In this document: piece by piece, positions 1 through 64,000 of the stretch
How positions within the stretch are numbered: the stretch's first letter is position 1
Layout: each line of letters opens with the position of its first letter
From: an uncultured Elusimicrobia bacterium
Lineage (GTDB): Bacteria; Elusimicrobiota; Elusimicrobia; Elusimicrobiales; Elusimicrobiaceae
DNA: 64,000 bases
Direction: 5' to 3'
NCBI GenBank assembly: GCA_945913025.1
Contig: CAMECJ010000001.1
Coordinates: 124,001-188,000 of the forward strand
Translations under genes and position numbers: made by a program
The notes under the pieces: model-generated
The model's database searches: none
The model's input: only the letters and a program-made list of their open reading frames with translations
Told to the model about the DNA's origin: nothing

Positions 1-1545
1 GCCGCTCAGCGAGGCTGCGGCCTCAAAGCCGTCCGCGCGGAAATACGGCACGCGGATTTCGCCCACTTTTACGTCGGCCTTTATGTTCATTTTCGTTTCG
101 GGGCCGGAAGTGGCGGTTTGCTGCTGGGCCGGTTTATCCGTTTGCGTTTCTTCTTCCTGCGCAGCGTTCTTAGGGAAAGAGTCAAGAATTAGTTTCTCCA
201 AATCCAGTTTGAATATAATATTCATTACGTCTTTGATGTTTTTATACGAAAAAGACGTGGTAAATTTTTCTCCGTTTAAACGGCCCGTCAGTTTATCGCA
301 GGAAATGTCATTCACGGAGGCGACTTTAATTACGCCGTTTGTTTCCGACAGCGTAACAGGCTCGTACAAGGCACTTACATTGGAAAGCGTTACTGTACCG
401 CTTACGTCTTGTCCATTCAGCTTGTCGGTGGCTTTGAATGAGCCGGAAATGACGCCCGCAGGATTAAATCCGTTTGCGACGTCGGTCATTTGAACGAGTT
501 GTTTTAAGTCCGCTTTCAAGTTTGCACTTACGTTATACGCCGGCGAAGCGGAACCCCAGCCGACGGTACCTTTGGCGGTAAGTCCGCTGTCCTGCACACT
601 TAAGGCAATGTTTTGGAGGACGGCGGAAGAATTTTCCAGATCGGCCGCGGCCTGCACGCTCATATTGATAACGGGCAGCGAAAAATTCGGCAAATCGGGT
701 AAAAAATCCGCAAAAATAGTGTGGTTGAGGCCGCTGAGCGTGCCGGAAAAATCAGCCAGCGGAGCGGTAAAATCTTTCATTCCGCCCTTTAATTGGAACT
801 TGACGGTTTTGTAAGAAGCGGAAAGATTATTCAGCGTTACATAAGCGTTTTTAAGTTCCAAATTCGCCAGAAATACGCGCAGGGCAAGATGTATGGGAAC
901 GGAAACTGCGGGACCGTTTTGCTGTTGAAATTCCGTAGTAAACGTGATTTTGGCGTCAAAGGGATTATCCAAATCAAATCCGTTGATGTCCACATTTAAA
1001 TGTTCCAGGCCTGCGGTCATACCGGTTTGTAAATCTTTATAGGAGAAATTACAGTCGGTTACGGCGATTTTTTCTGCCGTCAGCACGAACGCGGACGCGG
1101 ACGCTTCGGCCGCTTCCGGTTGGGCATTTTGCGGCGCAGGTTCTGCGCTGTCTGCGGGAATCAGGCTGTCAAAATTAAATGAGCCGTCTTTTTGTTTGAT
1201 GACGTTAACGTCTAATCCGTTTACGGTAACGGCGGCGATTTCCACCCGCTTTTTTAAGAGCGGCATCAGCGCCACCTTAACGGACAGTTTATCCGCTTTT
1301 ACGAAGGTACCTGCTTGGAACGAGTGATCTTCGGACAGCGCAAAATTCTCCAGCGTTACGCCGATGATATTGAAAGATATCCCGTCGAACGCAATTTCAC
1401 GGTGCAGCGTGTTTTTTGCATAATCAAGCGCCATCGCCTTGATTTTTTCGGGCGGAAACATCATCCGCAGGGCTGCCAGTGCGGCTACCCCCAACACCGC
1501 CAATACAAGGACGGTTTTTAACAGCAGTTTAAACAATTTTTTCAT
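1..1545 (-). CDS. AsmA-family envelope protein (C-terminus beyond window)
   Basis: The frame is open from the ATG at 1545 to the left edge, so at least 515 residues are present and the C-terminus is missing. It begins with a short Lys/Leu/Val signal-anchor (MKKLFKLLLKTVLVLAVLGV) and a small Ala-rich stretch. A long beta-rich region follows, with repeated 'sgtltlsnvsa' type strands, an Ala/Glu/Pro-rich break near residue 130 and a Gln/Thr-rich break near residue 460. This layout is typical of AsmA/DUF748 proteins, which are inner-membrane-anchored bridge-like proteins tied to outer-membrane assembly and lipid transfer. The family call rests on fold pattern and N-terminus, not on a catalytic motif. 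The exact subfamily is uncertain. Confidence 0.7.
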   Translation of the reverse strand, partial: MKKLFKLLLKTVLVLAVLGVAALAALRMMFPPEKIKAMALDYAKNTLHREIAFDGISFNIIGVTLENFALSEDHSFQAGTFVKADKLSVKVALMPLLKKRVEIAAVTVNGLDVNVIKQKDGSFNFDSLIPADSAEPAPQNAQPEAAEASASAFVLTAEKIAVTDCNFSYKDLQTGMTAGLEHLNVDINGFDLDNPFDAKITFTTEFQQQNGPAVSVPIHLALRVFLANLELKNAYVTLNNLSASYKTVKFQLKGGMKDFTAPLADFSGTLSGLNHTIFADFLPDLPNFSLPVINMSVQAAADLENSSAVLQNIALSVQDSGLTAKGTVGWGSASPAYNVSANLKADLKQLVQMTDVANGFNPAGVISGSFKATDKLNGQDVSGTVTLSNVSALYEPVTLSETNGVIKVASVNDISCDKLTGRLNGEKFTTSFSYKNIKDVMNIIFKLDLEKLILDSFPKNAAQEEETQTDKPAQQQTATSGPETKMNIKADVKVGEIRVPYFRADGFEAAASLSG

Positions 1546-1594
1546 ATTCTTACTTTATCACTGCGGTACAATTTTGTCCATCCCGCAAAAGAGG

Positions 1595-1912
1595 TTATTT
1601 TTCCTCTTCGTCTTTTGTGTGAATCACTTCCGCCTCAATAATTTCTTCCGGCGAGGCAGGTTGTCCGCGGAAACGTTGAATATCATTATGCACAAGAGAA
1701 AGTACAAACAGGATAAATGCTCCATCGTCGGCTATGCCCAACAGCGGCAATACGTCCGGCAGAAGGTCAATCGGACTAATGACGTAAACCAGGCATAAAA
1801 TAATCCAAAACAGCGTGATCCACGGCATTTTAAATTTCCCGAGCAAAACATTCCACATCATCGGGAAAAAATACGTAAAATCCGTCAACAGTTCAAGCGG
1901 ATTAAATTTCAC
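1595..1912 (-). CDS. DUF1232 (YkvA-type) small membrane protein
   Basis: 105 residues starting at GTG 1912, with GGAG about 12 nt upstream. The core 'YVISPIDLLPDVLPLLGIADD' region (residues 43-63) is the hallmark of DUF1232. It follows a hydrophobic segment (residues 28-45), and a second hydrophobic segment (about 64-75) leads into an acidic tail. The function of the family is not established. The start lies 11 nt inside the end of the Na/Pi symporter gene, so the two are almost certainly cotranscribed and translationally coupled. Confidence 0.85.
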   Translation of the reverse strand: MKFNPLELLTDFTYFFPMMWNVLLGKFKMPWITLFWIILCLVYVISPIDLLPDVLPLLGIADDGAFILFVLSLVHNDIQRFRGQPASPEEIIEAEVIHTKDEEEK

Positions 1913-3698
1913 GTTTCACTTCTCCTTGGGGAGCGGTTTGGGTTTTCCCCGTTTCTTTTGCAACGTCCTCGGCGCGCAGGCCCAGCAGGTTTTCGTTGAC
2001 ACGCATTGCGTAATCGCCGATTCTTTCAAAATTGTTCAAAATATCGGCGTAGGCGGTAATGGAATCCGGCGTGGCTTGGGCCTTTCCGGCCAAAATGCGT
2101 TCGCGGCGCGCGCGGAGGAATTGCTTTCTCATCGCGTTTAATTTTTCTTCATCCCTAACCGCGTCTGCAAATGTGCAGCGTGCGGTCGTTTGCCACTGCT
2201 TGGTGGGCTGTTGGAAATCCACCAGCACGCGGCGGGTGCGTTTTGTAATGTCTTTGGTTAATTTAGCGATTTCTTCCAAATCGTCCACATCCTGCCCCGT
2301 GAAGGGTTGTTTGGTGTGGAATTTTTCCAAAATGCGCGCAATCTTTTCGCCGCAGTCGCCCATACGCTCAATGCTGTTTAGCACGTCAAAGAGCGAAAAC
2401 GCCTGCGCCACCGCATGACGTGAAAGGTTGCCGTGTGTAAGTGTAGTTAAATAGAGATTGATTTTATGTTCCAGTACGTCGGTAGTGTGTTCGGCCGATT
2501 TAACGTCCTCAATTAAGCGTTCGAACATTTTATCGTCGTCTACTTTTACGGCGTGGATTAATTTGTCTGTCATTTTGGTAACAAAACTCATCATGCGTTC
2601 CACTTCTTTGCGCACGGCAATAAGTGCCAGTTCAGGCGTTTGCGTAAAGCGGGTGGAGAGAAAGATAAGCTCGTGTTCTTTTTTCTCCTCGCGTTTTGTT
2701 TTGGGGATGAATACAAGCGTCAGGTTGGCCAGCTGCTTTAAGAACGGCAGCATCAGCAGGGTATTGATGAGGTTAAACACCGTGTGAAAGGCGGAAATGT
2801 GATAAGGCAGAACAGCCGTCAGCACGGCGGTTTCTTTGGTATACGGAGAGCCAGGTACCAGCCAATCAATCAAGTGAACAAAATGCCGGAAAATACACGT
2901 TACCCACAATACGCCGATGAAATTAAACAGAAAATGCCCCAATGCGGCGCGGCGGGCGTCTTTACTGGCCCCGAAGGCAGCCAGATTGGCCGTAACGGTG
3001 GTGCCGATATTTTCCCCCAACACCAGCGCGCAGGCCGTAGGGAAATCAATAATTCCGGCGGCGGCGCAGGTAAGCGTCATCGCCATTACCGCACTGGAGG
3101 ATTGTAAAATAACTGTCAGCACCGTACCGCTGAAAATCAGCGTGATTAGGTTAAGTAAATTGTCGGGACGGAACTTTGAAATCCACGCCACCACCTGCGG
3201 GTTTTGGGCAAAATCGGCGGGAATGGCGTTTTTCATAATATCAAGCCCTAAAAATAAGAGACCGAAACCCACCATCGTTTCACCGATGCGGCGCAACAAA
3301 ATAAAGCGCGGAATGAATTGTACGAAAAAACCGACGGCGATAACAGGCAGCGCAAAGAGCGAAATTTGAACGCTGAACCCAAACAAGCTGACCACCCACG
3401 CGGTAAGGGTAGTACCGATGTTAGCACCAAAAATAACGCCCAGAGCCTGATAAAGCGTCAACAGTCCGGCACTTGTAAACCCCACAACCATAACAGTCGT
3501 GGCGCTGGACGATTGAATAATGCCCGTTACGAGCGCGCCGCAAAGAGTGGCGGCCAAACGGTTGGCAGTGGCGACGCTTAACAGCTGGCGCAGTTTTTCG
3601 CCAGAGGCTTTTTGTAAGCCGTCGCTCATTAATTTCATGCCAAACAAAAATATGGCCAAACCTCCAAATAAATTGAGGGTGGTCAACAGGGTAGACAT
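1902..3698 (-). CDS. Na+/phosphate cotransporter with C-terminal PhoU domain
   Basis: 598 residues. The N-terminal half holds two inverted membrane repeats, each with the QSSSA signature of the NptA/PF02690 family ('GIIQSSSATTVMVVGF' and 'VILQSSSAVMAMTLT'). It also has the matching 'GANIGTTLTAW' and 'GENIGTTVTAN' helices that form the sodium and phosphate sites. Residues about 340-570 are a charged helical PhoU-like domain ('MDFLNSIERMGDCGEKIA', 'NFERIGDYAMRVNENL' type helices), common in bacterial members. Expected role: Na+-driven phosphate uptake at the inner membrane. AAAGGAG precedes ATG 3698. DUF1232 overlaps its 3' end. Confidence 0.93.
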   Translation of the reverse strand: MSTLLTTLNLFGGLAIFLFGMKLMSDGLQKASGEKLRQLLSVATANRLAATLCGALVTGIIQSSSATTVMVVGFTSAGLLTLYQALGVIFGANIGTTLTAWVVSLFGFSVQISLFALPVIAVGFFVQFIPRFILLRRIGETMVGFGLLFLGLDIMKNAIPADFAQNPQVVAWISKFRPDNLLNLITLIFSGTVLTVILQSSSAVMAMTLTCAAAGIIDFPTACALVLGENIGTTVTANLAAFGASKDARRAALGHFLFNFIGVLWVTCIFRHFVHLIDWLVPGSPYTKETAVLTAVLPYHISAFHTVFNLINTLLMLPFLKQLANLTLVFIPKTKREEKKEHELIFLSTRFTQTPELALIAVRKEVERMMSFVTKMTDKLIHAVKVDDDKMFERLIEDVKSAEHTTDVLEHKINLYLTTLTHGNLSRHAVAQAFSLFDVLNSIERMGDCGEKIARILEKFHTKQPFTGQDVDDLEEIAKLTKDITKRTRRVLVDFQQPTKQWQTTARCTFADAVRDEEKLNAMRKQFLRARRERILAGKAQATPDSITAYADILNNFERIGDYAMRVNENLLGLRAEDVAKETGKTQTAPQGEVKREI

Positions 3699-3731
3699 AC
3701 GGGGTTGTTCTCCTTTTCAAGTATAAGAGTT

Positions 3732-3764
3732 AAAAAAGGGAGAACCCGCATGGCGGAATCTCCC
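3732..3764 (-). terminator. Intrinsic terminator after the 3859-5049 gene
   Basis: On the minus strand GGGAGA (3764-3759) pairs with TCTCCC (3743-3738) and is followed at once by six T. It sits between the unknown membrane protein gene and the Na/Pi symporter, only 34 bases before the symporter ATG, so the symporter must rely on readthrough or a promoter close to its start. Another 7-bp dyad, CGCGCCG/CGGCGCG at 3794-3817, lies just before it without a T-run. Confidence 0.7.
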
Positions 3765-3858
3765 GAACAATAAGACGCAAACAAATTGACTTCCGCGCCG
3801 GATATTTGTGCGGCGCGAGGTTGAATTGGAATTATGGAATAATAGCATGCGGACCATG

Positions 3859-5049
3859 TCATTTGGACATTTTGACCGACGGTGCGTCATCTTCTCCTTT
3901 TTTGGTTTTATCCTGCTCATATTTTTGCTGCCACCGTGCGCGCTCTTCTTCGATTTGGCGGGCCATATCGTCATCAAATAAAATTGTGGGCATACGGTCT
4001 TCTTCCTCTATATATTGCACCGGTTCTTCGGGTTGCGGTTGGTATACCTGCTGCAAGTGCTGTTCGGTTACGCCGTCGTCCGGTGTGGCGCTGACGGAAG
4101 ATTGGGTTATGTCTACATGTCCTACATCCTCCGGACGCACCAAATTACCTGCACTTGGCGGCAGAATATTATTGTCCGGACCAAAAACCTGCTTTGGCTC
4201 TTTGGCAATTTTTAATTCAGCCAGCGGGGTAAAAGACTCCCTGTTTTGTCCATAGTCTTGGTTTAAAAATACGAGCGTTAAAAAAGCGGGACACAAAAGC
4301 AGCACAAATAAGTAGCCTACTGCCAACACCGCCAAAACCGCCCACCATACGGGCGACAGCGCGGCCAGATTAAAACTGTCGGCAAAGTAAAGCGGAATCA
4401 TTGTATATGCGCCGTACAACACGGCGGCGAGGTATACGATAGGCAGAAAAAAGGAAATCAGAAGGGCGGCCAACGCGGTAACGATGTCTTTTCCGCTTGT
4501 CATTTGGAAGCTGTATAAAATAGCTGCTATGGGCCCTTGATTACGCAGCGCGATGGAAACGGGGGCATAGAGTAGACGGGCTGTTACATACAGCAGAACC
4601 GTAATTGTGGCAATCAAGGTAAGCACGGCAAATATACTTTCGGAGAACGGAACGGAGGTAAAGCGGACCAATGCAAAAAGTTTGTCTTTGAATGAAAAGA
4701 AAATCATCCAAGAGTATATAAACCAAACGGCCGCGTACAAAATGCTGAGGATTACTTGGTAAAAAGAGGGAAATAGCGCGGCGGACAAGGAAGTGAAAAA
4801 GGATTCGCCCGTTTGTTCCGCCTTTGCAGCGAAAATGCGAAAGAGTCCGACGGTAACATAAGCGGAAAAAAAGAGGTTAGACAGTTTAAGCATAAACAGC
4901 GGCACGCCCATCCAAAGCAGCGCAAATTTTGCCGTGGTAAAAAGCAAAAAGATAAGGATATATCCCGCGATTGCACCGCCGCAGCGGGCAACCAGCGCAA
5001 AGGCCTCTCCTAAAAGGCGAAGCAAACTATATCGTTTCCTAATTTCCAT
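3859..5049 (-). CDS. Unknown polytopic membrane protein with acidic cytoplasmic tail
   Basis: 396 residues from ATG 5049, chosen because GGGGAGG sits 5-6 nt upstream; a TTG 18 nt earlier lies inside that site's leader and is less likely. About six to eight hydrophobic helices fill residues 20-285. The last 110 residues are soluble, rich in Glu, Asp, Gln and Pro, and end in a basic stretch. The overall plan resembles glycerophosphodiester-phosphodiesterase-type or YIP-like multi-pass proteins, but I see no diagnostic motif and do not assign a family. A terminator follows it. Confidence 0.6.
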   Translation of the reverse strand: MEIRKRYSLLRLLGEAFALVARCGGAIAGYILIFLLFTTAKFALLWMGVPLFMLKLSNLFFSAYVTVGLFRIFAAKAEQTGESFFTSLSAALFPSFYQVILSILYAAVWFIYSWMIFFSFKDKLFALVRFTSVPFSESIFAVLTLIATITVLLYVTARLLYAPVSIALRNQGPIAAILYSFQMTSGKDIVTALAALLISFFLPIVYLAAVLYGAYTMIPLYFADSFNLAALSPVWWAVLAVLAVGYLFVLLLCPAFLTLVFLNQDYGQNRESFTPLAELKIAKEPKQVFGPDNNILPPSAGNLVRPEDVGHVDITQSSVSATPDDGVTEQHLQQVYQPQPEEPVQYIEEEDRMPTILFDDDMARQIEEERARWQQKYEQDKTKKGEDDAPSVKMSK

Positions 5050-5116
5050 ACTCCTCCCCAAAAGCAATTATATTGTACTGATATTATAGCAAAACGCGCA
5101 CGCGTGTAACAGTATT

Positions 5117-6307
5117 TTAAAAGCGCTTTTCCAACGCTTTGGCCGCCGCGAAACCGCTGCTCCACGCCCATTGGAGATTAAATCCCCCCAAACGGCCTGT
5201 TACGTCCACTAATTCGCCAATGATATAGAGCCCCGGCACACGGCGGACTTCAAATGTGGACGGATTGATTTCCCGCGTGTCGATTCCCCCCGCCGTGACT
5301 TCGGCTTTTGTCAGTCCGGCTGTACCCGCCGGAATAAATGCAAAACGGTTTACTGCCAGCGATGAGGCTTCCAACTGTGCACGGGAAGCGTTGGCCAAAT
5401 CACGTTCCAGTCCGCCCAAAACCGCTTTGGCGATTTTTTTCGGCAGGCCTTCTTTCATGAGCGCACTGCAAAATGTTTTGTCCGTATTTTTATAAGCGGC
5501 AAAAATATCGGACGCTTTTTTGCCGGGCAGAAAATCAATCCATACGGTTTCGCCGGACATCCAAAATAGGGAAGCCTGCAATACCGCCGGTCCGCTGATT
5601 CCGTCGTGCGTAAACAGAATTGGTCCTTCAAAACTTCTTTTGCCGCACCCAATGCGCGCCGGCAGGCTGTTTCCGGCCAAGACGCCAAACCGCGTGCGGA
5701 GTTCTTTGGGAAGCGTAAGCCCGACGAGTGCGGGCCGCTCTTCAATTTCGGACAAACCAAATTGCCGCGCAATTTTGAAGCCAAAACTGTTTCCTCCCAG
5801 TACAGGATAGGAAAGCCCTCCGCTTGCCAGTACGAGGTATTGCGCCCGAAGCTGACCGGAGGAAGTATCTATTACAAAAAGGCCATTTTCTTTTTTGACG
5901 CAGAGCGCACGTACGCCAAGCGCAATTTGCGAATGATTCTTTCGGGCGCGTTTGAGCAAAAAGTGTACGATATCGCGGGCGTTTTTTGCAAAGAGCTGTC
6001 CGTTTGGGCGTTCTTCCCACGGAATATGTTCTTGCTCCAAAAGTGAGATAAAATCGGCGGGCGTAAAGGCGGCTAGAGCATTTTTGCAGAAATGTTTGTT
6101 TTGGCTGATGTAATCGTCTGCGGAGACGGACATGTTGGAAAAATTGCACTTTCCCCCACCGGAAACGCTTACTTTTAAAGCGGGCGTTGTATTGGCTTCC
6201 AGCACAATTTTGCGCGCATTAAAACTGCCCGCGCAAAATAAACCGCTGGCTCCCGCCCCAATAATAACCGTATGAAAAACCGTATTTTTTAATTCGTTTG
6301 TATCCAT
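5117..6307 (-). CDS. NAD(P)/FAD-dependent oxidoreductase, BaiN/HI0933 family
   Basis: 396 residues. The N-terminal dinucleotide fold is clear ('VIIGAGASGLFCAG', residues 15-28), followed by 'GGGKCNFSN', the second conserved signature of the HI0933/YhiN/BaiN flavoproteins. The C-terminus has 'GGIDTREINPSTFEVRRVPGLYIIGELVDVTG' and 'GGFNLQWAWSSGFAAA', also typical. Family length is about 400, so it is complete. The substrate is not known for most members; BaiN reduces bile-acid intermediates in gut clostridia, but that role cannot be inferred here. No good Shine-Dalgarno precedes ATG 6307. Confidence 0.88.
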   Translation of the reverse strand: MDTNELKNTVFHTVIIGAGASGLFCAGSFNARKIVLEANTTPALKVSVSGGGKCNFSNMSVSADDYISQNKHFCKNALAAFTPADFISLLEQEHIPWEERPNGQLFAKNARDIVHFLLKRARKNHSQIALGVRALCVKKENGLFVIDTSSGQLRAQYLVLASGGLSYPVLGGNSFGFKIARQFGLSEIEERPALVGLTLPKELRTRFGVLAGNSLPARIGCGKRSFEGPILFTHDGISGPAVLQASLFWMSGETVWIDFLPGKKASDIFAAYKNTDKTFCSALMKEGLPKKIAKAVLGGLERDLANASRAQLEASSLAVNRFAFIPAGTAGLTKAEVTAGGIDTREINPSTFEVRRVPGLYIIGELVDVTGRLGGFNLQWAWSSGFAAAKALEKRF

Positions 6308-6436
6308 ATATATAAGGATACCAAATTAACGTGCGGGACGTGTTCTTCTCATTTGAGCAATCTGCGCGAGAAGTGGATAGCTAATATAAAAACTGATACG
6401 CATTTTTTATAAATTATGCTATACTTTATTAAGAAT

Positions 6437-6450
6437 TATTATTAATAATA
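6437..6450. promoter_or_regulatory. Palindrome over perR start, possible Fur/PerR box
   Basis: TATTATTAATAATA at 6437-6450 is a perfect 14-bp dyad ending on the A of the perR ATG. It is AT-rich like PerR/Fur boxes (TTATAAT-N-ATTATAA type). A TATACT element lies at 6420-6425. A repressor bound here would cover the start of transcription or translation, consistent with autoregulation of perR-rbr. The match to a true PerR box is only partial, because the 7-1-7 spacing is replaced by 7-0-7. Confidence 0.45.
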
Positions 6451-6905
6451 TGCAAAATACTTCTCTTTTCATCTCTGCACAAGAACTACAAGCGCGTCTG
6501 GACTTGTTTGAAAACAAATGTCGGGCGCGGGGACTGCGTGTTACCAACCAGCGGCGTGAAATTTTTTGCGCTGTGGCCGCTTCGCGCGAACATCCTAGTG
6601 CCGAAACCGTTTTTTTACAAGTACGCAAGAAATTGCCCAAAGTATCACTTGATACGGTCTACCGTACTCTTTATTCGTTGGAAGAGATGGATTTGTTAAA
6701 CCGCGTGGGAGCTGCGCCCAAAGAACGCTTTGACGGTAATATATGTCCGCACGCGCATTTTGTATGCACGAAATGCGGGGCCGTTTATGATATTTTCCCC
6801 CCGCAATATGATGTTCCGGACGTGCCCCGGGAAGTGCGTGCGTTTGGAAACGTTTGCCGTGTCAGCGTGCAGTTTAAAGGAATTTGCAAACCGTGCCGGA
6901 AATAA
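6450..6905 (+). CDS. perR: Fur-family peroxide/iron regulator, PerR-like
   Basis: 151 residues. A winged helix spans about residues 28-88 ('GLRVTNQRREIFCAV', 'VSLDTVYRTLYSLEEMDLL'). The metal region 'RFDGNICPHAHFVCTKCG' (93-110) follows, and a second CxxC lies at 146/149 beside the structural Zn pair C106/C109. The RFDGN plus HxH pattern is what PerR proteins show at their Fe(II) sensing site, and the next gene is rubrerythrin, a classic PerR target in anaerobes; PerR is therefore favoured over Fur. No Shine-Dalgarno is visible before ATG 6450. Confidence 0.85.
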   Translation: MQNTSLFISAQELQARLDLFENKCRARGLRVTNQRREIFCAVAASREHPSAETVFLQVRKKLPKVSLDTVYRTLYSLEEMDLLNRVGAAPKERFDGNICPHAHFVCTKCGAVYDIFPPQYDVPDVPREVRAFGNVCRVSVQFKGICKPCRK

Positions 6906-6945
6906 CGCACCGGAAGAATTGCAGTTGTAAAAGGAGATAATACAA

Positions 6946-7485
6946 ATGGAACTTAAAGGCTCGAAAACCGAAAAAAACCTGATGGCCGCTTTTGCCGGCG
7001 AATCTCAGGCCCGCAACAAATATACGTACTACGCTTCCAAAGCGAAAAAGGAAGGGTTTGTTCAAATTGCGAAAATCTTTGAAGAAACCGCAAATAATGA
7101 AAAAGAACACGCCAAACTGTGGTTCAAAGCGTTGCACTGCAACGACATTCCCGCTACAGCGGAAAACTTGCTTGACGCCGCCAACGGCGAAAACTATGAA
7201 TGGACCGATATGTATGCCACGTTTGCCAAAGAAGCCAAAGAAGAAGGCTTTACCAAACTGGCCTATCTGTTTGAGGCCGTAGGCAAGATTGAAAAAATGC
7301 ACGAAGAACGCTACCGCAAACTGCTGCACAACGTGGAAGCACAGGAAGTATTCAAAAAAGCCGGTATCGTAATGTGGGAATGTGCCAACTGCGGCCACGT
7401 CCACATCGGCGAAAAAGCGCCGGAAGTGTGCCCCGTCTGCGCGCATCCGCAAGCTTACTTTATGATTCATCCGGAAAACTTCTAA
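6946..7485 (+). CDS. rbr: Rubrerythrin
   Basis: 179 residues with strong AAAGGAGA 9 nt upstream. The N-terminal ferritin-like four-helix domain (1-140) carries the diiron ligands in '[15 protein letters not shown]', '[15 protein letters not shown]' and '[19 protein letters not shown]'. The C-terminal rubredoxin-like Fe(Cys)4 domain has '[10 protein letters not shown]' and '[11 protein letters not shown]'. It reduces hydrogen peroxide to water in the cytoplasm of anaerobes. It is 40 nt downstream of perR and ends at a strong terminator, so the two form one oxidative-stress operon. Confidence 0.97.
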
Positions 7486-7505
7486 TTTCCGCTTGAATTT
7501 GTTAC

Positions 7506-7533
7506 AAAAACCCCGCCAAACAGCGGGGTTTTT
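7506..7533 (+). terminator. Terminator of perR-rbr operon
   Basis: AAAAACCCCGC (7506-7516) and GCGGGGTTTTT (7523-7533) form a perfect stem with a 6-nt loop ending in a T-run, 20 nt after the rubrerythrin stop. From here to 7672 no gene is supported. The only structure in that stretch is a 9-bp dyad, GTTATACGG at 7596-7604 and CCGTATAAC at 7631-7639, of unknown meaning. Confidence 0.9.
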
Positions 7534-7672
7534 GTATGTTGTCTACTGAAAATCCCCGGCTATGCCTGGGATATTTATTTGTTTCCCGTCGGGTTGTTAT
7601 ACGGTATCTGCGGGGAAAAAGGAATAAATCCCGTATAACGACTCTCCGTGATGACTTTTTATTTTTAGACGC

Positions 7673-7702
7673 AAAAAAGCCGCCCCTTGCGGAGCGGCTT
7701 TT
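7673..7702 (-). terminator. Terminator of gap
   Basis: On the minus strand AAGCCGCTCC is followed by the matching GGGGCGGCTT arm and six T residues (A-run 7673-7678 on the plus strand). It lies 15 nt beyond the GAPDH stop codon. Confidence 0.88.
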
Positions 7703-7717
7703 AAGTTTACAGGAAAC

Positions 7718-8755
<1,038 letters not shown>

Positions 8756-8834
8756 TTACTGCCAAAGGATTTTTACTTCCAATATATTTTACAATTTTTC
8801 TGCGCGGATGTTTTTATTTTTTCTGTTGGCGTGT

Positions 8835-9620
8835 TTATTCCCAACGCAGATTGAATGTTTTGCACCACAGTTCGGCTTCCAAATAAGTGCCTTCAATAAC
8901 CGACTGCGGTACTTGTAGAATAAGGCCGCCGCTTTCTTCCGCCACCATATTTACCTGTTCAAAAAAATCTTCAATTACCGCTTTCATCCCCGATCGGTAA
9001 TAAATTTGGAGTTGGCGTTCTCGGTTATGAAAGATATGGTTGAATTGGGGATTTCCGTGCAAACGGTGGAAAATGGCAGGCGCATTGTTTTGCATTTCCG
9101 ACAAATTGACATTAAATTCTTCGCTGCGGGCGCGGGCTTGTTCTTTCATCCGTAAAAAGATTTCCTCCAACGTCGTTTTATTCACGATATGGTGTGCGCC
9201 GTTATAAGTACGGGTCAAGTTGATTTTTTGCCACGTTTCTTGATAGGCTTTTTCCACATTGTTAGGTAATTTAAGAGAAAGTTTTGTCATTGTACGCAAA
9301 TAGTTATATCCGCCGTAGATGTTTTCCGGCCGGTTTAAACGGGGAATTGCAAACTGCGTTTCTATTTGCGCTGTGGAAATGATAGTGTTTAGCCGGATAG
9401 ATAATTTTTCGGGGGAAGACAGGGTGCCCTGCATTCGTGCCATGCATACTCGTGTAGCCAAAGGCAGTTGGGCGGAAGGAACTGAAACCGAACGGGAAAT
9501 AACAATGGGTTTGAAGGCGGTGGCAAGTTTGTTTGACTTGCGGACAACAGAAAACACACTCTGGGAAAATGCAGGGGCGGAGAAAACAATACAAGTCAGC
9601 AGGCAGAGTAACAGTTTCAT
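8835..9620 (-). CDS. Exported protein of unknown function
   Basis: 261 residues from ATG 9620, chosen because GGAGGAGG lies 7-8 nt upstream and because the sequence then begins with a textbook signal peptide (MKLLLCLLTCIVFSAPAFSQ, probable cleavage after AFS). The frame stays open 171 nt further upstream, but that would translate through the promoter. The mature part is mixed alpha/beta with a basic, His-rich middle ('YNGAHHIVNKTTLEEIF', about residues 150-167). I recognise no family. It is likely periplasmic or surface-exposed. One of the GGGTCC dyads described under findings lies at its promoter. Confidence 0.7.
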   Translation of the reverse strand: MKLLLCLLTCIVFSAPAFSQSVFSVVRKSNKLATAFKPIVISRSVSVPSAQLPLATRVCMARMQGTLSSPEKLSIRLNTIISTAQIETQFAIPRLNRPENIYGGYNYLRTMTKLSLKLPNNVEKAYQETWQKINLTRTYNGAHHIVNKTTLEEIFLRMKEQARARSEEFNVNLSEMQNNAPAIFHRLHGNPQFNHIFHNRERQLQIYYRSGMKAVIEDFFEQVNMVAEESGGLILQVPQSVIEGTYLEAELWCKTFNLRWE

Positions 9621-9653
9621 CAGGGCCTCCTCCAACAGGCGGCTATACTTTAA

Positions 9654-9696
9654 TATAGTATTATTTTGTTGTGTTGTCCAATGGAATTTGGACCCA
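9654..9696 (-). promoter_or_regulatory. Promoter region of the exported protein, with GGGTCC element
   Basis: On the minus strand GGGTCCAAATTCCATTGGAC ends in a -35-like TTGGAC, followed after 18 nt by the -10-like TATATT. The Shine-Dalgarno follows about 25 nt later. The 15-mer TGGAATTTGGACCCA (plus 9682-9696) is repeated exactly at 32912-32926. A hairpin ACCCGC-GCTT-GCGGGT at 9713-9728 stands just upstream. Confidence 0.5.
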
Positions 9697-9852
9697 GTCT
9701 TTGCATAGGTCCACCCGCGCTTGCGGGTAGATTCAACGTCTTGGCGGAATATGTCCAAATACACGGTTAGCCCTTTCTTTGGAAGCGTCATTCCTCAAAT
9801 AGTGTGGCCCGTGTAATCAGATGAGCGTAATAGGTAAGGAGGCAGCGCCCCC

Positions 9853-9883
9853 TTGACTTGGAGTTAAGTCCAGCGTTTATAAT
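9853..9883 (+). promoter_or_regulatory. MerR-type promoter with 19-bp spacer and internal dyad
   Basis: TTGACT (9853-9858) and a perfect TATAAT (9878-9883) are 19 bp apart, the overlong spacing used by MerR-family activators. The spacer holds TGGAGTTAAGTCCA (9859-9872), a 14-bp dyad with one mismatched pair that resembles the CTTGGAGTTAACTCCAAG operators of thiol/aldehyde-responsive MerR proteins (AdhR/NmlR type). The first gene downstream is the DXS homologue at 9983. No MerR gene is in the window. Confidence 0.6.
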
Positions 9884-9982
9884 ATTATTTATACGGGGGA
9901 TCAATTCCATTTGGTCCACAGGTACGGCCGTATGGCTGTGAGCCGTAACGAACGGAGAATATCAATAGGAGTTTTAATAAAT

Positions 9983-11740
9983 ATGGTATTAGAAAAAATC
10001 AATTCGCCTTTAGACGTAAAAAAATTATCTTTGCCGGAAATGGACATATTGGCGCAGGAAATGCGCGAAGCGATTATCAAAAAAGTAAATACGGTGGGCG
10101 GCCACTTCGGCCCCAATTTGGGCATCGTAGAGGCGACGATTGCTTTCCATTACGTGTTTAATTCGCCGGAAGATAAAATCGTATTTGACGTATCGCACCA
10201 GTGCTATCCGCACAAAATGCTCACGGGCCGCAAAGAAGGGTTTACCGATTCGGCCCAATACAACAAATACACGGGGTATACTGCGCCGGAAGAAAGCGTG
10301 CACGACTGGTTTAAAGTGGGGCACACGTCCACGTCGGTCAGTTTGGCCGTCGGCCTTGCCAAAGCGCGCGATTTGAAGGGCGAAAAAGGCAACGTCCTTG
10401 CGCTCATCGGCGACGGCTCTTTAAGCGGCGGGGAAGCGTACGAAGGCCTCAACAACGCGGCCGTACTGGGCAGCAACATTATTATTTTGGTAAACGATAA
10501 CGAAATGTCTATCGCCGAAAACCAAGGCGGATTGTACGAAAACCTCCGCCTGCTGCGCGAAACAAAAGGGAAAGCCGAGCTCAACTTTTTTACATCGTTG
10601 GGATTTGATTACGTATATGTGGACGAAGGAAACAATACGGCTAAACTGATTGAAGCGTTCCAAAAAGTAAAAGATTCCCCCCGCCCGACAGTAGTCCACC
10701 TGCATACGCTGAAAGGAAAAGGGTGTGAAGCGTCGGAAAAGAACAAAGAAATGTTCCATTGGATTTTACCCGGCACGTTGGACCGCCTGGGGCGGTCCGC
10801 TGCGTCTATGCCGGAAACATATCATTCCATTACCACGGATTTTATTTTAAAGAAAGCGGAGCAGGACAAAACCGTCACGGCGATTACCCCCGCCACCCCG
10901 GGGGCTTACGGATTTACCAAGGAATTTCGCGCCAAAATGGGCAGCCAATATATAGATGTAGGTATTGCCGAAGAACACGCCGTCGCCTACGCTTCCGCAA
11001 TGGCAAAAGCGGGCGCATGCCCCGTACTGGCCGTGATGAGTTCGTTTATTCAGCGCACCTACGACCAACTGTCACAGGATTTATGTTTGAACAAATCCCC
11101 CGTTACGCTGCTTATTTATGCGGGCGGTTTGTCGGGGGCGGACGCCACGCATTTGGGTTCTTTTGATATGACGGTGATGGGCAACATTCCCAATTTAACG
11201 TATTTGGCTCCGGCCAATAAAGAAGAGTACGAAGCCATGCTGGCATACGCGATGATGCAAAAATCCGGCCCGGTGGCGATCCGCGTGCCGTCCGGCCCCG
11301 TTATCAGCACGGGCGTAAAGGACGAAACGGACTATGCCAAACACAACCGCTTTCACGCGGTGCGTAAAGGCAAAGACGTGGCACTCTTGGGTTTAGGCGG
11401 ATTTTTGGGGCTCGCGCAGCAAGCGGCTGAAGAAATCAAAAACACGCTTGGTATAGAGGCAAGCGTTATCGCGCCCCGTTTTATTACGGGCTTGGACGCG
11501 GAAATACTTGATTCGTTAAAAGCTGAGCACCGTGTAGTGGTTACGCTAGAGGACGGGCAGCTCGACGGCGGATTTGGCGAGAAAGTGGCACGCTATTATG
11601 GGAACAGTGATATGAAAGTACTCTGCCGCGGAGGCAAAAAAGAATTTACCGACCGTATGCCGCTGGAAGAAATTTTCACACGCTGCCGCTTAACGCCCGC
11701 ACAAATCGCCGCGGACGTCAAGGCGGTTTTGGAGAAATAA
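9983..11740 (+). CDS. dxs: 1-deoxy-D-xylulose-5-phosphate synthase, short form
   Basis: 585 residues from ATG 9983 (AGGAG 11 nt upstream); an earlier in-frame GTG would lie in the leader. Key sites are 'DVSHQCYPHKMLTGR' (69-83), 'GHTSTSVSLAVGLA' (113-126), the thiamine-diphosphate motif GDGSLSGG (143-150) with NDN (171-173), the catalytic Glu region 'DVGIAEEHAVAYASAM', and a C-terminal transketolase domain. DXS condenses pyruvate and glyceraldehyde-3-phosphate, starting the MEP isoprenoid pathway. It is about 35 residues shorter than E. coli DXS and has AEEH where AEQH is usual, matching the divergent DXS-like subgroup. Whether it is the sole DXS of the cell cannot be told here. Confidence 0.85.
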   Translation: MVLEKINSPLDVKKLSLPEMDILAQEMREAIIKKVNTVGGHFGPNLGIVEATIAFHYVFNSPEDKIVFDVSHQCYPHKMLTGRKEGFTDSAQYNKYTGYTAPEESVHDWFKVGHTSTSVSLAVGLAKARDLKGEKGNVLALIGDGSLSGGEAYEGLNNAAVLGSNIIILVNDNEMSIAENQGGLYENLRLLRETKGKAELNFFTSLGFDYVYVDEGNNTAKLIEAFQKVKDSPRPTVVHLHTLKGKGCEASEKNKEMFHWILPGTLDRLGRSAASMPETYHSITTDFILKKAEQDKTVTAITPATPGAYGFTKEFRAKMGSQYIDVGIAEEHAVAYASAMAKAGACPVLAVMSSFIQRTYDQLSQDLCLNKSPVTLLIYAGGLSGADATHLGSFDMTVMGNIPNLTYLAPANKEEYEAMLAYAMMQKSGPVAIRVPSGPVISTGVKDETDYAKHNRFHAVRKGKDVALLGLGGFLGLAQQAAEEIKNTLGIEASVIAPRFITGLDAEILDSLKAEHRVVVTLEDGQLDGGFGEKVARYYGNSDMKVLCRGGKKEFTDRMPLEEIFTRCRLTPAQIAADVKAVLEK

Positions 11741-11767
11741 TCCCTGCACTTAGCAGAATGAACGGTT

Positions 11768-11807
11768 CCGGCAATACGGTTTCTGTCGTATTGCCGGACT
11801 ATTTTTT
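11768..11807 (+). terminator. Terminator of dxs
   Basis: CCGGCAATACG (11768-11778) pairs perfectly with CGTATTGCCGG (11787-11797), and the stem is followed by a T-run at 11802-11807. Confidence 0.92.
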
Positions 11808-11829
11808 ACTTGCCGCACTTGATGATAAT

Positions 11830-11861
11830 AAAAACCCCGGACTTTCCAATCCGGGGCTTTT
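11830..11861 (-). terminator. Terminator of RND pump operon
   Basis: On the minus strand AAAAGCCCCGGA and TCCGGGGTTTTT form a stem with an 8-nt loop, 28 nt after the stop of the RND permease gene. The stem could also stop transcripts arriving from the plus strand. Confidence 0.88.
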
Positions 11862-11888
11862 GTATGTAAGACTGCTTTTTCAGCAGGA

Positions 11889-14800
11889 TTAATTTTGCTG
11901 CGGGGCGGAAGGCGTTTGCTCTGCCGGATTTTTGTTCCGGTTCGTCCATTTATCTACATAGGTTTGTACCAAAATATAGAACAGCGGAATCAAGATAAGC
12001 CCTAACAAAGTACCCACTAACATACCCCAAAACACCGGTACGCCAAGTGCGCGGCGGCTGGCCGCACCCGCGCCTGTGGCCACTACCATGGGCAGCATAC
12101 CCAAAATAAACGTAAACGCCGTCATCAGTACGGGGCGGAAACGCTGGGTAAGGCCGTCCAAGGCCGCCATATAGACGGTTGCACCATTGGCGCGTTCTTC
12201 CTTAGAAAACTCCACGATTAAAATCGCGTTCTTTGCGGCCAAACCAACGAGTAGTACCAAGCCGAGCTGCGCGTAAATACTCAGCGGTAGGTCGGTAATC
12301 CACAATCCGAAAAGCCCTCCGCCTACGGCCGCCACCACGGACATCAATACCGGAACGGGAATCGTCCAGCTTTCGTACTGCGCCACCAGGAACAGATATG
12401 CAAATACTACGGCCAGCAGAATTAACAGGCCCAGCTGTCCTTGGTTTTGCTTTTCCTGATAGCTCATACCGCTCCATTCGTAAGCGTAACCGGCGGGCAG
12501 ATTTTTCATCATTTTTTCCGTTGCATTTATTGCTTCTCCCGTGCTGGAGTTAGCCGCGGGAGACGCGCTCATCGTAGCGGACGGATATTGGTTATAGCGC
12601 GTAATCTGCCGCGGAGACAAAATATAGCGCAAGTCTACCAGCGCCCGCAAGGGTACGAGCTCCCCTTTTGTATTGGGCACGTACATTTTGTTAATATCTT
12701 CCGGCGTGACGCGGTATTTGGAGTCGGACTGAATAATGACTTTATTTACCTGCGTGCCAAAGTTTACGTCGCCAATATACGAAGACCCCAAGTATTGTTC
12801 CAATACGGAATATACGCTGGAAACGGGTACATTCATCGCTTCGGCTTTGGTGCGGTTCACATCCAAGTAAATGTTGGGCGTATCGGCCTTAAAAGTGGAA
12901 TACGCCAGCATCATAGACGGGTCCGACATCATTCTATAAGCCATACCGTCCGCCGTAGCGGCGAGCTGCTGATAGTCAAAGTCGTTGAGCGTTTGCAGGC
13001 GCAAGTCAAGCCCGCCCGTGGTACCCAGCCCGGGAATAGAGGGCATTTCAAACACGCGGATCGTGGCTTCGGGAATCGTGGACATGATCCGCGTCAACTT
13101 ATTTACAATGGATGTTTGATGCAGGTCGCTTCCTTTGCGTTTGTCCCACGGAGTCAGCGATACGAACGCCATAGCGACGTTTTCCCCGCTTCCGCCCAAC
13201 ATACTGTGGCCGATAACCCCCGTTAAATGTTTTACGCCGTCCATTTTCTGCACGATAGGCGTAATCTGGTCCAACACCGCCTTTGTACGCGCGAAAGCCG
13301 CGCCTTCCGGCAGTTGGATATCCATCATAATAACGCCTTGGTCTTCGGTCGGGATAAACGACGTTTGGCTGAATTTGACAAAGACTCCGTCCAACAGTAA
13401 AAATCCCGCAAACAACAAGGCGATAATGATCATCTTGCGGGCGATTTTTTTAACTACGCCTTTATAACCGCGCGCGCCGCGCTGTACGGCAACGTTAAAC
13501 CAGCGCAGGAAGAATACATTTGTTTCCGGCACGGGGCGCAGCATCGTAGCACAGATGGCCGGCGATAAGGACAGCGCATTAAGCGTAGAAAAACACACCG
13601 CCACCGAAATCGTAACGGCAAACTGTTTGTAAATTTCGCCCGTGATTCCGCCCATAAAACAGATCGGCACGAAAATAGCCAACAGCACCAGCGTAGTGGC
13701 GATAAGCGCGCCGGAGAGTTCTTCCATCGCCTGTGTAGCGGCTTCCACGGCGCCTTTGCGTTCGCGGTTCATCAAATAAATAACGCGTTCCACCACGCAG
13801 ATGGCGTCGTCTACCACAAGGCCGATGGCCAACACCAACGCAAACAGCGTAAACAGGTTAATGGAATAACCCAAGGCCATCATGACGGCAAACGTGCCGA
13901 GCAAAGATACCGGAATGGTAGCGGACGGCACCAAAGTGGCGCGCCAGTCCTGCAAAAATACGTAACAAACGAGCACCACCAAAAGAAAGGTAATAAGTAA
14001 GGTTTCCACGACCTCGTAAATAGACGCGTAAATAAAGTCCGTCGTATCTACGGAAAATTCGTATTTTAAATCTCCCGGGAAGAACTGTTTTAAGCGTGCA
14101 AGCTCCGCTTTTAACAGCTTCATTGTTTCCACCGCGTTCGCGCCGGAAGCAAGGTTAATCATCATCGGTACAGAGGCGTTGCCGTCAAACTGGGCGGAGT
14201 AGCTGTAGTTTTCCTGTCCTTCGTCCACTTTAGCGATTTCTTTGAGTCGCACCTGTCCGCCTTGATCGTCGGTGCGGACGATGATGTTTTCAAAATCGGG
14301 CGCATTATTTAAGCGCCCCTGTGTTTGCAGCGCGTAGACCGTCAGCACGTTTCCGTCATTGGGGCGCGCGCCGATTTTACCTAAAGAGGGCTGGTAGTTT
14401 TGGCTGGAAATGGCGTTGGTTACATCGGCAAGAGAGATGTTCAAAGCGGCCATTTTATCGGGGTCCAGCCATACGCGCATACTTTTGCTGGCCCCGAACA
14501 CACGGGCTTCCCCTACGCCGGAAATACGGGTAAGATTTTTAGCTACGTTGTTGTTCAAATAATCGCTGATTTCCAATTCGGACAACTGCCCGCTGGGAGA
14601 CGAAAACGAAACAAACCCCAATACGTTGGAAGAACGGCGGAAAATGGACAACCCTTGGCGGGTAACGTCGCCGGGAAGCTGGGACGTGGCCTGCGAAACG
14701 CGGTTCTGCACTTTTACTTGTGCAATATCGGGGTCTACGCCGGTTTTAAACGTAACGGTCAGCATATAAGAACCGTCGGTAGAGGAAGAGCTCATATACA

Positions 14801-15029
14801 GCATATCTTCCACGCCGTTTACCTGGTTCTCCAACGGGATACCCACCGTTTTGGCGATGACTTCCGCACTTGCACCCGGATAAACGGCTCTTACCACTAC
14901 TTCGGGCGGAGTGATTTCCGGATACAGGGCGATTGGCAGCGATTTGACCGCAATCAAACCCGCTAAACAAAGTAACAGCGAAATGACGATTGCAAAGCGG
15001 GGCCTTTTAATAAAAAATTTAGAAAACAT
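11889..15029 (-). CDS. RND multidrug efflux permease, HAE1/AcrB family
   Basis: 1046 residues, full length for AcrB/MexB/OqxB proteins. The N-terminal 'MFSKFFIKRPRFAIVISLLLCLAGLIAVKSLPIALYPEITPP' segment, the paired TM4 'GLVVDDAICVVERV' with its proton-relay Asp residues, 'LTPWDKRKG', and the TM10 'GLAAKNAILIVEFSKEE' helix are all characteristic. Two large periplasmic loops (about residues 35-335 and 560-870) form the pore and docking domains. It pumps lipophilic compounds or drugs out using the proton gradient. It ends the three-gene operon; its ATG is 6 nt after the adaptor stop. Confidence 0.96.
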   Translation of the reverse strand: MFSKFFIKRPRFAIVISLLLCLAGLIAVKSLPIALYPEITPPEVVVRAVYPGASAEVIAKTVGIPLENQVNGVEDMLYMSSSSTDGSYMLTVTFKTGVDPDIAQVKVQNRVSQATSQLPGDVTRQGLSIFRRSSNVLGFVSFSSPSGQLSELEISDYLNNNVAKNLTRISGVGEARVFGASKSMRVWLDPDKMAALNISLADVTNAISSQNYQPSLGKIGARPNDGNVLTVYALQTQGRLNNAPDFENIIVRTDDQGGQVRLKEIAKVDEGQENYSYSAQFDGNASVPMMINLASGANAVETMKLLKAELARLKQFFPGDLKYEFSVDTTDFIYASIYEVVETLLITFLLVVLVCYVFLQDWRATLVPSATIPVSLLGTFAVMMALGYSINLFTLFALVLAIGLVVDDAICVVERVIYLMNRERKGAVEAATQAMEELSGALIATTLVLLAIFVPICFMGGITGEIYKQFAVTISVAVCFSTLNALSLSPAICATMLRPVPETNVFFLRWFNVAVQRGARGYKGVVKKIARKMIIIALLFAGFLLLDGVFVKFSQTSFIPTEDQGVIMMDIQLPEGAAFARTKAVLDQITPIVQKMDGVKHLTGVIGHSMLGGSGENVAMAFVSLTPWDKRKGSDLHQTSIVNKLTRIMSTIPEATIRVFEMPSIPGLGTTGGLDLRLQTLNDFDYQQLAATADGMAYRMMSDPSMMLAYSTFKADTPNIYLDVNRTKAEAMNVPVSSVYSVLEQYLGSSYIGDVNFGTQVNKVIIQSDSKYRVTPEDINKMYVPNTKGELVPLRALVDLRYILSPRQITRYNQYPSATMSASPAANSSTGEAINATEKMMKNLPAGYAYEWSGMSYQEKQNQGQLGLLILLAVVFAYLFLVAQYESWTIPVPVLMSVVAAVGGGLFGLWITDLPLSIYAQLGLVLLVGLAAKNAILIVEFSKEERANGATVYMAALDGLTQRFRPVLMTAFTFILGMLPMVVATGAGAASRRALGVPVFWGMLVGTLLGLILIPLFYILVQTYVDKWTNRNKNPAEQTPSAPQQN

Positions 15030-15035
15030 ACGGGG

Positions 15036-16256
15036 TTACGCCTCCTGAGCTTCCGTTTCGGCGGCCGATGTTTTTTCGGTCTTACCCTGCGCGGGTGCGG
15101 ACGACAAGGCGGCAGGCAGCACGGGCTTGTCCCCTTCGCTGACGTTTACCTGCTGGCCGTTTTGAAGTTTCTGGTGGCCGACGGGAACAATGCGGTCCCC
15201 TTCTTCCAAGCCGGAAACGACTACATATTTATTTTCCACCATATCGCCTACAGTAATGTATTTTTGCAGGACGGTGTTTTCAGGCGTAACGGTCATTACG
15301 TACTGGCCGCTGGAATCCTGCGCCACGGCGGTCTGGGGAATCAAAATGACGGGGCGGAATTTATCCAAGCTGACGGTTACGTTTACATAGTTGCCAGGGA
15401 TTAATTTGCCGTCTTTATTGTCCGACTGCGCATAAACGGCCATCGTGGCGGTCTGGGCGTTGATTTCATTATCCGCAAATACGGAGGCGGAAGGAATGTT
15501 CACCCGTTCGCCGTTGGGCAGTTCAATTTGGATATCCGGCTTGTGCGTCGTCAGCTGGTCCATACCGGACAGGCGTTCTTTATCGGTAATGGAAAACACG
15601 ACGCGGATAGGATCCATCTGGATCACGCGCGCCAGTCTGCTGGCGGACGCATTGGCGTAGTTGCCTTTCGTCAAAAGCGCTTTGCCGATGTAGCCGCTGA
15701 TGGGAGAGCGGACTTCGGTATACTCCAAATCCAGTTTGGCCAAATCTAAACTGGCTTGGGCGGATTTCACGTTAGCCTTGGCGTTAGCCAAGTTGCTTTC
15801 GGCCACTTCCAGGTCAGCCTTAGAGAGCATTTTTTCGTTATACAGCGAAAGTTCGCGGTTATAGTCGCTCGCAATTTGTTTTTCACTCGCGGCGGCTTTG
15901 TCCAGCGCGGCTTCCGCGGCGGTAACGGCGGCTTTGTAGCGGGCTTGGTCAATGATAAACAGGACGTCTCCTTCTTTTACAAACGAACCGTCTTTAAAAA
16001 GCACTTTATCAATATAGCCCGAAACCTGCGGTGTAACGTCGGAAGCGTTAATGGCTTCCACTTTTGCGATAAAGGTTTTTCCCAGCGCTACGGGGCGTTT
16101 ATGCAGCGTCTGCGTAAGCACACTGGTTTGGCCGGCGCCGCCAAAGTGCATTTGCGCGCCGGAGGACAGTTTGCCTTTAATGACAAACCCAAACAGTCCT
16201 CCAATAAGCAGGACGGTAATATATTTTGTGTAACGAATTACAGTTCTTTTTTTCAT
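15036..16256 (-). CDS. RND periplasmic adaptor (membrane fusion protein)
   Basis: 406 residues. An N-terminal anchor (YITVLLIGGLFGFVIKG, residues 12-28) is followed by a lipoyl half-motif, a coiled-coil hairpin of Ala/Lys/Glu heptads (about residues 105-175, 'KAAVTAAEAALDKAAASEKQ'), the second lipoyl half 'YTEVRSPISGYIGKALLTKGNYA', and beta-barrel and membrane-proximal domains ('PGNYVNVTVSLDK', 'VVVSGLEEGDRIVPVGHQKLQNGQQV'). The tail is Ala/Glu-rich. It bridges the permease and the TolC-like channel. It lies 3 nt after the OMP stop and 6 nt before the permease. Confidence 0.95.
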   Translation of the reverse strand: MKKRTVIRYTKYITVLLIGGLFGFVIKGKLSSGAQMHFGGAGQTSVLTQTLHKRPVALGKTFIAKVEAINASDVTPQVSGYIDKVLFKDGSFVKEGDVLFIIDQARYKAAVTAAEAALDKAAASEKQIASDYNRELSLYNEKMLSKADLEVAESNLANAKANVKSAQASLDLAKLDLEYTEVRSPISGYIGKALLTKGNYANASASRLARVIQMDPIRVVFSITDKERLSGMDQLTTHKPDIQIELPNGERVNIPSASVFADNEINAQTATMAVYAQSDNKDGKLIPGNYVNVTVSLDKFRPVILIPQTAVAQDSSGQYVMTVTPENTVLQKYITVGDMVENKYVVVSGLEEGDRIVPVGHQKLQNGQQVNVSEGDKPVLPAALSSAPAQGKTEKTSAAETEAQEA

Positions 16257-16259
16257 AAA

Positions 16260-17594
16260 TTAATATTTCCCGATACTTCTGTACAGACTGGCTTTGTTAC
16301 GAAGCACCCCGTAAAAAGCCGTAATTTTGTTTTGGCGGGCCTCGGCCAGCTGGGAGACGGCAGACAGCAAATTCAAAATGTCGCCCTTGCCGACTTCGTA
16401 ATAACGGAACGCTACGCGGTGGTTTTCTTCCGCGCTGGCCAAAATGGTTTGGCTGATTTCGTATGAGCGGACGGCCGTTTTATAATTTTGATAGGCCTGC
16501 CATACTTCGTTTTCCACCTGGAGTTTGAGCGCGTCCGTATTGCGCTGCGCCTGTTTGTATTGGTACGAAGCCTGCTGGATATTGTACGTGTTGGCAAAGC
16601 CGGTAAACAGCGGCCACGACAAACGCAGGCCCGCGGCATTATCGGCGGCGTAGGGGCTGGAATGTTTCCAGTTGTCGCTGTACGATACGGATGCCACCGC
16701 GCTGACGGACGGGAGCGCATTGGTTTTAGCCGTATACAAGTTCGCTTTTTCCGCTTCTGCGGCGCTTTGCGAACTCTTGATTTCCGGCCGTTCGGCTAAC
16801 GCCGTCTGCATTAGGGATTTGATATCGTCGTTTTCAAGCTGCAGGAATTTTTTGTCGTGTTCCGGCTTGGCCAGTTTAATTTCCGTATCCGGCGAAAGGT
16901 TTAACAATACCGCCAAGGCTCCTTTATACTGTTTAACCAGGTTTTCGGTTTGCACGACGGTAAGAGAAGCTTGTTCGTACTTGGTTTGGGCTTGCAGTTT
17001 ATCGCTCAGCGACACCATTCCCAATTTGTAGCGTTTTTGCGCTTCCGTATACGATTGCTTATACGTCGCCAAGCTGGCTTGGGCGCTGGTCCACGATTCC
17101 TGTGCGGCCAGTAAGTTTAAATAGGCCGTCTGCACGGACAGAACAAGCTCCTGCAGCGCAGCGTTATACGTATAATCGGCCGCTTTAAAATAAGCTTTCG
17201 TCGCGTCAATACGCGCGCCGCGTCCGCCGAAATCAAACAGCAGCCACGCGGCTTCCGCCTTAGCTTGGTACGGTTCGTTTTGGATATAGTCCTGTTTTTC
17301 CATACGTTCGCCGGTAATGTTTCCGGTTCCCGTAACGGTTACGGACGGCAGATACTGCGAACGGGAAGCCCCAACGGCCGCTTCACTCGCTTTTACCCCC
17401 ATATATTGAGCGCTTAAAGAAGGGTTGGTACACAAACTGATTTGAATTAAATCAGCCAGTTCCAATTCTTCCTGCGCCGCATTTTTGTCAATGCACCCCT
17501 CCGGCGGCTTAGTATGATAAGCCCCCAGCGGATCCAACGCGGCCGCAGGCAAAGCCATACAGACAACGGCCGCGAGTAAAATATATTTTTTCAT
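16260..17594 (-). CDS. TolC-like outer-membrane efflux protein
   Basis: 444 residues from ATG 17594, which follows AAAGGA by about 12-14 nt and gives a clean signal peptide ([19 protein letters not shown]). An ATG 12 nt upstream sits too close to that site. Two repeated long helical hairpins (about residues 55-225 and 260-440) carry typical OEP motifs such as '[20 protein letters not shown]', '[24 protein letters not shown]' and '[27 protein letters not shown]'. It forms the outer-membrane channel of the pump. It is the first gene of the operon, directly behind the TetR-type operators. Confidence 0.93.
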
Positions 17595-17650
17595 TGTTGC
17601 GTTCATCCTTTACGTTTAGATTACTTGAAAATATCACGTTCGGAAAAAAC

Positions 17651-17709
17651 TTACCGCTCGGTAAGTTACCGCTCGGTATATTATACAAAAAGGCACAAAT
17701 AAAATTCAA
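17651..17709 (-). promoter_or_regulatory. RND operon promoter with tandem TetR-type operators
   Basis: TTGAAT (plus 17704-17709, as ATTCAA), an 18-bp spacer and TATAAT (17680-17685, as ATTATA) make a good minus-strand promoter. Immediately downstream are two dyads 15 bp apart, TTACCGCTCGGTAA (17651-17664) and TTACCGCTCGGTAT (17666-17679). The ACCG-N2-CGGT core is the kind bound by AcrR/TetR regulators, and its position over the start of transcription implies repression. No TetR gene is in this window. Confidence 0.75.
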
Positions 17710-17860
17710 TAAAACCTGTCTGTTTATTGACGGTAAAACAGTTAAAAATCGCGCCGCGCAAACGGAAGGTAAACGGCGCACGGAACGCCGTATTTTACGC
17801 CGTCTCCTAATGCTTTTAAATTGCTATAATAATAAAAAGATTACGTATAAAGAGGAAAAA

Positions 17861-18442
17861 ATGTTTGCTAATTTTAATCCGTGGCACCACGTCTCCCCGG
17901 GAGATAAAGAAACACTGCCGTATGTGGTAAACGGCATTATTGAAATACCGAAAGGAACCCGCGCCAAATACGAATTGGACAAAGCCAGCGGGTTGTTGCG
18001 GATGGACCGCGTATTATATTCATCCGTCTATTATCCGGCCAACTACGGTTTTATCCCGCGCACGTACGGCGCCGACAAAGACCCGCTCGACATCTTGATT
18101 TTATCCCAGGCCGAAGTGGTGCCGATGTGTATCGTTCCGGCGCGCATTATCGGAGTCATGCGAATGCTTGACAACGGGGAAGCCGATGACAAAATTATCG
18201 CTGTGGCGCAAGGCGACCCGAACGTCAGCCATTATACGGACGTTTCCCAGCTGCCCGAACACTTAATTTCCGAAACGATGAGCTTTTTTGAAGATTATAA
18301 AAAGTTGGAAAACAAAACCGTGGTAGTGGAAAAAATCTTTGACAAAAAAACGGCCATAAAAATCCTGCAGGAAGCGTTTATCGCATATGAAGAAAAATTT
18401 GTTACGTACAGTAATTTTTCTCATTTGGCCGTCGAGAAATAA
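17861..18442 (+). CDS. ppa: Inorganic pyrophosphatase, family I
   Basis: 193 residues from ATG 17861 (AGAGGAAAAA upstream); the frame is open further upstream but that part has no coding character. Typical family I residues include '[17 protein letters not shown]', '[24 protein letters not shown]' with the metal-binding Asp cluster, and '[12 protein letters not shown]'. It hydrolyses PPi to two phosphates using Mg2+. A TATAAT lies at 17825-17830. In a cell that also uses pyruvate phosphate dikinase, a soluble pyrophosphatase draws on the same PPi pool. Confidence 0.96.
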
Positions 18443-18485
18443 ACGCCCCGTGCCGTAAAACAAAGAAATAAATTTAAAATTTTGT

Positions 18486-18491
18486 TATAAT
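18486..18491 (+). promoter_or_regulatory. Probable -10 box of tRNA-Ser
   Basis: TATAAT at 18486-18491 lies 44 nt before the tRNA, in an AT-rich stretch following the pyrophosphatase stop. No convincing -35 hexamer is visible. Confidence 0.5.
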
Positions 18492-18535
18492 ATATATGTC
18501 GGGAGCAGCATTTCCGGCGAAAACAACAAAATTTT

Positions 18536-18626
18536 GGAGAGGTGGCTGAGAGGCCGAAAGCGGCGGTTTGCTAAACCGTTATACGGGTTAATTCCCGTAT
18601 CGAGGGTTCGAATCCCTCCCTCTCCG
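18536..18626 (+). tRNA. tRNA-Ser (anticodon GCU)
   Basis: A 91-nt class II tRNA. The acceptor stem is GGAGAGG (18536-18542) with CCTCTCC (18619-18625) and discriminator G at 18626. There is a TGGCTGAGAGG D-arm, an anticodon arm CGGTTT-GCT-AAACCG, a long variable arm (TACGGGTTAATTCCCGTA) and a T-arm GAGGG-TTCGAAT-CCCTC. The anticodon GCT reads AGC and AGU serine codons, and the long variable arm confirms serine. The CCA end is not encoded. Confidence 0.97.
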
Positions 18627-18653
18627 TGTTTTAGTTTTTGATTATTAGCATTT

Positions 18654-18691
18654 ATCCCCGTTAGAGTTTAGCTCCGACGGGGATATTTATT
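18654..18691 (+). terminator. Terminator after tRNA-Ser
   Basis: ATCCCCGT (18654-18661) pairs with ACGGGGAT (18677-18684). The loop contains a small GAG/CTC helix, and the stem is followed by an AT-rich, T-containing stretch. The sequence from here to 18780 has no gene. Confidence 0.65.
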
Positions 18692-18782
18692 TGATGGTAT
18701 AGGAATTATTGCTTCTTGTCCGTATCTATCCAATATATGGTCGATTTTTAAATAGGAATTTTCTCTTATTTAAATAAAAAAA

Positions 18783-18856
18783 CAGCGCCTACAAACTTTG
18801 TAGATATTGAACCGCAAAGGTTTCATTTCCTATCAAGTGTTGGAGAGGCGCTTTTA
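18783..18856 (-). terminator. Branched terminator of the ftsK-SDR operon
   Basis: AGCGCCT (18784-18790) pairs with AGGCGCT (18846-18852) and is followed on the minus strand by GTTTTTTT. Inside the outer stem are CTACAAA-C-TTTGTAG (18789-18803), which competes for two bases of the outer arm, and AACC-GCAAA-GGTT (18810-18822). The plus strand also has TTTT after the stem, so it may work both ways. It is larger and more branched than an ordinary terminator. Confidence 0.65.
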
Positions 18857-18872
18857 TAATTGTGTCAACTCA

Positions 18873-19829
18873 TTAAAAACTTTTCTTTAGTCCTTCGGCA
18901 AGGGGCGTAAATTTCTGCCCCGTCAGCTTGACCCACTTGGCGTTGGAACAAATCCAATGGCCGGAAATAACGGCTTCTTTTACCTTGTCGTAATTTAACG
19001 CGGGCTGCACGCCCGTTACGCGGGCGGCGGTTTCGTAAATCCACGCCGCAACGCGCATCATCCACTGGGGAGCGCTAGGCATAAACGGTTTTTTAACGCC
19101 CATTGCCTTGGCCATTTCTCCGATAAAATAATCCCAGCTATATACGTCCGGTTCGCAGATAAAAAAGGTTTCTCCCCCCGTATCCGGACGGCTGAAAGCC
19201 AACCATAACGCTTCTACCAAATCATCCACGTGTACAAAGCTGAAAAGTCCGTTGCCGGAGGTGTTTACCATCAGCCCGCGTTTGACCCACGACGCGATTT
19301 TAGATACGCCCGAATCATTCCGCCCGTATACAATCGGCGGACGGACAATCGTCCATTTTACGCCGTCGCGGAGCGTTTTGACGGCTTTTTCGCCGCCCAA
19401 TTTGGTAATTCCGTAATCGGATACCGGCGCAGGCTGCATTTCTTCGGTACGGGGCATATTTTTATCTGCCGCAAACCCGCTGGCGGCCAAGCTGGAAACG
19501 TGCACAAACGTCGACACAGATGGCGTTTTGTTGACGGCTTCCACTACGTTTTGCGTGGCGGTTACGTTAGCTTTTTCGAAATCCTGAAAATTAAATCCAA
19601 AAATAGCTGCCGCCAAATGGAACACCCCCAAACAGCCTTCCATCGCTTTCTGAAGCGACTTAACGTCGTTATAATCGGCCTGCACCAGCATTACCGCCGG
19701 ATTGGCGGGCTGCTTTTTGGGTGCCCTGCGGGTTGTAATGCGGACGTTATACCCCTCTTTAAGGAGTTTATCCGTCAACGCGCGGCCAATAAAGCCGTTT
19801 CCGCCGGTAATAAGTAAAGTGGGTTTCAT
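18873..19829 (-). CDS. Extended SDR: NAD-dependent epimerase/dehydratase
   Basis: 318 residues. The N-terminal 'LLITGGNGFIGRALTDKLLKEG' is the TGxxGxxG NAD(P) motif of extended short-chain dehydrogenases. 'VFHLAAAIFGFNFQDFEKANVTATQNVVEA' and the active-site 'YGITKLGGEKAV' (YxxxK) follow, then 'WTIVRPPIVYGRND'. The closest themes are the 3-beta-HSD/WcaG-type epimerases acting on sugar nucleotides or sterol-like substrates; the substrate is unknown. It is the last gene of the operon, with its start 3 nt after the preceding stop, and a branched terminator follows. Confidence 0.88.
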   Translation of the reverse strand: MKPTLLITGGNGFIGRALTDKLLKEGYNVRITTRRAPKKQPANPAVMLVQADYNDVKSLQKAMEGCLGVFHLAAAIFGFNFQDFEKANVTATQNVVEAVNKTPSVSTFVHVSSLAASGFAADKNMPRTEEMQPAPVSDYGITKLGGEKAVKTLRDGVKWTIVRPPIVYGRNDSGVSKIASWVKRGLMVNTSGNGLFSFVHVDDLVEALWLAFSRPDTGGETFFICEPDVYSWDYFIGEMAKAMGVKKPFMPSAPQWMMRVAAWIYETAARVTGVQPALNYDKVKEAVISGHWICSNAKWVKLTGQKFTPLAEGLKKSF

Positions 19830-19832
19830 AGG

Positions 19833-20321
19833 TTACTCCACGTCAATTTGGATGGAATCAACTAATTCATCTGTTTTTTTGGATACTTTCTTTTTGATTT
19901 CTTTTTTTACTTTTTCACCGTCCATATCTTGGTTGATGAAGTTTTCGGAGGAACGTACAGTACGGTGGAGAAAATCAAAATTAAAGGTCAAACGTTTGAA
20001 GCCTTTATTGATATCGGCTTTAGTAGGAAATTCGCCGTATTTTAATTTATTAATGGGCGTAACTTTATCTTCCTGAGGGAAATACCACAAAAGGGTATAC
20101 ATTACCGCTGCGATAAATAATAAGCTGATAAATTTATTGAATGTTTCCAGACGGTAAATGCCAAACATATTGGAAATAATGGAAAGGACGAGAATCCCCC
20201 CTGTCCACATAGCGATTAAAATACCGATAAACGTCCACCCCGAGGCATCAAAATCGGGATAACACACCATAACCGCAAAACAACACAACAACAAAATTGC
20301 AAAACGCTGCCATCCGTTCAT
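19833..20321 (-). CDS. Unknown small membrane protein in TonB operon
   Basis: 162 residues with about three hydrophobic helices (residues 5-22, 28-52 and 62-80). A charged soluble C-terminal half contains a Lys-rich run ('GEKVKKEIKKKVSKKTDELV') and an acidic end. No family is recognised. It sits 2 nt after the tonB-like gene and 3 nt before the SDR gene, so it is cotranscribed with both and may belong to the envelope machinery encoded upstream. Confidence 0.65.
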   Translation of the reverse strand: MNGWQRFAILLLCCFAVMVCYPDFDASGWTFIGILIAMWTGGILVLSIISNMFGIYRLETFNKFISLLFIAAVMYTLLWYFPQEDKVTPINKLKYGEFPTKADINKGFKRLTFNFDFLHRTVRSSENFINQDMDGEKVKKEIKKKVSKKTDELVDSIQIDVE

Positions 20322-20323
20322 AA

Positions 20324-21043
20324 TTATTTCTCCTGTTTAAACTCTACGCTAACGGTAAGTTCGTCTTTTTCGTAATACATTGGAAGCGGCGCAAACGGCC
20401 CCGCGTTAATAACAGCGGACGAAGCGGCAAAATCAAAGGTGTCGTCTCCGGATTTGCGTTCCACTTTCAAATCTTTCACTTTCCCGTCGCGTGCAATAGC
20501 AAACGTAACAAGCGCGGAAAGAGTGGAGCCGGCGGGGCGGCGTTTCTCCCACTCAATCCACAGCGAGTTGCGCACTTGTGTAATATACCACGGATACGGG
20601 AAATTTGCAAAATCGGTTTGAATGTTTCCGCCCTCAAATTCGCCTTCTTTTGAAGAGGTGTTTTCCCCCTTGGCCGGTTCGTCATCCAGCACACTGGGAG
20701 CGCCGAGCGGCTCGGTTACGGGAACCGATTTGGGCGCAGCTTTTTTAACCGGCTGTTTTTTGGCAGAAATTTCTTCTTTGGCGGCGTAAGCTTTTTTAGA
20801 GGGTTTGGGGGCTTCTTTTTTTACTTCGGCTTCCTTAGCGGGAGCAGGCGCCTGTACGGCCGCCTTGGGCGCTTTGGGGGCGGAGGATTCCTGCCCCGTG
20901 GTGGCGATTACTTTGCCGGTGCCGATAAAATCAATCGTATATGTAGAGGAAGCCTTTTTGGCGGAAGGGGACAAGGCTAACAGCAAAAAAAGCGCCGCCA
21001 GTATATGTAGTCCGCCGGAAACAAACGTATACTTGTTTATCAT
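20324..21043 (-). CDS. tonB: TonB-like energy transducer
   Basis: 239 residues. The plan is an N-terminal membrane anchor (about residues 8-26, 'GGLHILAALFLLLALSPSA'), a long Ala/Pro/Lys-rich periplasmic spacer (about 45-125), and a C-terminal TonB domain ('YITQVRNSLWIEWEKRRPAGSTLSALVTFAIARDGKVKDLKVERKSGDDTFDFAASSAVINAGPFAPLP'). That C-terminus also resembles TolA/TonB-C proteins of Tol systems. It transmits proton-gradient energy from ExbBD/TolQR to the outer membrane. Its ATG overlaps the ExbD stop by one base. Confidence 0.9.
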   Translation of the reverse strand: MINKYTFVSGGLHILAALFLLLALSPSAKKASSTYTIDFIGTGKVIATTGQESSAPKAPKAAVQAPAPAKEAEVKKEAPKPSKKAYAAKEEISAKKQPVKKAAPKSVPVTEPLGAPSVLDDEPAKGENTSSKEGEFEGGNIQTDFANFPYPWYITQVRNSLWIEWEKRRPAGSTLSALVTFAIARDGKVKDLKVERKSGDDTFDFAASSAVINAGPFAPLPMYYEKDELTVSVEFKQEK

Positions 21044-21453
21044 CAGTTTTTAGAAAGGACTCCAATTCCCAGTTTGGCCGCTCCCAATTTTTTGGCTACG
21101 TCAAACACATCCACCACCTGCTGGACGGGCACGTCTTTATCCGCTTCCACTAAAATTGTTTTCTTGTTGGCTTTTCCCAAACGTAAAATCAGTTCGCGCT
21201 CCAAATTTTTAAGCGTCAGTTTTTTATTCATGACGGAAATTGTTCCGTCTTTTTGTACCTGCACGCGGATAACGTTATCGTCCTCCTGCGTATTAATGGC
21301 GTTTGATTTGGGCAAATCCACCGTCAACTGCATTTGCACCAACATGGGGCTCATTACCATAAAAATAATCAGCAAGATTAGCGTGATGTCGATAAACGGC
21401 ACCATATTGATTTCCGCCATAACGGTTCTGGTTTTGTGCGTACGCATAGGCAA
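21043..21453 (-). CDS. exbD: ExbD/TolR biopolymer transport protein
   Basis: 136 residues. The single N-terminal helix carries the conserved 'INMVPFIDITLILLIIFMVMSPM' segment, whose Asp is the proton-path residue. A periplasmic ExbD/TolR domain follows ('VQVQKDGTISVMNKKLTLKNLERELILRLGKANKKTILVEADKDVPVQQVVDVFDVAKKLGAAKLGIG'). It is the stator partner of the ExbB-like protein encoded directly upstream (stop and start abut) and of the TonB-like protein downstream. Confidence 0.95.
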   Translation of the reverse strand: MPMRTHKTRTVMAEINMVPFIDITLILLIIFMVMSPMLVQMQLTVDLPKSNAINTQEDDNVIRVQVQKDGTISVMNKKLTLKNLERELILRLGKANKKTILVEADKDVPVQQVVDVFDVAKKLGAAKLGIGVLSKN

Positions 21454-22101
21454 TTAAAAACCGCCGTTTTCCTGACGGAAGATAAATTCGTTCGCGGCGT
21501 TTTCCAGCTCCTTGGCGAAATAATTGGTTTTGGACAGGAAATAGTTATACGCAATAACCGCCGGAATAGCCACAAACAGCCCTGCGGCGGTGTTGATTAA
21601 TGCTTCGGCAATACCCGCAGCCACCACGGACGCGCCGGCGTTGGCCGCCGCACTGGAAGCCAAATCTTTAAATGCGTGCATTACGCCGATAACCGTACCG
21701 AAAAGCCCGATAAAGGGCGTAATGCTTCCAAGGGTGCCCAGCACGGTTAAACGGCGCTGCAGTTTGGAAATTTCCCAATCGATGATATTATCGGCCAGTT
21801 TTTCGAGATCAGCCTGCGGACGGCTGCGTTCCTGCAACAAACGGGACAAAAGCTGCGCGGCAGGCGTATTTTTGACCATTTCCTTTTTGCAAGCTTCTTC
21901 CACTTTTTGATAGTTTTCGGAACGAAGCGGGTGGCGGGAATAGGAAATCAGCTTGCGCGACAGGCTGACGGCAGAGCGCAATTTAAAGTAACGTTCCAAA
22001 ATAACGGAAATGGAATAAACGGACAACAAGAGCAGTAAAATCAGCACCGGTCCGCCGGCGGCCAGCAGCTCGCGCAGGTTAGTCATATTGGAAAAATCCA
22101 T
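21454..22101 (-). CDS. exbB: ExbB/TolQ-type proton channel
   Basis: 215 residues of the MotA/TolQ/ExbB family. The first helix (residues 15-31) precedes a long cytoplasmic stretch. Two conserved helices follow: 'LTVLGTLGSITPFIGLFGTVIGVMHAFKDLA' and 'VAAGIAEALINTAAGLFVAIPAVIAYNYFL', which include the pore Thr residues. It forms the pentameric proton channel around ExbD. It starts 20 nt after the pgpA stop within the same operon. Confidence 0.95.
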   Translation of the reverse strand: MDFSNMTNLRELLAAGGPVLILLLLLSVYSISVILERYFKLRSAVSLSRKLISYSRHPLRSENYQKVEEACKKEMVKNTPAAQLLSRLLQERSRPQADLEKLADNIIDWEISKLQRRLTVLGTLGSITPFIGLFGTVIGVMHAFKDLASSAAANAGASVVAAGIAEALINTAAGLFVAIPAVIAYNYFLSKTNYFAKELENAANEFIFRQENGGF

Positions 22102-22121
22102 ATTGTAATCTCCTTGGGGTG

Positions 22122-22604
22122 TTACGCCCGAACAAAAAATAGAATAAAAATCTGTACTAAAATATTGGCCATCAGCCCCGCGGCTACGTCGTCAAACACT
22201 ACGCCGAAGGCGTTGTCCATACGGTCAAAGGTTTTTACGAGCCACGGTTTTAACGTATCAAATGTCCGAAACAGCACAAATGCGGCCAACAAACAGGGCC
22301 ACGTCCGCGGTAAAAACGCCATTGCCGTAACGTATCCCGCTATTTCGTCTATCACGATTTTCGGGTTATCGTGTCCCGCGTATCCCTTAAATTGTACTTT
22401 TTTACATACCACTACCGCAAACGCCCAAACCGCCAACATACCTATGCTGTAAAGTATCTGGTCTTCGGGCATTATAAGTACGAGCGGAATCCCGACGAGC
22501 GTACCCAAAAAACCGGCCCCTGTATTTTTTTTAAACGGAATTACCAAAGCGGGCAGATAACTGATGAAAAATCCCGTTGCGAAGGCGCGCCAAATTATTT
22601 GCAC
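22122..22604 (-). CDS. pgpA: Phosphatidylglycerophosphatase A
   Basis: 160 residues when started at GTG 22604, which has GGAG 6 nt upstream and lies just before the pgsA stop; longer in-frame starts would run far into pgsA. The family signatures 'ATGFFISYLPALVIPFKKNTGAGFLGTLVGIP', 'DNPKIVIDEIAGYVTA', 'FRTFDTLKPW' and 'FDDVAAGLMANI' are present. PgpA dephosphorylates phosphatidylglycerol phosphate to phosphatidylglycerol in the inner membrane. It directly follows pgsA, which makes its substrate. The usual PGTxGS motif is altered to NTGAGFLGT. Confidence 0.85.
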   Translation of the reverse strand: MQIIWRAFATGFFISYLPALVIPFKKNTGAGFLGTLVGIPLVLIMPEDQILYSIGMLAVWAFAVVVCKKVQFKGYAGHDNPKIVIDEIAGYVTAMAFLPRTWPCLLAAFVLFRTFDTLKPWLVKTFDRMDNAFGVVFDDVAAGLMANILVQIFILFFVRA

Positions 22605-23215
22605 GGCAGACTCCACGATTTTTTCAAGAGTTCCCAGTTGTTCTTTAAGTAGGACACGGCGCTCACCCACGTAATTACAGCTGCAACCGCCGTAATGGCG
22701 TACGGAATTTTGCACAACAGGATAAACAAAAATACACACACACTTTTTGCGCAGCCTGTCAGCAGGTGCGACAGGTGGTAAACATCTAACACAAAGAAAA
22801 TGACGCCGATGGCCGTCATCTGGATAACGGTTTTGAATTTTCCCCACCGCTCGGCCGCCATCACTTTGCCTTCCAAGGCGGCAATCACGCGCAGTGTGGA
22901 AACCATCAACTCACGTAAAAGAATAAAGAAAACGGCCCAAATCGGCACGTCCAGTTCCTTAATGCCCACAAACGCAAAGAACGCCGCCGCGACGAGAATC
23001 TTGTCCACAAACGGATCTACGATTGCGCCAAAAGGCGTAATGGTATTGGTTTCGCGGGCGATTTTTCCGTCCACCCAGTCCGTACTGGCGGCCAAAATAA
23101 AAATCAGCGTGGCGATAAGGCGCGCCCAGCCGTACGGCAGTAAAATAAACAGAAACATTACAATAGACAAAGCGGCGCGGGTAAGCGTAATTTTATTGGC
23201 AAGCGTCATCTTCAT
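22595..23215 (-). CDS. pgsA: CDP-diacylglycerol-glycerol-3-phosphate phosphatidyltransferase
   Basis: 206 residues. The CDP-alcohol phosphotransferase motif DG-x2-AR-x8-G-x3-D-x3-D is visible in 'DWVDGKIARETNTITPFG' plus 'AIVDPFVDK' (residues 46-71). The N-terminal 'LANKITLTRAALSIVMF' and about five membrane helices fit PgsA. It makes phosphatidylglycerol phosphate from CDP-diacylglycerol and glycerol-3-phosphate. Its start overlaps the LolA stop by 4 nt and its end overlaps the pgpA start, so translation is coupled. Confidence 0.95.
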   Translation of the reverse strand: MKMTLANKITLTRAALSIVMFLFILLPYGWARLIATLIFILAASTDWVDGKIARETNTITPFGAIVDPFVDKILVAAAFFAFVGIKELDVPIWAVFFILLRELMVSTLRVIAALEGKVMAAERWGKFKTVIQMTAIGVIFFVLDVYHLSHLLTGCAKSVCVFLFILLCKIPYAITAVAAVITWVSAVSYLKNNWELLKKSWSLPCK

Positions 23216-23976
23216 TTAAAAAATCCTCCGAATACATCCGCCCCGAGCGGGGTATTTTTGCGCGCGCCGGAAAGCTCCGCCCGCGTCAGCATCAGTTCCG
23301 CCTCAACGGCAATAACCGACGGGAAAAAATCCCGTTTGGAAAGCGTCAGATAAAGCGTATAATCGCTCCCCTCTTTCGGCGTCAAAACCAGTACGGCTTC
23401 GTCCGCGTTCTGGCTTTGTACGGACGCGTTGTGCTTATCCACAAGCGCGGTATAGTTGCCGAAATCAAAAAGCGCTTGGTTAGGCTGCCCCTGCTGCCAC
23501 TCTTTCCAAGAAAGCGTAGTTACCTTTGCGCCCGTTTCGTCCAAAATAATAATTTCTTTTTTATCCGTTATGGCCGACTGTTCCGTTTCTCCCGTGCGGG
23601 CAAACGTATCGAGCCGCAAAAAATTCTGCGCCTTGTCGTAAAACAGCGCGCCCTGAGAACGGCTAACCTCCACGCCGTCGTAAGAAGTGGTTTGTTTAAA
23701 CTGCGTGGAAAGCGTACCGAGTTTTTTATCCCATTCTTTTAAACGCGCGGCCAGCTGCGCGGCCGTATAGACAACGTTCTTTTTCGGTTGGGGTTTCGGT
23801 TTTGCGGCGGGTTTTTCGGCAGCCGGTTTCGGCGTTTCGGCCGGCGTTTGCGGCGCGGCGGGAGCCGCAGTTTCCTGCGGTTTTTCCGGCACGGGCTGAG
23901 GTTTATCGTCCGAGCAGGCGGCCAGAGAACAGGCCAACAGCACAACTAAAAAAAGTTTATTTATAGACGGTTTCAT
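23212..23976 (-). CDS. lolA: LolA-like outer-membrane lipoprotein carrier, itself a predicted lipoprotein
   Basis: 254 residues from ATG 23976, chosen because it gives a lipoprotein signal (MKPSINKLFLVVLLACSLAAC, lipobox SLAAC). After the Cys comes a Pro/Ala/Lys-rich linker of about 55 residues. A LolA fold follows ('LKEWDKKLGTLSTQFKQT', 'SRSQGALFYDKAQNFLRLDT', 'ITDKKEIIILDETGAKVTTLSW', 'YTLYLTLSKRDFFPSVIAVE'). Known LolA proteins carry lipoproteins through the periplasm as soluble chaperones, so a tethered version is unusual. It overlaps the ftsK end by 20 nt. Confidence 0.82.
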   Translation of the reverse strand: MKPSINKLFLVVLLACSLAACSDDKPQPVPEKPQETAAPAAPQTPAETPKPAAEKPAAKPKPQPKKNVVYTAAQLAARLKEWDKKLGTLSTQFKQTTSYDGVEVSRSQGALFYDKAQNFLRLDTFARTGETEQSAITDKKEIIILDETGAKVTTLSWKEWQQGQPNQALFDFGNYTALVDKHNASVQSQNADEAVLVLTPKEGSDYTLYLTLSKRDFFPSVIAVEAELMLTRAELSGARKNTPLGADVFGGFFK

Positions 23977-26299
23977 ACGTTTCTTCCTGATAGTCTTTAT
24001 CATAGGGAAGGCTGTTTAAGTCTTCAATGGCTTGGTCAATCATTTCGTAATGGATTTCCCAACGGTTGGAGCCTTCCGGCTTGGAAATATACCCTTTCAT
24101 TTCCAGTACGCTTAACATATTGGTCGCGCGCGCGCTGGAACCAAAGTGCGCTTTAAGTAAATCTTGCGAGACGCGGCGGCGTTCTTTAATTAAGTTTAAC
24201 GCCTGTAAAAGCTCTTCGGGGCTGGTGCCAAGGCCGTCCTGCGGACGCTGTCCGGCGGGCTGTTCGCTGACGACTTGGACGGGATAATCCGGCCCGCCCT
24301 GCGCGCGCAGAAAATCGGCCACCGCGTTGATTTCTTTTTCGGACACATACGCCCCCTGAATACGAAGCGGCGTTTTATCCGAGGTGCTCTGGTAGAGCAT
24401 ATCGCCGCGGCCCAATAAATCTTCCGCGCCCGTGGCATCCAAAATGACTTTGGAGTCTATACCCGAAGCCACCTGTAACGCAATGCGGGAAGGTAAGTTT
24501 GCCTTAATGATACCCGTAATCACTTTTACGGAAGGACGCTGCGTGCACAAAATCAGGTGAATGCCAAGTGCGCGGCCCATCTGCGCCAAACGCTGAATGG
24601 AATCTTCTATGGACGCTTTGGTTTGCAGCATAAGGTCGGCCATTTCGTCGATAATCACGAAAATGTAGAACATTTTTTCTTCGCCGTGTTCTTTGGCCCA
24701 CTGGTTGTACCCCTCGATATTTTTTACTTTGGCAAGCTGCATAATCTGCAAGCGTTTTTCCATCACTTTAACCAGTTTTTGCAACGACTGCGCCGCGCCG
24801 TTGGCGTCGGTTACCACATCCACGTCGTCGCACGAGGTTTTGGGGTCATACAGGTACGGAATCCCTTCGTACAGCGTAAGCTCCACGCGTTTGGGGTCAA
24901 TCATCAAAAATTTCACCTCATCCGGACGGTGCTTGTACAGAAGCGACATAATAATGGTATGCAGACAAATGGATTTACCGCTGTTGGTGGCGCCGGCAAT
25001 CAAAATATGCGGCCACTTTTCTGCCACCGAGCCGGCCGGATCGCCGTCGGCGTAGCGTCCCAAAGCGATGGGCATAACGGCCTTGGAGGACGCGTATACG
25101 GGCGACTGCAGAATTTCTTTCATCGTTACCATAACGGGACGGTCGTTGGGAATTTCGAATCCGACGGCGTTTTTGCCCGGGATAGGGGCTTGGACGCGAA
25201 TCGCGCGCGCTTCCATACTGGCCTGAATATCCTGCGTGCGGGCGGTAATGGAGGCGATGGTCACGCCGGCGTCGGGCTTGATTTCGTAGCGGGTAACCAC
25301 AGGCCCCGGGGATACGCCCGTGACGGTGGCGCGGATATCGAAACTTTTAAGCGTATCCTCCAAGCGGCGGGTGGCTTGGGCAATTTCATCGTCCGTCGGA
25401 CCGACGATACCGTCTCCCACCGGATCGGCCAGCAAAGAAAGCGGCGGAAGCTGAAAGGTTTTGGGATCAAATTTTTTTACTTCGCCGTTTTCATCCACCG
25501 CTTTTTCGGAAGATTCTTTCGGGTTATCCTGCGTTAAATGCGCGGCGGAAATATCCTCGCGGCGCGGCAGTTTTATGGGCTCGGCCACCACCGCCTGCGG
25601 ACGGCGAATTTCGGGCTTGGAACGGCGGATTTCAGGCGCCTCGTGAATTTCTTCGGCTACGGGCACGGCGATTTTCTCTTTGGCGGAGCGTTCGGCCTTT
25701 TCCTTAATATCGGCGCGGCCTTCGTTAAGTTTTTGTTTTAGTTCCGCGCGGGCTTCCATCCAGCCGTCAAAATCGTTGCGAACAAACTGGATTGTTGTTG
25801 ATAATACCACAGACCACGGAATGGCAAACAGAATGTGCAGCCCGACGAGTGCAAAAGCTAGTGAAAAGAGCGCCGCACCGACGGAACCGGACACGCTTTT
25901 AAACGCATAAAATACGTCCTGCCCGATTTTTCCCCCACTGATAAGCGAATCCGTAAAAATCAGTTTTAACAGCGTAAGCAAACTGGAAACCGAGGCCAGC
26001 GTCAGGCCAGTTCCCAATAAAAAAAATAAAAACGATGCGCTTTTTTTGCGCACACTTTGCACCAGCCAATACGCCAAAAACAGCGGCAAGAGCCCCGCCG
26101 CCTGCCCCAAAAGTGCGGACAAATATAACGATACTTCTTCGCCGATGCGGCCGCTTGAAACATTAAACCATAAAATACAAAACAGCCACACACACAATGT
26201 GCCGCCTAAAATATAAAGGGCGGCGGTCATCCATGCGCGGGAAGATGTTTTTTTCGTTTTTCGTCTGGTTTTCTTGGCGGTATAGCAATACTTATACAT
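23957..26299 (-). CDS. ftsK: FtsK/SpoIIIE DNA translocase
   Basis: 780 residues from ATG 26299; upstream in-frame codons lie beyond the likely promoter. Four N-terminal membrane helices (residues 20-175) precede a charged linker. The motor domain has Walker A 'AGATNSGKS', Walker B 'YIFVIIDEMADLM', 'RLAQMGRALGIHLILCTQRPSV' and 'IALQVASGIDSKVIL'. The C-terminal winged-helix gamma domain ('RRRVSQDLLKAHFGSSARATNMLSVLEMKGYI') reads KOPS-type sites. It pumps chromosomes through the septum and activates dimer resolution. It is the first gene of a nine-gene operon running to 18873. Confidence 0.96.
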   Translation of the reverse strand: MYKYCYTAKKTRRKTKKTSSRAWMTAALYILGGTLCVWLFCILWFNVSSGRIGEEVSLYLSALLGQAAGLLPLFLAYWLVQSVRKKSASFLFFLLGTGLTLASVSSLLTLLKLIFTDSLISGGKIGQDVFYAFKSVSGSVGAALFSLAFALVGLHILFAIPWSVVLSTTIQFVRNDFDGWMEARAELKQKLNEGRADIKEKAERSAKEKIAVPVAEEIHEAPEIRRSKPEIRRPQAVVAEPIKLPRREDISAAHLTQDNPKESSEKAVDENGEVKKFDPKTFQLPPLSLLADPVGDGIVGPTDDEIAQATRRLEDTLKSFDIRATVTGVSPGPVVTRYEIKPDAGVTIASITARTQDIQASMEARAIRVQAPIPGKNAVGFEIPNDRPVMVTMKEILQSPVYASSKAVMPIALGRYADGDPAGSVAEKWPHILIAGATNSGKSICLHTIIMSLLYKHRPDEVKFLMIDPKRVELTLYEGIPYLYDPKTSCDDVDVVTDANGAAQSLQKLVKVMEKRLQIMQLAKVKNIEGYNQWAKEHGEEKMFYIFVIIDEMADLMLQTKASIEDSIQRLAQMGRALGIHLILCTQRPSVKVITGIIKANLPSRIALQVASGIDSKVILDATGAEDLLGRGDMLYQSTSDKTPLRIQGAYVSEKEINAVADFLRAQGGPDYPVQVVSEQPAGQRPQDGLGTSPEELLQALNLIKERRRVSQDLLKAHFGSSARATNMLSVLEMKGYISKPEGSNRWEIHYEMIDQAIEDLNSLPYDKDYQEETYETVYK

Positions 26300-26381
26300 A
26301 TAGCTTATTTTACCTTTTTTTAGGTAGCTTGGGGTAAGGTTTTTTGGCTGCCCGCGCGGAGTCGGGCCGATACGGTGCAAC

Positions 26382-26423
26382 AAAAATCCCCCGAAGCCGA
26401 AAAACGGCGTCCGGAGGATTTTT
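26382..26423 (-). terminator. Terminator of accB operon
   Basis: On the minus strand AAAAATCCTCCGG pairs with the CGGGGGATTTTT side. An inner CCG...CGG helix and a T-run follow, 15 nt after the stop of the winged-helix gene and upstream of ftsK. Confidence 0.85.
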
Positions 26424-26437
26424 GGTAAAGGGTAAAA

Positions 26438-26701
26438 CTACTTGACGGGCGGCTGAGGAGCAGCGGGAGCCGCAACAGGCTGCGTTTTCACGCCGGCTGT
26501 CCACGTAACGTGGTAATTGATACCGTCCGCTTCCAGCGAGATTTTGCCCTGTTGGTACAGCGCGCCGAGCGCCAAATACAGTACGGACGCTGACAAACGG
26601 AACGTCACTTTCAGCTGCCACGAGGTCGCTTTTCCGCGCTGCGCCAAAAACTCGCTAATGCGGGTTACTGCGGTTTGGATATTCTCTTGTAACGGATTCA
26701 T
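26438..26701 (-). CDS. Small winged-helix protein (DUF2582-like)
   Basis: 87 residues. Residues 1-68 fit a small winged helix-turn-helix ('NIQTAVTRISEFLAQRGKATSWQLKVTFRLSASVLYLALGALYQQGKISLEADGINYHVTW'), similar to the DUF2582 family of unknown role; the tail is Ala/Pro-rich. The gene starts 2 nt after the accB stop, so it is cotranscribed with biotin carboxyl carrier protein. It could be a DNA-binding regulator of fatty-acid synthesis or a structural partner; the sequence does not decide. Confidence 0.65.
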   Translation of the reverse strand: MNPLQENIQTAVTRISEFLAQRGKATSWQLKVTFRLSASVLYLALGALYQQGKISLEADGINYHVTWTAGVKTQPVAAPAAPQPPVK

Positions 26702-26703
26702 AA

Positions 26704-27204
26704 TTATACCCGTTCGAAAGCGAATAATGCATCGCCCTGTTTAACCGGTTTGCCGTTTTCCACAAGCACTTTTTTAATAATGCAAGGAAATTCGGCGCGG
26801 ACTTCGTTAAATACTTTCATCGCTTCGATTAAGCAAATCACGTCGCCTTTGTTTACGCGCGCGCCTTCTTTGGCAAACGGCGGGGCGGACGGGGTGGATC
26901 CGCGGAAGAAAATACCGGTAAGGGAAGATTTGATGACATCTTTATATTGCTCTTGCGCCGCAACCCCGCCGGAAACCGCGCCGGAAGCGGCTGCGGTACC
27001 GCCGACATGAACGGGAACCGGAACCACCGCGGGTTTGGCTTTTACCAAGCGCAGATACAGGCCTTTTTGATCGTATTCAATCGTATCAATGTTATTGTCC
27101 TGCATAAAACCGTAAAGCTGTTTGACTTCTTTCAAAATCGGAGATTCTTTTACGGCGGCGGCTTTTTTGGCCGGAGCCGTTTTTTTGGCTGTTGTTTTTT
27201 TCAT
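26704..27204 (-). CDS. accB: Biotin carboxyl carrier protein of acetyl-CoA carboxylase
   Basis: 166 residues. The biotinyl domain is C-terminal, with the EAMK biotin site at Lys130 ('CLIEAMKVFNEVRAE') and the usual flanks 'APPFAKEGARVNKGDVI' and 'VLVENGKPVKQGDALFAFE'. An AccB-type N-terminal segment 'ILKEVKQLYGFMQDNNIDTIEYDQKGLYLRL' precedes an Ala/Val/Gly linker. The first 19 residues are a Lys/Ala tail (MKKTTAKKTAPAKKAAAVK), unusual for this enzyme and echoed in the pyruvate phosphate dikinase of this window. Biotin carboxylase (accC) is not adjacent. Confidence 0.95.
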   Translation of the reverse strand: MKKTTAKKTAPAKKAAAVKESPILKEVKQLYGFMQDNNIDTIEYDQKGLYLRLVKAKPAVVPVPVHVGGTAAASGAVSGGVAAQEQYKDVIKSSLTGIFFRGSTPSAPPFAKEGARVNKGDVICLIEAMKVFNEVRAEFPCIIKKVLVENGKPVKQGDALFAFERV

Positions 27205-27283
27205 AACAAAAATAACCTCTGTTCCTTGATAATAACCAAAACTGCTTTTATTTATTTTACATAATTTTTAGACGCTTGGCTGT

Positions 27284-28663
27284 TTACTTCTGTTCCGGCG
27301 CGTTTTTTGTTTCTTCCCGCCGCAGCTTGTCTTCGTCGACAGGCTGCGCAATTCCCAAGGTGCGCTGCGCTTCGTAAGCGGACACGGCGTACCCCATACC
27401 GGATCCCAGTTCCGGTTTGAGCGTGCGGGTGTTTATGCCGATAACTTTGCCCGTGGCTTTCAGCACCAGCGGCCCGCCCGAGTTGCCCCTGTTGATGGCC
27501 GCGTCTACCTGAATTTCATCCGTACCGTTATAATCATTCAGCGCACTGATAATGCCCTGCGTTACTGTCCAGAATTTATCCTTTGGGCTGCCCAGCACGA
27601 GTACCGTGTCGCCCGTTTGATAATGCGAACGGTCCGCGTCCAATTTAAAGAACGGGAATTCCCCCTCCGCTTTTAAGAGGGCAACGTCGCGCTGTTTGTT
27701 TACTTTGACCACGCGGGCATAACGGAAGGGCGGTTCGTTTTGAAAAGGCGTAAAAGGAAAATCTTTATACAGGTAGAAGCGTACGTCCCGATGGTTTTCC
27801 ACCACGTGGGCGTTAGTCAGTATATATCCGTTGGGGCTGATGAAAAATCCGCTTCCGTGCGAGTCGGACGTTTCTAAATAAACCGTTTTTTCCAGCATTT
27901 CCCGATAAGCTCCGTCGCGCCGCGGCAATAATTCCTGATCGTGCGCGCGGGAAAGCGTAGCGCGGTTTTCTTCCAAATTATTCATAATTTCGGATAAACA
28001 GTCCCGTAAATCTTTCTCCAAATTTTTACGCAAACTGCTGCCGCTGCTTTGCATAAACGCCGGCGACAGTACCGGATACAACAGCGTCAGCGTAACACGG
28101 TTGAACCAATACAACCCTTGGGACAGAGCATTTAAGGATATATCGTGACGGCGGGAAGCTTCCAATACTAAGGTAGCTTGACGGGAGTTGGGCTGGCGCA
28201 GCGTCAAGCGCACGGTCGTTTTAAACCCCGGGTGGTAGCGTTTTTCACGCCATGCCAAATGATCCGTTTCCGCCACAACGTAACGGTAATGAATATTATT
28301 CTCTTCTACGGAATAATCGATTTCCGCCACATAATCATACTGGGAAGATAAGCGTTTTCCTCCCGCCTCCACCCGCGTGAACAGAGTGCCGAGCGCATCA
28401 GCCGCCGCAACGGCGGCGCCGTCATCCGTGCGGAAGATATATTGGGCAGGAATATAGCGGTCCAGCCCGTCCATCGTTACGGTTTGTTGGATAAAGCGGT
28501 CCGTTACTACCAAAACGGACAAATCAATTTTATCCGGAAAAGAGGGTTTTTTATAGATGTTGCAGCGGATGCGTCCGTGATAAGTGCACCCCGCCGACAA
28601 GAAACATAAGGAAACAAGCACTGCGCAAACGGCGCGGCACAAATGGGATGCGTGGAAATTCAT
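27284..28663 (-). CDS. Lipoprotein with C-terminal trypsin-like (HtrA-type) protease domain
   Basis: 459 residues. A lipoprotein signal ends at Cys26 (FLSAGC). Residues about 45-260 form an unrecognised domain with TolB-like or CsgG-like beta character. Residues 262-440 are a chymotrypsin-fold protease with the triad His286 ('LTNAHVVEN'), Asp326 ('DVALLKAEG') and Ser395 ('NRGNSGGPLV'). There is no PDZ domain, so it is not a standard DegP. Probably a membrane-tethered periplasmic protease. The -10 box TATAAT lies 8 nt before ATG with no ribosome binding site between them. Confidence 0.85.
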   Translation of the reverse strand: MNFHASHLCRAVCAVLVSLCFLSAGCTYHGRIRCNIYKKPSFPDKIDLSVLVVTDRFIQQTVTMDGLDRYIPAQYIFRTDDGAAVAAADALGTLFTRVEAGGKRLSSQYDYVAEIDYSVEENNIHYRYVVAETDHLAWREKRYHPGFKTTVRLTLRQPNSRQATLVLEASRRHDISLNALSQGLYWFNRVTLTLLYPVLSPAFMQSSGSSLRKNLEKDLRDCLSEIMNNLEENRATLSRAHDQELLPRRDGAYREMLEKTVYLETSDSHGSGFFISPNGYILTNAHVVENHRDVRFYLYKDFPFTPFQNEPPFRYARVVKVNKQRDVALLKAEGEFPFFKLDADRSHYQTGDTVLVLGSPKDKFWTVTQGIISALNDYNGTDEIQVDAAINRGNSGGPLVLKATGKVIGINTRTLKPELGSGMGYAVSAYEAQRTLGIAQPVDEDKLRREETKNAPEQK

Positions 28664-28705
28664 AATAATTTATTATATCAAAAAACGCTTCCTTCCACGG
28701 CAACG

Positions 28706-29386
28706 TTACTGGAGAGAAAAACTGTTTAATTCTCCAGCCGTATACGCCAATACGCGTTGAGTCCAAGTCAACAGTTTTTCATCTGAGCCGGCCGGAAAAT
28801 TCCCTTCTAAAAGAATGTTTAAAATTTCCGCATCCATTCCTTCCAATTCTTGCAAGAGATCTGTTTTAGAAGAAAGATATCTTCCGCTCCGCGCAAAATG
28901 TACCGCCTGCAGCACAAAAAACGCTCCTTTATATAACTGTGCCAAAAATTTCGGCGTCATTGTACCGTGTACTTGCGTATGGCAAAGCGAGTGAAAAAGC
29001 GTTCCGGCCCCTGTTTGTGCCGCTTCCAAAGCGTCTTTTCGGGAGGGTTTAGGCAAAATATCCTCAAAAGAGCCGTAGAGCGTTTTCGTGTCAAAAGAAA
29101 ATTGAAAAAGCTCCGCACGCGGCCAATTTTTCAAATCCTCCCGTCCGGAAATAAACCCGCATGCGGGGTGCGAAGAAGCGGGCATTTGTGCCAGCAGATT
29201 TTTATAAACCGCCAAATCCTGCGGGGATAAATCGTCAAGGATAACGACGGCGTCAATATCGCTTTGTTCGTGCGCTTCCCCCCTGTTAAAACTGCCCTGC
29301 AGACCTACGGCCGCCAAACGCGCGCCGAAAGCGTCTTTCAGGCGGCGAGTCAGTTCGCCCATCCAATCATTAATGTTAAATGTCAT
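28706..29386 (-). CDS. Nucleotidyltransferase-domain protein
   Basis: 226 residues from ATG 29386 (AGGAG 8 nt upstream; a GTG directly before it is possible). The N-terminal 'LAAVGLQGSFNRGEAHEQSDIDAVVILDDL' (about residues 25-54) is the GSxxRG...SDID active site of the pol-beta nucleotidyltransferase superfamily, as in antibiotic adenylyltransferases and MNT toxins or antitoxins. The helical C-terminus (about 120-226) resembles the substrate- or HEPN-like lobes of such proteins. The target is unknown, and no obvious partner gene is adjacent. Confidence 0.8.
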   Translation of the reverse strand: MTFNINDWMGELTRRLKDAFGARLAAVGLQGSFNRGEAHEQSDIDAVVILDDLSPQDLAVYKNLLAQMPASSHPACGFISGREDLKNWPRAELFQFSFDTKTLYGSFEDILPKPSRKDALEAAQTGAGTLFHSLCHTQVHGTMTPKFLAQLYKGAFFVLQAVHFARSGRYLSSKTDLLQELEGMDAEILNILLEGNFPAGSDEKLLTWTQRVLAYTAGELNSFSLQ

Positions 29387-29437
29387 CACGGATCTCCTGG
29401 AGAATAAAAACTAAACTCCTTACTGAATAAAAAAGAG

Positions 29438-29472
29438 GAAACTCCCCAGACGAAAAAAGTCTGGAGAGTTTC
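29438..29472 (-). terminator. Terminator of rpsO-pnp
   Basis: GAAACTCTCCAGAC and GTCTGGGGAGTTTC form a long stem with one G-U pair around an AAAAAA/TTTTTT loop, with T-rich sequence beyond on the minus strand. It lies 19 nt after the pnp stop. Confidence 0.9.
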
Positions 29473-29490
29473 TTATTTTACTGCGTGAAA

Positions 29491-31602
29491 CTATTTCAGC
29501 AAGGCTTTGCGGGATAAGCGCACTTTGCCGTTATTATCGATTTCCACGCATTTTACTTCGACAATGTCGCCCAAGTGGAGCACGTCTTCCACTTTGTTGA
29601 TGCGGTGTTTTTCGATTTCGGAAATGTGCAAGAGTCCGTCCTTGCCGGGCAAGATTTCCACAAACGCGCCAAACGGCTGAATGGAAACCACTTTTCCTTT
29701 GTAGATTTTATTGACTTCCGCTTCCGCGGTCATCATATCAATCTCGGCTTTGGCCATATCCAAGCGGTCGGCGTTGGCGGCGGCGATGGTTACCGTTCCG
29801 TCTTCGGCGATGTCAATCTTGGTTTCGGTGGTTTCAGTAATGCGTTTAATGTTTTTGCCGCCAGGGCCGATTAACGCGCCGATTTTGTCCACGGGGATTC
29901 TCATTTTGAAGATGACGGGAGCAAAGCGGGAAACTTCTTTCTTCGGCTCGGCAATCGTTTTCTCCATATGATCCATAATGAACATACGGCCTTCAGTGGC
30001 TTGTCTGATGGCTTGATGTAAAACATCCAGTGGGATACCCGTTTTCAGTTTTACGTCCATCTGGAAGGCCGTAATACCTTTGCGGGAACCGGTCAGTTTA
30101 AAGTCCATATCGCCCAAGTGGTCTTCCAGGCCCATAATGTCGGACAGAACAACAAATTTGCCGTCGCCCGAAATGGCGCCCATCGCAATACCGGAGCAGG
30201 GCGATTTCATCGGCACGCCCGCGTCAAACAAGGCTAACGAACCGCCGCAGACGCTGGCCATAGAGGAAGATCCGTTGGATTCCATAATGTCGGACACGAC
30301 GCGAATCGTGTACGGGAATTCTTCTTCGCTCGGGATAAGCGGCATTAAGGCGCGGCGGGCAAGTTCCCCGTGACCGATTTCGCGGCGGCCCGGAGAGCGG
30401 TCCGGTTTGCATTCGCCGGTAGAGTAACCCGGAAAATTGTAGTGCAGCATAAAGCGTTCGTAGGTGGTGTCGTCCAACCCTTCAACCATTTGCTGGTCGT
30501 CCGGCGTACCTAAGGTGGCTACGGCCAAGGACTGGGTCTGCCCGCGGGTGAACAAAGCCGAACCGTGAGCGCGCGGCAAGAGGCCGACCATAGAGCTCAA
30601 AGGTCTGATTTCGGTCGGTTTGCGGCCGTCCACGCGCACGCCTTCGTGCAGCACGAGGTTGCGGGATTCTTCATACATAATGTTTTCCAAAGCGATACCG
30701 GCATACATAGCGGCGTTATCGCCGTAAGCGGCGGTAAGTTCTTCGGTGAAGGACTTTTTCAGCGCAGCCACTTGGTTGTCGCGGGTTTGCTTGTCGGAAA
30801 ACGCGTGCAGAATCTTTTTGGCTTCTTCGCGGAATTTGCCGTTGGCCAAATCGACCACTTCCTGCGGCAGTTTTTCCACGACGTATTCAAATTTCGGTTT
30901 GCCGGCCAGTTCGCGCAGTTTAAGCTGCACGTCGCACATTTTGTCAATTTCCGGCTTGGCGGTTTCCATCGCCTTGATAATGGCTTCTTCTTCCACTTCT
31001 TTGGCGCCGCCTTCCACCATCAAAAGCCCCTGTTTGGAGCCGGCGATAACAAGGTCCATATCGCAGGACTCTTGTTCTTCTTTGGTGGGGTTGACGATGT
31101 ACTGCCCGTCTTTGCGGCCGATACGCACGGCGGCTACGGGTTCGTTAAACGGAATGTTGGAAATGACTAATGACGCGGACGAGGCCAAAACGGACAAGAT
31201 GTCGGCGTCGTGTTTTTCGTCGCTGGAAATGACCATCGCCGTTACGCTGGTTTCGCAGGCGAAGCCTTCGGGGAAAATCGGGCGGATGGTGCGGTCAATA
31301 ATGCGGGAAGAGAGCGTTTCTTTTTTGCTCGGTCTGCCTTCGCGTTTGAAAAAACCGCCGGGGATTTTTCCCGCGGCGTAGGTTCTTTCTTTATAATTGA
31401 CGGTAAGCGGCATAAAATCGGAAATGCCCGGTTTTTGCTCTTTGGTGGAAACGGAAGCCGCGAGCACCATGGTATCGCCCATCGTGGCTACGACGGCACC
31501 GTCGGCCTGTTTAGCCATTAAACCGGTTTGCAGTTTAATGGTTTCGTTTCCGACGGTTACTTCCACTTCGTGGATGTCGAATTTATGGTTAAAATTTTGC
31601 AT
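29491..31602 (-). CDS. pnp: Polynucleotide phosphorylase
   Basis: 703 residues, standard length. Two RNase PH-like cores are seen ('GKIPGGFFKREGRPSKKETLSSRIIDRTIRPIFP' and 'LFTRGQTQSLAVATLGT', 'GYSTGECKPDRSPGRREIGHGELARRAL'), with the catalytic 'SDIMGLEDHLGDMDFKLTGSRKGITAFQMDVK' region. A KH domain ('KIGALIGPGGKNIKRITETTETKIDIAEDGTV') and an S1 domain ('YKGKVVSIQPFGAFVEILPGKDGLLHISEI') form the C-terminus. It degrades RNA 3'-5' by phosphorolysis. The rpsO-pnp order is the widely conserved operon. Confidence 0.98.
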   Translation of the reverse strand: MQNFNHKFDIHEVEVTVGNETIKLQTGLMAKQADGAVVATMGDTMVLAASVSTKEQKPGISDFMPLTVNYKERTYAAGKIPGGFFKREGRPSKKETLSSRIIDRTIRPIFPEGFACETSVTAMVISSDEKHDADILSVLASSASLVISNIPFNEPVAAVRIGRKDGQYIVNPTKEEQESCDMDLVIAGSKQGLLMVEGGAKEVEEEAIIKAMETAKPEIDKMCDVQLKLRELAGKPKFEYVVEKLPQEVVDLANGKFREEAKKILHAFSDKQTRDNQVAALKKSFTEELTAAYGDNAAMYAGIALENIMYEESRNLVLHEGVRVDGRKPTEIRPLSSMVGLLPRAHGSALFTRGQTQSLAVATLGTPDDQQMVEGLDDTTYERFMLHYNFPGYSTGECKPDRSPGRREIGHGELARRALMPLIPSEEEFPYTIRVVSDIMESNGSSSMASVCGGSLALFDAGVPMKSPCSGIAMGAISGDGKFVVLSDIMGLEDHLGDMDFKLTGSRKGITAFQMDVKLKTGIPLDVLHQAIRQATEGRMFIMDHMEKTIAEPKKEVSRFAPVIFKMRIPVDKIGALIGPGGKNIKRITETTETKIDIAEDGTVTIAAANADRLDMAKAEIDMMTAEAEVNKIYKGKVVSIQPFGAFVEILPGKDGLLHISEIEKHRINKVEDVLHLGDIVEVKCVEIDNNGKVRLSRKALLK

Positions 31603-31608
31603 TAGGTG

Positions 31609-31878
31609 TTATTTCCTTAATTTAAGTTCTTGGGTAAGTTTTTGGTATTTTTCAAAGTCGGTTCTTTTCAAGTAAGCCAAGAGGCGTTTTCTTTGTCCGA
31701 CCAATTTGTTGAGGCCTCTTTCGCCCGCAAAATCTTTCGGGTTGGCTTTCAAGTGGTTGGAAATATATTGGATGCGTTCCGTAATAAGCGCAATCTGCAC
31801 CGCAGCGGAACCGGTGTCGTTGGCGCCATTTTGGAATTTGCTGATGATATTTTTTCTGTCTTGCATCGAAAGTACCAT
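31609..31878 (-). CDS. rpsO: Ribosomal protein S15
   Basis: 89 residues from ATG 31878, matching the usual S15 length and register ('MVLSMQDRKNIISKFQNGAND' aligning with the MSLS start of E. coli S15). 'DTGSAAVQIALITERIQYISNHLK' and 'RGLNKLVGQRKRLLAYLKRTDFEKYQKL' are the 16S rRNA-binding helices. Neither this ATG nor the one 12 nt downstream has a clear Shine-Dalgarno, consistent with initiation being governed by the structured leader. It is followed by pnp after 6 nt. Confidence 0.96.
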   Translation of the reverse strand: MVLSMQDRKNIISKFQNGANDTGSAAVQIALITERIQYISNHLKANPKDFAGERGLNKLVGQRKRLLAYLKRTDFEKYQKLTQELKLRK

Positions 31879-31985
31879 TGTTTTGTACACTTAGACTGAA
31901 CCCTGCCGACCAAGCGTTCTTTATCCGAAAGAACACCGAGCCGGAGAACAGCCTTCTCCTATATTTAATTTTTATACTTACTAAA
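31879..31985 (-). promoter_or_regulatory. Structured leader of rpsO, probable S15 autoregulation site
   Basis: The minus strand upstream of rpsO has hairpin GGAGAA-GGCTG-TTCTCC (plus 31943-31959) and hairpin GTTCTTT-CGGAT-AAAGAAC (plus 31916-31934), with a TATAAT -10 at plus 31996-32001. S15 represses its own mRNA through structured leaders in many phyla, but the leader classes differ, and assignment to S15 control here is by position and structure only. Confidence 0.6.
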
Positions 31986-32030
31986 GTACATACTAATTAT
32001 AACAAATTAATCCGGCCGAGGGAAAGCCCT

Positions 32031-32465
32031 TTATAAATGGCGGTTTTCTTCCGGTGCGGGGCCGTATTCGTTGGCATAAGGGGAACCCTCTTGGGAAGTC
32101 AACTCCCGCGCAAAGTCCATGCCCAGAATCCCCCTGCAACCATGTGTAACGGTATAGAATGCGCTGTACCCCAAATCGTGTCCTCTGCGTATAACGGCGG
32201 ATAGCATAGTAAAAAATAAAACCAGCAGGGCCGCCACTCCATAAGAAGGAGACGTCCGGTCGATTGCACCGGTAATAAGGCGAAAGATTTTACTGTCCGG
32301 AAACCGATAATCCAATATCCAAATGAATAGTACTGCCGACAGCATCACAAAAGATATCGTCCATATGCAATAACGGTACTCCTTCGCGCTCGCGCGGCCG
32401 AACGGATACCAAAACAGCAGTATGCTTTTTAACGAATACTTTACGGCGTTAAATAAAAAGATCAT
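32031..32465 (-). CDS. DUF805-like membrane protein
   Basis: 144 residues with three hydrophobic helices. DUF805 hallmarks are 'FGRASAKEYRYCIWTI' near residue 22 and 'VIRRGHDLGYSAFYTV' near residue 91 (the family's RRLHD motif, with Gly for Leu). Near the end comes 'EGSPYANEYGPAPEE', the typical G-x-N-xYG-P tail. The function of DUF805 is not established. TATAAT lies 7 nt before ATG 32465 with no ribosome binding site, as for a leaderless mRNA. Two other DUF805 genes are at 43213 and 43846. Confidence 0.75.
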   Translation of the reverse strand: MIFLFNAVKYSLKSILLFWYPFGRASAKEYRYCIWTISFVMLSAVLFIWILDYRFPDSKIFRLITGAIDRTSPSYGVAALLVLFFTMLSAVIRRGHDLGYSAFYTVTHGCRGILGMDFARELTSQEGSPYANEYGPAPEENRHL

Positions 32466-32472
32466 ATAAAGT

Positions 32473-32478
32473 ATTATA
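32473..32478 (-). promoter_or_regulatory. -10 box directly upstream of the DUF805 start
   Basis: TATAAT on the minus strand (plus ATTATA) ends 7 nt before the ATG at 32465. Transcription would begin at or within a base or two of the start codon. No -35 of quality is seen. Confidence 0.5.
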
Positions 32479-32583
32479 ATAAATAAAATTTTACCGAATT
32501 AAAAATTTTTGCGCCGCAGCCGGTATATCATCACTTCATTCGTCCGTTAGACGAGCGCCGAAGGGAAGGTATATAAAACGAAC

Positions 32584-32606
32584 GCCCGCCGGAAATTCCG
32601 GCGGGC
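32584..32606 (-). terminator. Terminator of the 56-codon gene
   Basis: GCCCGCCGGA-AAT-TCCGGCGGGC is a perfect 10-bp hairpin. On the minus strand it is followed after 4 nt by TTTTATAT. It stands 41 nt after the stop of the small gene at 32648-32818. Confidence 0.75.
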
Positions 32607-32647
32607 ACGGGGTGTTCTTGTAGGAGGTTAGAAACACACATTTAAAA

Positions 32648-32818
32648 TTAATCCACAAGCCCCAAATCAACCGCTTGCTTATAAGGGGCATTTTCCAAAT
32701 CCAAATCCGCCAAAGTGCGAAAATGATTAAATTCGCGGGAAATCCAAGAGAACTCCCTGTCTAATCGCTGTTTTTTAAGAGCCTGCACAGCCACCGTTTC
32801 TGCATTTTTGGTTTCCAT
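32648..32818 (-). CDS. Small unrecognised protein, 56 residues
   Basis: A short reading frame supported by context: AAAGGAGG 9 nt before the ATG at 32818, an AT-rich promoter region, and a strong terminator after the stop. The peptide begins METKNAETVAVQALKKQRLD and ends in YKQAVDLGLVD. It is helical, charged and soluble, with no signal peptide, Cys pair or membrane segment. I do not recognise a family. Three copies or variants of the GGGTCC dyad stand in its upstream region. It could be a small regulator or an antitoxin-like protein, but no partner gene is adjacent. Confidence 0.65.
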   Translation of the reverse strand: METKNAETVAVQALKKQRLDREFSWISREFNHFRTLADLDLENAPYKQAVDLGLVD

Positions 32819-32854
32819 AAGGGCGTCCTCCTTTTATAATTTATAAATTTTATA

Positions 32855-32875
32855 CTATAAGAATAGCGCTTATAG
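32855..32875 (-). promoter_or_regulatory. Operator-like inverted repeat before the 56-codon gene
   Basis: CTATAAG (32855-32861) and CTTATAG (32869-32875) are a perfect 7-bp dyad with a 7-nt spacer. They overlap TATAGT, the best -10 candidate for the small gene on the minus strand. Confidence 0.45.
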
Positions 32876-32888
32876 ACGGGAAAAAACA

Positions 32889-32973
32889 GGGTCATTGGAC
32901 CCATATACCTCTGGAATTTGGACCCAACCAGATTTCCCGCGCCAGTCCCGCCGAAAAATAGGTCTTTGGACCT
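32889..32973. repeat. Three tandem variants of the GGGTCC dyad
   Basis: Plus-strand copies are GGGTCATTGGACCC (32889-32902), TGGAATTTGGACCCA (32912-32926) and AGGTCTTTGGACCT (32960-32973). They fill the region between the divergently oriented 56-codon gene and hydE. The last one contains TTGGAC, which serves as a -35-like hexamer 18 bp before the hydE -10 box. Further copies are at 9677-9696 and 39133-39146. Confidence 0.6.
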
Positions 32974-33001
32974 ATACTTTCCAATTTGATATACTGCTTA
33001 T

Positions 33002-34048
33002 ATGATGGATATGCAACCCATTTTAGCACGTGCCCTGCGGCAGGAAACGCTTTCCAAAACGGACATAGTTTCCCTTCTTTCTATTCCTGAACCGGCCCCG
33101 CTGTTTGACGCAGCCGACCAAGTGCGCCGGAAATTTGTGGGGGATGAGGTGTACCTGCGCGCGCTGATTGAGTTTTCCAATTATTGCAAAAATGATTGCT
33201 TGTATTGCGGAATCCGCCGTTCCAACGCGGCGGCGCAACGATACCGGCTGACGCCGCAGGGAATTATCCAAACGGCGCAAAAAGCCGTAGGGCTTGGCTA
33301 TAAAACAGTAGTGCTCCAATCGGGCGAGGACGTATGGTTTGACACGGATAAACTATGCCATATCATCCGCGAAATCAAAAAACTGGGCGCGGCGGTTACG
33401 CTGAGTATCGGCGAAAAAACGCGCGAAGAATACGCCGCTTACCGTCAGGCGGGTGCGGACCGCTATCTGCTGCGCCTTGAAACCGCCGACGAAGCGTTGT
33501 ACGAAAAATTGGATCCCGCTATGAGCTGGGACAACCGCGTCCGCTGTCTGTACGATTTAAAAGAATTGGGTTACGAAGTCGGCTCCGGCTCGCTTGTCGG
33601 CCTGCCCAACCAAACGCTTGAAAGTTTGGCGGACGATTTAATTTTCTTCAAAAATCTGCCCGTGGATATGGCGGGAATCGGGCCGTTTATCCCCCACCCG
33701 CAAACGCCGCTTGCCGCCGAAAGTACGCAAGGACACTTTGAACTGTCTTTAAAAATGATGGCTGTTATGCGTCTTTTACTGCCCGATATCAACATTCCCG
33801 CCACCACGGCGATGGAAACGCTTCACCCGCGCGGACGGCTGCTTGCGCTTGCGTGCGGGGCCAACGTGGTAATGCCTAACGCCACGGAAGGCAGCGCGCG
33901 TATCAAGTATGAATTATATCCCGGGAAAATCTGCACAGGGGAGGCGCCGGAACAATGCCGCGCGTGCATTCAGCGCAAGATAGAAAGTATTGGGCGCACC
34001 GTCAATTTTTCCTACGGTTTCCACGGCGACTTTTTAAAAGGAAAGTAA
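33002..34048 (+). CDS. hydE: [FeFe]-hydrogenase H-cluster radical SAM maturase HydE
   Basis: 348 residues. The radical SAM cluster is Cys62, Cys66 and Cys69 ('YCKNDCLYCGIRRSN'). Other conserved stretches are 'KTVVLQSGEDVWFD', 'VTLSIGEKTREEY', 'AGADRYLLRLETA', 'GSGSLVGLPNQTLESLADDL', 'GIGPFIPHPQTPLA' and 'LLPDINIPATTAMETL'. A second Cys cluster ('KICTGEAPEQCRAC') near the C-terminus separates HydE from BioB. HydE helps build the diiron subcluster. HydF, HydG and the hydrogenase are not in the window. No ribosome binding site precedes ATG 33002; TATACT ends 6 nt before it. Confidence 0.95.
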   Translation: MMDMQPILARALRQETLSKTDIVSLLSIPEPAPLFDAADQVRRKFVGDEVYLRALIEFSNYCKNDCLYCGIRRSNAAAQRYRLTPQGIIQTAQKAVGLGYKTVVLQSGEDVWFDTDKLCHIIREIKKLGAAVTLSIGEKTREEYAAYRQAGADRYLLRLETADEALYEKLDPAMSWDNRVRCLYDLKELGYEVGSGSLVGLPNQTLESLADDLIFFKNLPVDMAGIGPFIPHPQTPLAAESTQGHFELSLKMMAVMRLLLPDINIPATTAMETLHPRGRLLALACGANVVMPNATEGSARIKYELYPGKICTGEAPEQCRACIQRKIESIGRTVNFSYGFHGDFLKGK

Positions 34049-34077
34049 AACGGGCCAGGGAATTTCCTGTTGAATAC

Positions 34078-34653
34078 TTACCAGTTTTTAAAGCGTTCCA
34101 ATATTGCTTCTACCGGTTGTGTTTCGCGGGAAGAATACACCACCGCCTGACGGGTGGTCGGGTTAATCAGGCACAGACCGGAACAATGATCAAAAATCCA
34201 AAACGTGGGGCAATTCTCTGCACCGTTGCAAGACAAAGACACCGCGCCGCGCACTTTAATTACTCCTTCGTCATAATAATCCCCGTATTCATCGCGCAGT
34301 AACTGCCATACGCGTGTCCGCAGTGCGCGGGCATAAGGGCAAGTAGGGTTCATTATTTGCACCACATACTTTTTATTTCCCGACAAATACTGTTTGTAAG
34401 CGGGGTTGGATTTTATCCCGTTATACACGCTGGCGGGAATTGAAACAAGTTTGGTATGTGCTAGTCCCGCCGTACTGGGAGCACGTCGGGAGGCCGCAGC
34501 AGGTGCAAGGGGGGCAGCAGGTACAGACTGCGCGGAGTGCGCCCTACTATCTTTTTGATAGTAGGCAACCTCTCTGGTCAAAAATTTGCCGCCAAAAAAC
34601 AGAGAACCCATCATAAATATAAGAATACAAAGAGTTGAAATAATATCGCGCAT
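34078..34653 (-). CDS. Membrane-anchored thioredoxin-fold protein
   Basis: 191 residues. An N-terminal anchor (IISTLCILIFMMGSLFFGG, residues 4-22) is followed by an Ala/Pro/Ser-rich linker. The probable thioredoxin fold begins near residue 90 ('KKYVVQIMNPTCPYARALRTRVWQLL'), with a single-Cys CPYA site instead of CxxC. Three further Cys lie in 'LSCNGAENCPTFWIFDHCSG', followed by the cis-Pro-like 'GLCLINPTTRQAV'. Probably a periplasmic thiol-redox or disulfide protein; the active-site variant makes the chemistry uncertain. It is convergent with hydE, 29 nt apart. Confidence 0.6.
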   Translation of the reverse strand: MRDIISTLCILIFMMGSLFFGGKFLTREVAYYQKDSRAHSAQSVPAAPLAPAAASRRAPSTAGLAHTKLVSIPASVYNGIKSNPAYKQYLSGNKKYVVQIMNPTCPYARALRTRVWQLLRDEYGDYYDEGVIKVRGAVSLSCNGAENCPTFWIFDHCSGLCLINPTTRQAVVYSSRETQPVEAILERFKNW

Positions 34654-34732
34654 AAACTATCTTCTCAAAGAAATTTCTTTTATTATAACATAAAAAATTC
34701 AGATACATCTTTTCTTTAAATCAGAAATGTAT

Positions 34733-34738
34733 TACAAT
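34733..34738 (+). promoter_or_regulatory. -10 box of ppdK
   Basis: TACAAT at 34733-34738 stands about 64 nt before the chosen start of pyruvate phosphate dikinase. The opposite strand has TATAAT (plus 34682-34687) for the divergent thioredoxin-fold gene. Confidence 0.45.
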
Positions 34739-34801
34739 ATAGAAGACAAAAGCGGACACCCGTCCGTGCCGTGCTATTTTACATTGGAGAAACGACTATA
34801 T

Positions 34802-37606
34802 ATGGTAAAAAAATCCGTCAAAAAAGCGGCCAAACCCGCCGCCAAAAAGACTGTAAAAAAAGCCGTTAAAGCCGTCAAATACGTTTATTCTTTCGGTGCA
34901 GGAAAAGCCGAGGGGAATGGCAAAATGAAAGAATTATTGGGTGGAAAAGGGGCCAACCTCGCCGAAATGTCCGGCCAGTTAAAACTCCCCGTTCCTCCCG
35001 GTTTTACCATTACTACTGAAGTGTGTACCTATTATTGGAATAATAAACGCACCTATCCAAAAACCTTAAAATCCGACGTAGAAGCCAACCTCAAAAAAAT
35101 TGAACGCGAAACAAAAAAAGTGTTCGGTTCCGAAAAGAATCCGCTTTTGGTGTCCGTCCGCTCCGGTGCACGTGCTTCTATGCCCGGTATGATGGAAACC
35201 ATTTTAAATATCGGCCTGACGGAAAAAACGATCCCGGGGATGATTGCCAAAACGGGCGATCCCCGCTTTGTGTATGACGCGTACCGCCGCCTGATTATGA
35301 TGTATTCCGACGTAGTAATGGAAAAAGCCGCCGGAATTGAACCCAAGGACGGCGAAGGCATTCGCAAGATTTTGGACGGTTTGCTCGGCGATGTAAAAAC
35401 CAAACTCGGCGTGAAAGACGATACGCAAATCCCCGCAGAAGAACTGATTAAACTCTGCGCGGAATTTAAGAAAACCGTCAAAAAAGTGCTCAAAAAAGAC
35501 TTTCCGGACGACGCGATGGAACAGCTCTGGGGCGCCATCGGCGCGGTGTTTGCGTCTTGGAACGGCAAACGCGCCATTGCCTACCGCAACATTGAAAATA
35601 TCCCGCACGACTGGGGCACCGCCGTCAACGTGCAAACGATGGTATTCGGTAATATGGGCGACACCAGCGCCACGGGCGTAGCGTTTACCCGCAACCCGGG
35701 CAACGGCGACAGCCATTTCTACGGCGAATATTTGGTCAATGCCCAGGGCGAGGACGTGGTGGCCGGAATCCGCACCCCCTCTCCGATGAATAAGTGGTCT
35801 GCCAACGCGCACTCCAAACATCTGCCGACGCTTGAAAAAGTAATGCCCAAAGCCTATAAGGAACTTGACGCTATCCAGAAAAAACTGGAAAAACATTTCC
35901 ACGATATGCTGGATATTGAATTTACCATTGAGGACCAAAAACTCTGGATGCTTCAGTGCCGCGTCGGCAAGAGAAACGGCACCGCGGCCGTACAGATGGC
36001 TCTTGATATGGTAAAAGAACGCCTTATTACCAAAGAAGAAGCCGTTCTGCGCGTTACGCCGGCGCAGCTCGGAGAACTGCTTTTGCCCGCCATTGACCCC
36101 AAAGCCGAAGCGGGCGTCACGCCTGTAGCCAAAGGTCTCCCCGCGGGCCCGGGCGGCGCGGCCGGAACGATTGTGTTCAGCTCCCTAGACGCCATCAAAC
36201 TGCAGGAATCGGGCCAAAACGCTATTTTGGTGCGCGAAGAAACCAACCCCGAGGATATTGAAGGTATGCGCGCGGCGGCCGGTATTCTTACCCAGCGCGG
36301 CGGTATGACCTCGCACGCGGCGCTTGTGGCGCGCGGCTGGGGCAAATGCTGTATTGTGGGCTGCGGCGAGTTGGAAATCAATTTGAACGATAAAACCGTC
36401 AAAATGGGCGGCAAAACGTATAAAGAAGGCGACGCGCTGACCCTGAACGGGACGAAAGGTTTTGTCTACGACGGCGCGCTTAAAATGTTGGCCGCCGGAG
36501 AAGGAAACAAAAACCTGGCCGCGTTCCTCTCCCTGTGCGACAAAGTGCGCACCTTAAAAGTGCGCGCCAACGCCGATACGGAAGAAGACGCCTTAAAAGC
36601 CCGCAAATTCGGCGCAGAAGGCATCGGCCTGTTCCGTATTGAACATATGTTCTACGGCAAAAATTCCGAAAAGCCGCTTTTCATTCTGCGCAAGATGATT
36701 CTCTCCGGCTCCGAAGAAGAACGCAAAGCCGCCGTGGAAGAATTGTTCCCCTTTATGAAGCGGGATATTAAAGCTACGATGAAAGCAATGTCCGGCTACA
36801 GCGTAACCATCCGCTTAATGGATCCGCCGCTGCACGAATTTGTGCCCACCCTGCCCGAAAAACAGCAGGAACTGGCCAAAGAACTTGGTATCACAATGGA
36901 CGTTTTCAAAGAACGCGCCGCAGGCCTGCACGAAGTCAACCCGATGATGGGCCACCGCGGTATCCGCTTGGGTATAACCTATCCGGAAATTACGCTTATG
37001 CAGTCCCGCGCGATTTTTGAATCCGCCGCCGAACTGATTAAAGAAGGCCATAAAGCCGTGCCGGAAGTGATGATTCCGCTGACCTGCGACGTAAACGAAA
37101 TCGTCGCCCAGAAAAAACTCATCCGCGAGGCTTACGACGAAGTAGTGGCGAAAACGAAAGTCAAAAAGCTGAACTACTCCGTCGGTACGATGATTGAAAT
37201 CCCCCGCGCCGCCGTTCTTGCTTACGAAGTGGCGGGCGAAGCGGATTTCTTCTCGTTCGGCACCAACGACCTCACGCAGATGACGTTCGGTTTCTCGCGC
37301 GATGACATCGGTTCGTTCCTCCCCGAATACTTGAAACAGGGCATTTTGGAAGCTGACCCGTTCCAAACGCTTGACCAGCGCGGCGTGGGCATGCTTATCC
37401 AACACGCCGTATGCGAAGGGCGCGACCGGAAACCCAACCTGAAAGTGGGCATCTGCGGCGAACACGGCGGAGACCCCGAAAGTGTGGAATTTTGCCACCG
37501 CGAAGGGTTTACCTATGTATCCTGCTCGGCGTTCCGCGTGCCGATAGCCCGTTTGGCCGCCGCGCAAGCCGCCGCCAAAGACGTGCTTGCCAAAAAACGC
37601 AAATAA
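34802..37606 (+). CDS. ppdK: Pyruvate, phosphate dikinase
   Basis: 934 residues from ATG 34802 (GGAGA about 13 nt upstream). After an unusual 24-residue Lys/Ala tail comes the ATP-grasp domain ('GGKGANLAEMSGQLKLPVPPGF', 'VSVRSGARASMPGMMETILNIG'). The phosphohistidine domain has catalytic His in 'GGMTSHAALVARGWGKCC'. The PEP/pyruvate barrel has 'GLFRIEHMF', 'GHRGIRLGITYPE', 'FGTNDLTQMTFGFSRDD' and the catalytic Cys in 'KVGICGEHGGDP'. It interconverts PEP, AMP and PPi with pyruvate, ATP and Pi. A terminator follows. Confidence 0.97.
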   Translation: MVKKSVKKAAKPAAKKTVKKAVKAVKYVYSFGAGKAEGNGKMKELLGGKGANLAEMSGQLKLPVPPGFTITTEVCTYYWNNKRTYPKTLKSDVEANLKKIERETKKVFGSEKNPLLVSVRSGARASMPGMMETILNIGLTEKTIPGMIAKTGDPRFVYDAYRRLIMMYSDVVMEKAAGIEPKDGEGIRKILDGLLGDVKTKLGVKDDTQIPAEELIKLCAEFKKTVKKVLKKDFPDDAMEQLWGAIGAVFASWNGKRAIAYRNIENIPHDWGTAVNVQTMVFGNMGDTSATGVAFTRNPGNGDSHFYGEYLVNAQGEDVVAGIRTPSPMNKWSANAHSKHLPTLEKVMPKAYKELDAIQKKLEKHFHDMLDIEFTIEDQKLWMLQCRVGKRNGTAAVQMALDMVKERLITKEEAVLRVTPAQLGELLLPAIDPKAEAGVTPVAKGLPAGPGGAAGTIVFSSLDAIKLQESGQNAILVREETNPEDIEGMRAAAGILTQRGGMTSHAALVARGWGKCCIVGCGELEINLNDKTVKMGGKTYKEGDALTLNGTKGFVYDGALKMLAAGEGNKNLAAFLSLCDKVRTLKVRANADTEEDALKARKFGAEGIGLFRIEHMFYGKNSEKPLFILRKMILSGSEEERKAAVEELFPFMKRDIKATMKAMSGYSVTIRLMDPPLHEFVPTLPEKQQELAKELGITMDVFKERAAGLHEVNPMMGHRGIRLGITYPEITLMQSRAIFESAAELIKEGHKAVPEVMIPLTCDVNEIVAQKKLIREAYDEVVAKTKVKKLNYSVGTMIEIPRAAVLAYEVAGEADFFSFGTNDLTQMTFGFSRDDIGSFLPEYLKQGILEADPFQTLDQRGVGMLIQHAVCEGRDRKPNLKVGICGEHGGDPESVEFCHREGFTYVSCSAFRVPIARLAAAQAAAKDVLAKKRK

Positions 37607-37618
37607 GTTCTTGCATAT

Positions 37619-37658
37619 AAAAAAGCTCCCCGCGCTTGTTGCTAGCGGGGAGTTTTTT
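37619..37658 (+). terminator. Terminator of ppdK
   Basis: CTCCCCGC (37626-37633) pairs with GCGGGGAG (37645-37652), followed by six T. The adjacent A-run before the stem extends the pairing. Confidence 0.93.
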
Positions 37659-37747
37659 ATCTAATTAAAACCGAAGTGAGCCGACTTCCTCTTACGCCGG
37701 CAAGCCGATAAAGTTTAAAATAAATAGTCAGGAAAGAAAAAGTTTCT

Positions 37748-38040
37748 TATAATATACATATCTTAGATTAAGGAGAATATTGGCTGAAAAAGGCCCTGAA
37801 CCGGCCTGGAAAAATTTATCTGTTTTTGAAGCCGTCTGAACGGAAGACGGGTACTTGAATAAAGTTCACAAACAGTTCAAAAACAGTCGTTTTAGGCACA
37901 ATACACGCAAGCTGATCCCTTGCCCGTATTGTGCCAAGTGTTTGTCGTCTATCGGCAAACCACGGCTGTTATATTTGGGCTACTGTTTGTGGGCTCAGGA
38001 TAATGGCCGTTTTTATTGCCATAACTGAGCCCTGAGTATA
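37748..38040 (+). ncRNA. Candidate structured leader or small RNA upstream of pilin
   Basis: TATAAT (37748-37753), with TAGTCA 17 bp upstream, begins a stretch holding four hairpins in series. They are AGGCC/GGCCT (37791-37807), CCGTCT/AGACGG (37832-37850), GGCACAATAC/GTATTGTGCC (37895-37935, with an inner GCAAG/CTTGC), and GGGCTCAG/CTGAGCCC (37991-38032, with an inner ATGGC/GCCAT). No T-run ends it, so it may be a 5' leader of the pilin at 38054. The same bases also read as a Cys-rich frame (see 37780). I recognise no known RNA class. Confidence 0.5.
37780..38028 (+). pseudogene. Cys-rich zinc-ribbon-like reading frame with one in-frame TGA
   Basis: TTG 37780 follows AGGAG by 4 nt and reads 19 codons (MAEKGPEPAWKNLSVFEAV), then TGA at 37837-37839. 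The same frame continues 62 more codons to TGA 38026 without another stop. The second part has 'IPCPYCAKCLSSIGKPRLL', a later Cys, and ends 'RFYCHN', six Cys in 36 residues as in zinc ribbons. It could be a decayed gene, a gene restarting at TTG 37855, a recoded TGA, or chance within a structured RNA. No SECIS-like hairpin of the usual bacterial form follows the TGA. Confidence 0.35.
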
Positions 38041-38053
38041 GGAGAAAAAGTGT

Positions 38054-38554
38054 ATGGCAATAAAACATAACGGATTTACGCTTATTGAATTGTTGGTGGT
38101 TGTTCTTATTATTGGCATATTGACGGCGGTTGCCGTGCCGCAATATCAAAAAGCGGTGGAACGTGCAAGGTCCTCTGAAGCGTTGGTTAATGTGAAGGCG
38201 TTGGTTAGCGCCTTAAAAGTATATAAAATGGCAAATGGAACGATTACCGATGATTTAAGTCAGCTGGACATAGATTTAACGGGTAGATTAAGCCAAAACA
38301 ATAAACAATTAGCCTCTAATTTGTTTACCTACTCCATAAGTGATATTACATGTTACAGGATATATGCCAAGCGCAATAATCCGCAAAATATTCCTTCTTT
38401 ATCCTATACTATTTATTACAGGGATGAAACGGGTTATGTTTGCCATGCGGAAAATCCGGCCACATACTCTTTATGCCGCAGTATATGCAACGGGGCGGAA
38501 CTGTCTCTAATCTTAGTGGGAAGTGAGAGCGCAAAAGAGTGTGTCATAAAATAA
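38054..38554 (+). CDS. Type IV pilin-like protein (prepilin N-terminal motif)
   Basis: 166 residues with AGGAG 9 nt upstream. The prepilin signal is short and basic (MAIKHNG), followed by the class III cleavage/methylation motif FTLIELLVVVLIIGILTAVA with Glu at +5. The helix then runs 'VPQYQKAVERARSSEALVNV', typical of PilE/PulG proteins. The C-terminal head has Cys residues near 117, 137, 145, 149 and 164, allowing disulfide-bounded loops. Elusimicrobium genomes are known for many scattered pilin-like genes. No pilus assembly genes are nearby. Confidence 0.9.
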   Translation: MAIKHNGFTLIELLVVVLIIGILTAVAVPQYQKAVERARSSEALVNVKALVSALKVYKMANGTITDDLSQLDIDLTGRLSQNNKQLASNLFTYSISDITCYRIYAKRNNPQNIPSLSYTIYYRDETGYVCHAENPATYSLCRSICNGAELSLILVGSESAKECVIK

Positions 38555-38750
38555 ACTGAAAACTCTTATTTGCGCGTTTAAAAAACGGTACATTCCCCCG
38601 CACCAGACAATGCAGGCCGAACACCTGCGGATTGGGCACGTGCTCAGGGCCATAAGGAAACATTATCTTGTTTAGAGAAAACAACTGGAAAACCTGCTCA
38701 AAAGGTGCTACAATAGGAAGTCGTATACTTTGATTAAGGAGCTTTTTCCT

Positions 38751-39053
38751 ATGAAAAAACTGTTCGCTTTGGCGGGAGCCAGCTTGATGTTGGCCGCCTG
38801 CGCCACCCCCAGCACTTATGTAGGCAATGCCCTCTTCAGCCAGACCAGTCAACCGATGTTGGTTACCGCTAATTCCGGTTCCAGAGTCGGCCGCGCCTGC
38901 GCCACCAATATTTTGGGAATTTACATTTCCGGCGATATGTCTATTGAAGCCGCCAAGAAAAACGGCAGAATCACCAAAGTGGCTTCTGTGGACAGAGAAA
39001 TCAGAAGCTATGCCGTGTGGGCAGAAGCCTGCACTGTCGTTAAAGGCAACTAA
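38751..39053 (+). CDS. TRL-like family lipoprotein
   Basis: 100 residues from ATG 38751, with AAGGAG 10-11 nt upstream and TATACT at 38724-38729. The lipoprotein signal is MKKLFALAGASLMLAAC with lipobox LAAC. The mature part 'GSRVGRACATNILGIYISGDMSIEAAKKNGRITKVASVDREIRSYAVWAEACTVVKGN' matches the TRL-like family ('GDxSIEAAxKNGxITKV'). These are small envelope lipoproteins of unknown role, often in multiple copies. A strong terminator follows, so it is a single-gene transcript. Confidence 0.85.
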   Translation: MKKLFALAGASLMLAACATPSTYVGNALFSQTSQPMLVTANSGSRVGRACATNILGIYISGDMSIEAAKKNGRITKVASVDREIRSYAVWAEACTVVKGN

Positions 39054-39063
39054 GTTTTTTAGC

Positions 39064-39088
39064 AGGCCCCGAATTTCGGGGCCTTTTT
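39064..39088 (+). terminator. Terminator of TRL lipoprotein
   Basis: AGGCCCCGAA-TTTCGGGGCCT forms a near-perfect stem followed by TTTTT, 11 nt after the stop codon. Confidence 0.93.
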
Positions 39089-39132
39089 GCTCTTTTTCTC
39101 CATAACACCAGGACCTTTTTACCCTGCCTTCT

Positions 39133-39182
39133 GGGTCCAAAGACCCTGTTTTTTTACACCAAAAACAGCCATACTGTATATA
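39133..39182 (+). promoter_or_regulatory. GGGTCC dyad with downstream promoter
   Basis: GGGTC-CAAA-GACCC (39133-39146) is a perfect hairpin followed by TG and seven T. TTTACA (39153-39158) and TATATA (39177-39182) lie 18 bp apart directly downstream. The same dyad-TG-T-run arrangement, at nearly the same distance (27-28 nt) from a -10-like box, precedes the 56-codon gene at 32648. Confidence 0.5.
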
Positions 39183-39208
39183 GGCAACTTTAATACGGGA
39201 GATAGTTT

Positions 39209-39280
39209 ATGCAAACAAATACGGACAATCTGCTTATTATGAGTATGGAATTTATCGCTGTTTCCTCCAAAACGCGATAG
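39209..39280 (+). CDS. Possible 23-residue peptide in its own short transcript
   Basis: ATG 39209 follows GGGAG by 9-10 nt and reads MQTNTDNLLIMSMEFIAVSSKTR. A promoter stands at 39153-39182 and a terminator at 39306-39325, so a transcript of about 135 nt is predicted with this frame in it. The peptide is not hydrophobic enough for a type I toxin. It may equally be a chance frame in a small RNA. Confidence 0.35.
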   Translation: MQTNTDNLLIMSMEFIAVSSKTR

Positions 39281-39305
39281 TCATAATTTTTCAGACAGCA
39301 ACTAT

Positions 39306-39325
39306 ACGGGCATTTGCCCGTTTTT
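39306..39325 (+). terminator. Terminator of the short transcript before gmk
   Basis: ACGGGC-ATTT-GCCCGT followed by TTTT, located 25 nt after the 23-codon frame and 48 nt before gmk. Confidence 0.8.
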
Positions 39326-39338
39326 ATGCCTTTTTCCC

Positions 39339-39367
39339 TTTACGCAAGAGAGATTATTTACTAAAAT
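39339..39367 (+). promoter_or_regulatory. Leaderless-type promoter of gmk
   Basis: TTTACG (39339-39344), 17 bp, then TAAAAT (39362-39367), then 6 nt to the ATG at 39374. This places the transcription start on the start codon. No ribosome binding site lies within 20 nt of it. Confidence 0.5.
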
Positions 39368-39373
39368 ATAATT

Positions 39374-39970
39374 ATGGATGCTTTTCCTATTATCGTTTCG
39401 TCCCCGTCCGGCGCGGGAAAAACCACTATTGTGGATGCCGTATTAAAGCGCGATAAATCCGTTTCACGCGTGATTACCGCCACCACCCGTGCACCGCGCA
39501 AAGGCGAAAAAGACGGCAAGGATTACCATTTTCTGACGATTAAACAATTTGAACAAGCCATTAAAAAAGGCCAAATGCTTGAATGGGCGCAAGTGCATAC
39601 GCACTATTACGGGATTCCCAAAAAATCCGTAGACACGCTGCTGAAAAAAGGAATTTGTCCCATTTTGGTTATCGACGTACAAGGTGCGCGAACGGTCAAG
39701 AACGAATATCCGCAGGCCGCCACGGTGTTTATCGTTCCGCCCAGTTTAAAAGAGCTTAAAAAGCGCATTTTGGGCAGAAACGACAATACGCAGGATATCG
39801 AAATCCGCTTGGAAACCGCCAAAAAAGAGATGCAGGAGCTAGACCGTTACGACTATGCGCTCCTCAACGATGATTTGGAAAAAGCCGTAAACGATATGGC
39901 CGGGATTGTGGCCGCCGAACAGTGCCGCGTAAACCGCCAAGATTTAAAAAAGATTAAAAATCTTAAGTAA
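39374..39970 (+). CDS. gmk: Guanylate kinase
   Basis: 198 residues. The P-loop SPSGAGKTT spans residues 9-17. The GMP-binding region 'VITATTRAPRKGEKDGKDYHFLTIKQFEQAIKKGQMLEWAQVHTHYYGIPKKSVD' follows, then 'ILVIDVQGARTVK', 'IFIVPPS'-type and 'LDRYDYALLND' segments. It phosphorylates GMP or dGMP to the diphosphate. It is the first gene of gmk-rpoZ-udg-priA, an order common in bacteria for gmk-rpoZ. It begins just downstream of a -10 box and lacks a Shine-Dalgarno. Confidence 0.97.
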   Translation: MDAFPIIVSSPSGAGKTTIVDAVLKRDKSVSRVITATTRAPRKGEKDGKDYHFLTIKQFEQAIKKGQMLEWAQVHTHYYGIPKKSVDTLLKKGICPILVIDVQGARTVKNEYPQAATVFIVPPSLKELKKRILGRNDNTQDIEIRLETAKKEMQELDRYDYALLNDDLEKAVNDMAGIVAAEQCRVNRQDLKKIKNLK

Positions 39971-39985
39971 TACGAGGGAGCGAAT

Positions 39986-40282
39986 ATGTCCGCAAAAAAT
40001 GATAAAGAATTTGACGCCAGGTTGATGAACTATGAAGGCGATCGTTATGATATTGTCGTGCTTGCATCCACTTGGGCAAAAGAACTTAAAAAGAAACAGG
40101 AATACAAAAACCAACCCCACGCCGTAGTGATTAAAGTGGCGCTGGACGATATCCTTTCCGGCCGCGTAACCAAAGACGAAGTGCTGCGCATCAGCAAAGA
40201 AAATCTGGAAGCGGAACTGCGCGCGCAGGAAGAAGCCCGCAAAGAAGCGGAACGCAAAGCCAAAGAACCGATGAGATTATAA
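39986..40282 (+). CDS. rpoZ: RNA polymerase omega subunit
   Basis: 98 residues, with GAGGGAG before the ATG. 'RLMNYEGDRYDIVVLASTWAKELKKKQEYKNQPHAVVIKVALDDILSGRV' is the RpoZ/omega core (normally 'GNRYxLVxxAsxRARQL', a variant here). The end is a charged Glu/Ala/Lys helix. Omega binds the beta-prime C-terminus and aids polymerase assembly. It is placed 15 nt after gmk and overlaps the next start by one base. Confidence 0.88.
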   Translation: MSAKNDKEFDARLMNYEGDRYDIVVLASTWAKELKKKQEYKNQPHAVVIKVALDDILSGRVTKDEVLRISKENLEAELRAQEEARKEAERKAKEPMRL

Positions 40283-41226
40283 TGGCGCAGGATTCGCTTA
40301 TCCGTTTGGCCGCAGAGTTGAAAAACTTTTTGGCCGCACAGGACGAAGATGAATTTATTGCAACGGCGGCGGCAATCCCCGCCGCCGTTTGCGTTGCGTC
40401 CGCACGGGCTGACGAACAACCCGCGGAAAACTGCGTCCGCCGGATGCCCGCTCCTATGCCGGAAGGCGAAACCTTAACCGTTGAATTTCCGCGCGCTCAA
40501 GCGCGCCGGCACGCCGCAAAGACCGCTCCCGCCTTTACACAAGAGCCCGCGGCGCAAAAAACCTTTTCAGACCGACAGGAACCCGCCCTTATGAATACCG
40601 CCCAAAAAACCGCCGCGTTGGCGGAACTGGCCGACACCATTAAAAATTGTTCGCGCTGCCCGCTGGGCGCCACGCGTATTAACGCCGTTCCGGGTGAAGG
40701 GAATGTGGACGCGGAGCTGATGTTCATCGGCGAAGGCCCCGGGTTTGACGAAGACCGCCAAGGCCGTCCCTTCGTCGGACGCGCTGGCCAGCTCTTGGAT
40801 AAAATGATTGCGGCGATGGGTCTTACACGTGAGCAGGTGTTCATCGCCAACATTGCCAAATGCCACCCGATGACCGACCCTTTGCACCCCGAAAAACACG
40901 GTAACGACCGCGCTCCGAATGCGGGCGAAATCGCCTGCTGCCGCAAGTATTTGGAACAGCAAATCGCCATTATCTGTCCGAAATACATCGTCGCGCTGGG
41001 CGGCGTATCGGCCAAAGCTCTGATTTCGGATGCCAAATCCTTGGGGGCACTCAGGGGCCGCTTCTATGATTTAAGTTTGGACACTATAAAACTCCCCCGC
41101 CCCGTTAAAATTTTAGCCACCTTTCACCCCGCCGCGCTTTTGCGCAACCCAAGTTGGAAAAAGGATGCGTGGGTTGACCTGCAAATGGTAATGGCCGAAC
41201 TGGGATTAAAAGGCGCGTCTAAATAA
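40282..41226 (+). CDS. udg: Family 4 uracil-DNA glycosylase
   Basis: 314 residues. The catalytic domain starts near residue 110. The [4Fe-4S] ligands are C123, C126 ('NCSRCPLGATR'), C194 ('IAKCHPM') and C220. 'PGEGNVDAELMFIGEGPGFDEDRQGRPFVGRAGQLLDKM' holds motif A, and 'LATFHPAALLRNPSWK' holds the motif with catalytic His. It removes uracil from DNA. The first 100 residues are a low-complexity Ala/Pro/Arg extension, as often seen in this family. Spacing between the third and fourth Cys is about 10 residues longer than usual. Confidence 0.94.
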   Translation: MAQDSLIRLAAELKNFLAAQDEDEFIATAAAIPAAVCVASARADEQPAENCVRRMPAPMPEGETLTVEFPRAQARRHAAKTAPAFTQEPAAQKTFSDRQEPALMNTAQKTAALAELADTIKNCSRCPLGATRINAVPGEGNVDAELMFIGEGPGFDEDRQGRPFVGRAGQLLDKMIAAMGLTREQVFIANIAKCHPMTDPLHPEKHGNDRAPNAGEIACCRKYLEQQIAIICPKYIVALGGVSAKALISDAKSLGALRGRFYDLSLDTIKLPRPVKILATFHPAALLRNPSWKKDAWVDLQMVMAELGLKGASK

Positions 41227-41232
41227 AAAATT

Positions 41233-43203
41233 ATGTTTTGCAAAGTCGTCTTTGACGTTCCGCTTGACCGCGATTTCGATTACGCCGTTCCCGCCGAATT
41301 GGAAGGAAAAATTCTTGCCGGTGCGCGCGTGACGGCTCCGTTCGGCCGTGTGCTGACGGGCGGAATGGTTACGCAAGTGACTGAAATTTCCTCCGCCCCT
41401 GAAGGAATCGCTTTAAAAGAAATCGCTTCTCTGGTAGACAAACGCCCTATTTTCGGTTCGGACCTGTTCCCCCTCGCCCGTTTTATGAAATCCCGCTGGG
41501 GCGGCCCGATCGGGCAAATTCTCTTTGCCCTCGTTCCCCCGCAGCCGTATTTTAAATTGGATATGCCGCCTGCGTCCCTGCACATCGATGTAAAAACGCC
41601 GAAATTTGCACTTACGCCGTCGCAGAAAAAGGCCTTGCAAACCGTACGCGCTTTCCCCGCGTATGAGTTTCATCCCGTGCTGTTAAATGGCCCCGCTTAT
41701 ACGGGGAAAACAGAAACCGTACTGCGTCTGGCGGGCGACGTGCTGTCCGGTTACGGCCAAGCGTTAATTACGGTGCCGGACATTGTGGGCGCAAGGCAGC
41801 TTATTGCCGAAGCCGAAGAACGGTTCGGCGCGGATAACGTGTTCTGCTGGCACAGCAAAATGTTATTGTCCAAAAAGAAAAAATACTTTTCCGCAGTATC
41901 CAACGGCGTTCCGTGTGTAGTGATTTCTGCCCGTTCGGGCGCGTTGCTTCCCTTTAAAAACCTGCGCCTTGCTGCCGTGTTGGACGAAGAAGACGACAAC
42001 TATAAACAGGAAGAAAACAAACCTTTCTACCACCTGCGCGACGTATTAATGTTCCGCGCAAAAATGCACGGCGCCGCACTCCTGTTTGCTTCCGGCTCGC
42101 CCAGCGCAGAAATGTTAAAGCTGGTGCAAACGGGCGAAGTGAAACAACTCGATTTTAAAGAACCCGTATCCGGCCACGCGTTTACGCCGCAGATTAAAGT
42201 TACGGACAAAAAAGGAGAAAAATCGAAATTCCTATCCGATTTTTTACTTTCCGAACTGGCGGAAAATCTGCGCCGGAAAGAAACCGCTCTTTTAATTTTA
42301 AACCGCCGCGGTTATGCTAACGCGTATTATTGTTTAAACTGCGGAACATACGCCAAGTGTAAAAAATGCGGCGCGATTCTGGCGCGCGAAAACACGCCGG
42401 AAACGGGAGACACGCTCGTCTGCAAAAAGTGCGGCCGCAAAGAAACGCTCGCGCAGAAATGCCCCAAGTGCCAAAATCTGATTTTTAAATCGCGCGGCGG
42501 CGGAACGCAAAAAATCATTACCGAGCTGACCAAATTTTTTCCCAACGCCAAACTGCTGCGCTTGGAATCGGACACGCTGAAAACGAAATCCGGCCAAGGT
42601 TTTGAAGCGCTTAACGCCCTTAAAACGGGAAATGCGGATATTATTGTGGGCACGCGTATGGCTTCGGGCGCGCTTCGCGGCGCAAAAGTAACGCTTGCCG
42701 CCGTGTTGGACGCGGAATTGGAGCTCGACAGTCCCGATTTCCGCGCTTCCGAAAAATTCGGGCAGACCTTGTTTGCCCTGCGCGGTCATTTAAGCGGCAT
42801 AAAAGGCGGACGCCTCATCATTCAGGCGGCGGATAAGGAAGCGTACGATTATTCCCCCCTGTTGGCGGGCGACTATACCGCAGCCGCGGAAACGGAAATC
42901 CTGCTGCGCGAAAGTTTTTCCTATCCGCCGTTTGTTCACTTGTTTAAAGTGGTAATCAAAGCGAAAGAAACCGCTTTGCTTAACAGCGAAACCGCGCGCT
43001 TAAAACGTTTGTGCGCGCCGCTCTCAACGGAAGTGCTCGGCCCCGTGTGGTGCGCAAAAAAGACCGATACGTTAAAAAAACAATACCTTTTGTTTAAGAC
43101 GGACGACGCCCGCCGCGCGGACTTGTTGGCCGAACTGGACAGTTTTGTTCCCGCCAAAAAAGTTACCATAAAACTGGCCGCCGACCCGTATGATTTTTAT
43201 TAA
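41233..43203 (+). CDS. priA: Primosomal protein N' (PriA-like), probably helicase-deficient
   Basis: 656 residues. The N-terminal DNA-binding domain ('VVFDVPLDRDFDYAVP') and 'TPSQKKALQTV' precede Walker A 'GPAYTGKT' (153-160). The zinc region has four CxxC pairs ('CLNCGTYAKCKKCG', 'CKKCGRKETLAQKCPKC'). 'DIIVGTRMASGALRGAKVTLAAVLDAELELDSPDFRASEKFGQTLFALRG' matches PriA motif V onward. Two key motifs deviate: Walker B is DEED rather than DEEH, and the arginine-finger motif VI (QVAGRAGR) reads LRGHLSGIKGG. Replication-restart scaffolding is likely retained, but helicase activity is doubtful. Confidence 0.9.
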   Translation: MFCKVVFDVPLDRDFDYAVPAELEGKILAGARVTAPFGRVLTGGMVTQVTEISSAPEGIALKEIASLVDKRPIFGSDLFPLARFMKSRWGGPIGQILFALVPPQPYFKLDMPPASLHIDVKTPKFALTPSQKKALQTVRAFPAYEFHPVLLNGPAYTGKTETVLRLAGDVLSGYGQALITVPDIVGARQLIAEAEERFGADNVFCWHSKMLLSKKKKYFSAVSNGVPCVVISARSGALLPFKNLRLAAVLDEEDDNYKQEENKPFYHLRDVLMFRAKMHGAALLFASGSPSAEMLKLVQTGEVKQLDFKEPVSGHAFTPQIKVTDKKGEKSKFLSDFLLSELAENLRRKETALLILNRRGYANAYYCLNCGTYAKCKKCGAILARENTPETGDTLVCKKCGRKETLAQKCPKCQNLIFKSRGGGTQKIITELTKFFPNAKLLRLESDTLKTKSGQGFEALNALKTGNADIIVGTRMASGALRGAKVTLAAVLDAELELDSPDFRASEKFGQTLFALRGHLSGIKGGRLIIQAADKEAYDYSPLLAGDYTAAAETEILLRESFSYPPFVHLFKVVIKAKETALLNSETARLKRLCAPLSTEVLGPVWCAKKTDTLKKQYLLFKTDDARRADLLAELDSFVPAKKVTIKLAADPYDFY

Positions 43204-43212
43204 GAAGAAAAT

Positions 43213-43770
43213 ATGAACTGGAAAAACCTCTTTCGTTTTGCACCCCGCGCCGGACGGGAAGAATTTGCCGCCGTGGGCCTTGTTTGTAACCTGCTGACGT
43301 TTGGCAACCTGTTGTTGTCCTTTCTGCCAGTGACCAATAAATTTTCGTCGGGGCCAGTCTTGCTTATTCACTTGTTTTCACTCCCCATATCACTACTGGC
43401 GTTTTGGGTGGGGCTTGCGCTTTATTCCCGCCGGTTGCACGATTTTAATTTGTCGCTGTGGTGGTATATTTTATATGTGGTTATCACCACGGGGATTTCG
43501 CTTTTCTCCAAAGCAGGAGCGCTTTTCGTCAGCGCGCTGGGCGTTTGCGTGTGGGCGTTTTTAGCATTAAAAAAAGGCCCCGCCGAAGAAAACCGCTTTG
43601 GCGAAAAAGCCGAACCGTTCTTTCCGCACAGCTTTGGTTTCCCCGTATTTTGCTTAACGGCCGCGCTCGGGATTTTGGTGGTTGCCGCCATGGCAGGGTT
43701 TTCCAAATACGCTATGGAACACTCCGCTGTTTCCCAACGGCAACAGGCCGCACAGTCCGCGCGTTTCTAA
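43213..43770 (+). CDS. DUF805 membrane protein
   Basis: 185 residues, five hydrophobic segments. DUF805 marks: 'LFRFAPRAGREEFAAVGL' at the start, 'LYSRRLHDFNLSLWWYI' near residue 75 (the RRLHD motif) and 'LKKGPAEENRFGEKAEP' near residue 118. It has an extra C-terminal transmembrane helix and a Gln/Ala tail beyond the usual DUF805 length. AGAAGAAA precedes its start, 9 nt after priA. Role unknown. Confidence 0.8.
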   Translation: MNWKNLFRFAPRAGREEFAAVGLVCNLLTFGNLLLSFLPVTNKFSSGPVLLIHLFSLPISLLAFWVGLALYSRRLHDFNLSLWWYILYVVITTGISLFSKAGALFVSALGVCVWAFLALKKGPAEENRFGEKAEPFFPHSFGFPVFCLTAALGILVVAAMAGFSKYAMEHSAVSQRQQAAQSARF

Positions 43771-43845
43771 TCTTTTTTTGCCCCTGATGAAAAACGCTTT
43801 TTAACTTATTCTAAAAAAAGAAAAGTCGTTACAAGGGGGTAGCGT

Positions 43846-44175
43846 ATGTTTAGATTGAATGGACGTATGGGACGATTGTCCTATTTTTTCACTTCTGTAT
43901 TTTGCTGGATTCTGCTCAGCTTTCCCGCCTATTATTTCTGGCGCGCCGAAACGGCAGTAAATTTTTTTGTGCCGTCTATGTTCTTTTGGGCGATCGGTTG
44001 GATGATCATGATTTGGGGTATTGCGTGGTTATGGTCTGCCAGCGTACGCAGACTGCACGATTTTAACGCGTCGGGATTTTGGGTGATTTTAGTCTACTTA
44101 CTGCCGGTCAGCGTGATTGTGCTTTGGTTGTGGCCGGGTACGCAGGGAGAAAACCTCTACGGCCTGCGGCCGTAA
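43846..44175 (+). CDS. DUF805 membrane protein, compact form
   Basis: 109 residues, near the family minimum. The order is 'FRLNGRMGRLSYFFTSVFCW' (residues 2-21), two or three helices, 'VRRLHDFNASGFWVIL' (about 68-83), and the terminal 'WPGTQGENLYGLRP'. All three DUF805 signatures are intact. AAGGGGGT lies 7 nt before ATG 43846. It follows the other DUF805 gene by 75 nt and is followed by a terminator. The family role is not known. Confidence 0.88.
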   Translation: MFRLNGRMGRLSYFFTSVFCWILLSFPAYYFWRAETAVNFFVPSMFFWAIGWMIMIWGIAWLWSASVRRLHDFNASGFWVILVYLLPVSVIVLWLWPGTQGENLYGLRP

Positions 44176-44190
44176 TATCTTTCTGCAAAG

Positions 44191-44234
44191 CCGTCCGGAC
44201 GGGAGCACAAATCCCTGCCGGACGGTTTTCTTTT
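44191..44234 (+). terminator. Terminator after the DUF805 pair
   Basis: CCGTCCGG (44191-44198) and CCGGACGG (44218-44225) form the stem, with a GGGA/TCCC pair inside the loop, followed by TTTTCTTTT. Confidence 0.9.
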
Positions 44235-44303
44235 GGTGCGCAACGGTCTTTCGTATATGCTAGAATATAAAAAATACCCGTTTTTATTATGGAGAAAATC
44301 CTC

Positions 44304-45464
44304 ATGACCGTTGAAGAACAAATTAATTTTTTAACGCGCGGCTGCGTGGATGTTGTATCCAAGGCCGACCTTGCCAAAAAACTCGAAAGTGGCAAAAAAC
44401 TAAAAGTAAAACTCGGCTGCGACCCGACCAGCGCAGACCTGCACCTCGGGCACAGCGTGGCGCTTTCGCTCCTGCGCCGGTTTCAGGACTTGGGGCATAC
44501 GGCAGTGCTCGTTATAGGCGACTTTACCGCCGCCGTGGGCGACCCCTCCGGACGCGATTCGACCCGCCCCGTTCTTCCGCGCGAACAAATTTTGGAAAAC
44601 GCCAAAACCTATACGGACCAAGCTTTTAAAGTATTGGACCCGTCCAAAACCGAAATCCGCTTTAACGGCGAATGGCTCGACCCGTTCGTAACGGGTAAAG
44701 AACTGCTTCAAACGCTCCAAAAAGTAACCGTGGCGCAAGTGCTCGAACGCGACGACTTTAAAAAACGTATGGCTTCCGGCAACCCCATCAGTCTGTTGGA
44801 AGTGCTTTACAGCTTGTTTCAGGGGCAGGATTCCGTCGCGCTTCACGCGGACGTGGAACTGGGCGGCACGGACCAGATTTTTAACTTACTCGTCGGGCGC
44901 CAACTGCAAAAGAACCACGGGCAGGAACCGCAGGTGGCCATTACGGTGCCGCTTCTTGTGGGGTTGGACGGCGTGAAAAAAATGTCCAAATCCTACGGCA
45001 ATTACGTGGGGCTTAACGACGAACCGAACGATATGTTCGGAAAACTGATGTCCATACCCGACGAACTGATGCCAATGTACTACGAACTGTTGACAAGCGA
45101 AAATATGGACGAAATAAAAGCGATGCATCCAATGGCCGCCAAAAAGAAACTGGCGGGTATTTTGGTTGCGCGTTTCCACAACGAAAAAGCCGCCGAGGCC
45201 GCCTTGGAAAACTTTGAAAAAGTCTTCTCCAAAAAAGAACTCCCCACCGATATCCCCGAATTTAAACCGGAAGAAGGCGCCACGCTTTCCGCCGTTTTAT
45301 TCGCCGCCGGAGCCGCCCCAAGCAAAAACAAGGCCCGCGGGCTGATTGAACAAGGCGCTGTGCGCCTAAAAGGCGAAAAAGTGACGCAGGACGGCCCGCT
45401 GTCTTTCGAAACGGGCGACGTACTGCAGGCAGGCAAACGTCACTTCTTTAAACTGGTGAAATAA
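44304..45464 (+). CDS. tyrS: Tyrosyl-tRNA synthetase
   Basis: 386 residues from ATG 44304, preferred over ATG 44289 because GGAGAA lies 9 nt before it. The HIGH motif is HLGH (residues 47-50, 'PTSADLHLGHSVALSLLRRF'), and the KMSKS motif is intact in 'GVKKMSKSYGNYVGL'. 'GQDSVALHADVELGGTDQIFNLLVGR' is the tyrosine and tRNA site. An S4 RNA-binding domain ends the protein ('KNKARGLIEQGAVRLKGEKV'). This is the longer TyrRS type with KMSKS rather than KFGKT. It charges tRNA-Tyr. Confidence 0.97.
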   Translation: MTVEEQINFLTRGCVDVVSKADLAKKLESGKKLKVKLGCDPTSADLHLGHSVALSLLRRFQDLGHTAVLVIGDFTAAVGDPSGRDSTRPVLPREQILENAKTYTDQAFKVLDPSKTEIRFNGEWLDPFVTGKELLQTLQKVTVAQVLERDDFKKRMASGNPISLLEVLYSLFQGQDSVALHADVELGGTDQIFNLLVGRQLQKNHGQEPQVAITVPLLVGLDGVKKMSKSYGNYVGLNDEPNDMFGKLMSIPDELMPMYYELLTSENMDEIKAMHPMAAKKKLAGILVARFHNEKAAEAALENFEKVFSKKELPTDIPEFKPEEGATLSAVLFAAGAAPSKNKARGLIEQGAVRLKGEKVTQDGPLSFETGDVLQAGKRHFFKLVK

Positions 45465-45467
45465 CGG

Positions 45468-46433
45468 ATGAAACGGTTTCTCCTTTTTTGCGGAATCTTC
45501 GTTTTTGCGCTCGCGTTTTTAACGTGGGGCGCAAAAACGTATTTTTGCAGTAAAGGGGATTTAACCGTCGTTACCATTGAACCCGGCCAAAGCGGATCGT
45601 CCGTGGCGAAAATGCTCAAAGCCAAGGGCGTTATCCGCAGCGAACTGGCGTTTAAAATTCTGCTCAAACTTACCTCCTCCGCGCGCGATTTAAAAGCCGG
45701 ACGGTTTGATTTGCGCAAAAATACGTCCTCGTTTGAAGTCATCAACTGCATTAAAAGCGGCAAGTGCACGCACTACGAAAAAGTGACCTTTTTGGAAGGG
45801 TGGCGGAGCGAAGAAATCGCCGAAATGCTGGGCGAAAAAGGCATTGCGGATCCGCACGCGTTTTTGGATATCGTCCGCCAAGAAAATCTGGAAGGGAAAT
45901 TATTCCCCTCCACGTATTTGTTCGCCGAAAATACGCCCGCGCGCAACGTGGTAAATGAAATGGTGGAACAATACAAGAAAAAAATCGGTCCGCTTTTTAA
46001 AACATACAAAACCGATTTAACCGAACAGCAGGTTTTAACGGTGGCCTCTATTGTGGAGCGCGAAGCCGTCGTGCACGACGAACGCCCCAAAATCGCCGCC
46101 GTCTATTTAAACCGCTTCCGCATCGGCAAACGCTTGGAGGCGGACCCGACCGTCCAATATGCGTTGGGATTTAACTTAAAAGAAAACCGCTATTGGAAAA
46201 AGGGCCTTACCTACAAAGATTTAAAAATTAAATCTCCCTACAACACCTACCGTAACGCCGGCCTGCCGCCCGGGCCCATTTGCAACCCCAGCTACGAATC
46301 CGTACTCGGGGTGCTAAATCCGCAGCCGGATTTTGACGCGCTTTACTTTGTGGCGGAATCGGGCGGACGGCATGTTTTTTCCAAAACCTTTGACGAACAC
46401 CGCCGCAACATCAAACGTATCCGCGGAAAATAG
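45468..46433 (+). CDS. mltG: Endolytic murein transglycosylase MltG
   Basis: 321 residues. A single N-terminal membrane helix (residues 3-21), a LysM-like segment ('VTIEPGQSGSSVAKMLKAKGVI') and the YceG catalytic domain are visible: 'LEGKLFPSTYLFAENTPARNVVNEMVEQY', 'VLTVASIVEREAVVHDERPKIAAVYLNRFRIGKRLEADPTVQYALG' with the catalytic Glu in 'SIVERE', and 'SPYNTYRNAGLPPGPICNPS'. It cleaves nascent glycan strands at the inner membrane and sets their length. It follows tyrS by 3 nt. Confidence 0.96.
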   Translation: MKRFLLFCGIFVFALAFLTWGAKTYFCSKGDLTVVTIEPGQSGSSVAKMLKAKGVIRSELAFKILLKLTSSARDLKAGRFDLRKNTSSFEVINCIKSGKCTHYEKVTFLEGWRSEEIAEMLGEKGIADPHAFLDIVRQENLEGKLFPSTYLFAENTPARNVVNEMVEQYKKKIGPLFKTYKTDLTEQQVLTVASIVEREAVVHDERPKIAAVYLNRFRIGKRLEADPTVQYALGFNLKENRYWKKGLTYKDLKIKSPYNTYRNAGLPPGPICNPSYESVLGVLNPQPDFDALYFVAESGGRHVFSKTFDEHRRNIKRIRGK

Positions 46434-46524
46434 AAAGAATCTCCCCGCCCCCTAAAACAGTTGTTCCGTTTTTGTTTTTGATAAAATATACAAGAAGCAT
46501 ATTCTGTTCCCTCAAGGAGAAATG

Positions 46525-48669
46525 ATGAAAAATCTCAATCTAATTGCCTTGGCGTTTACCGTACTGGCTTCGCAAACGGGCTGTATCGGCCCCAAACCAA
46601 ACGACGCGGAACTCCCTCCTTACGCTACCGCCGAAATACAGGAAAAACTGGCGAAACGAATCAATCCCGAACTGCAAACCGTACCGAAAGATTATTTCGA
46701 AACGCTTAATTATGGGCCGTTTTACGAACGCAAGGACGAAATTCTTTCCGTTTTAAATACGACTGAAGAAAAACAATTTTGGGAAACACTGGCCGCTTTG
46801 CGCCTGCAAATGGCGGCGGCGGCCGCGCTGGCAGCCGAAGATACGGACCTGTTGGATGAGCAACTGCAGGATACGGCCATTTCCCCCGCCGTACTTTCCG
46901 CCGTACTGGACTACGAAAAAGCCCATCCATATACGCCGGATTTGACGGAAGTGGACCAAGCCAGAAAGTTTATGATTGGAATGGCGTTAGGGAATATGCC
47001 GATTCCCCCCGGCGAAGAAGAAACCAAAAAGTATATTGAACAATGGGGCGGAGAGGACACTGCCAAATTTTTCCAAAAAATACGCACGGAACTGCTGGCC
47101 CACTTCGAAACCGCCCTGCAGCAGCGCAAAGCAGGGCAAACGCCGGACTCGTTTGAGGACAGACACCGCAGGGAACAAGGCGTCGCCGAATATACGGTGC
47201 ATTTTGTAGGCCCCGTTCTGTATCCGGCGGAAATGATGTTTGCCGAATTTGCGTTAAGCCCCACCGATGAAAAGGCCGTCTACAGCTACCCGGCGGTGTT
47301 TTTCACAAACCAAGCGCCTTCTTCCCTTAATTCCAGCCGCCTGGAAAACGAAAAGCCCCTGCCCTACAAGCTGGATTTAATGTGGTATTCCATTACGGAA
47401 AATAAAGTCTACGCCCTGGAAACGGAACTGCCGCGCGAAACCTTAAAAGCCAAAATTTTGGGCGGCGCCGGAAAATGGGACGCGCTTTTATTTACGCTTG
47501 AGCCGTACGGCAAAGTAACGCTGTATGCGTTCAACCAAACCAATAACGAAAAAGAGAAACTGGCTTCTTTTGAAGCGAAAACAGAGGACGCGCCGTTTGA
47601 GCGGTTTCAACAGGTTTTCGGAGAATACGATAACCGCGAAACTCCGGCAAAAAATTGGGACGAATACCGCCAATACGCGCTGGCAAATTTCCCCGAGGCG
47701 GCGGAAAATTTAAAGAAAAACGGACGCCCCGTCGACGGACCGGACGTTAATTACTGGGAAGAAAATCTCGAAAACATCTTTGAGGGCCTACCGGACGCGC
47801 AAGACATAAACACGCCGGATAAAGACGGCTTTACGCCGCTGATGAACGCCATACGTAAAAACGCGGGAAACACGGTTTCCACGCTGATTAAAGAAGGCGC
47901 GGACGTAAACTATCAGGCCCCATCGGGCGAAACGGCGTTAGGCTTGGCCGTTGACGGCAACTTTGTCTTGTTTACCAAAGAATTAATCGCCGCGGGAGCG
48001 GACGTAAACAAGCGCAATACGGCCTCCGGCCGCACGCCGCTAATAGACGCCGCGATGACCGGAAACGCCGAAATCGTTAAAATGCTGCTTGAAGCGGGAG
48101 CCGATAAAAACGCCCGTGTGTTTTTGTACGGGCAGGAACTGGACGAGAACGCCTTGACGGCGGCCGTCAATAACGGCAACAGCGAAATCGCAGATATTCT
48201 GCGCCGTGCGGGCGCGGAAGAAATCACCCCTTCCGCCGAAGCCGAACAGGCCGCGCAAAGCGTTTACAATTCGATGGGAATCACGCCGCTGCACTACGCA
48301 CTTTTAGCGGGCGAAACGGAAAAAGTAAAAGAGCTGATAGCGTCCGGCGCGGACGTAAACGCCAAAGCGCCCAATATGGGAACGCCCTTATTGTATGCGT
48401 GCACCGTCGGAAATGCGGAAGCGGCGCGCCTGCTGATCAACGCAAAAGCGGACGTAAACGCCGCCGGAGATACGGGATATACGCCTTTAATGATGGCCTG
48501 CCAAACGGGCAACAAAGAACTGGCGGAAATACTGGTTGCCGCGGGAGCGGACGTCAACGCCAAACACGTTATGAACGGGCAAGAAACGGGCCTTACGCCG
48601 CTTAAAATTGCGCAAGACGGCGGGCATACCGAAATCGCCGCCATGCTGGCTGCGGCAGGCGCACATTAA
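46525..48669 (+). CDS. Lipoprotein with DUF2931-like middle and C-terminal ankyrin repeats
   Basis: 714 residues from ATG 46525 (GGAG 5 nt upstream). The signal peptide MKNLNLIALAFTVLASQTGC has a weak lipobox. The N-terminal helical region to about residue 200 is unrecognised. Residues about 225-360 resemble DUF2931 ('LPYKLDLMWYSITENKVYALETELPRETL', 'KWDALLFTLEPYGKVTLYAF'). Residues about 430-714 hold roughly seven ankyrin units ('DGFTPLMNAIRKNAGNTVSTLIKEGADVNYQ', 'GETALGLAVDGN', 'GYTPLMMACQTGNKELAEILVAAGADVNAK'). Probably an envelope binding scaffold. The repeats are similar enough at DNA level to expand or contract. Confidence 0.8.
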   Translation: MKNLNLIALAFTVLASQTGCIGPKPNDAELPPYATAEIQEKLAKRINPELQTVPKDYFETLNYGPFYERKDEILSVLNTTEEKQFWETLAALRLQMAAAAALAAEDTDLLDEQLQDTAISPAVLSAVLDYEKAHPYTPDLTEVDQARKFMIGMALGNMPIPPGEEETKKYIEQWGGEDTAKFFQKIRTELLAHFETALQQRKAGQTPDSFEDRHRREQGVAEYTVHFVGPVLYPAEMMFAEFALSPTDEKAVYSYPAVFFTNQAPSSLNSSRLENEKPLPYKLDLMWYSITENKVYALETELPRETLKAKILGGAGKWDALLFTLEPYGKVTLYAFNQTNNEKEKLASFEAKTEDAPFERFQQVFGEYDNRETPAKNWDEYRQYALANFPEAAENLKKNGRPVDGPDVNYWEENLENIFEGLPDAQDINTPDKDGFTPLMNAIRKNAGNTVSTLIKEGADVNYQAPSGETALGLAVDGNFVLFTKELIAAGADVNKRNTASGRTPLIDAAMTGNAEIVKMLLEAGADKNARVFLYGQELDENALTAAVNNGNSEIADILRRAGAEEITPSAEAEQAAQSVYNSMGITPLHYALLAGETEKVKELIASGADVNAKAPNMGTPLLYACTVGNAEAARLLINAKADVNAAGDTGYTPLMMACQTGNKELAEILVAAGADVNAKHVMNGQETGLTPLKIAQDGGHTEIAAMLAAAGAH

Positions 48670-48696
48670 CCGCTCAAATCCATTCCTATCAAAAGA

Positions 48697-48724
48697 CCCC
48701 GTAATAAAACATTACGGGGCTTTG
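48697..48724. terminator. Shared terminator between ankyrin and acyltransferase genes
   Basis: CCCCGTAAT-AAAAC-ATTACGGGG (48697-48719) is a perfect 9-bp stem. T-rich tails lie on both sides (CTTTGTGTTT on plus, TCTTTT on minus). It overlaps the 3' end of the minus-strand acyltransferase gene. Confidence 0.8.
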
Positions 48725-49389
48725 TGTTTAAAATCATTCGGGCGTTCGGGGCTCCATGTTATTCCGCGCTTTACCACCTTGGCGGGATTTCCGGCCAACA
48801 CGCAACCCGGTTCTTTAAACTGTTTAGCTACCACCCCGTATGCTCCCACAATAGAATTATCCGCAATATAGGAATTTTTTAATACGGTGGAGTGCATCCC
48901 TAGCCAAACGTGGTTGCCGATAAAAACTTCTTTGCCCCAGTTTATCATTTCGCCGGTGCCTTGCAAAAAAACACTGTGCGTATCACTCGCCCAAATGTTA
49001 ATACCCCAAGAGAACATACACTCGTCGCCGATAATCACACGGGAGCCGTTATCCCCTAAAACTATATTCGTTCCGTTAGAAGAACACTTTTTACCGATAC
49101 GAATATAACAACCATCAACCAAATAATCAAAATTACCTATATTAATATCACCGTTCCAGCTCTTAACGGAAGGGTCTATTTCCAAGATATTATTTTTTCC
49201 AAAAATCCGCACTCCGCAACCCTCCGGCACATAAGGAATATGGTTATTTTCGCCGCATATGATTATTTTTTTAGAAGAATCCGAAGGATGATAAATATCT
49301 TTAATATATTTCCCCAAACAATGCACGGCCAGTAAAAATTTGGAATGTCCGTATTTATTTTTTAAAAGTGCTTTTTCTCTTTCTGTCAT
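48712..49389 (-). CDS. Hexapeptide-repeat acyltransferase
   Basis: 225 residues. A left-handed beta-helix is evident from repeated hexads ('GCYIRIGKKCSSNGTNIVLGDNGSRVIIGDECMFSWGINIWASDTHSV', 'VFIGNHVWLGMHSTVLKNSYIADNSIVGAYGVVAKQF'), with the catalytic-type His in 'SDTHSV' and the closing 'LAGNPAKVVKRGITW'. It belongs to the CatB/WbbJ-like xenobiotic and sugar O-acetyltransferases. Its start overlaps the stop of the glycosyltransferase fusion by 4 nt, so it likely acetylates the same surface glycan. Confidence 0.88.
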   Translation of the reverse strand: MTEREKALLKNKYGHSKFLLAVHCLGKYIKDIYHPSDSSKKIIICGENNHIPYVPEGCGVRIFGKNNILEIDPSVKSWNGDINIGNFDYLVDGCYIRIGKKCSSNGTNIVLGDNGSRVIIGDECMFSWGINIWASDTHSVFLQGTGEMINWGKEVFIGNHVWLGMHSTVLKNSYIADNSIVGAYGVVAKQFKEPGCVLAGNPAKVVKRGITWSPERPNDFKHKAP

Positions 49390-51512
49390 TTTGTGTTCTC
49401 CTTACCCGCTAACAAGTGGGAGTGTTCTATTTGTTCCAATACATATTCCGGCGACAGCGATTCCATACAGACGTGCTTCCCTTTAATACAGGCTTGCTGC
49501 CACGTTTTGGAATAAAATTCGCAGCATACGCTGCAAGCGGAAGAACGTAAATTAAGATTTTCCCCATACCCGTATACTACTGGAGAAGTAGGACCAAAAA
49601 ACACGCAGGAAGGCCCGCCTTTTAACGCGTGGCGCAAGTGAACCAGTCCGCCCTCGCAATCTATATGCAAAACGGCATTTTTCAAAACAGCCTTAATTTC
49701 CTCCAAAGAAGTTTTCCCCGCCAAATTGCGGTGCGTATTGCCAATTCTTTCTCCTTTCCCCGACCCGACTTCCAAAATTTCATAATTAGGATAACATTTC
49801 TTTAATTTTTTCACTAATTTACGGTAGTAAACAAGCGGCCACAATTTGGTACTTTCCGCAAGGCGTTCATGTCCCACTTCGCGGTTGACGGTAATATATT
49901 TCTTTCCGAGCAAATTAAATTTTCGCAGAACCGCTGCTTCATCTTTTACTTGCGGAGTAAAAACAAACTCTTCCCGCAGGTTAAATTCATCTACTATATC
50001 CGGCTGGTGCCAGCGTTTGGAGCAAGAAGAAAAGACATTATGGGTAAGGGAATCTTTATAGTGCGTTAATAAAAGCAGTTCCTTATTATCGCGCTCAAAA
50101 CGGAGTAACTTTTCCACATAGGCCAAAAGGTCCGGCGGCAGACGTTTCTCATCCGCGCTGACAACAACAGGACACCGCATAAGAGACAGAACCAAATCAT
50201 AAGAATAACGTTCCCATTCTCTCCGGGTAAGTTTTCTGCGGATAAAATCAGGCGCGAACGACTCCAATAATTTTTTATTGGGAAAAGCGGCGTCAATTCT
50301 TACCTCCGCCGTTCTGCCCAACTGTTCATAAAACGCACATAGCCAATTCAGTCCGATAAGCAGATCCCCCATTCCACCCTCAAACTGAATACATATCCGC
50401 ACCGGCCCGCTTAAGCTGTTTTTGCTGCGGCGATTGAAACGCAAACTGATTAAACAGGCCCATAACATATGAAACGCAATTTGCCAAACAGAATGGTACT
50501 TGTCCCCATACCGAAACAATCTCTCCTGTAAATATGTCAGTTGGCAAGACACATTCAAAGCCCTGCGCAAAACACTGCCGCTAAAATAGTGGGCAAAAAA
50601 TGCGGAGGATTGCGTTAACAACGCATTATCAGAAACACGCGCCGCACGGGATTCCTCCCGCGCTTTTTCCCGAATTTTGCCCTGCAGGCGCAAACATTCC
50701 CGCCATAAGCGGGGCGAAAACGAGAGTAAAAACCGCACCCAGCACATTGCCCGCATTTGTACAGATTGTACGTTTTTCCACATAAACAAAATGCGGTTCC
50801 GTTTGGACAAAAATTGTGTCCGCTTACTTTTTTTGCTGTTAATGGTGCCGCCGCACTTATGTTTTAAGCGCGTGTCGGGAGCGTAAAGGATCTTCCAGCC
50901 GCGTTTTAAACCGCGGTAGGCAAGGTCTGTTTCTTCCAACAAATACGGCGCCAATATTTCATCAAATCCGCCCAATTCGTCAAACTGCTTACGGTTGCAA
51001 AAAAAGTATGCCCCCTGCACCCCCCAGGAGGGATACTCCTCCAACGCAGGCAAAACACGATTGTAAAGGTTCTTGGTAAAACGCAAAAAACCGCTTTTAT
51101 ATTCTAATAATTTAAGGCCGTCCAACTGTTCCCATTCGCCCGCCGTTTTTGGATAAGCGGAATATCCCGCGCAAGTAACACAAAATACGTCAGGCCGCAG
51201 ATATTTTTCCGCCGTGATGAAAAAATCTTCATCTACAAAAACGTCGTTATCCAAAAAGCAAATCCAGTCGCACGAAAATTTATTTACCCCGCTGTTCCGC
51301 GCCGAACACGCCCCCTGCGAGGGGTTGGCAATAAACGTCACTTCCGGAAACAAACGCGGAGCTTCTTGCAACGTGCCGTCGGAGGAATGGTCATCCACCA
51401 CTACAAGCCGTATATTTCCGCCCCTTTTTTGTGCGGCCTTTATCACCGAGGGCAAGCAGTCTTTTAAATGATGCAGTCCGTTTTTTGAAGGGATAACGAC
51501 AGAAATTTCCAT
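49386..51512 (-). CDS. GT2-GT9 fusion glycosyltransferase
   Basis: 708 residues from ATG 51512, which follows GAGAGG and is the first codon with family similarity. Upstream frame is non-coding RNA. Residues 1-270 are a GT2 domain: 'MEISVVIPSKNGLHHLKDC', 'VVVDDHSSDGTLQEA', the DxD-like 'CFLDNDVFVDEDFF', and 'EETDLAYRGLKRGWKI'. A helical linker follows. Residues about 395-700 resemble heptosyltransferase-type GT9: 'IQFEGGMGDLLIGLNWLCAFYEQL', 'VGSGKGERIGNTHRNLAGKTSLEEIKAVLK' and 'HIDCEGGLVHLRHAL'. Two sugar-transfer steps of a surface polysaccharide may be joined in one protein. No membrane segment is present. Confidence 0.82.
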   Translation of the reverse strand: MEISVVIPSKNGLHHLKDCLPSVIKAAQKRGGNIRLVVVDDHSSDGTLQEAPRLFPEVTFIANPSQGACSARNSGVNKFSCDWICFLDNDVFVDEDFFITAEKYLRPDVFCVTCAGYSAYPKTAGEWEQLDGLKLLEYKSGFLRFTKNLYNRVLPALEEYPSWGVQGAYFFCNRKQFDELGGFDEILAPYLLEETDLAYRGLKRGWKILYAPDTRLKHKCGGTINSKKSKRTQFLSKRNRILFMWKNVQSVQMRAMCWVRFLLSFSPRLWRECLRLQGKIREKAREESRAARVSDNALLTQSSAFFAHYFSGSVLRRALNVSCQLTYLQERLFRYGDKYHSVWQIAFHMLWACLISLRFNRRSKNSLSGPVRICIQFEGGMGDLLIGLNWLCAFYEQLGRTAEVRIDAAFPNKKLLESFAPDFIRRKLTRREWERYSYDLVLSLMRCPVVVSADEKRLPPDLLAYVEKLLRFERDNKELLLLTHYKDSLTHNVFSSCSKRWHQPDIVDEFNLREEFVFTPQVKDEAAVLRKFNLLGKKYITVNREVGHERLAESTKLWPLVYYRKLVKKLKKCYPNYEILEVGSGKGERIGNTHRNLAGKTSLEEIKAVLKNAVLHIDCEGGLVHLRHALKGGPSCVFFGPTSPVVYGYGENLNLRSSACSVCCEFYSKTWQQACIKGKHVCMESLSPEYVLEQIEHSHLLAGKENTK

Positions 51513-51660
51513 AAAACCTCTCTTGGATTTAACCGTGGAGAGAAAGAGGCCGGACTCTTGGCGGAGGTCTTCGGCCCCTTTCTCTTCCATACGTCTGTGC
51601 TGAAACGTATGGAAACAGAAGGAATCCGAAGAAAAGGATAACAATAGGAAAACGAAGCAG
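51513..51660 (-). promoter_or_regulatory. Structured leader of the glycosyltransferase gene
   Basis: Two adjacent helices stand in the minus-strand leader: TTCCATACGT/ACGTATGGAA (10 bp, plus 51585-51614) and a 13-bp helix GAGAAAGGGGCCG/CGGCCTCTTTCTC containing one G-U pair (plus 51540-51584). A CTCTC segment at plus 51538-51542 (written as GAGAG) can instead pair with the GAGAGG Shine-Dalgarno at plus 51517-51522. It shares bases with the 13-bp helix, so the two states exclude one another. Confidence 0.5.
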
Positions 51661-51871
51661 AAAAAACGGCTGAATAACGCAAGTCTGAGAGAGTGCCTTG
51701 CCATTAAACAGCCGTGGTCTCGCGTATAAAATACGCGAAACACTCGGCAGAAGATAAAGGGCTCATGACTTCCCTCTACCTTCTGCCTAAACCAGCTGTT
51801 TTTTGGACTCTCTCAGAACTTTGGTTTCCCAAAGCCTTCCTATTCTTCATAGGATTCCAAAAAACAGATTA
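51661..51871 (-). ncRNA. Structured small RNA with pseudoknot, class unknown
   Basis: A promoter (TTGCAG, 18 bp, TAAAAT; plus 51878-51907) and an intrinsic terminator frame a transcript of about 210 nt. Helices, plus coordinates: outer CTGTTTTTTGGA/TCCAAAAAACAG (51796-51807 with 51856-51867); inside it CTTTGG/CCAAAG (51819-51834) and TCCTAT/ATAGGA (51838-51854). Then GGCAGAAG/CTTCTGCC (51746-51787), TCGCGTAT/ATACGCGA (51720-51738), and terminator ACGGCTG/CAGCCGT (51666-51715) with an inner GCAAG/CTTGC, then TTTTTT. ACTCTCTCAG (51807-51816) is complementary to CTGAGAGAGT (51685-51694), a 10-bp pseudoknot. It is not 6S, tmRNA, RNase P, SRP or a riboswitch I can name. Confidence 0.75.
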
Positions 51872-51877
51872 AATTGT

Positions 51878-51907
51878 ATTTTAGCCGCGTACGGCGGCGT
51901 ACTGCAA
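51878..51907 (-). promoter_or_regulatory. Promoter of the structured RNA
   Basis: Minus-strand TTGCAG and TAAAAT are 18 bp apart. The spacer contains a GC-rich dyad (GCCGC-CGTAC-GCGGC), which may also end the P-type ATPase transcript. Confidence 0.5.
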
Positions 51908-51923
51908 ATCTCCTAAATGATAT

Positions 51924-53822
51924 TTATTGTAGCATATTTTCTTTAAAATAAAGCGGCCTTAACGAATTGGCCACCGCCAACAAAGATACTCCCACGTCGG
52001 CAAACACCGCTTCCCACAAATTGGCGCAGCCCAATGCACCCGCCGCCAATACAACCGCTTTTACCGCGAGCGCAAACACAATGTTTTGGCGGATAATCTT
52101 CATTGTAAAACGCGCCTGACGCACTGCTGTAACCAATTTTCCGATTTCGTCCGTCATCAGCACCACGTCGGCGGCCTCAATGGCGGCGTCGGAGCCGAGG
52201 CCACCCATCGCAACGGATAAATCCGCCCGCGCCAACACGGGCGCGTCGTTTACGCCGTCTCCGGCAAACGCCGTAGCATATCCGCGCGGAGTTTGGGCTA
52301 TAAAACTTTCCAGCTTAGCCACTTTATCCGCCGGTAATAACCCACCGAAGGAGTGCGTTATCCCCAGTTCTCCGGCGGTTTTCCGCACGGCGGACGGCGC
52401 GTCCCCGCTGAGAATAACAATATCCCGCACCAACCCGTTTTGGAGCGTTTTCACGGCGGATGCGGCTCCTTCTTTTAGTCTATCGCCCAATACTATTGTT
52501 CCCTTCCACACGCCGTTTTGCGCAACAAAAACGCAGGATCCTTCCGCCGCAGGCACGGACACGTGATAACGCGACATCAAACGCGCGTTTCCGGCTAAAA
52601 TTTGTTCTTTTTCCCCCTGGGCGCAAATGCCCTCGCCCGCAATTTCTTTGACATTACACTCGCCGTCAGCTGAAATATTCTCTTGCCGTGCGGCGCGAAG
52701 GAGAGCCTTGGCCGCAGGATGATTGGAATACCGCTCTGCCCGGGCGGCTAAACGCAAAACCTCCCGGCGCGTGACGCCCTCTGCGGAACGGACACCCAAT
52801 ACTTCAAATACGCCTTGGGTCAGCGTACCGGTTTTATCAAAGGCTAGCGTGCCGATTTTCGCCAAGCGTTCTAAAAAAGCGCTACCCTTAATCAGTATAC
52901 CGTGCTTCGCCGCGCCGCCAATCCCGCCGAAAAACCCCAACGGAACGGATAATACCAGTGCACACGGGCACGAAGCCACCAAAAACACAAGCGCGCGGGA
53001 TAACCAGGTTTTAAAGGAGGCGTCCGAAATAAGCAGCGGCGGCAGTACGGCCAGTAACACCGCGCCGCCTACCACAACGGGCGTATACAGACGGGCAAAA
53101 CGCGTGATAAATTTCTCAGCGGCGGATTTTTTTTGCGAAGCGTGTTCGGCCAGTTCCAAAATTTTGGCAACGGCGGAATCTTGATATAATTTTTCTACGC
53201 GCACCGTCAGTGTTCCGTCCACACACACGCTTCCGGCCCAAACGGCAGTTCCCGTGCGCGCGCTGACCGGACGGGATTCCCCCGTCAGCGCCGACGCATC
53301 CATACCGCTTTTACCCTTAACCACTACGCCGTCCAGCGCAATTTTTTCGCCGGCAAAAACCAGCATTTCCTGCCCGATTTGAACCTCTTTCGGCGCCTTT
53401 TTCACTTCGCGTCCGTTTTCCGTCACCCGCGCAAACGCAGGACGCAAATCAAGCAGTTTAACGATATTCCTGCGCGAAGCCCCCGCCGCGCGGTCCTGTA
53501 AAGTTTCACCGATTTGATAAAAAAGCATTACGGCGGCCGCTTCCGGATACTCACCAATCGCAAACGCGCCCAGACTGGCGACGGACATTAAAAAGTGTTC
53601 ATCAAACACGCGCCCTTTTAGAAGGTTGCGTCCGGCACGCAAAAGGACGTCATATCCGCTGAGTAGATATGATGCCGTCAAAAGCGCTATTTTTGCCCAT
53701 GGCGCAGCAATAAATAACCCCACCACAAACAGCGCGCAGGCCAACCACAAACGCAGCCAAATACGTTTTTCCGTTTTGCCGTGCGTGCAGCCACAGGAAT
53801 GACAGTGACAGTGTTCGCTCAT
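51924..53822 (-). CDS. Heavy-metal P-type ATPase (Zn/Cd/Pb type)
   Basis: 632 residues. In place of a full HMA domain the N-terminus has a Cys/His cluster (MSEHCHCHSCGCTH). The P1B features are 'GESRPVSARTG', the metal-channel CPC at 285-287 ('SCPCALVLSVPLG'), phosphorylated Asp329 in DKTGTLTQG, 'HPAAKAL' and 'GDGVNDAPVLARADLSVAMG'. CPC plus the ArsR regulator points to export of Zn2+, Cd2+ or Pb2+. Its ATG overlaps the repressor stop by 4 nt. Confidence 0.93.
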   Translation of the reverse strand: MSEHCHCHSCGCTHGKTEKRIWLRLWLACALFVVGLFIAAPWAKIALLTASYLLSGYDVLLRAGRNLLKGRVFDEHFLMSVASLGAFAIGEYPEAAAVMLFYQIGETLQDRAAGASRRNIVKLLDLRPAFARVTENGREVKKAPKEVQIGQEMLVFAGEKIALDGVVVKGKSGMDASALTGESRPVSARTGTAVWAGSVCVDGTLTVRVEKLYQDSAVAKILELAEHASQKKSAAEKFITRFARLYTPVVVGGAVLLAVLPPLLISDASFKTWLSRALVFLVASCPCALVLSVPLGFFGGIGGAAKHGILIKGSAFLERLAKIGTLAFDKTGTLTQGVFEVLGVRSAEGVTRREVLRLAARAERYSNHPAAKALLRAARQENISADGECNVKEIAGEGICAQGEKEQILAGNARLMSRYHVSVPAAEGSCVFVAQNGVWKGTIVLGDRLKEGAASAVKTLQNGLVRDIVILSGDAPSAVRKTAGELGITHSFGGLLPADKVAKLESFIAQTPRGYATAFAGDGVNDAPVLARADLSVAMGGLGSDAAIEAADVVLMTDEIGKLVTAVRQARFTMKIIRQNIVFALAVKAVVLAAGALGCANLWEAVFADVGVSLLAVANSLRPLYFKENMLQ

Positions 53823-54154
53823 AAATCCTCCAATACGTGTTTTAATCCTTGGTTGAAAATGGTTTGTACATGCTCATCCGCCAAAGAATAAAATACGGTT
53901 TTTCCCTCTTTACGGTTTCTAACGAGTTTATTCTGCTTTAAAAAGCGCAGCTGGTGCGAAATGGCGGAGTGTGTCATCCCCAGTTCTTCGGCGATGTGCT
54001 GTACGCAGCGTTCGCTGCCAAAAAGCGCGCACAAAATACGCAGGCGGGTGCTGTCCCCAAATACTTTAAAGAGATCGGCTAAATCGTACAACGTTTCCGG
54101 CGCAATCGTCAGCGCGGCTTTGCAAACGTGTGCAGGCGCGGTTTTCTTTTTCAT
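53819..54154 (-). CDS. ArsR/SmtB-family metal repressor (CadC-like)
   Basis: 111 residues from ATG 54154 (GGGGA 7 nt upstream). The winged helix 'LADLFKVFGDSTRLRILCALFGSERCVQHIAEELGMTHSAISHQLRFLKQNKLVRNRKEGKTVFYSL' is standard for the family. The recognition helix is near 60-72. Cys11, Cys42 and Cys50 (an altered ELCV motif, 'SERCVQ'), together with the N-terminal Cys, suggest a CadC-type metal site that releases DNA when Cd, Zn or Pb binds. It heads a two-gene operon with the exporter. Confidence 0.9.
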   Translation of the reverse strand: MKKKTAPAHVCKAALTIAPETLYDLADLFKVFGDSTRLRILCALFGSERCVQHIAEELGMTHSAISHQLRFLKQNKLVRNRKEGKTVFYSLADEHVQTIFNQGLKHVLEDL

Positions 54155-54174
54155 AAATTTCCCCAAACAAAAAT

Positions 54175-54232
54175 ACTAATATATGAACATATGTTCATGT
54201 ATTAGTATAACAAGATTTGCGCCAAACGTCAA
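54175..54232 (-). promoter_or_regulatory. ArsR operator and promoter
   Basis: ATGAACATATGTTCAT (54183-54198) is a perfect 16-bp palindrome with outer arms ACTAATA/TATTAGT (54175-54181, 54200-54206), one mismatch in 32 bp. It matches SmtB/CadC-type operators. The promoter is TTGACG (plus 54227-54232), 17 bp, TATACT (plus 54204-54209), so a bound repressor covers the -10 and start. Confidence 0.85.
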
Positions 54233-54251
54233 GGGGCCAAGAATTTCCTGC

Positions 54252-54283
54252 TTGAGAAAACAGTAAAAAATTGTATACTGTTT
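54252..54283 (+). promoter_or_regulatory. Pilin promoter overlapped by inverted repeat
   Basis: TTGAGA (54252-54257), 16 bp, TATACT (54274-54279). AAACAGTA (54258-54265) and TACTGTTT (54276-54283) are a perfect 8-bp dyad with a 10-nt gap, spanning the spacer and -10, as expected for a repressor operator. Confidence 0.6.
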
Positions 54284-54312
54284 GTATAAACTTTTAATTT
54301 AGGAGAGAGGAT

Positions 54313-54759
54313 ATGAATCAAGGTTTTACCCTTATTGAACTATTGGTGGTCGTGCTGATTCTCGGCATTTTGGCGGCGATTGCCTTGCCGCAGTACGAAC
54401 TGGCGGTGGAAAAATCCCGCACGGCGGAAGTATTTGTAGTGGCCAAAGCCATTATGGACGCCGCACAACGCTATGAGCAAGCTAACCCGAATAATACGCC
54501 GACCACCTTTAGCCAACTGGGCGACATAGACTTAAAAGGCGGTAGTATCAGCGCAAACGTATTTGCCACGAAAAATTTCGTTTATCTGTTAACCCCCTCC
54601 AATGGATACGCTTCTTTGACTGTGCGGAGAGTCGACAATGGAGAAGAATTATATCAAGTGGCATTCTACTCCCATGATGACCCCAGCAAAAGAGAGCCGA
54701 GCTGCGTCCCTACTATAGAAGACTATGCGCCTATTTGCGCATTGTTTGAAAACATTTAA
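54313..54759 (+). CDS. Type IV pilin-like protein
   Basis: 148 residues with AGGAGAGAGG just upstream. The very short leader (MNQG) precedes FTLIELLVVVLILGILAAIA, the class III prepilin motif with Glu5, then 'LPQYELAVEKSRTAEVFVVAKAIMDAAQRYEQANP'. The head domain ends with a Cys pair 'SCVPTIEDYAPICALFENI', the disulfide loop of PilE-type pilins. It is a single gene between the metal-export operon and the cell-wall cluster, with its own promoter and terminator. Head domain and Cys spacing differ from those of the pilin at 38054. Confidence 0.9.
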   Translation: MNQGFTLIELLVVVLILGILAAIALPQYELAVEKSRTAEVFVVAKAIMDAAQRYEQANPNNTPTTFSQLGDIDLKGGSISANVFATKNFVYLLTPSNGYASLTVRRVDNGEELYQVAFYSHDDPSKREPSCVPTIEDYAPICALFENI

Positions 54760-54782
54760 ACACTTAACCTGTGCCAAGTGCA

Positions 54783-54823
54783 AAACTCCCCATCATATTT
54801 CTGACGGGGAGTTTCATTTTTTT
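54783..54823. terminator. Bidirectional terminator between pilin and murG
   Basis: AAACTCCCC (54783-54791) and GGGGAGTTT (54806-54814) form a 9-bp stem. TTTTTTT follows on the plus strand and TTTTG on the minus strand. Confidence 0.88.
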
Positions 54824-54831
54824 CATTAAGC

Positions 54832-55914
54832 TTATAAATTACGCAGTAATTTAACGATTTCTTTCGCGGCCGACATCGGGTTGGGAATATCCAGTTTATG
54901 ATATGCCCTACGCATAGCGGACAGCTTCCGTGCGCCGGAGCGTTTGAATAAATCCGCAAATGCCAGCTGCAAGTTAGCGGTCAGGTTTTTGTCTTCCCGC
55001 ACCACTAACGCGCAGCCCGCGTTCTCCAAAATTTTGGCATTATAGAATTGGTGATCCGCTGCGGCGTATGGAAACGGTACGAGTACCGCCGGAACGCGGC
55101 AGTAAATCAGTTCCGCAAGTGTGCTTGCGCCGGAACGGCAGATAGCCAAATCGGCTGTTTTCATAATGGCGTAAATTTCGTGCGAATACGGCAATACGGC
55201 CACATTCTTCATGCCGGCATATTCTTCTTTCATCACGCCAAACCACCGCTCCCCCGTAATATGCACAAACTGCCAGTCCGCCGCCTGTTTCAGCGTTTTG
55301 GCTACGGCATTATTTAAACCTTTCGCCCCCTGACTGCCGCCCACGATAAGCGCGGTTTTTTTGTCGGGCGACAAGCCCAAGCCTTCCAATAAAGCGGCGC
55401 GGTCCACGCGGTCGGCAAACTCGCGGCGGATTGGAGTGCTGGTCAAGACGGACTTTTTAATCTTTTTATCTACCGGAAGTCCCAGCATAAACAAATCGGC
55501 GAACTTGCCGCAAATTTTATTTGCCAGCCCCAAGCGCGCGTTGGAATCGTGTACGGCGGTTTTTATCCCCATAAAATGCGCCGTAAAAATCAGCGGAAAT
55601 GAAATATATCCTCCCGTACCTACAGCCACGTCCGGACGGTAATTTTTTAAAATCGCCCGCGTCTGCCACAGGGCCTTTGCAAATTTTCCCCAAAAGCGGA
55701 TATGGCGCAGCGGATTCACTGAACGCGGCAGTCCCGTAAAATCAATTTCTTTATAACGCAATTTATGCGCGTCCAAAGTTTGGGCGGCGGGATCGTTCTT
55801 ACGTATGATAAAAAGAACCGGCAGCCCTTGTTTGCGAAGTTGTTTGCCCAGTGCAAAACCCGGATAAAAATGCCCTCCGGTTCCGCCGGAAGCGATAATA
55901 AAACGTCTGTTCAT
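54832..55914 (-). CDS. murG: UDP-GlcNAc:lipid I N-acetylglucosaminyltransferase
   Basis: 360 residues. The start 'FIIASGGTGGHFYPGFALGKQL' is the GGTGGH loop of MurG. 'VVGTGGYISFPLIFTAHFMGIKTAVHDSNARLGLANK' and 'LIVGGSQGAKGLNNAV' follow, then the UDP-GlcNAc site 'ADLAICRSGASTLAELIYCRVPAVLVPFPYAAADHQFYNA'. The usual 'HEQN' reads HDSN. It adds GlcNAc to lipid I on the cytoplasmic face. It is the last gene of the cluster, 2 nt after ftsW. Confidence 0.96.
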   Translation of the reverse strand: MNRRFIIASGGTGGHFYPGFALGKQLRKQGLPVLFIIRKNDPAAQTLDAHKLRYKEIDFTGLPRSVNPLRHIRFWGKFAKALWQTRAILKNYRPDVAVGTGGYISFPLIFTAHFMGIKTAVHDSNARLGLANKICGKFADLFMLGLPVDKKIKKSVLTSTPIRREFADRVDRAALLEGLGLSPDKKTALIVGGSQGAKGLNNAVAKTLKQAADWQFVHITGERWFGVMKEEYAGMKNVAVLPYSHEIYAIMKTADLAICRSGASTLAELIYCRVPAVLVPFPYAAADHQFYNAKILENAGCALVVREDKNLTANLQLAFADLFKRSGARKLSAMRRAYHKLDIPNPMSAAKEIVKLLRNL

Positions 55915-55916
55915 AA

Positions 55917-57149
55917 TTATTTATTCCTGTGTTTGTAATTCGTCACATCGTCACGCAGGTTGTTTTGCGTATGGTCCACCGCCGCTACGTTTAGAATAAT
56001 GCCCATCATCACCAACGTCATAATGACGGACGAACCGCCGTATGAAAAAAACGGCAGCGCAATCCCTTTCGTAGGCAAGAGGCCGATAGCCATCGCCATA
56101 TTAAAAAACGCCTGCATACAAATCGTAATGGTCAGCCCGAAAATGAGCAGACTGTGAAACGTCGTTTTGGCCACGCGCGCCAAACTGATTCCGCGAATGA
56201 GCAGCCAACAAAATCCGCCGATTACAAGCGCAACACGGAAAAACCCGAACTCTTCACACATAATGGAAAAGATAAAGTCCGTATGTGCAGCGGGAAGATA
56301 CTCCAATTTCAGCTCGCTGTTCCCGAGACCCTTGCCGAACCATCCGCCCGAACCGACCGCCAAAAAAGACTGCACCAACTGATAACCCGTGCTTCCCGCC
56401 GTTTCAAACGGGTTCAAAAATGAAAAAATACGCTGGCGGCGGTATCCCACAAAAAACAACTGTTGGATAAGAAGCGGTGAAATGATAAGCGCCGGCACGA
56501 ACAGATGCAAAAAACGCGCGCCGGCCACCAACAGCATACATACAAATACCGCGCCCATAAGCGTCGGCGTGCCGATATCTTTTTCCGCCAAAATAAGTGC
56601 GAGTGTAAAACCCGCCACAGCAATCGGTTTAATCAGGAGTTTCCAGTTTTTAGCCAGTTTGCCCGATACGCCGTCCAAATAATCCGCCACATAAATCACC
56701 AGCGTTACCTTAGCGATTTCGGAAGGCTGGAGTTTAAAAAACCCGAAATCAATCCACCGGTGTACATTGGCCTGCGTGCGCGTAAAAAGCACAAGAATCA
56801 AAAGTACCCACGTGATATACATCAAATTGATGGGTTTTAAGAGTTTAATTTTCTGGAGATTTGTATACGTTTGGGACAGAAATAACGCAGCCGAAAGGCC
56901 CAAAACATCAAATACCAGCTGGCGTTTAAAAAAAGCGGACGAATCAAACGCACTGGAGGAATACGTAAAGATGAGTCCCACCAACACGAAAATAAAACTG
57001 ACATACGCCACGCTCTGATCCAGTTTAAGGGGGCTCCAACCGTCCTTTTTGGTACGCGCGGAAAACCCTGTTCTCCGACGGTAAGCCGGAGTGTTTTTCT
57101 TGATAAATGTGTTTTTGCGCTTGGAAGTTTTGCTAAATAACGTAACCAT
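55917..57149 (-). CDS. ftsW: FtsW-type SEDS peptidoglycan polymerase
   Basis: 410 residues with ten predicted helices after a basic N-terminal stretch of about 40 residues. SEDS signatures: 'PSEIAKVTLVIYVADYL', 'VLILAEKDIGTPTLMGAVFVCMLLVAGA', 'PFETAGSTGYQLVQSFLAVGSGGWFGKGLGNSELKLEYLPAAHTDFIFSIMCEEFGF' and 'TKGIALPFFSYGGSSVIMTL'. The position between mraY and murG and the pairing with ftsI mark it as divisional FtsW rather than RodA. It polymerises lipid II into glycan strands. A 3-nt gap separates it from mraY. Confidence 0.95.
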   Translation of the reverse strand: MVTLFSKTSKRKNTFIKKNTPAYRRRTGFSARTKKDGWSPLKLDQSVAYVSFIFVLVGLIFTYSSSAFDSSAFFKRQLVFDVLGLSAALFLSQTYTNLQKIKLLKPINLMYITWVLLILVLFTRTQANVHRWIDFGFFKLQPSEIAKVTLVIYVADYLDGVSGKLAKNWKLLIKPIAVAGFTLALILAEKDIGTPTLMGAVFVCMLLVAGARFLHLFVPALIISPLLIQQLFFVGYRRQRIFSFLNPFETAGSTGYQLVQSFLAVGSGGWFGKGLGNSELKLEYLPAAHTDFIFSIMCEEFGFFRVALVIGGFCWLLIRGISLARVAKTTFHSLLIFGLTITICMQAFFNMAMAIGLLPTKGIALPFFSYGGSSVIMTLVMMGIILNVAAVDHTQNNLRDDVTNYKHRNK

Positions 57150-57152
57150 AAA

Positions 57153-58238
57153 CTACCTGATTTTTAAGGACGCCAAAGCCAAGAGCGTCAGCATTGCGCC
57201 TGTAATCCAAAAACGTACAATAACCTTTGGCTCCGGCACGCCCAACAGTTCAAAATGATGATGTATTGGCGCCATTTTAAAGAGGCGTTTTCCGTGAGTC
57301 AGTTTAAAATATCCCATCTGCAGCATTACGGAGACGGTTTCAAGCACAAAAATTCCGCCCGCAATCGGCAGCAGCAGCTCCTGTTTGACACACAGCGCAG
57401 CCACCCCGATCACACCGCCAAAAAACAGCGAGCTGGTATCGCCCATAAACACTTGCGCAGGATACGCATTAAACCACAAAAATCCCAAACACGCGCCGAT
57501 AAGCGCCCCCATAAACACGGTAATTTCCCCTGCCCCCGGAACATAAATAATTTTTAAGTAATCGGCGAAGTTTACGTTACCCGCCAAATACGCAAAAATA
57601 GCGTATGTGGCGGCCGTAAATACCATACACCCGCTAGCAAGGCCGTCCAGTCCGTCCGTCAAATTGGTGGCGTTTGACGCGCCCACAATTACCAACATTG
57701 CAAAAGCAAAGTAAAAGACCGACAAATCAATAAACATCTTGCTCATATACGGTATAATCAGTGACGTCCCGTATGCGCCGTTGGGCGGATTTAAGGCCAA
57801 ATATCCCACCACGACAAACGCGGTAAAAAGCTGTATCGCCAGTTTAATGGAAGATTTCATTCCCTCCGGATTCTTTTTAACGAGCTTGGTATAATCGTCC
57901 ATCACGCCCGCAATGCCCAAAGTAACCGTGGTAAATACGAGAAGCCAAATGTAGTTGCTGTCCAGCCGCGCCCACAAAAGCACGCTGGCAATTAAACTGG
58001 CGAAAATCAGAATACCACCCATCGTCGGCGTACCGTTTTTGGACAGGTGCGACGCCGGCCCGTATTCCCGCTCAATCTGCTGGATCTTGTAGGAACGCAA
58101 TTTGGCCACCACCCGCGGCCCGATCAGAAGCGTTAGAAAGAACGACGTAAAAATCGCCGCGCCCGTGCGAAACGTAATATAACTGAAGATGTTTAAAAAA
58201 CTGATATCGTCTTTAAACAGCGATAGGTAGTATAGCAT
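57153..58238 (-). CDS. mraY: Phospho-N-acetylmuramoyl-pentapeptide transferase
   Basis: 361 residues, normal length, ten helices. Conserved cytoplasmic loops: 'SKNGTPTMGGILIFASLI', 'VMDDYTKLVKKNPEGM' with the catalytic DD pair, 'GASNATNLTDGLDGLASGC', 'FMGDTSSLFFGGVIGVAAL', and 'MAPIHHHFELLGVPEPKVIVRFWI' with the HHH motif. It links UDP-MurNAc-pentapeptide to undecaprenyl phosphate, forming lipid I. murF precedes it by 3 nt. Confidence 0.98.
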   Translation of the reverse strand: MLYYLSLFKDDISFLNIFSYITFRTGAAIFTSFFLTLLIGPRVVAKLRSYKIQQIEREYGPASHLSKNGTPTMGGILIFASLIASVLLWARLDSNYIWLLVFTTVTLGIAGVMDDYTKLVKKNPEGMKSSIKLAIQLFTAFVVVGYLALNPPNGAYGTSLIIPYMSKMFIDLSVFYFAFAMLVIVGASNATNLTDGLDGLASGCMVFTAATYAIFAYLAGNVNFADYLKIIYVPGAGEITVFMGALIGACLGFLWFNAYPAQVFMGDTSSLFFGGVIGVAALCVKQELLLPIAGGIFVLETVSVMLQMGYFKLTHGKRLFKMAPIHHHFELLGVPEPKVIVRFWITGAMLTLLALASLKIR

Positions 58239-58241
58239 GAG

Positions 58242-59588
58242 TTAAATCTCCTTAAACACGTTTTCAAAATTCATCGAGCGGGAAGCCTTAACAAGACACG
58301 TCCCCCCTGTGGCAAGCACGGCGGACAGCTCTTTCAGCCAACCCTGCGGCGTGGGAGAATAGAACGATTTTATCTCCGGCGCCGCTTTTAAGAGTTCATA
58401 CGCATACGCCATTTCCGCACCGGCTAAAAATACGTACTCCACACGGTTGTCCAGCACATAACGCGCAATCTGGCGGTGGTAGTCTTTAGAGGAAGAGCCC
58501 AGTTCTTTCATATCACCCAGTACCGCCACACGGGGAGAATCGGCCGCGCGGCCCAGAATTTCCAACGCGTTTTTCATACTGGCGGGGTTGGCGTTGTAAC
58601 AATCCAAAATAAAATGTACGCCGTTTTTTTCTACCCGTTCCAAGCGCATCGGCATCGGCGTAAAAGACAGAAGACCTTTTTTTACATTATCCATATAAAT
58701 GCCCATTGCAATCGCCGCAGCAGAAGCAGCTGCCGCATTGAGTTTGTCGTGACGCTCCAGTTTAACGTCGACCACATACGCTTCCCCTTTATACGTAAAC
58801 GAAAAATTATCCGTTTCCAAAATCTGCAAATCCGCACCGGCTGTAAACCCAAACGAAATACTTTTCCCTTTAAACTCCGTTTTCAAGCGCGAAAGGTATT
58901 CGTCGTCGGCATTATACACCAGCGTCCCGCCAAAATTTAAGCACTTGGCGATTTCCGTTTTCGTGCGGTATACCGTTTCCATATTGTGGAAAAATTCCAA
59001 GTGGGAGGGCCCCACATTCGTAATTACCGCCACATCCGGCACCGCCAAAGACGCAATTTCTTCAATATCCCCCTCCTTGGACGCGCCCAGCTCAAATACG
59101 CCGTATTTGTGCTTTTCCTGTATTTCTAAAAGGGAAAACGGAACACCAAACTGATTATTAAAATTTCCCATATTAGCAACGGTTTCGCCCGCCGTTGCGC
59201 AAATGGCGCGCAGCATTTGTTTGGTGGTGCTTTTGCCGTTGGAGCCTGTTACGGCGGCAACCTTCAGCGTGCTGTTTAAGCGGTGATAACGGGCCAGCGA
59301 CTGAAGCGCTTTCAACGCGTTTTCCACCAGCAAAAAGGAAGCCTGAGTACCTTCCGGCACGGTAAAACCTTCCGCTTCGGCCACTACGACGGACGCGCCT
59401 TTCTGCAACACTTGCGGAATAAAACGCCGCGCATCGTGATGGTGTCCTTTGAGCGCGATGAATGCGTCTCCCTGCGCCGCTACACGCGAATCCGTTACAA
59501 AAGACGAGACTTTCGCCTCGGGACAGGCGGAAATCAGTTTTGCCTGCATAATTTCCGCAATTTTACCAAGCGTAAGATTAAGCTTCAT
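58242..59588 (-). CDS. murF: UDP-MurNAc-tripeptide:D-Ala-D-Ala ligase
   Basis: 448 residues. The Mur ligase layout is an N-terminal UDP domain ('DAFIALKGHHHDARRFI'), an ATP site 'VAAVTGSNGKSTTKQML', 'NFNNQFGVPFSLL', 'ITNVGPSHLEFF', and a C-terminal domain with 'DCYNANPASMKNALEIL' and 'AVLGDMKELGSSSKDYHRQIARYV'. The DxYNANP motif is specific to MurF. It adds D-Ala-D-Ala to the cytoplasmic precursor. Its neighbour murE, often adjacent, is missing here. Confidence 0.97.
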   Translation of the reverse strand: MKLNLTLGKIAEIMQAKLISACPEAKVSSFVTDSRVAAQGDAFIALKGHHHDARRFIPQVLQKGASVVVAEAEGFTVPEGTQASFLLVENALKALQSLARYHRLNSTLKVAAVTGSNGKSTTKQMLRAICATAGETVANMGNFNNQFGVPFSLLEIQEKHKYGVFELGASKEGDIEEIASLAVPDVAVITNVGPSHLEFFHNMETVYRTKTEIAKCLNFGGTLVYNADDEYLSRLKTEFKGKSISFGFTAGADLQILETDNFSFTYKGEAYVVDVKLERHDKLNAAAASAAAIAMGIYMDNVKKGLLSFTPMPMRLERVEKNGVHFILDCYNANPASMKNALEILGRAADSPRVAVLGDMKELGSSSKDYHRQIARYVLDNRVEYVFLAGAEMAYAYELLKAAPEIKSFYSPTPQGWLKELSAVLATGGTCLVKASRSMNFENVFKEI

Positions 59589-59645
59589 ACTGTTTACTTC
59601 TCCTTAAATAAAAAATCTTCCGGCGGACAAAACCGCGCGGTTATG

Positions 59646-61340
59646 TTATTCAAAATCCAACTGATCCGGCTTGACGCCTTTTAAAGCCAAAAGATGTTCG
59701 GCGATTTCTTTAAACACGGGGGCGGCCGCCGTACCGCCAAACGTGTATTTGCTCGGGTTATCCAACACGACAAGAATGGTAAACTGCGGATTTGTCGCGG
59801 GAACAAACCCGCAAAACGATACTACGTGCTGGCGTTTGCCGTAGCCGTCCTTTCCCAGTTTCTCGGCGGTACCCGTTTTTCCCGCCACATTATATCCTTT
59901 GATTTTGGCGCGTTTGCCGGAGCCGACTTCCACCACGCTTTGAAGTACCTTAATCATCGCTTGGGAAGTCTCCGGCTGAATCACGCGGCGTATTTTAACA
60001 GGTTTAGACAGTTTTTCCACCTTGCCGCCGGCATATTCAATACGGTCAACCAGATGAGGCTGCATCAGCGTACCGCCGTTAGCGACTGCTGAATATGCGC
60101 CAATTAACTGTATAGGCGTAAGCAATACGCCGTAACCGTACCCTTTGGAAGCCAAATCCACTTTCGTCCACGTATTGTAAGGGGGCACATTTCCTTTAGA
60201 CTCTCCGTTAAAGTTTACATCTGTTTTTGTACCAAATCCAAACGATTTAATATAGTAAAACAGATTTTTGGCCCCCAGTTCCACCGCAATTTTGCCCGCG
60301 CCGATGTTGGAAGAAAGCTGCAGCACTTCCGGCACGGACAGGAAATCCTTGTCGTGCTGTTTATCCCGAAGCGTCACGCCGCGTGCCACCGTCCACTGGC
60401 GGCCTTCCATATCGATACTGTCGGTCACGCTGATGACGCCTGCGTCTAAAGCAGACGCTACGGAAATCGTTTTAAATGTAGACCCGGGTTCATACGCAAA
60501 CTGAAACGCCATTGACTGTCCGTCTTTTACCGGATAAGAGGCCGCCGCCAAAATTTTACCCGTGGACGGCTCTTGCACGAGGGCTGCGCCGCGTTCAGCG
60601 CCCACGTCTTCCACCGCTTTTTTTAGCGCGGTTTCGGCATAGTATTGGGCCACTTCGTCAATAGTTAAATAAACATTGGCGACGGATAATTCTTCTTTTA
60701 GTTTCCGGTCATAAATAATTTCGCCGCGGCGCGCGCGCTTGGCGCGTTTTCTGCTGATGTCCTGGCTAAGCTCGCGGTTAAACATCTGTTCCACGCCCGA
60801 AAGCCCCAAATTTTTAGAGTTAGCCGCGCCGATTACGTCCAGTGCGCTGTATCCGTATGGGTGAATACGTTCGTATTCCGGCGTAAGTTCCAATCCCTCC
60901 CCCAGCGGAGTACGTAAAATTTTGGAGATTTTAATGTAATTGTCCGGTTTTATTTTTTTGGCGACGAAGAAAAAATTGCCTGCGCGGTTCCATTTTTCCA
61001 TAATCCGGCTTTTAGGAATATCAAGCGTTTGGGCTAAAAAATCAATAGTCTTGTCTTTATCTTTCACATAACGCTTGTTGACGCCGCAGGAGTGGGTGCG
61101 GACGGACTCGGCCAGTTCGCGTCCGTTCACGTCCAAGATCTTTCCTCTTAACCGGTCTTCGGCCAAATAATTGTAAATAGCACGTTCTGCCTTGCTGGCA
61201 AATTCTTCGTGCAAAAAAGTTTGCATATATGCCAAGCGCAGCAAAATAATCAGCGGTGCCAATAAAAGAATATAGCCCGCCAAGCGCATGCGGCTCTTGA
61301 GGTCAAAAGTAAAAGGAAGAGAAACGGATCTGCGTAACAT
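59646..61340 (-). CDS. ftsI: Penicillin-binding protein, FtsI-type transpeptidase
   Basis: 564 residues. A membrane helix (residues 19-37) and a PBP-dimer domain ('GKILDVNGRELAESVRTHSCG') precede the transpeptidase domain. This has Ser287 in STFK ('FAYEPGSTFKTIS'), SSN at 343-345 and KTG near 485 ('YNVAGKTGTAEK'). It cross-links septal peptidoglycan. FtsW in the same cluster is its partner. Gene order with the FtsL-like gene just upstream (1 nt) supports FtsI rather than PBP2. A 57-nt gap separates it from murF. Confidence 0.95.
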   Translation of the reverse strand: MLRRSVSLPFTFDLKSRMRLAGYILLLAPLIILLRLAYMQTFLHEEFASKAERAIYNYLAEDRLRGKILDVNGRELAESVRTHSCGVNKRYVKDKDKTIDFLAQTLDIPKSRIMEKWNRAGNFFFVAKKIKPDNYIKISKILRTPLGEGLELTPEYERIHPYGYSALDVIGAANSKNLGLSGVEQMFNRELSQDISRKRAKRARRGEIIYDRKLKEELSVANVYLTIDEVAQYYAETALKKAVEDVGAERGAALVQEPSTGKILAAASYPVKDGQSMAFQFAYEPGSTFKTISVASALDAGVISVTDSIDMEGRQWTVARGVTLRDKQHDKDFLSVPEVLQLSSNIGAGKIAVELGAKNLFYYIKSFGFGTKTDVNFNGESKGNVPPYNTWTKVDLASKGYGYGVLLTPIQLIGAYSAVANGGTLMQPHLVDRIEYAGGKVEKLSKPVKIRRVIQPETSQAMIKVLQSVVEVGSGKRAKIKGYNVAGKTGTAEKLGKDGYGKRQHVVSFCGFVPATNPQFTILVVLDNPSKYTFGGTAAAPVFKEIAEHLLALKGVKPDQLDFE

Positions 61341-61341
61341 A

Positions 61342-61602
61342 TTATTTAGGCTGGTCCAAAACGACTACTTCGTGCGGTTTTACCGGAACAAGGCCCAGTT
61401 TTTCCTGCGCCAGCCGCGAAATATTTTCCGGGCTGGAAAGACGCAAAATTTCCAATTTTAAGTATTGGTTTCGCGCCTCTTTAATTTCCACTTCGTTCTG
61501 CGCCTGACTGATGGCACGGCCCGAACGGTTGATTTCAATACGCATTACCACAATGCCAAAACTAAACAGCGCAAGCAAGATAACAACTCCCAAAACACGC
61601 AT
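61342..61602 (-). CDS. ftsL: FtsL-like division protein
   Basis: 86 residues. One N-terminal membrane helix (residues 3-20) is followed by a coiled coil with heptad spacing ('SQAQNEVEIKEARNQYLKLEILRLSSPENISRLAQEKLGL') and a short Pro/Val tail. The size, topology and location between rsmH and ftsI are those of FtsL. Sequence identity in this family is always low, so the name rests on position. The 'SPENISRLAQEKLGLVP' piece is the most typical part. It overlaps the rsmH end by one base. Confidence 0.85.
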   Translation of the reverse strand: MRVLGVVILLALFSFGIVVMRIEINRSGRAISQAQNEVEIKEARNQYLKLEILRLSSPENISRLAQEKLGLVPVKPHEVVVLDQPK

Positions 61603-62486
61603 TATTGTACCCTCTCGATGACGCGCAGTTTGGCGCTTCTGGCGCGGCGGTTTTGGCGGATTTCCGCATACTCGGGGCTGAGCGCATGCTTAGTTACCAG
61701 TTTCCACGCGCCGCTTTGAGCCAATGCTTTAAAACGGTTTTTGACCAAGCGGTCTTCCAGCGAATGAAATGTCAGCACCGCTGCGCGTCCGCCCGTACGG
61801 ACCACTTTTTCCAAAGACGCCATTGCTTGTTCCACCGCGTCAAGTTCCCCGTTGCACGCAATGCGCAGTGCCTGAAAAGTTTGCGTAGCCGGATGCGTTT
61901 TGCCGCGGCGCGGCGATACACTCTCAACGATTTCTTTCAGCCGCGCAGTTGTTTTGATGGGCGTTTCCCGCCGCGCGTGCATAAGGGCCAGGGCGATTTT
62001 GGTATAATTGCGTTCTTCGCCGTAATCTTTTAAAATGCGTTCCAGTTCTGCCATTGGCCATTCGTTTACGATAACGGCCGCAGTCAGCGGGCTTTGCAAA
62101 TCAAAACGCATATCCAGCGGCCCGTCTGCCATAATGCTGAATCCGCGCACAGGATTATCCAACTGATAGGAACTGAGTCCCAAATCAAACAGTGCGCCGT
62201 CCGCTCCGTCAATCCCCAGTTCGTTGAGGACGGACGGAGCTTCGGTATAACTTTTGTGAAAAGCTCTCAGCCGCGTGTCGGCTACGCGCTCCTGCGCCAT
62301 TTTTAAAGCTTCTTCGTCTTTATCAAACCCGAGTACGCGCGCCTGCGGCCCAAGGCGGCTTAAAAAGTATTTGGTATGACCGCCCAGCCCCAGCGTGCCG
62401 TCCACATACACACCGTCTTGGCGCGTCAGCAAAAAATCGGCGATCTGCGGGGCCATAATGGGAATATGCGTCCACTCTTGCGTCAT
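61602..62486 (-). CDS. rsmH: 16S rRNA (cytosine-1402-N4) methyltransferase
   Basis: 294 residues. 'HIPIMAPQIADFLL', the SAM site 'VYVDGTLGLGGHTKYFL', 'GFDKDEEALKMAQERV', 'DGALFDLGLSSYQLDNPVRGFSI', 'LDMRFD', 'HPATQTFQALRIACNGELD' and 'VLTFHSLEDRLVKNRFK' are all RsmH (MraW) signatures. It N4-methylates C1402 in the ribosomal P site. It is the conventional first gene of the division cluster. The usual upstream mraZ is replaced by a peptidase gene 5 nt away. Confidence 0.97.
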   Translation of the reverse strand: MTQEWTHIPIMAPQIADFLLTRQDGVYVDGTLGLGGHTKYFLSRLGPQARVLGFDKDEEALKMAQERVADTRLRAFHKSYTEAPSVLNELGIDGADGALFDLGLSSYQLDNPVRGFSIMADGPLDMRFDLQSPLTAAVIVNEWPMAELERILKDYGEERNYTKIALALMHARRETPIKTTARLKEIVESVSPRRGKTHPATQTFQALRIACNGELDAVEQAMASLEKVVRTGGRAAVLTFHSLEDRLVKNRFKALAQSGAWKLVTKHALSPEYAEIRQNRRARSAKLRVIERVQ

Positions 62487-62491
62487 AAAAA

Positions 62492-63802
62492 TTAAAATCC
62501 TCCCGAATATCCGTTCGTGGGAACCATTTCCAGCTTGTTAATTTGCGTTTTCTGCGTTTTGGCTGGCGGCGCCACGCGTCCTTGCTGCGGCAGCGTTTTT
62601 TTAGCCGGCGCAGCCGCCGCGCCAGGGTGCTGATTCTGCTGCATACCGCCGCTTTTATAGGCTTTTTGCACATCGTGCAGCCATACGTTTTCCAACACGC
62701 TTACTTTTGTAAACGGCATTCCGTAGGCACGGTATAACGCTTGATGCAAAGGCGTACCCGCTTTTAATTCATTGGCGAATTTATAAAATTCGTCCCGCGT
62801 GCGCTTGGTCAGCAAATACTCCACCAAACTGTATGCCTGCGTATACCACAGTTCGGCCTGCGGCGTAGAGAGGGAGTTCAAATCCTCGGTTACCGTCATT
62901 TCGGAAAGCGGAATAATGTTCCCCTCCACAATGCGCTGCATACTATGGTCTATCCAAGAGGGTTTTTGCTTTGTCGTATGGATTTGCATATATACGGCCA
63001 TTCCTTCCGAAAGCCACAAGGGCGAAATCGCCGGCAAAAAATAGCCGTCAAAATACAGGTGCGTCAGTTCGTGCACGGAAAGCGGATAAAAACTTTTTCC
63101 TTCTACCACGTACATCGTGTCGGCGCGCAAATCGGACGCGGCGCCGGACCATGGAGGCAGTTTGGTAAACGCGCTGTAACTTTCTTTTTGCCCAAAGAGC
63201 ATTACTAAAATTTTATTGGGTTTGATTAAAATAGTAAACGGCGTCAAATCCAACATTAAATTCCCGTGAATGGTATCCAGCGTAGTTTTAACCGTCGGCG
63301 TAACGGGGTGCTCTTCGCGGTAAATTAAATAGTTAAACGTCTCCGCCGTCAAAAACCCGGGGGGCGGCGGCGACCAGCGCACTTTTTTGGACGAATCGGC
63401 AGGACGGTGCGCTTGTACGGGCAATCCTTCAAGCGAATTTTTAGGCGCTGCCGCTTCCTTCGGCGCCACGGAAGCCGCTTGTTCAAGGCCTGAAATCATC
63501 TCCTCAAAAGCTTTTTTGTCTTGCGCGGGAGCCGGAGCCTCCGAACCGGCAGACTCTTCCGGCGGCGGAGGCACGTTAATATCAGGCCGTAGATCCTGTG
63601 CGTGCCCGCGCTGTGAATTATCATCGTGCTGTGCGAAAGATTGGGCGTTGTTTTGCAAAACGGCAGACGGGCGGGAGTTGGCCGCAAACAACGCGTTTAA
63701 AACGCCGTTGGGTTTGAAGCCAAAAGAACGCAGCAAAGGCGGCACTGCCAACAGGAGCGCCACCATCCACAGCATACACGTCAATTTCTTTATAATATTC
63801 AT
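62492..63802 (-). CDS. Secreted or anchored zinc metallopeptidase (peptidase MA-like)
   Basis: 436 residues. An N-terminal hydrophobic anchor (residues 8-24) precedes about 110 residues of disordered Asn/Gln/Pro/Glu-rich linker. The gluzincin domain has 'HELTHLYFDGYFLP' (H244, E245, H248) with the third ligand Glu266 in 'WLSEGMAVYMQ'. It looks like the peptidase MA family of periplasmic proteases, common near envelope genes. The C-terminus is low-complexity Ala/Pro/Lys/Gln. It starts directly after the rsmG stop and abuts rsmH. Its substrate is unknown. Confidence 0.8.
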   Translation of the reverse strand: MNIIKKLTCMLWMVALLLAVPPLLRSFGFKPNGVLNALFAANSRPSAVLQNNAQSFAQHDDNSQRGHAQDLRPDINVPPPPEESAGSEAPAPAQDKKAFEEMISGLEQAASVAPKEAAAPKNSLEGLPVQAHRPADSSKKVRWSPPPPGFLTAETFNYLIYREEHPVTPTVKTTLDTIHGNLMLDLTPFTILIKPNKILVMLFGQKESYSAFTKLPPWSGAASDLRADTMYVVEGKSFYPLSVHELTHLYFDGYFLPAISPLWLSEGMAVYMQIHTTKQKPSWIDHSMQRIVEGNIIPLSEMTVTEDLNSLSTPQAELWYTQAYSLVEYLLTKRTRDEFYKFANELKAGTPLHQALYRAYGMPFTKVSVLENVWLHDVQKAYKSGGMQQNQHPGAAAAPAKKTLPQQGRVAPPAKTQKTQINKLEMVPTNGYSGGF

Positions 63803-64000
63803 TTATCCGTTTTTAATAAATAAAACCAAGTGACGTTTTTTGTCGTCCTGCACCGGCAAGCTGTATGTTTCCACTTCCGCCAGCGATGCACTATATTTGC
63901 CCGGATCCGTTTGGTCCGCCTGCGGGCGTTCCCCTTGATAGGCGATAAACGCACCGCCCGCTTTGACGGCGGACAGACAGTTCTCCAAAATATCGGGCAA
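63803..64000 (-). CDS. rsmG: RsmG (GidB) 16S rRNA methyltransferase, C-terminal part
   Basis: The last 65 codons of a gene that continues beyond the right edge. 'ILENCLSAVKAGGAFIAYQGERP' and 'LAEVETYSLPVQDDKKRHLVLFIKNG' match the C-terminal strands of RsmG ('LLPLLKxGGxFIAYKG', 'LPxxxxxRxLVxIxK'). RsmG makes m7G527 in 16S rRNA. TAAATG links its stop and the start of the peptidase gene. The active-site half is not in the window, so the assignment rests on a short stretch. Confidence 0.7.
   Translation of the reverse strand: MPDILENCLSAVKAGGAFIAYQGERPQADQTDPGKYSASLAEVETYSLPVQDDKKRHLVLFIKNG

Follow-up and report, generated by a model that had tools for sequence, protein, structure and literature searches.

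A high-copy family of structured leader RNAs, probably transcription attenuators, in Elusimicrobiaceae

The window analyzed here is a 64,000-nucleotide stretch of the genome of an uncultured Elusimicrobia bacterium. Between the genes for a metal ATPase and a family 2 glycosyltransferase, its minus strand is free of genes at positions 51661-51871 and holds a structured RNA, whose fold energy of -91.3 kcal/mol compares with -54.9 ± 4.4 kcal/mol in 200 shuffles (z = -8.2). An earlier note, made from the letters alone, had described five near-perfect helices on this strand, a 10-nt pseudoknot complement and a terminator followed by a T run, and all of these are present (Table 1). The helices are P1 to P5, and the terminator stem pairs ACGGCUG (51715-51709) with CAGCCGU (51672-51666) ahead of six U. 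The two arms of the pseudoknot (PK), CUGAGAGAGU (51816-51807) and ACUCUCUCAG (51694-51685), are exactly complementary over 10 nt, at the positions that the note had given.

Table 1 Features of the leader RNA and its surroundings in the window.
Feature	Position	Strand	Basis
Whole conserved leader element	51661-51878	-	cmsearch, full match to covariance model R1 (built partly from the window copy itself), 220.5 bits, E 5e-48
Putative extended -10 promoter, TGCTACAAT	51926-51934	-	motif enrichment; overlaps end of ATPase gene
S1, the P1 5' arm, CUGUUUUUUGGA	51856-51867	-	sequence; P1 cells 98.3% paired in A2
P1 helix	51867-51856 with 51807-51796	-	sequence, fold
P2 hairpin, UCCUAU/AUAGGA	51838-51854	-	two-sided changes at all 5 pairs
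P3 hairpin, CUUUGG-GAAA-CCAAAG	51819-51834	-	fold; relatives keep position, not loop
PK 5' arm, CUGAGAGAGU	51807-51816	-	covariation at all 9 modelled pairs
S2, partner of S1 (P1) or, via AACAGCUG at 51800-51793, of S3 (antiterminator)	51793-51807	-	S2:S3 99.5% of cells paired, 85 sequences of A5
P4 long hairpin; apical loop AAGUCAUGAG at 51771-51762, palindrome UCAUGA at 51768-51763	51746-51787	-	family-wide loop self-complementarity
P5 hairpin	51717-51741	-	two-sided changes at 10 of 11 pairs
S3, CGGCUGUU, partner of S2 (antiterminator) or S4 (terminator)	51707-51714	-	folding, covariation
P7 hairpin, GCAAG/CUUGC; loop holds PK 3' arm ACUCUCUCAG (51694-51685)	51679-51701	-	sequence, alignment
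S4 and U tract, 3' arm of intrinsic terminator, CAGCCGUUUUUU	51661-51672	-	sequence; terminator stem 90.8% of cells paired
Second structured element: hairpin, then longer hairpin with motif CCUCCGCCAAGAG on one side	51525-51637	-	homologous stretches beside other leaders
Family 2 glycosyltransferase gene behind the leader, ATG at 51512-51510	49386-51512	-	Pfam PF00535, E 3e-19
Second copy of the leader family	37810-38015	+	cmsearch, 142 bits, E 3e-30
Prepilin-like gene behind the second copy, start codon 39 nt past the leader	38054-38554	+	Pfam N_methyl, E 7e-8

The gap between the terminator and the ATG of the glycosyltransferase gene is 148 nt and is occupied by a second structured element; the note had claimed a second structured leader at this place, and two hairpins are indeed found there. 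Homologous stretches occur at a handful of loci (including L010, L126, L222, L350, and L361), several of them adjoining leaders of the kind described here, and the element precedes several surface-sugar genes (glycosyltransferase, sugar dehydratase-like). It is possibly a separate leader or an antitermination element.

The claim that the RNA has its own promoter held only in part. A consensus scan found no -35/-10 pair on this strand, but an extended -10 motif lies upstream, and the corresponding TGnTAYAMT motif precedes 121 of 216 copies at several spacings, where 5.6 would be expected from shuffles. Because of this motif and its enrichment before the copies, the window transcript probably starts near 51919 rather than at 51871. 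TACAAT directly before P1 was considered as a -10 box and rejected, as its letters, unlike those of a -10, are conserved and the clear extended -10 lies further upstream. In many copies of the same genome, an inverted repeat of variable sequence, often preceded by AGGAG, stands between the promoter and P1 (51884-51913, minus strand, in the window), with a mean energy of -8.1 kcal/mol against -4.6 kcal/mol when shuffled.

The RNA belongs to a previously uncatalogued family that is absent from Rfam. The earlier note had found it unlike any of the large RNA classes that it listed, and none of the 4227 models of Rfam 15 matched the window at its curated gathering score. A permissive scan of 51500-51930 gave only weak matches, far below the cut-offs, and ten further loci with their flanks matched no Rfam family. 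In particular, the aptamer cores of c-di-GMP-I and -II had no covariance-model match in the window, in 51500-51930, or in the ten further loci. Our literature search found no riboswitch report for the phylum Elusimicrobiota.

A homologue search in Elusimicrobiota had been proposed in the note; it returned many relatives, and the element is no singleton. Relatives independent of the window copy come from blastn: with 261 bases as the query, nine matching places were found in the same genome before any model existed, and 24 other genomes of the genus had matches, while none of 24 genomes from another family of the order did. From 29 of the blastn-found copies a covariance model was made, which detected the family in 61 of the 66 genomes of Candidatus Avelusimicrobium, the genomes being MAG assemblies. 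There are about 18 copies in the genome that holds the window (G000), ~46 in G071, and at least 129 matches in G070 at E below 1e-5, the E-values being rough, from a short calibration. Contigs C15 and C16 of G071 share the same starting stretch (bases 7-140), which matches part of the model; this suggests that assemblies are broken at these repeats, and the copy numbers may therefore be underestimates. Since a few genomes of the genus carry no confident copy, the system is dispensable.

Phylum-wide, copies were found in this genus, in a second genus of the same family (g15), and in a distant family (f21), where 14 genomes have them; no other of the 341 phylum genomes had a copy at the strict filter. 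When relatives that lack copies were searched more sensitively, any matches were weak or degenerate. Among named genomes, a pattern scan placed the family in rumen and gut Elusimicrobiaceae, Candidatus Avelusimicrobium among them. A Microthrix match from that scan (L160) had no model match and was dismissed as chance or a stray contig.

The genes behind the leaders lie on the same strand, usually with 28-50 nt between terminator and start codon, and a Shine-Dalgarno sequence is present in the gaps looked at. Most of these genes are prepilin-like, as called by the N-terminal motif (GFTLIE/AFTLVE): such a gene directly follows 82 of the 84 copies in G070 and 39 of the 44 in G071, making 121 of 128 downstream genes type IV prepilin-like in the two richest genomes analyzed, and 11 of the 17 in the genome of the window. 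In the distant family f21, it does so in only 5 of 29 cases. According to Pfam, the other targets include family 2 and 8 glycosyltransferases, sulfatase-domain proteins, a pyruvyl transferase, lipoproteins, EcoRI-type and N6/N4 methylases, and SNF2/PLD helicases. The pilin, surface-sugar, and DNA methylase genes in this set suggest a repertoire of variable surface and defence genes that are switched on or off. N_methyl matches number 111 in the genome of the window (1.76 Mb), 113 in G071, at least 150 in G070, and 50 in G065. Leaders thus accompany only a subset of these genes, and in the genome of the window only a minority, with 11 leader-pilin pairs against 111 matches. The window itself contains a further prepilin gene (54313-54759, plus strand) without a leader match.

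Because the copies stand at a short distance before genes on the same strand, they are placed as cis-acting leaders, and a transcription attenuator is the most likely identity of the family. The contrast that the note had drawn with a leader, on the ground that this RNA ends in its own terminator, is not supported, as the terminators of the relatives sit 28-50 nt before a same-strand start codon, the same layout as in an ordinary attenuator. The note had left the choice between an attenuator and a trans-acting RNA; the position favours the former and makes an RNA that acts only in trans the less likely of the two. A free-standing small RNA, whose terminated 210-nt product would be functional and whose closeness to genes would be incidental, could account for the promoter motif and terminator, the discrete size, and the kissing-type loops described below. 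It is nevertheless very unlikely: all 84 copies in G070 have a same-strand ORF start within 400 nt, 82 of these ORFs being prepilin-like and 77 starting at 28-50 nt, and the gaps leave little room for another promoter. The terminated leaders of an attenuator could still act in trans.

RfaH and LoaP operons encode pili and surface sugars, much like the target list here. A protein-dependent leader of this type, or a mobile repeat (MITE), in place of an RNA switch would suit these targets and the very high copy number, but we regard either as highly improbable. Each of eight genomes, carriers and non-carriers alike, has a single NusG-family gene and thus no dedicated NusG paralogue that could serve as such a factor. 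The orientation and the distance to the gene are fixed, and what the copies conserve is structure and not sequence. Viral contigs gave no match to the exact pattern, which, being limited to that pattern, is a weak test for a virus-borne mobile element.

The preferred reading, a cis-acting attenuator, is supported by the covariation of the helices. In A2, a MAFFT alignment that was not fitted to the model, 94.5% of the cells of P1, P2, PK, P4, P5, and the terminator are paired, against 39-49% in slid controls, and 333 cells are two-sided, against 103 ± 8 in shuffles; none of 500 shuffles reaches any of the measures. The note had named the outer 12-bp stem and the pseudoknot as the places where covariation should be sought; covariation is strong, with all 9 modelled PK pairs covarying, and the P1 cells are 98.3% paired. 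Given A2, RNAalifold chose, unprompted, PK together with S2:S3, a combination that excludes P1 and the terminator. In A5, which comprises 85 sequences from one genome, 99.5% of the S2:S3 cells are paired; at two S2 positions that P1 does not use, only C or U occurs, each facing an invariant G of S3.

Minimum-energy folding gives both structures, depending on the length of the RNA (nested energies, ignoring pseudoknots, tertiary contacts, and kinetics). The full element takes P1 and the terminator in 181 of 189 copies, whereas the element stopped before S4 takes S2:S3 and PK in 175 of 189; the window copy has the same two folds at the same two lengths. Two exclusive folds are thus conserved, P1 with the terminator and S2:S3 with PK as the antiterminator. 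The suggestion in the note that the pseudoknot might act as an antiterminator agrees with the folds before S4, and its idea of a new attenuator class fits an RNA that belongs to no known family and has a covarying pseudoknot.

With a short and nearly constant distance to the gene, from which the window copy departs with its 148 nt, and with a terminator and an exclusive antiterminator both conserved by covariation and folding, the leader is probably a transcription attenuator with two exclusive folds before the downstream gene, and we consider it probable that the two folds control read-through in the cell. Polymerase would start just upstream and make, in order, S1, P2, P3, the PK 5' arm, S2, P4, P5, S3, and the PK 3' arm. 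At this last point, the antiterminator would be the most stable structure, with S2 paired to S3 and clamped by the PK helix. Once S4 has been made, S1:S2 together with the intrinsic terminator S3:S4 would be more stable, and transcription would halt before the gene. The gene would be read only if the PK-clamped antiterminator persists until polymerase has passed, and the balance may be set by a ligand, a protein, or dimerization of the leader. A repeat of S2, UCCAAAAACAG, was considered as a third partner of S1 and rejected, occurring in only 41 of 250 copies. It lies between the terminator and the Shine-Dalgarno sequence, mostly in G071 and G000, where it could pair with S1 after read-through.

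A ligand-binding riboswitch would be the same attenuator with its trigger specified: binding of a small molecule, for instance a second messenger, to the three-way junction formed by S2:S3, P4, and P5, or to the core of P1, P2, P3, and PK, would keep the antiterminator. The leader has a terminator and an antiterminator as well as conserved junction nucleotides (GARU and YAC), and in Clostridioides difficile a c-di-GMP-II riboswitch controls pilA1 by read-through (PMC6366702). Against this, no Rfam aptamer matches, the c-di-GMP classes included, the S1-S4 pairing explains most of the sequence conservation, the target genes are very mixed, and no large unpaired pocket pointing to a ligand is conserved in the family. 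We hold a ligand to be possible but less than probable.

Strict pairing in the pseudoknot goes along with a nearly free sequence. Watson-Crick pairs make up 98.5% and G.U pairs 0.6% at the nine modelled positions (G.U is 8.8% in P5 and 11.6% in P4) among copies found with a model that includes PK, which favours PK-keeping copies and under-samples those without it. Entropy is 1.72 of 2 bits, and 138 copies have 121 different 5' arms; even where the downstream proteins share 94-96% identity, the PK sequences of the leaders can be unrelated. We read this as fast compensatory change under strict pairing. Diversifying selection for orthogonality within a genome was considered and rejected, as the PK barcodes of one genome are about as different as column-shuffled ones and identical barcodes are in excess: an identical 9-nt PK is shared in 18 pairs of diverged leaders, which come from different genomes and precede different types of gene, against 0.7 expected. 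Selection for mutual insulation through PK is possible. At one locus (L271:1268-1697), tandem leaders before a single EcoRI-type methylase gene have the same PK, AGTTACCAG, and are 27% different in the rest; the same PK also occurs at L261.

The apical loop of P4 shows another kind of constraint. About 95% of copies have a self-complementary loop here; some 17 palindromes are represented, and their cores include UAAUUA, UCAUGA, UUAUAA, UUCGAA, UUGCAA, CUCGAG, UCUAGA, CUGCAG, GAUC, and AGCU. A palindrome of at least 6 nt is found in 157 of 246 copies and one of 4 nt in 72, the null values being 6% and 31% per distinct loop; six further copies carry a GACG tetraloop in P4. As a control, the P5 loops of the same RNAs have a 6-nt palindrome in 0 of 39. 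An internal partner for the P4 palindrome was sought in the leader, and none was found, as the palindrome does not recur elsewhere in it. In OLE RNA, palindrome switching among GGCC, GAUC, and AGCU served as covariation evidence for symmetric kissing loops (PMC12286853), and in retroviral RNA, GACG loops form homodimers (PMC7357161).

As in OLE, the P4 palindrome changes while its self-complementarity stays, and GACG is a known homodimer loop; for these two reasons, homodimerization is the simplest reading of the P4 loops, and we think it rather likely that they join one RNA molecule to another by a symmetric kissing contact. That dimerization is linked to termination is a guess. If it were, kissing with a terminated or second nascent leader would shift the balance between terminator and antiterminator, and leaders sharing a palindrome would cross-regulate. 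This sensing of homodimers is in line with the frequency and variety of the self-complementary loops, the GACG copies, the lack of an internal partner, and the OLE and retroviral precedents. However, dimerization may only aid folding, leaders made from the chromosome may be too low in concentration, some palindromes are just 4 nt and many are A/U rich, and nothing visible connects P4 with the switch, so that we put it forward tentatively, as a rather doubtful proposal. Less likely still is a scheme in which leaders dimerize via P4 and terminated leaders report on and cross-regulate entire sets of variable surface and DNA-modification genes, each leader insulated by its own PK sequence. If true, it would amount to an RNA-only network over contingency genes, with more than 100 nodes in one 1.7-Mb genome.

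The family is a new one of structured cis-regulatory RNAs, unusually high in copy number with 129 matches in one genome. It could show how a single RNA design governs an entire repertoire of variable genes, and the leaders offer a handle on the choice among the more than 100 prepilin genes of these bacteria and, should the kissing loop prove real, on how RNA dimerization regulates genes. With dozens of natural variants per genome, in which helices are rewritten and folds kept, they also provide a test bed for the selection of exclusive folds.

Among known systems, trp-type attenuators and terminator/antiterminator riboswitches share with these leaders the exclusive pairing, among four segments ahead of the regulated gene, of 1:2 and 3:4 (terminator) versus 2:3 (antiterminator). 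Here, however, no leader peptide or known aptamer is seen, a hypervariable helix of 9-10 bp joining two domains clamps the antiterminator, and there are tens to more than 100 copies per genome. In the guanidine-II riboswitch, the loop ACGR is conserved and binds guanidinium, whereas the P4 loop is free in sequence and keeps only self-complementarity. That riboswitch is likewise a short leader RNA with kissing hairpin loops (PMC7544219), a contact that is predicted for P4. The layout also resembles that of Cdi-2-4, the c-di-GMP class II riboswitch of pilA1 in Clostridioides difficile, where a leader terminator controls a type IV pilin by read-through (PMC6366702), but the architecture is different and no Rfam c-di-GMP family matches.

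For the P4 loop, the closest parallels lie elsewhere. In OLE, ROOL, and GOLLD, symmetric kissing loops with evolving palindromes hold identical RNAs together (PMC12286853), and P4 looks alike; those are larger stand-alone RNAs solved as multimers, whereas the present RNA is a 210-nt cis leader whose dimer is a prediction. The HIV-1 dimerization initiation site and the GACG loops of MoMuLV similarly use a 6-nt apical palindrome or a GACG tetraloop as the homodimer contact (PMC7357161), but they serve the packaging of a viral genome and have a GC-rich palindrome with purine flanks, where P4 has many palindromes, mostly A/U rich, with flanks that are often C.
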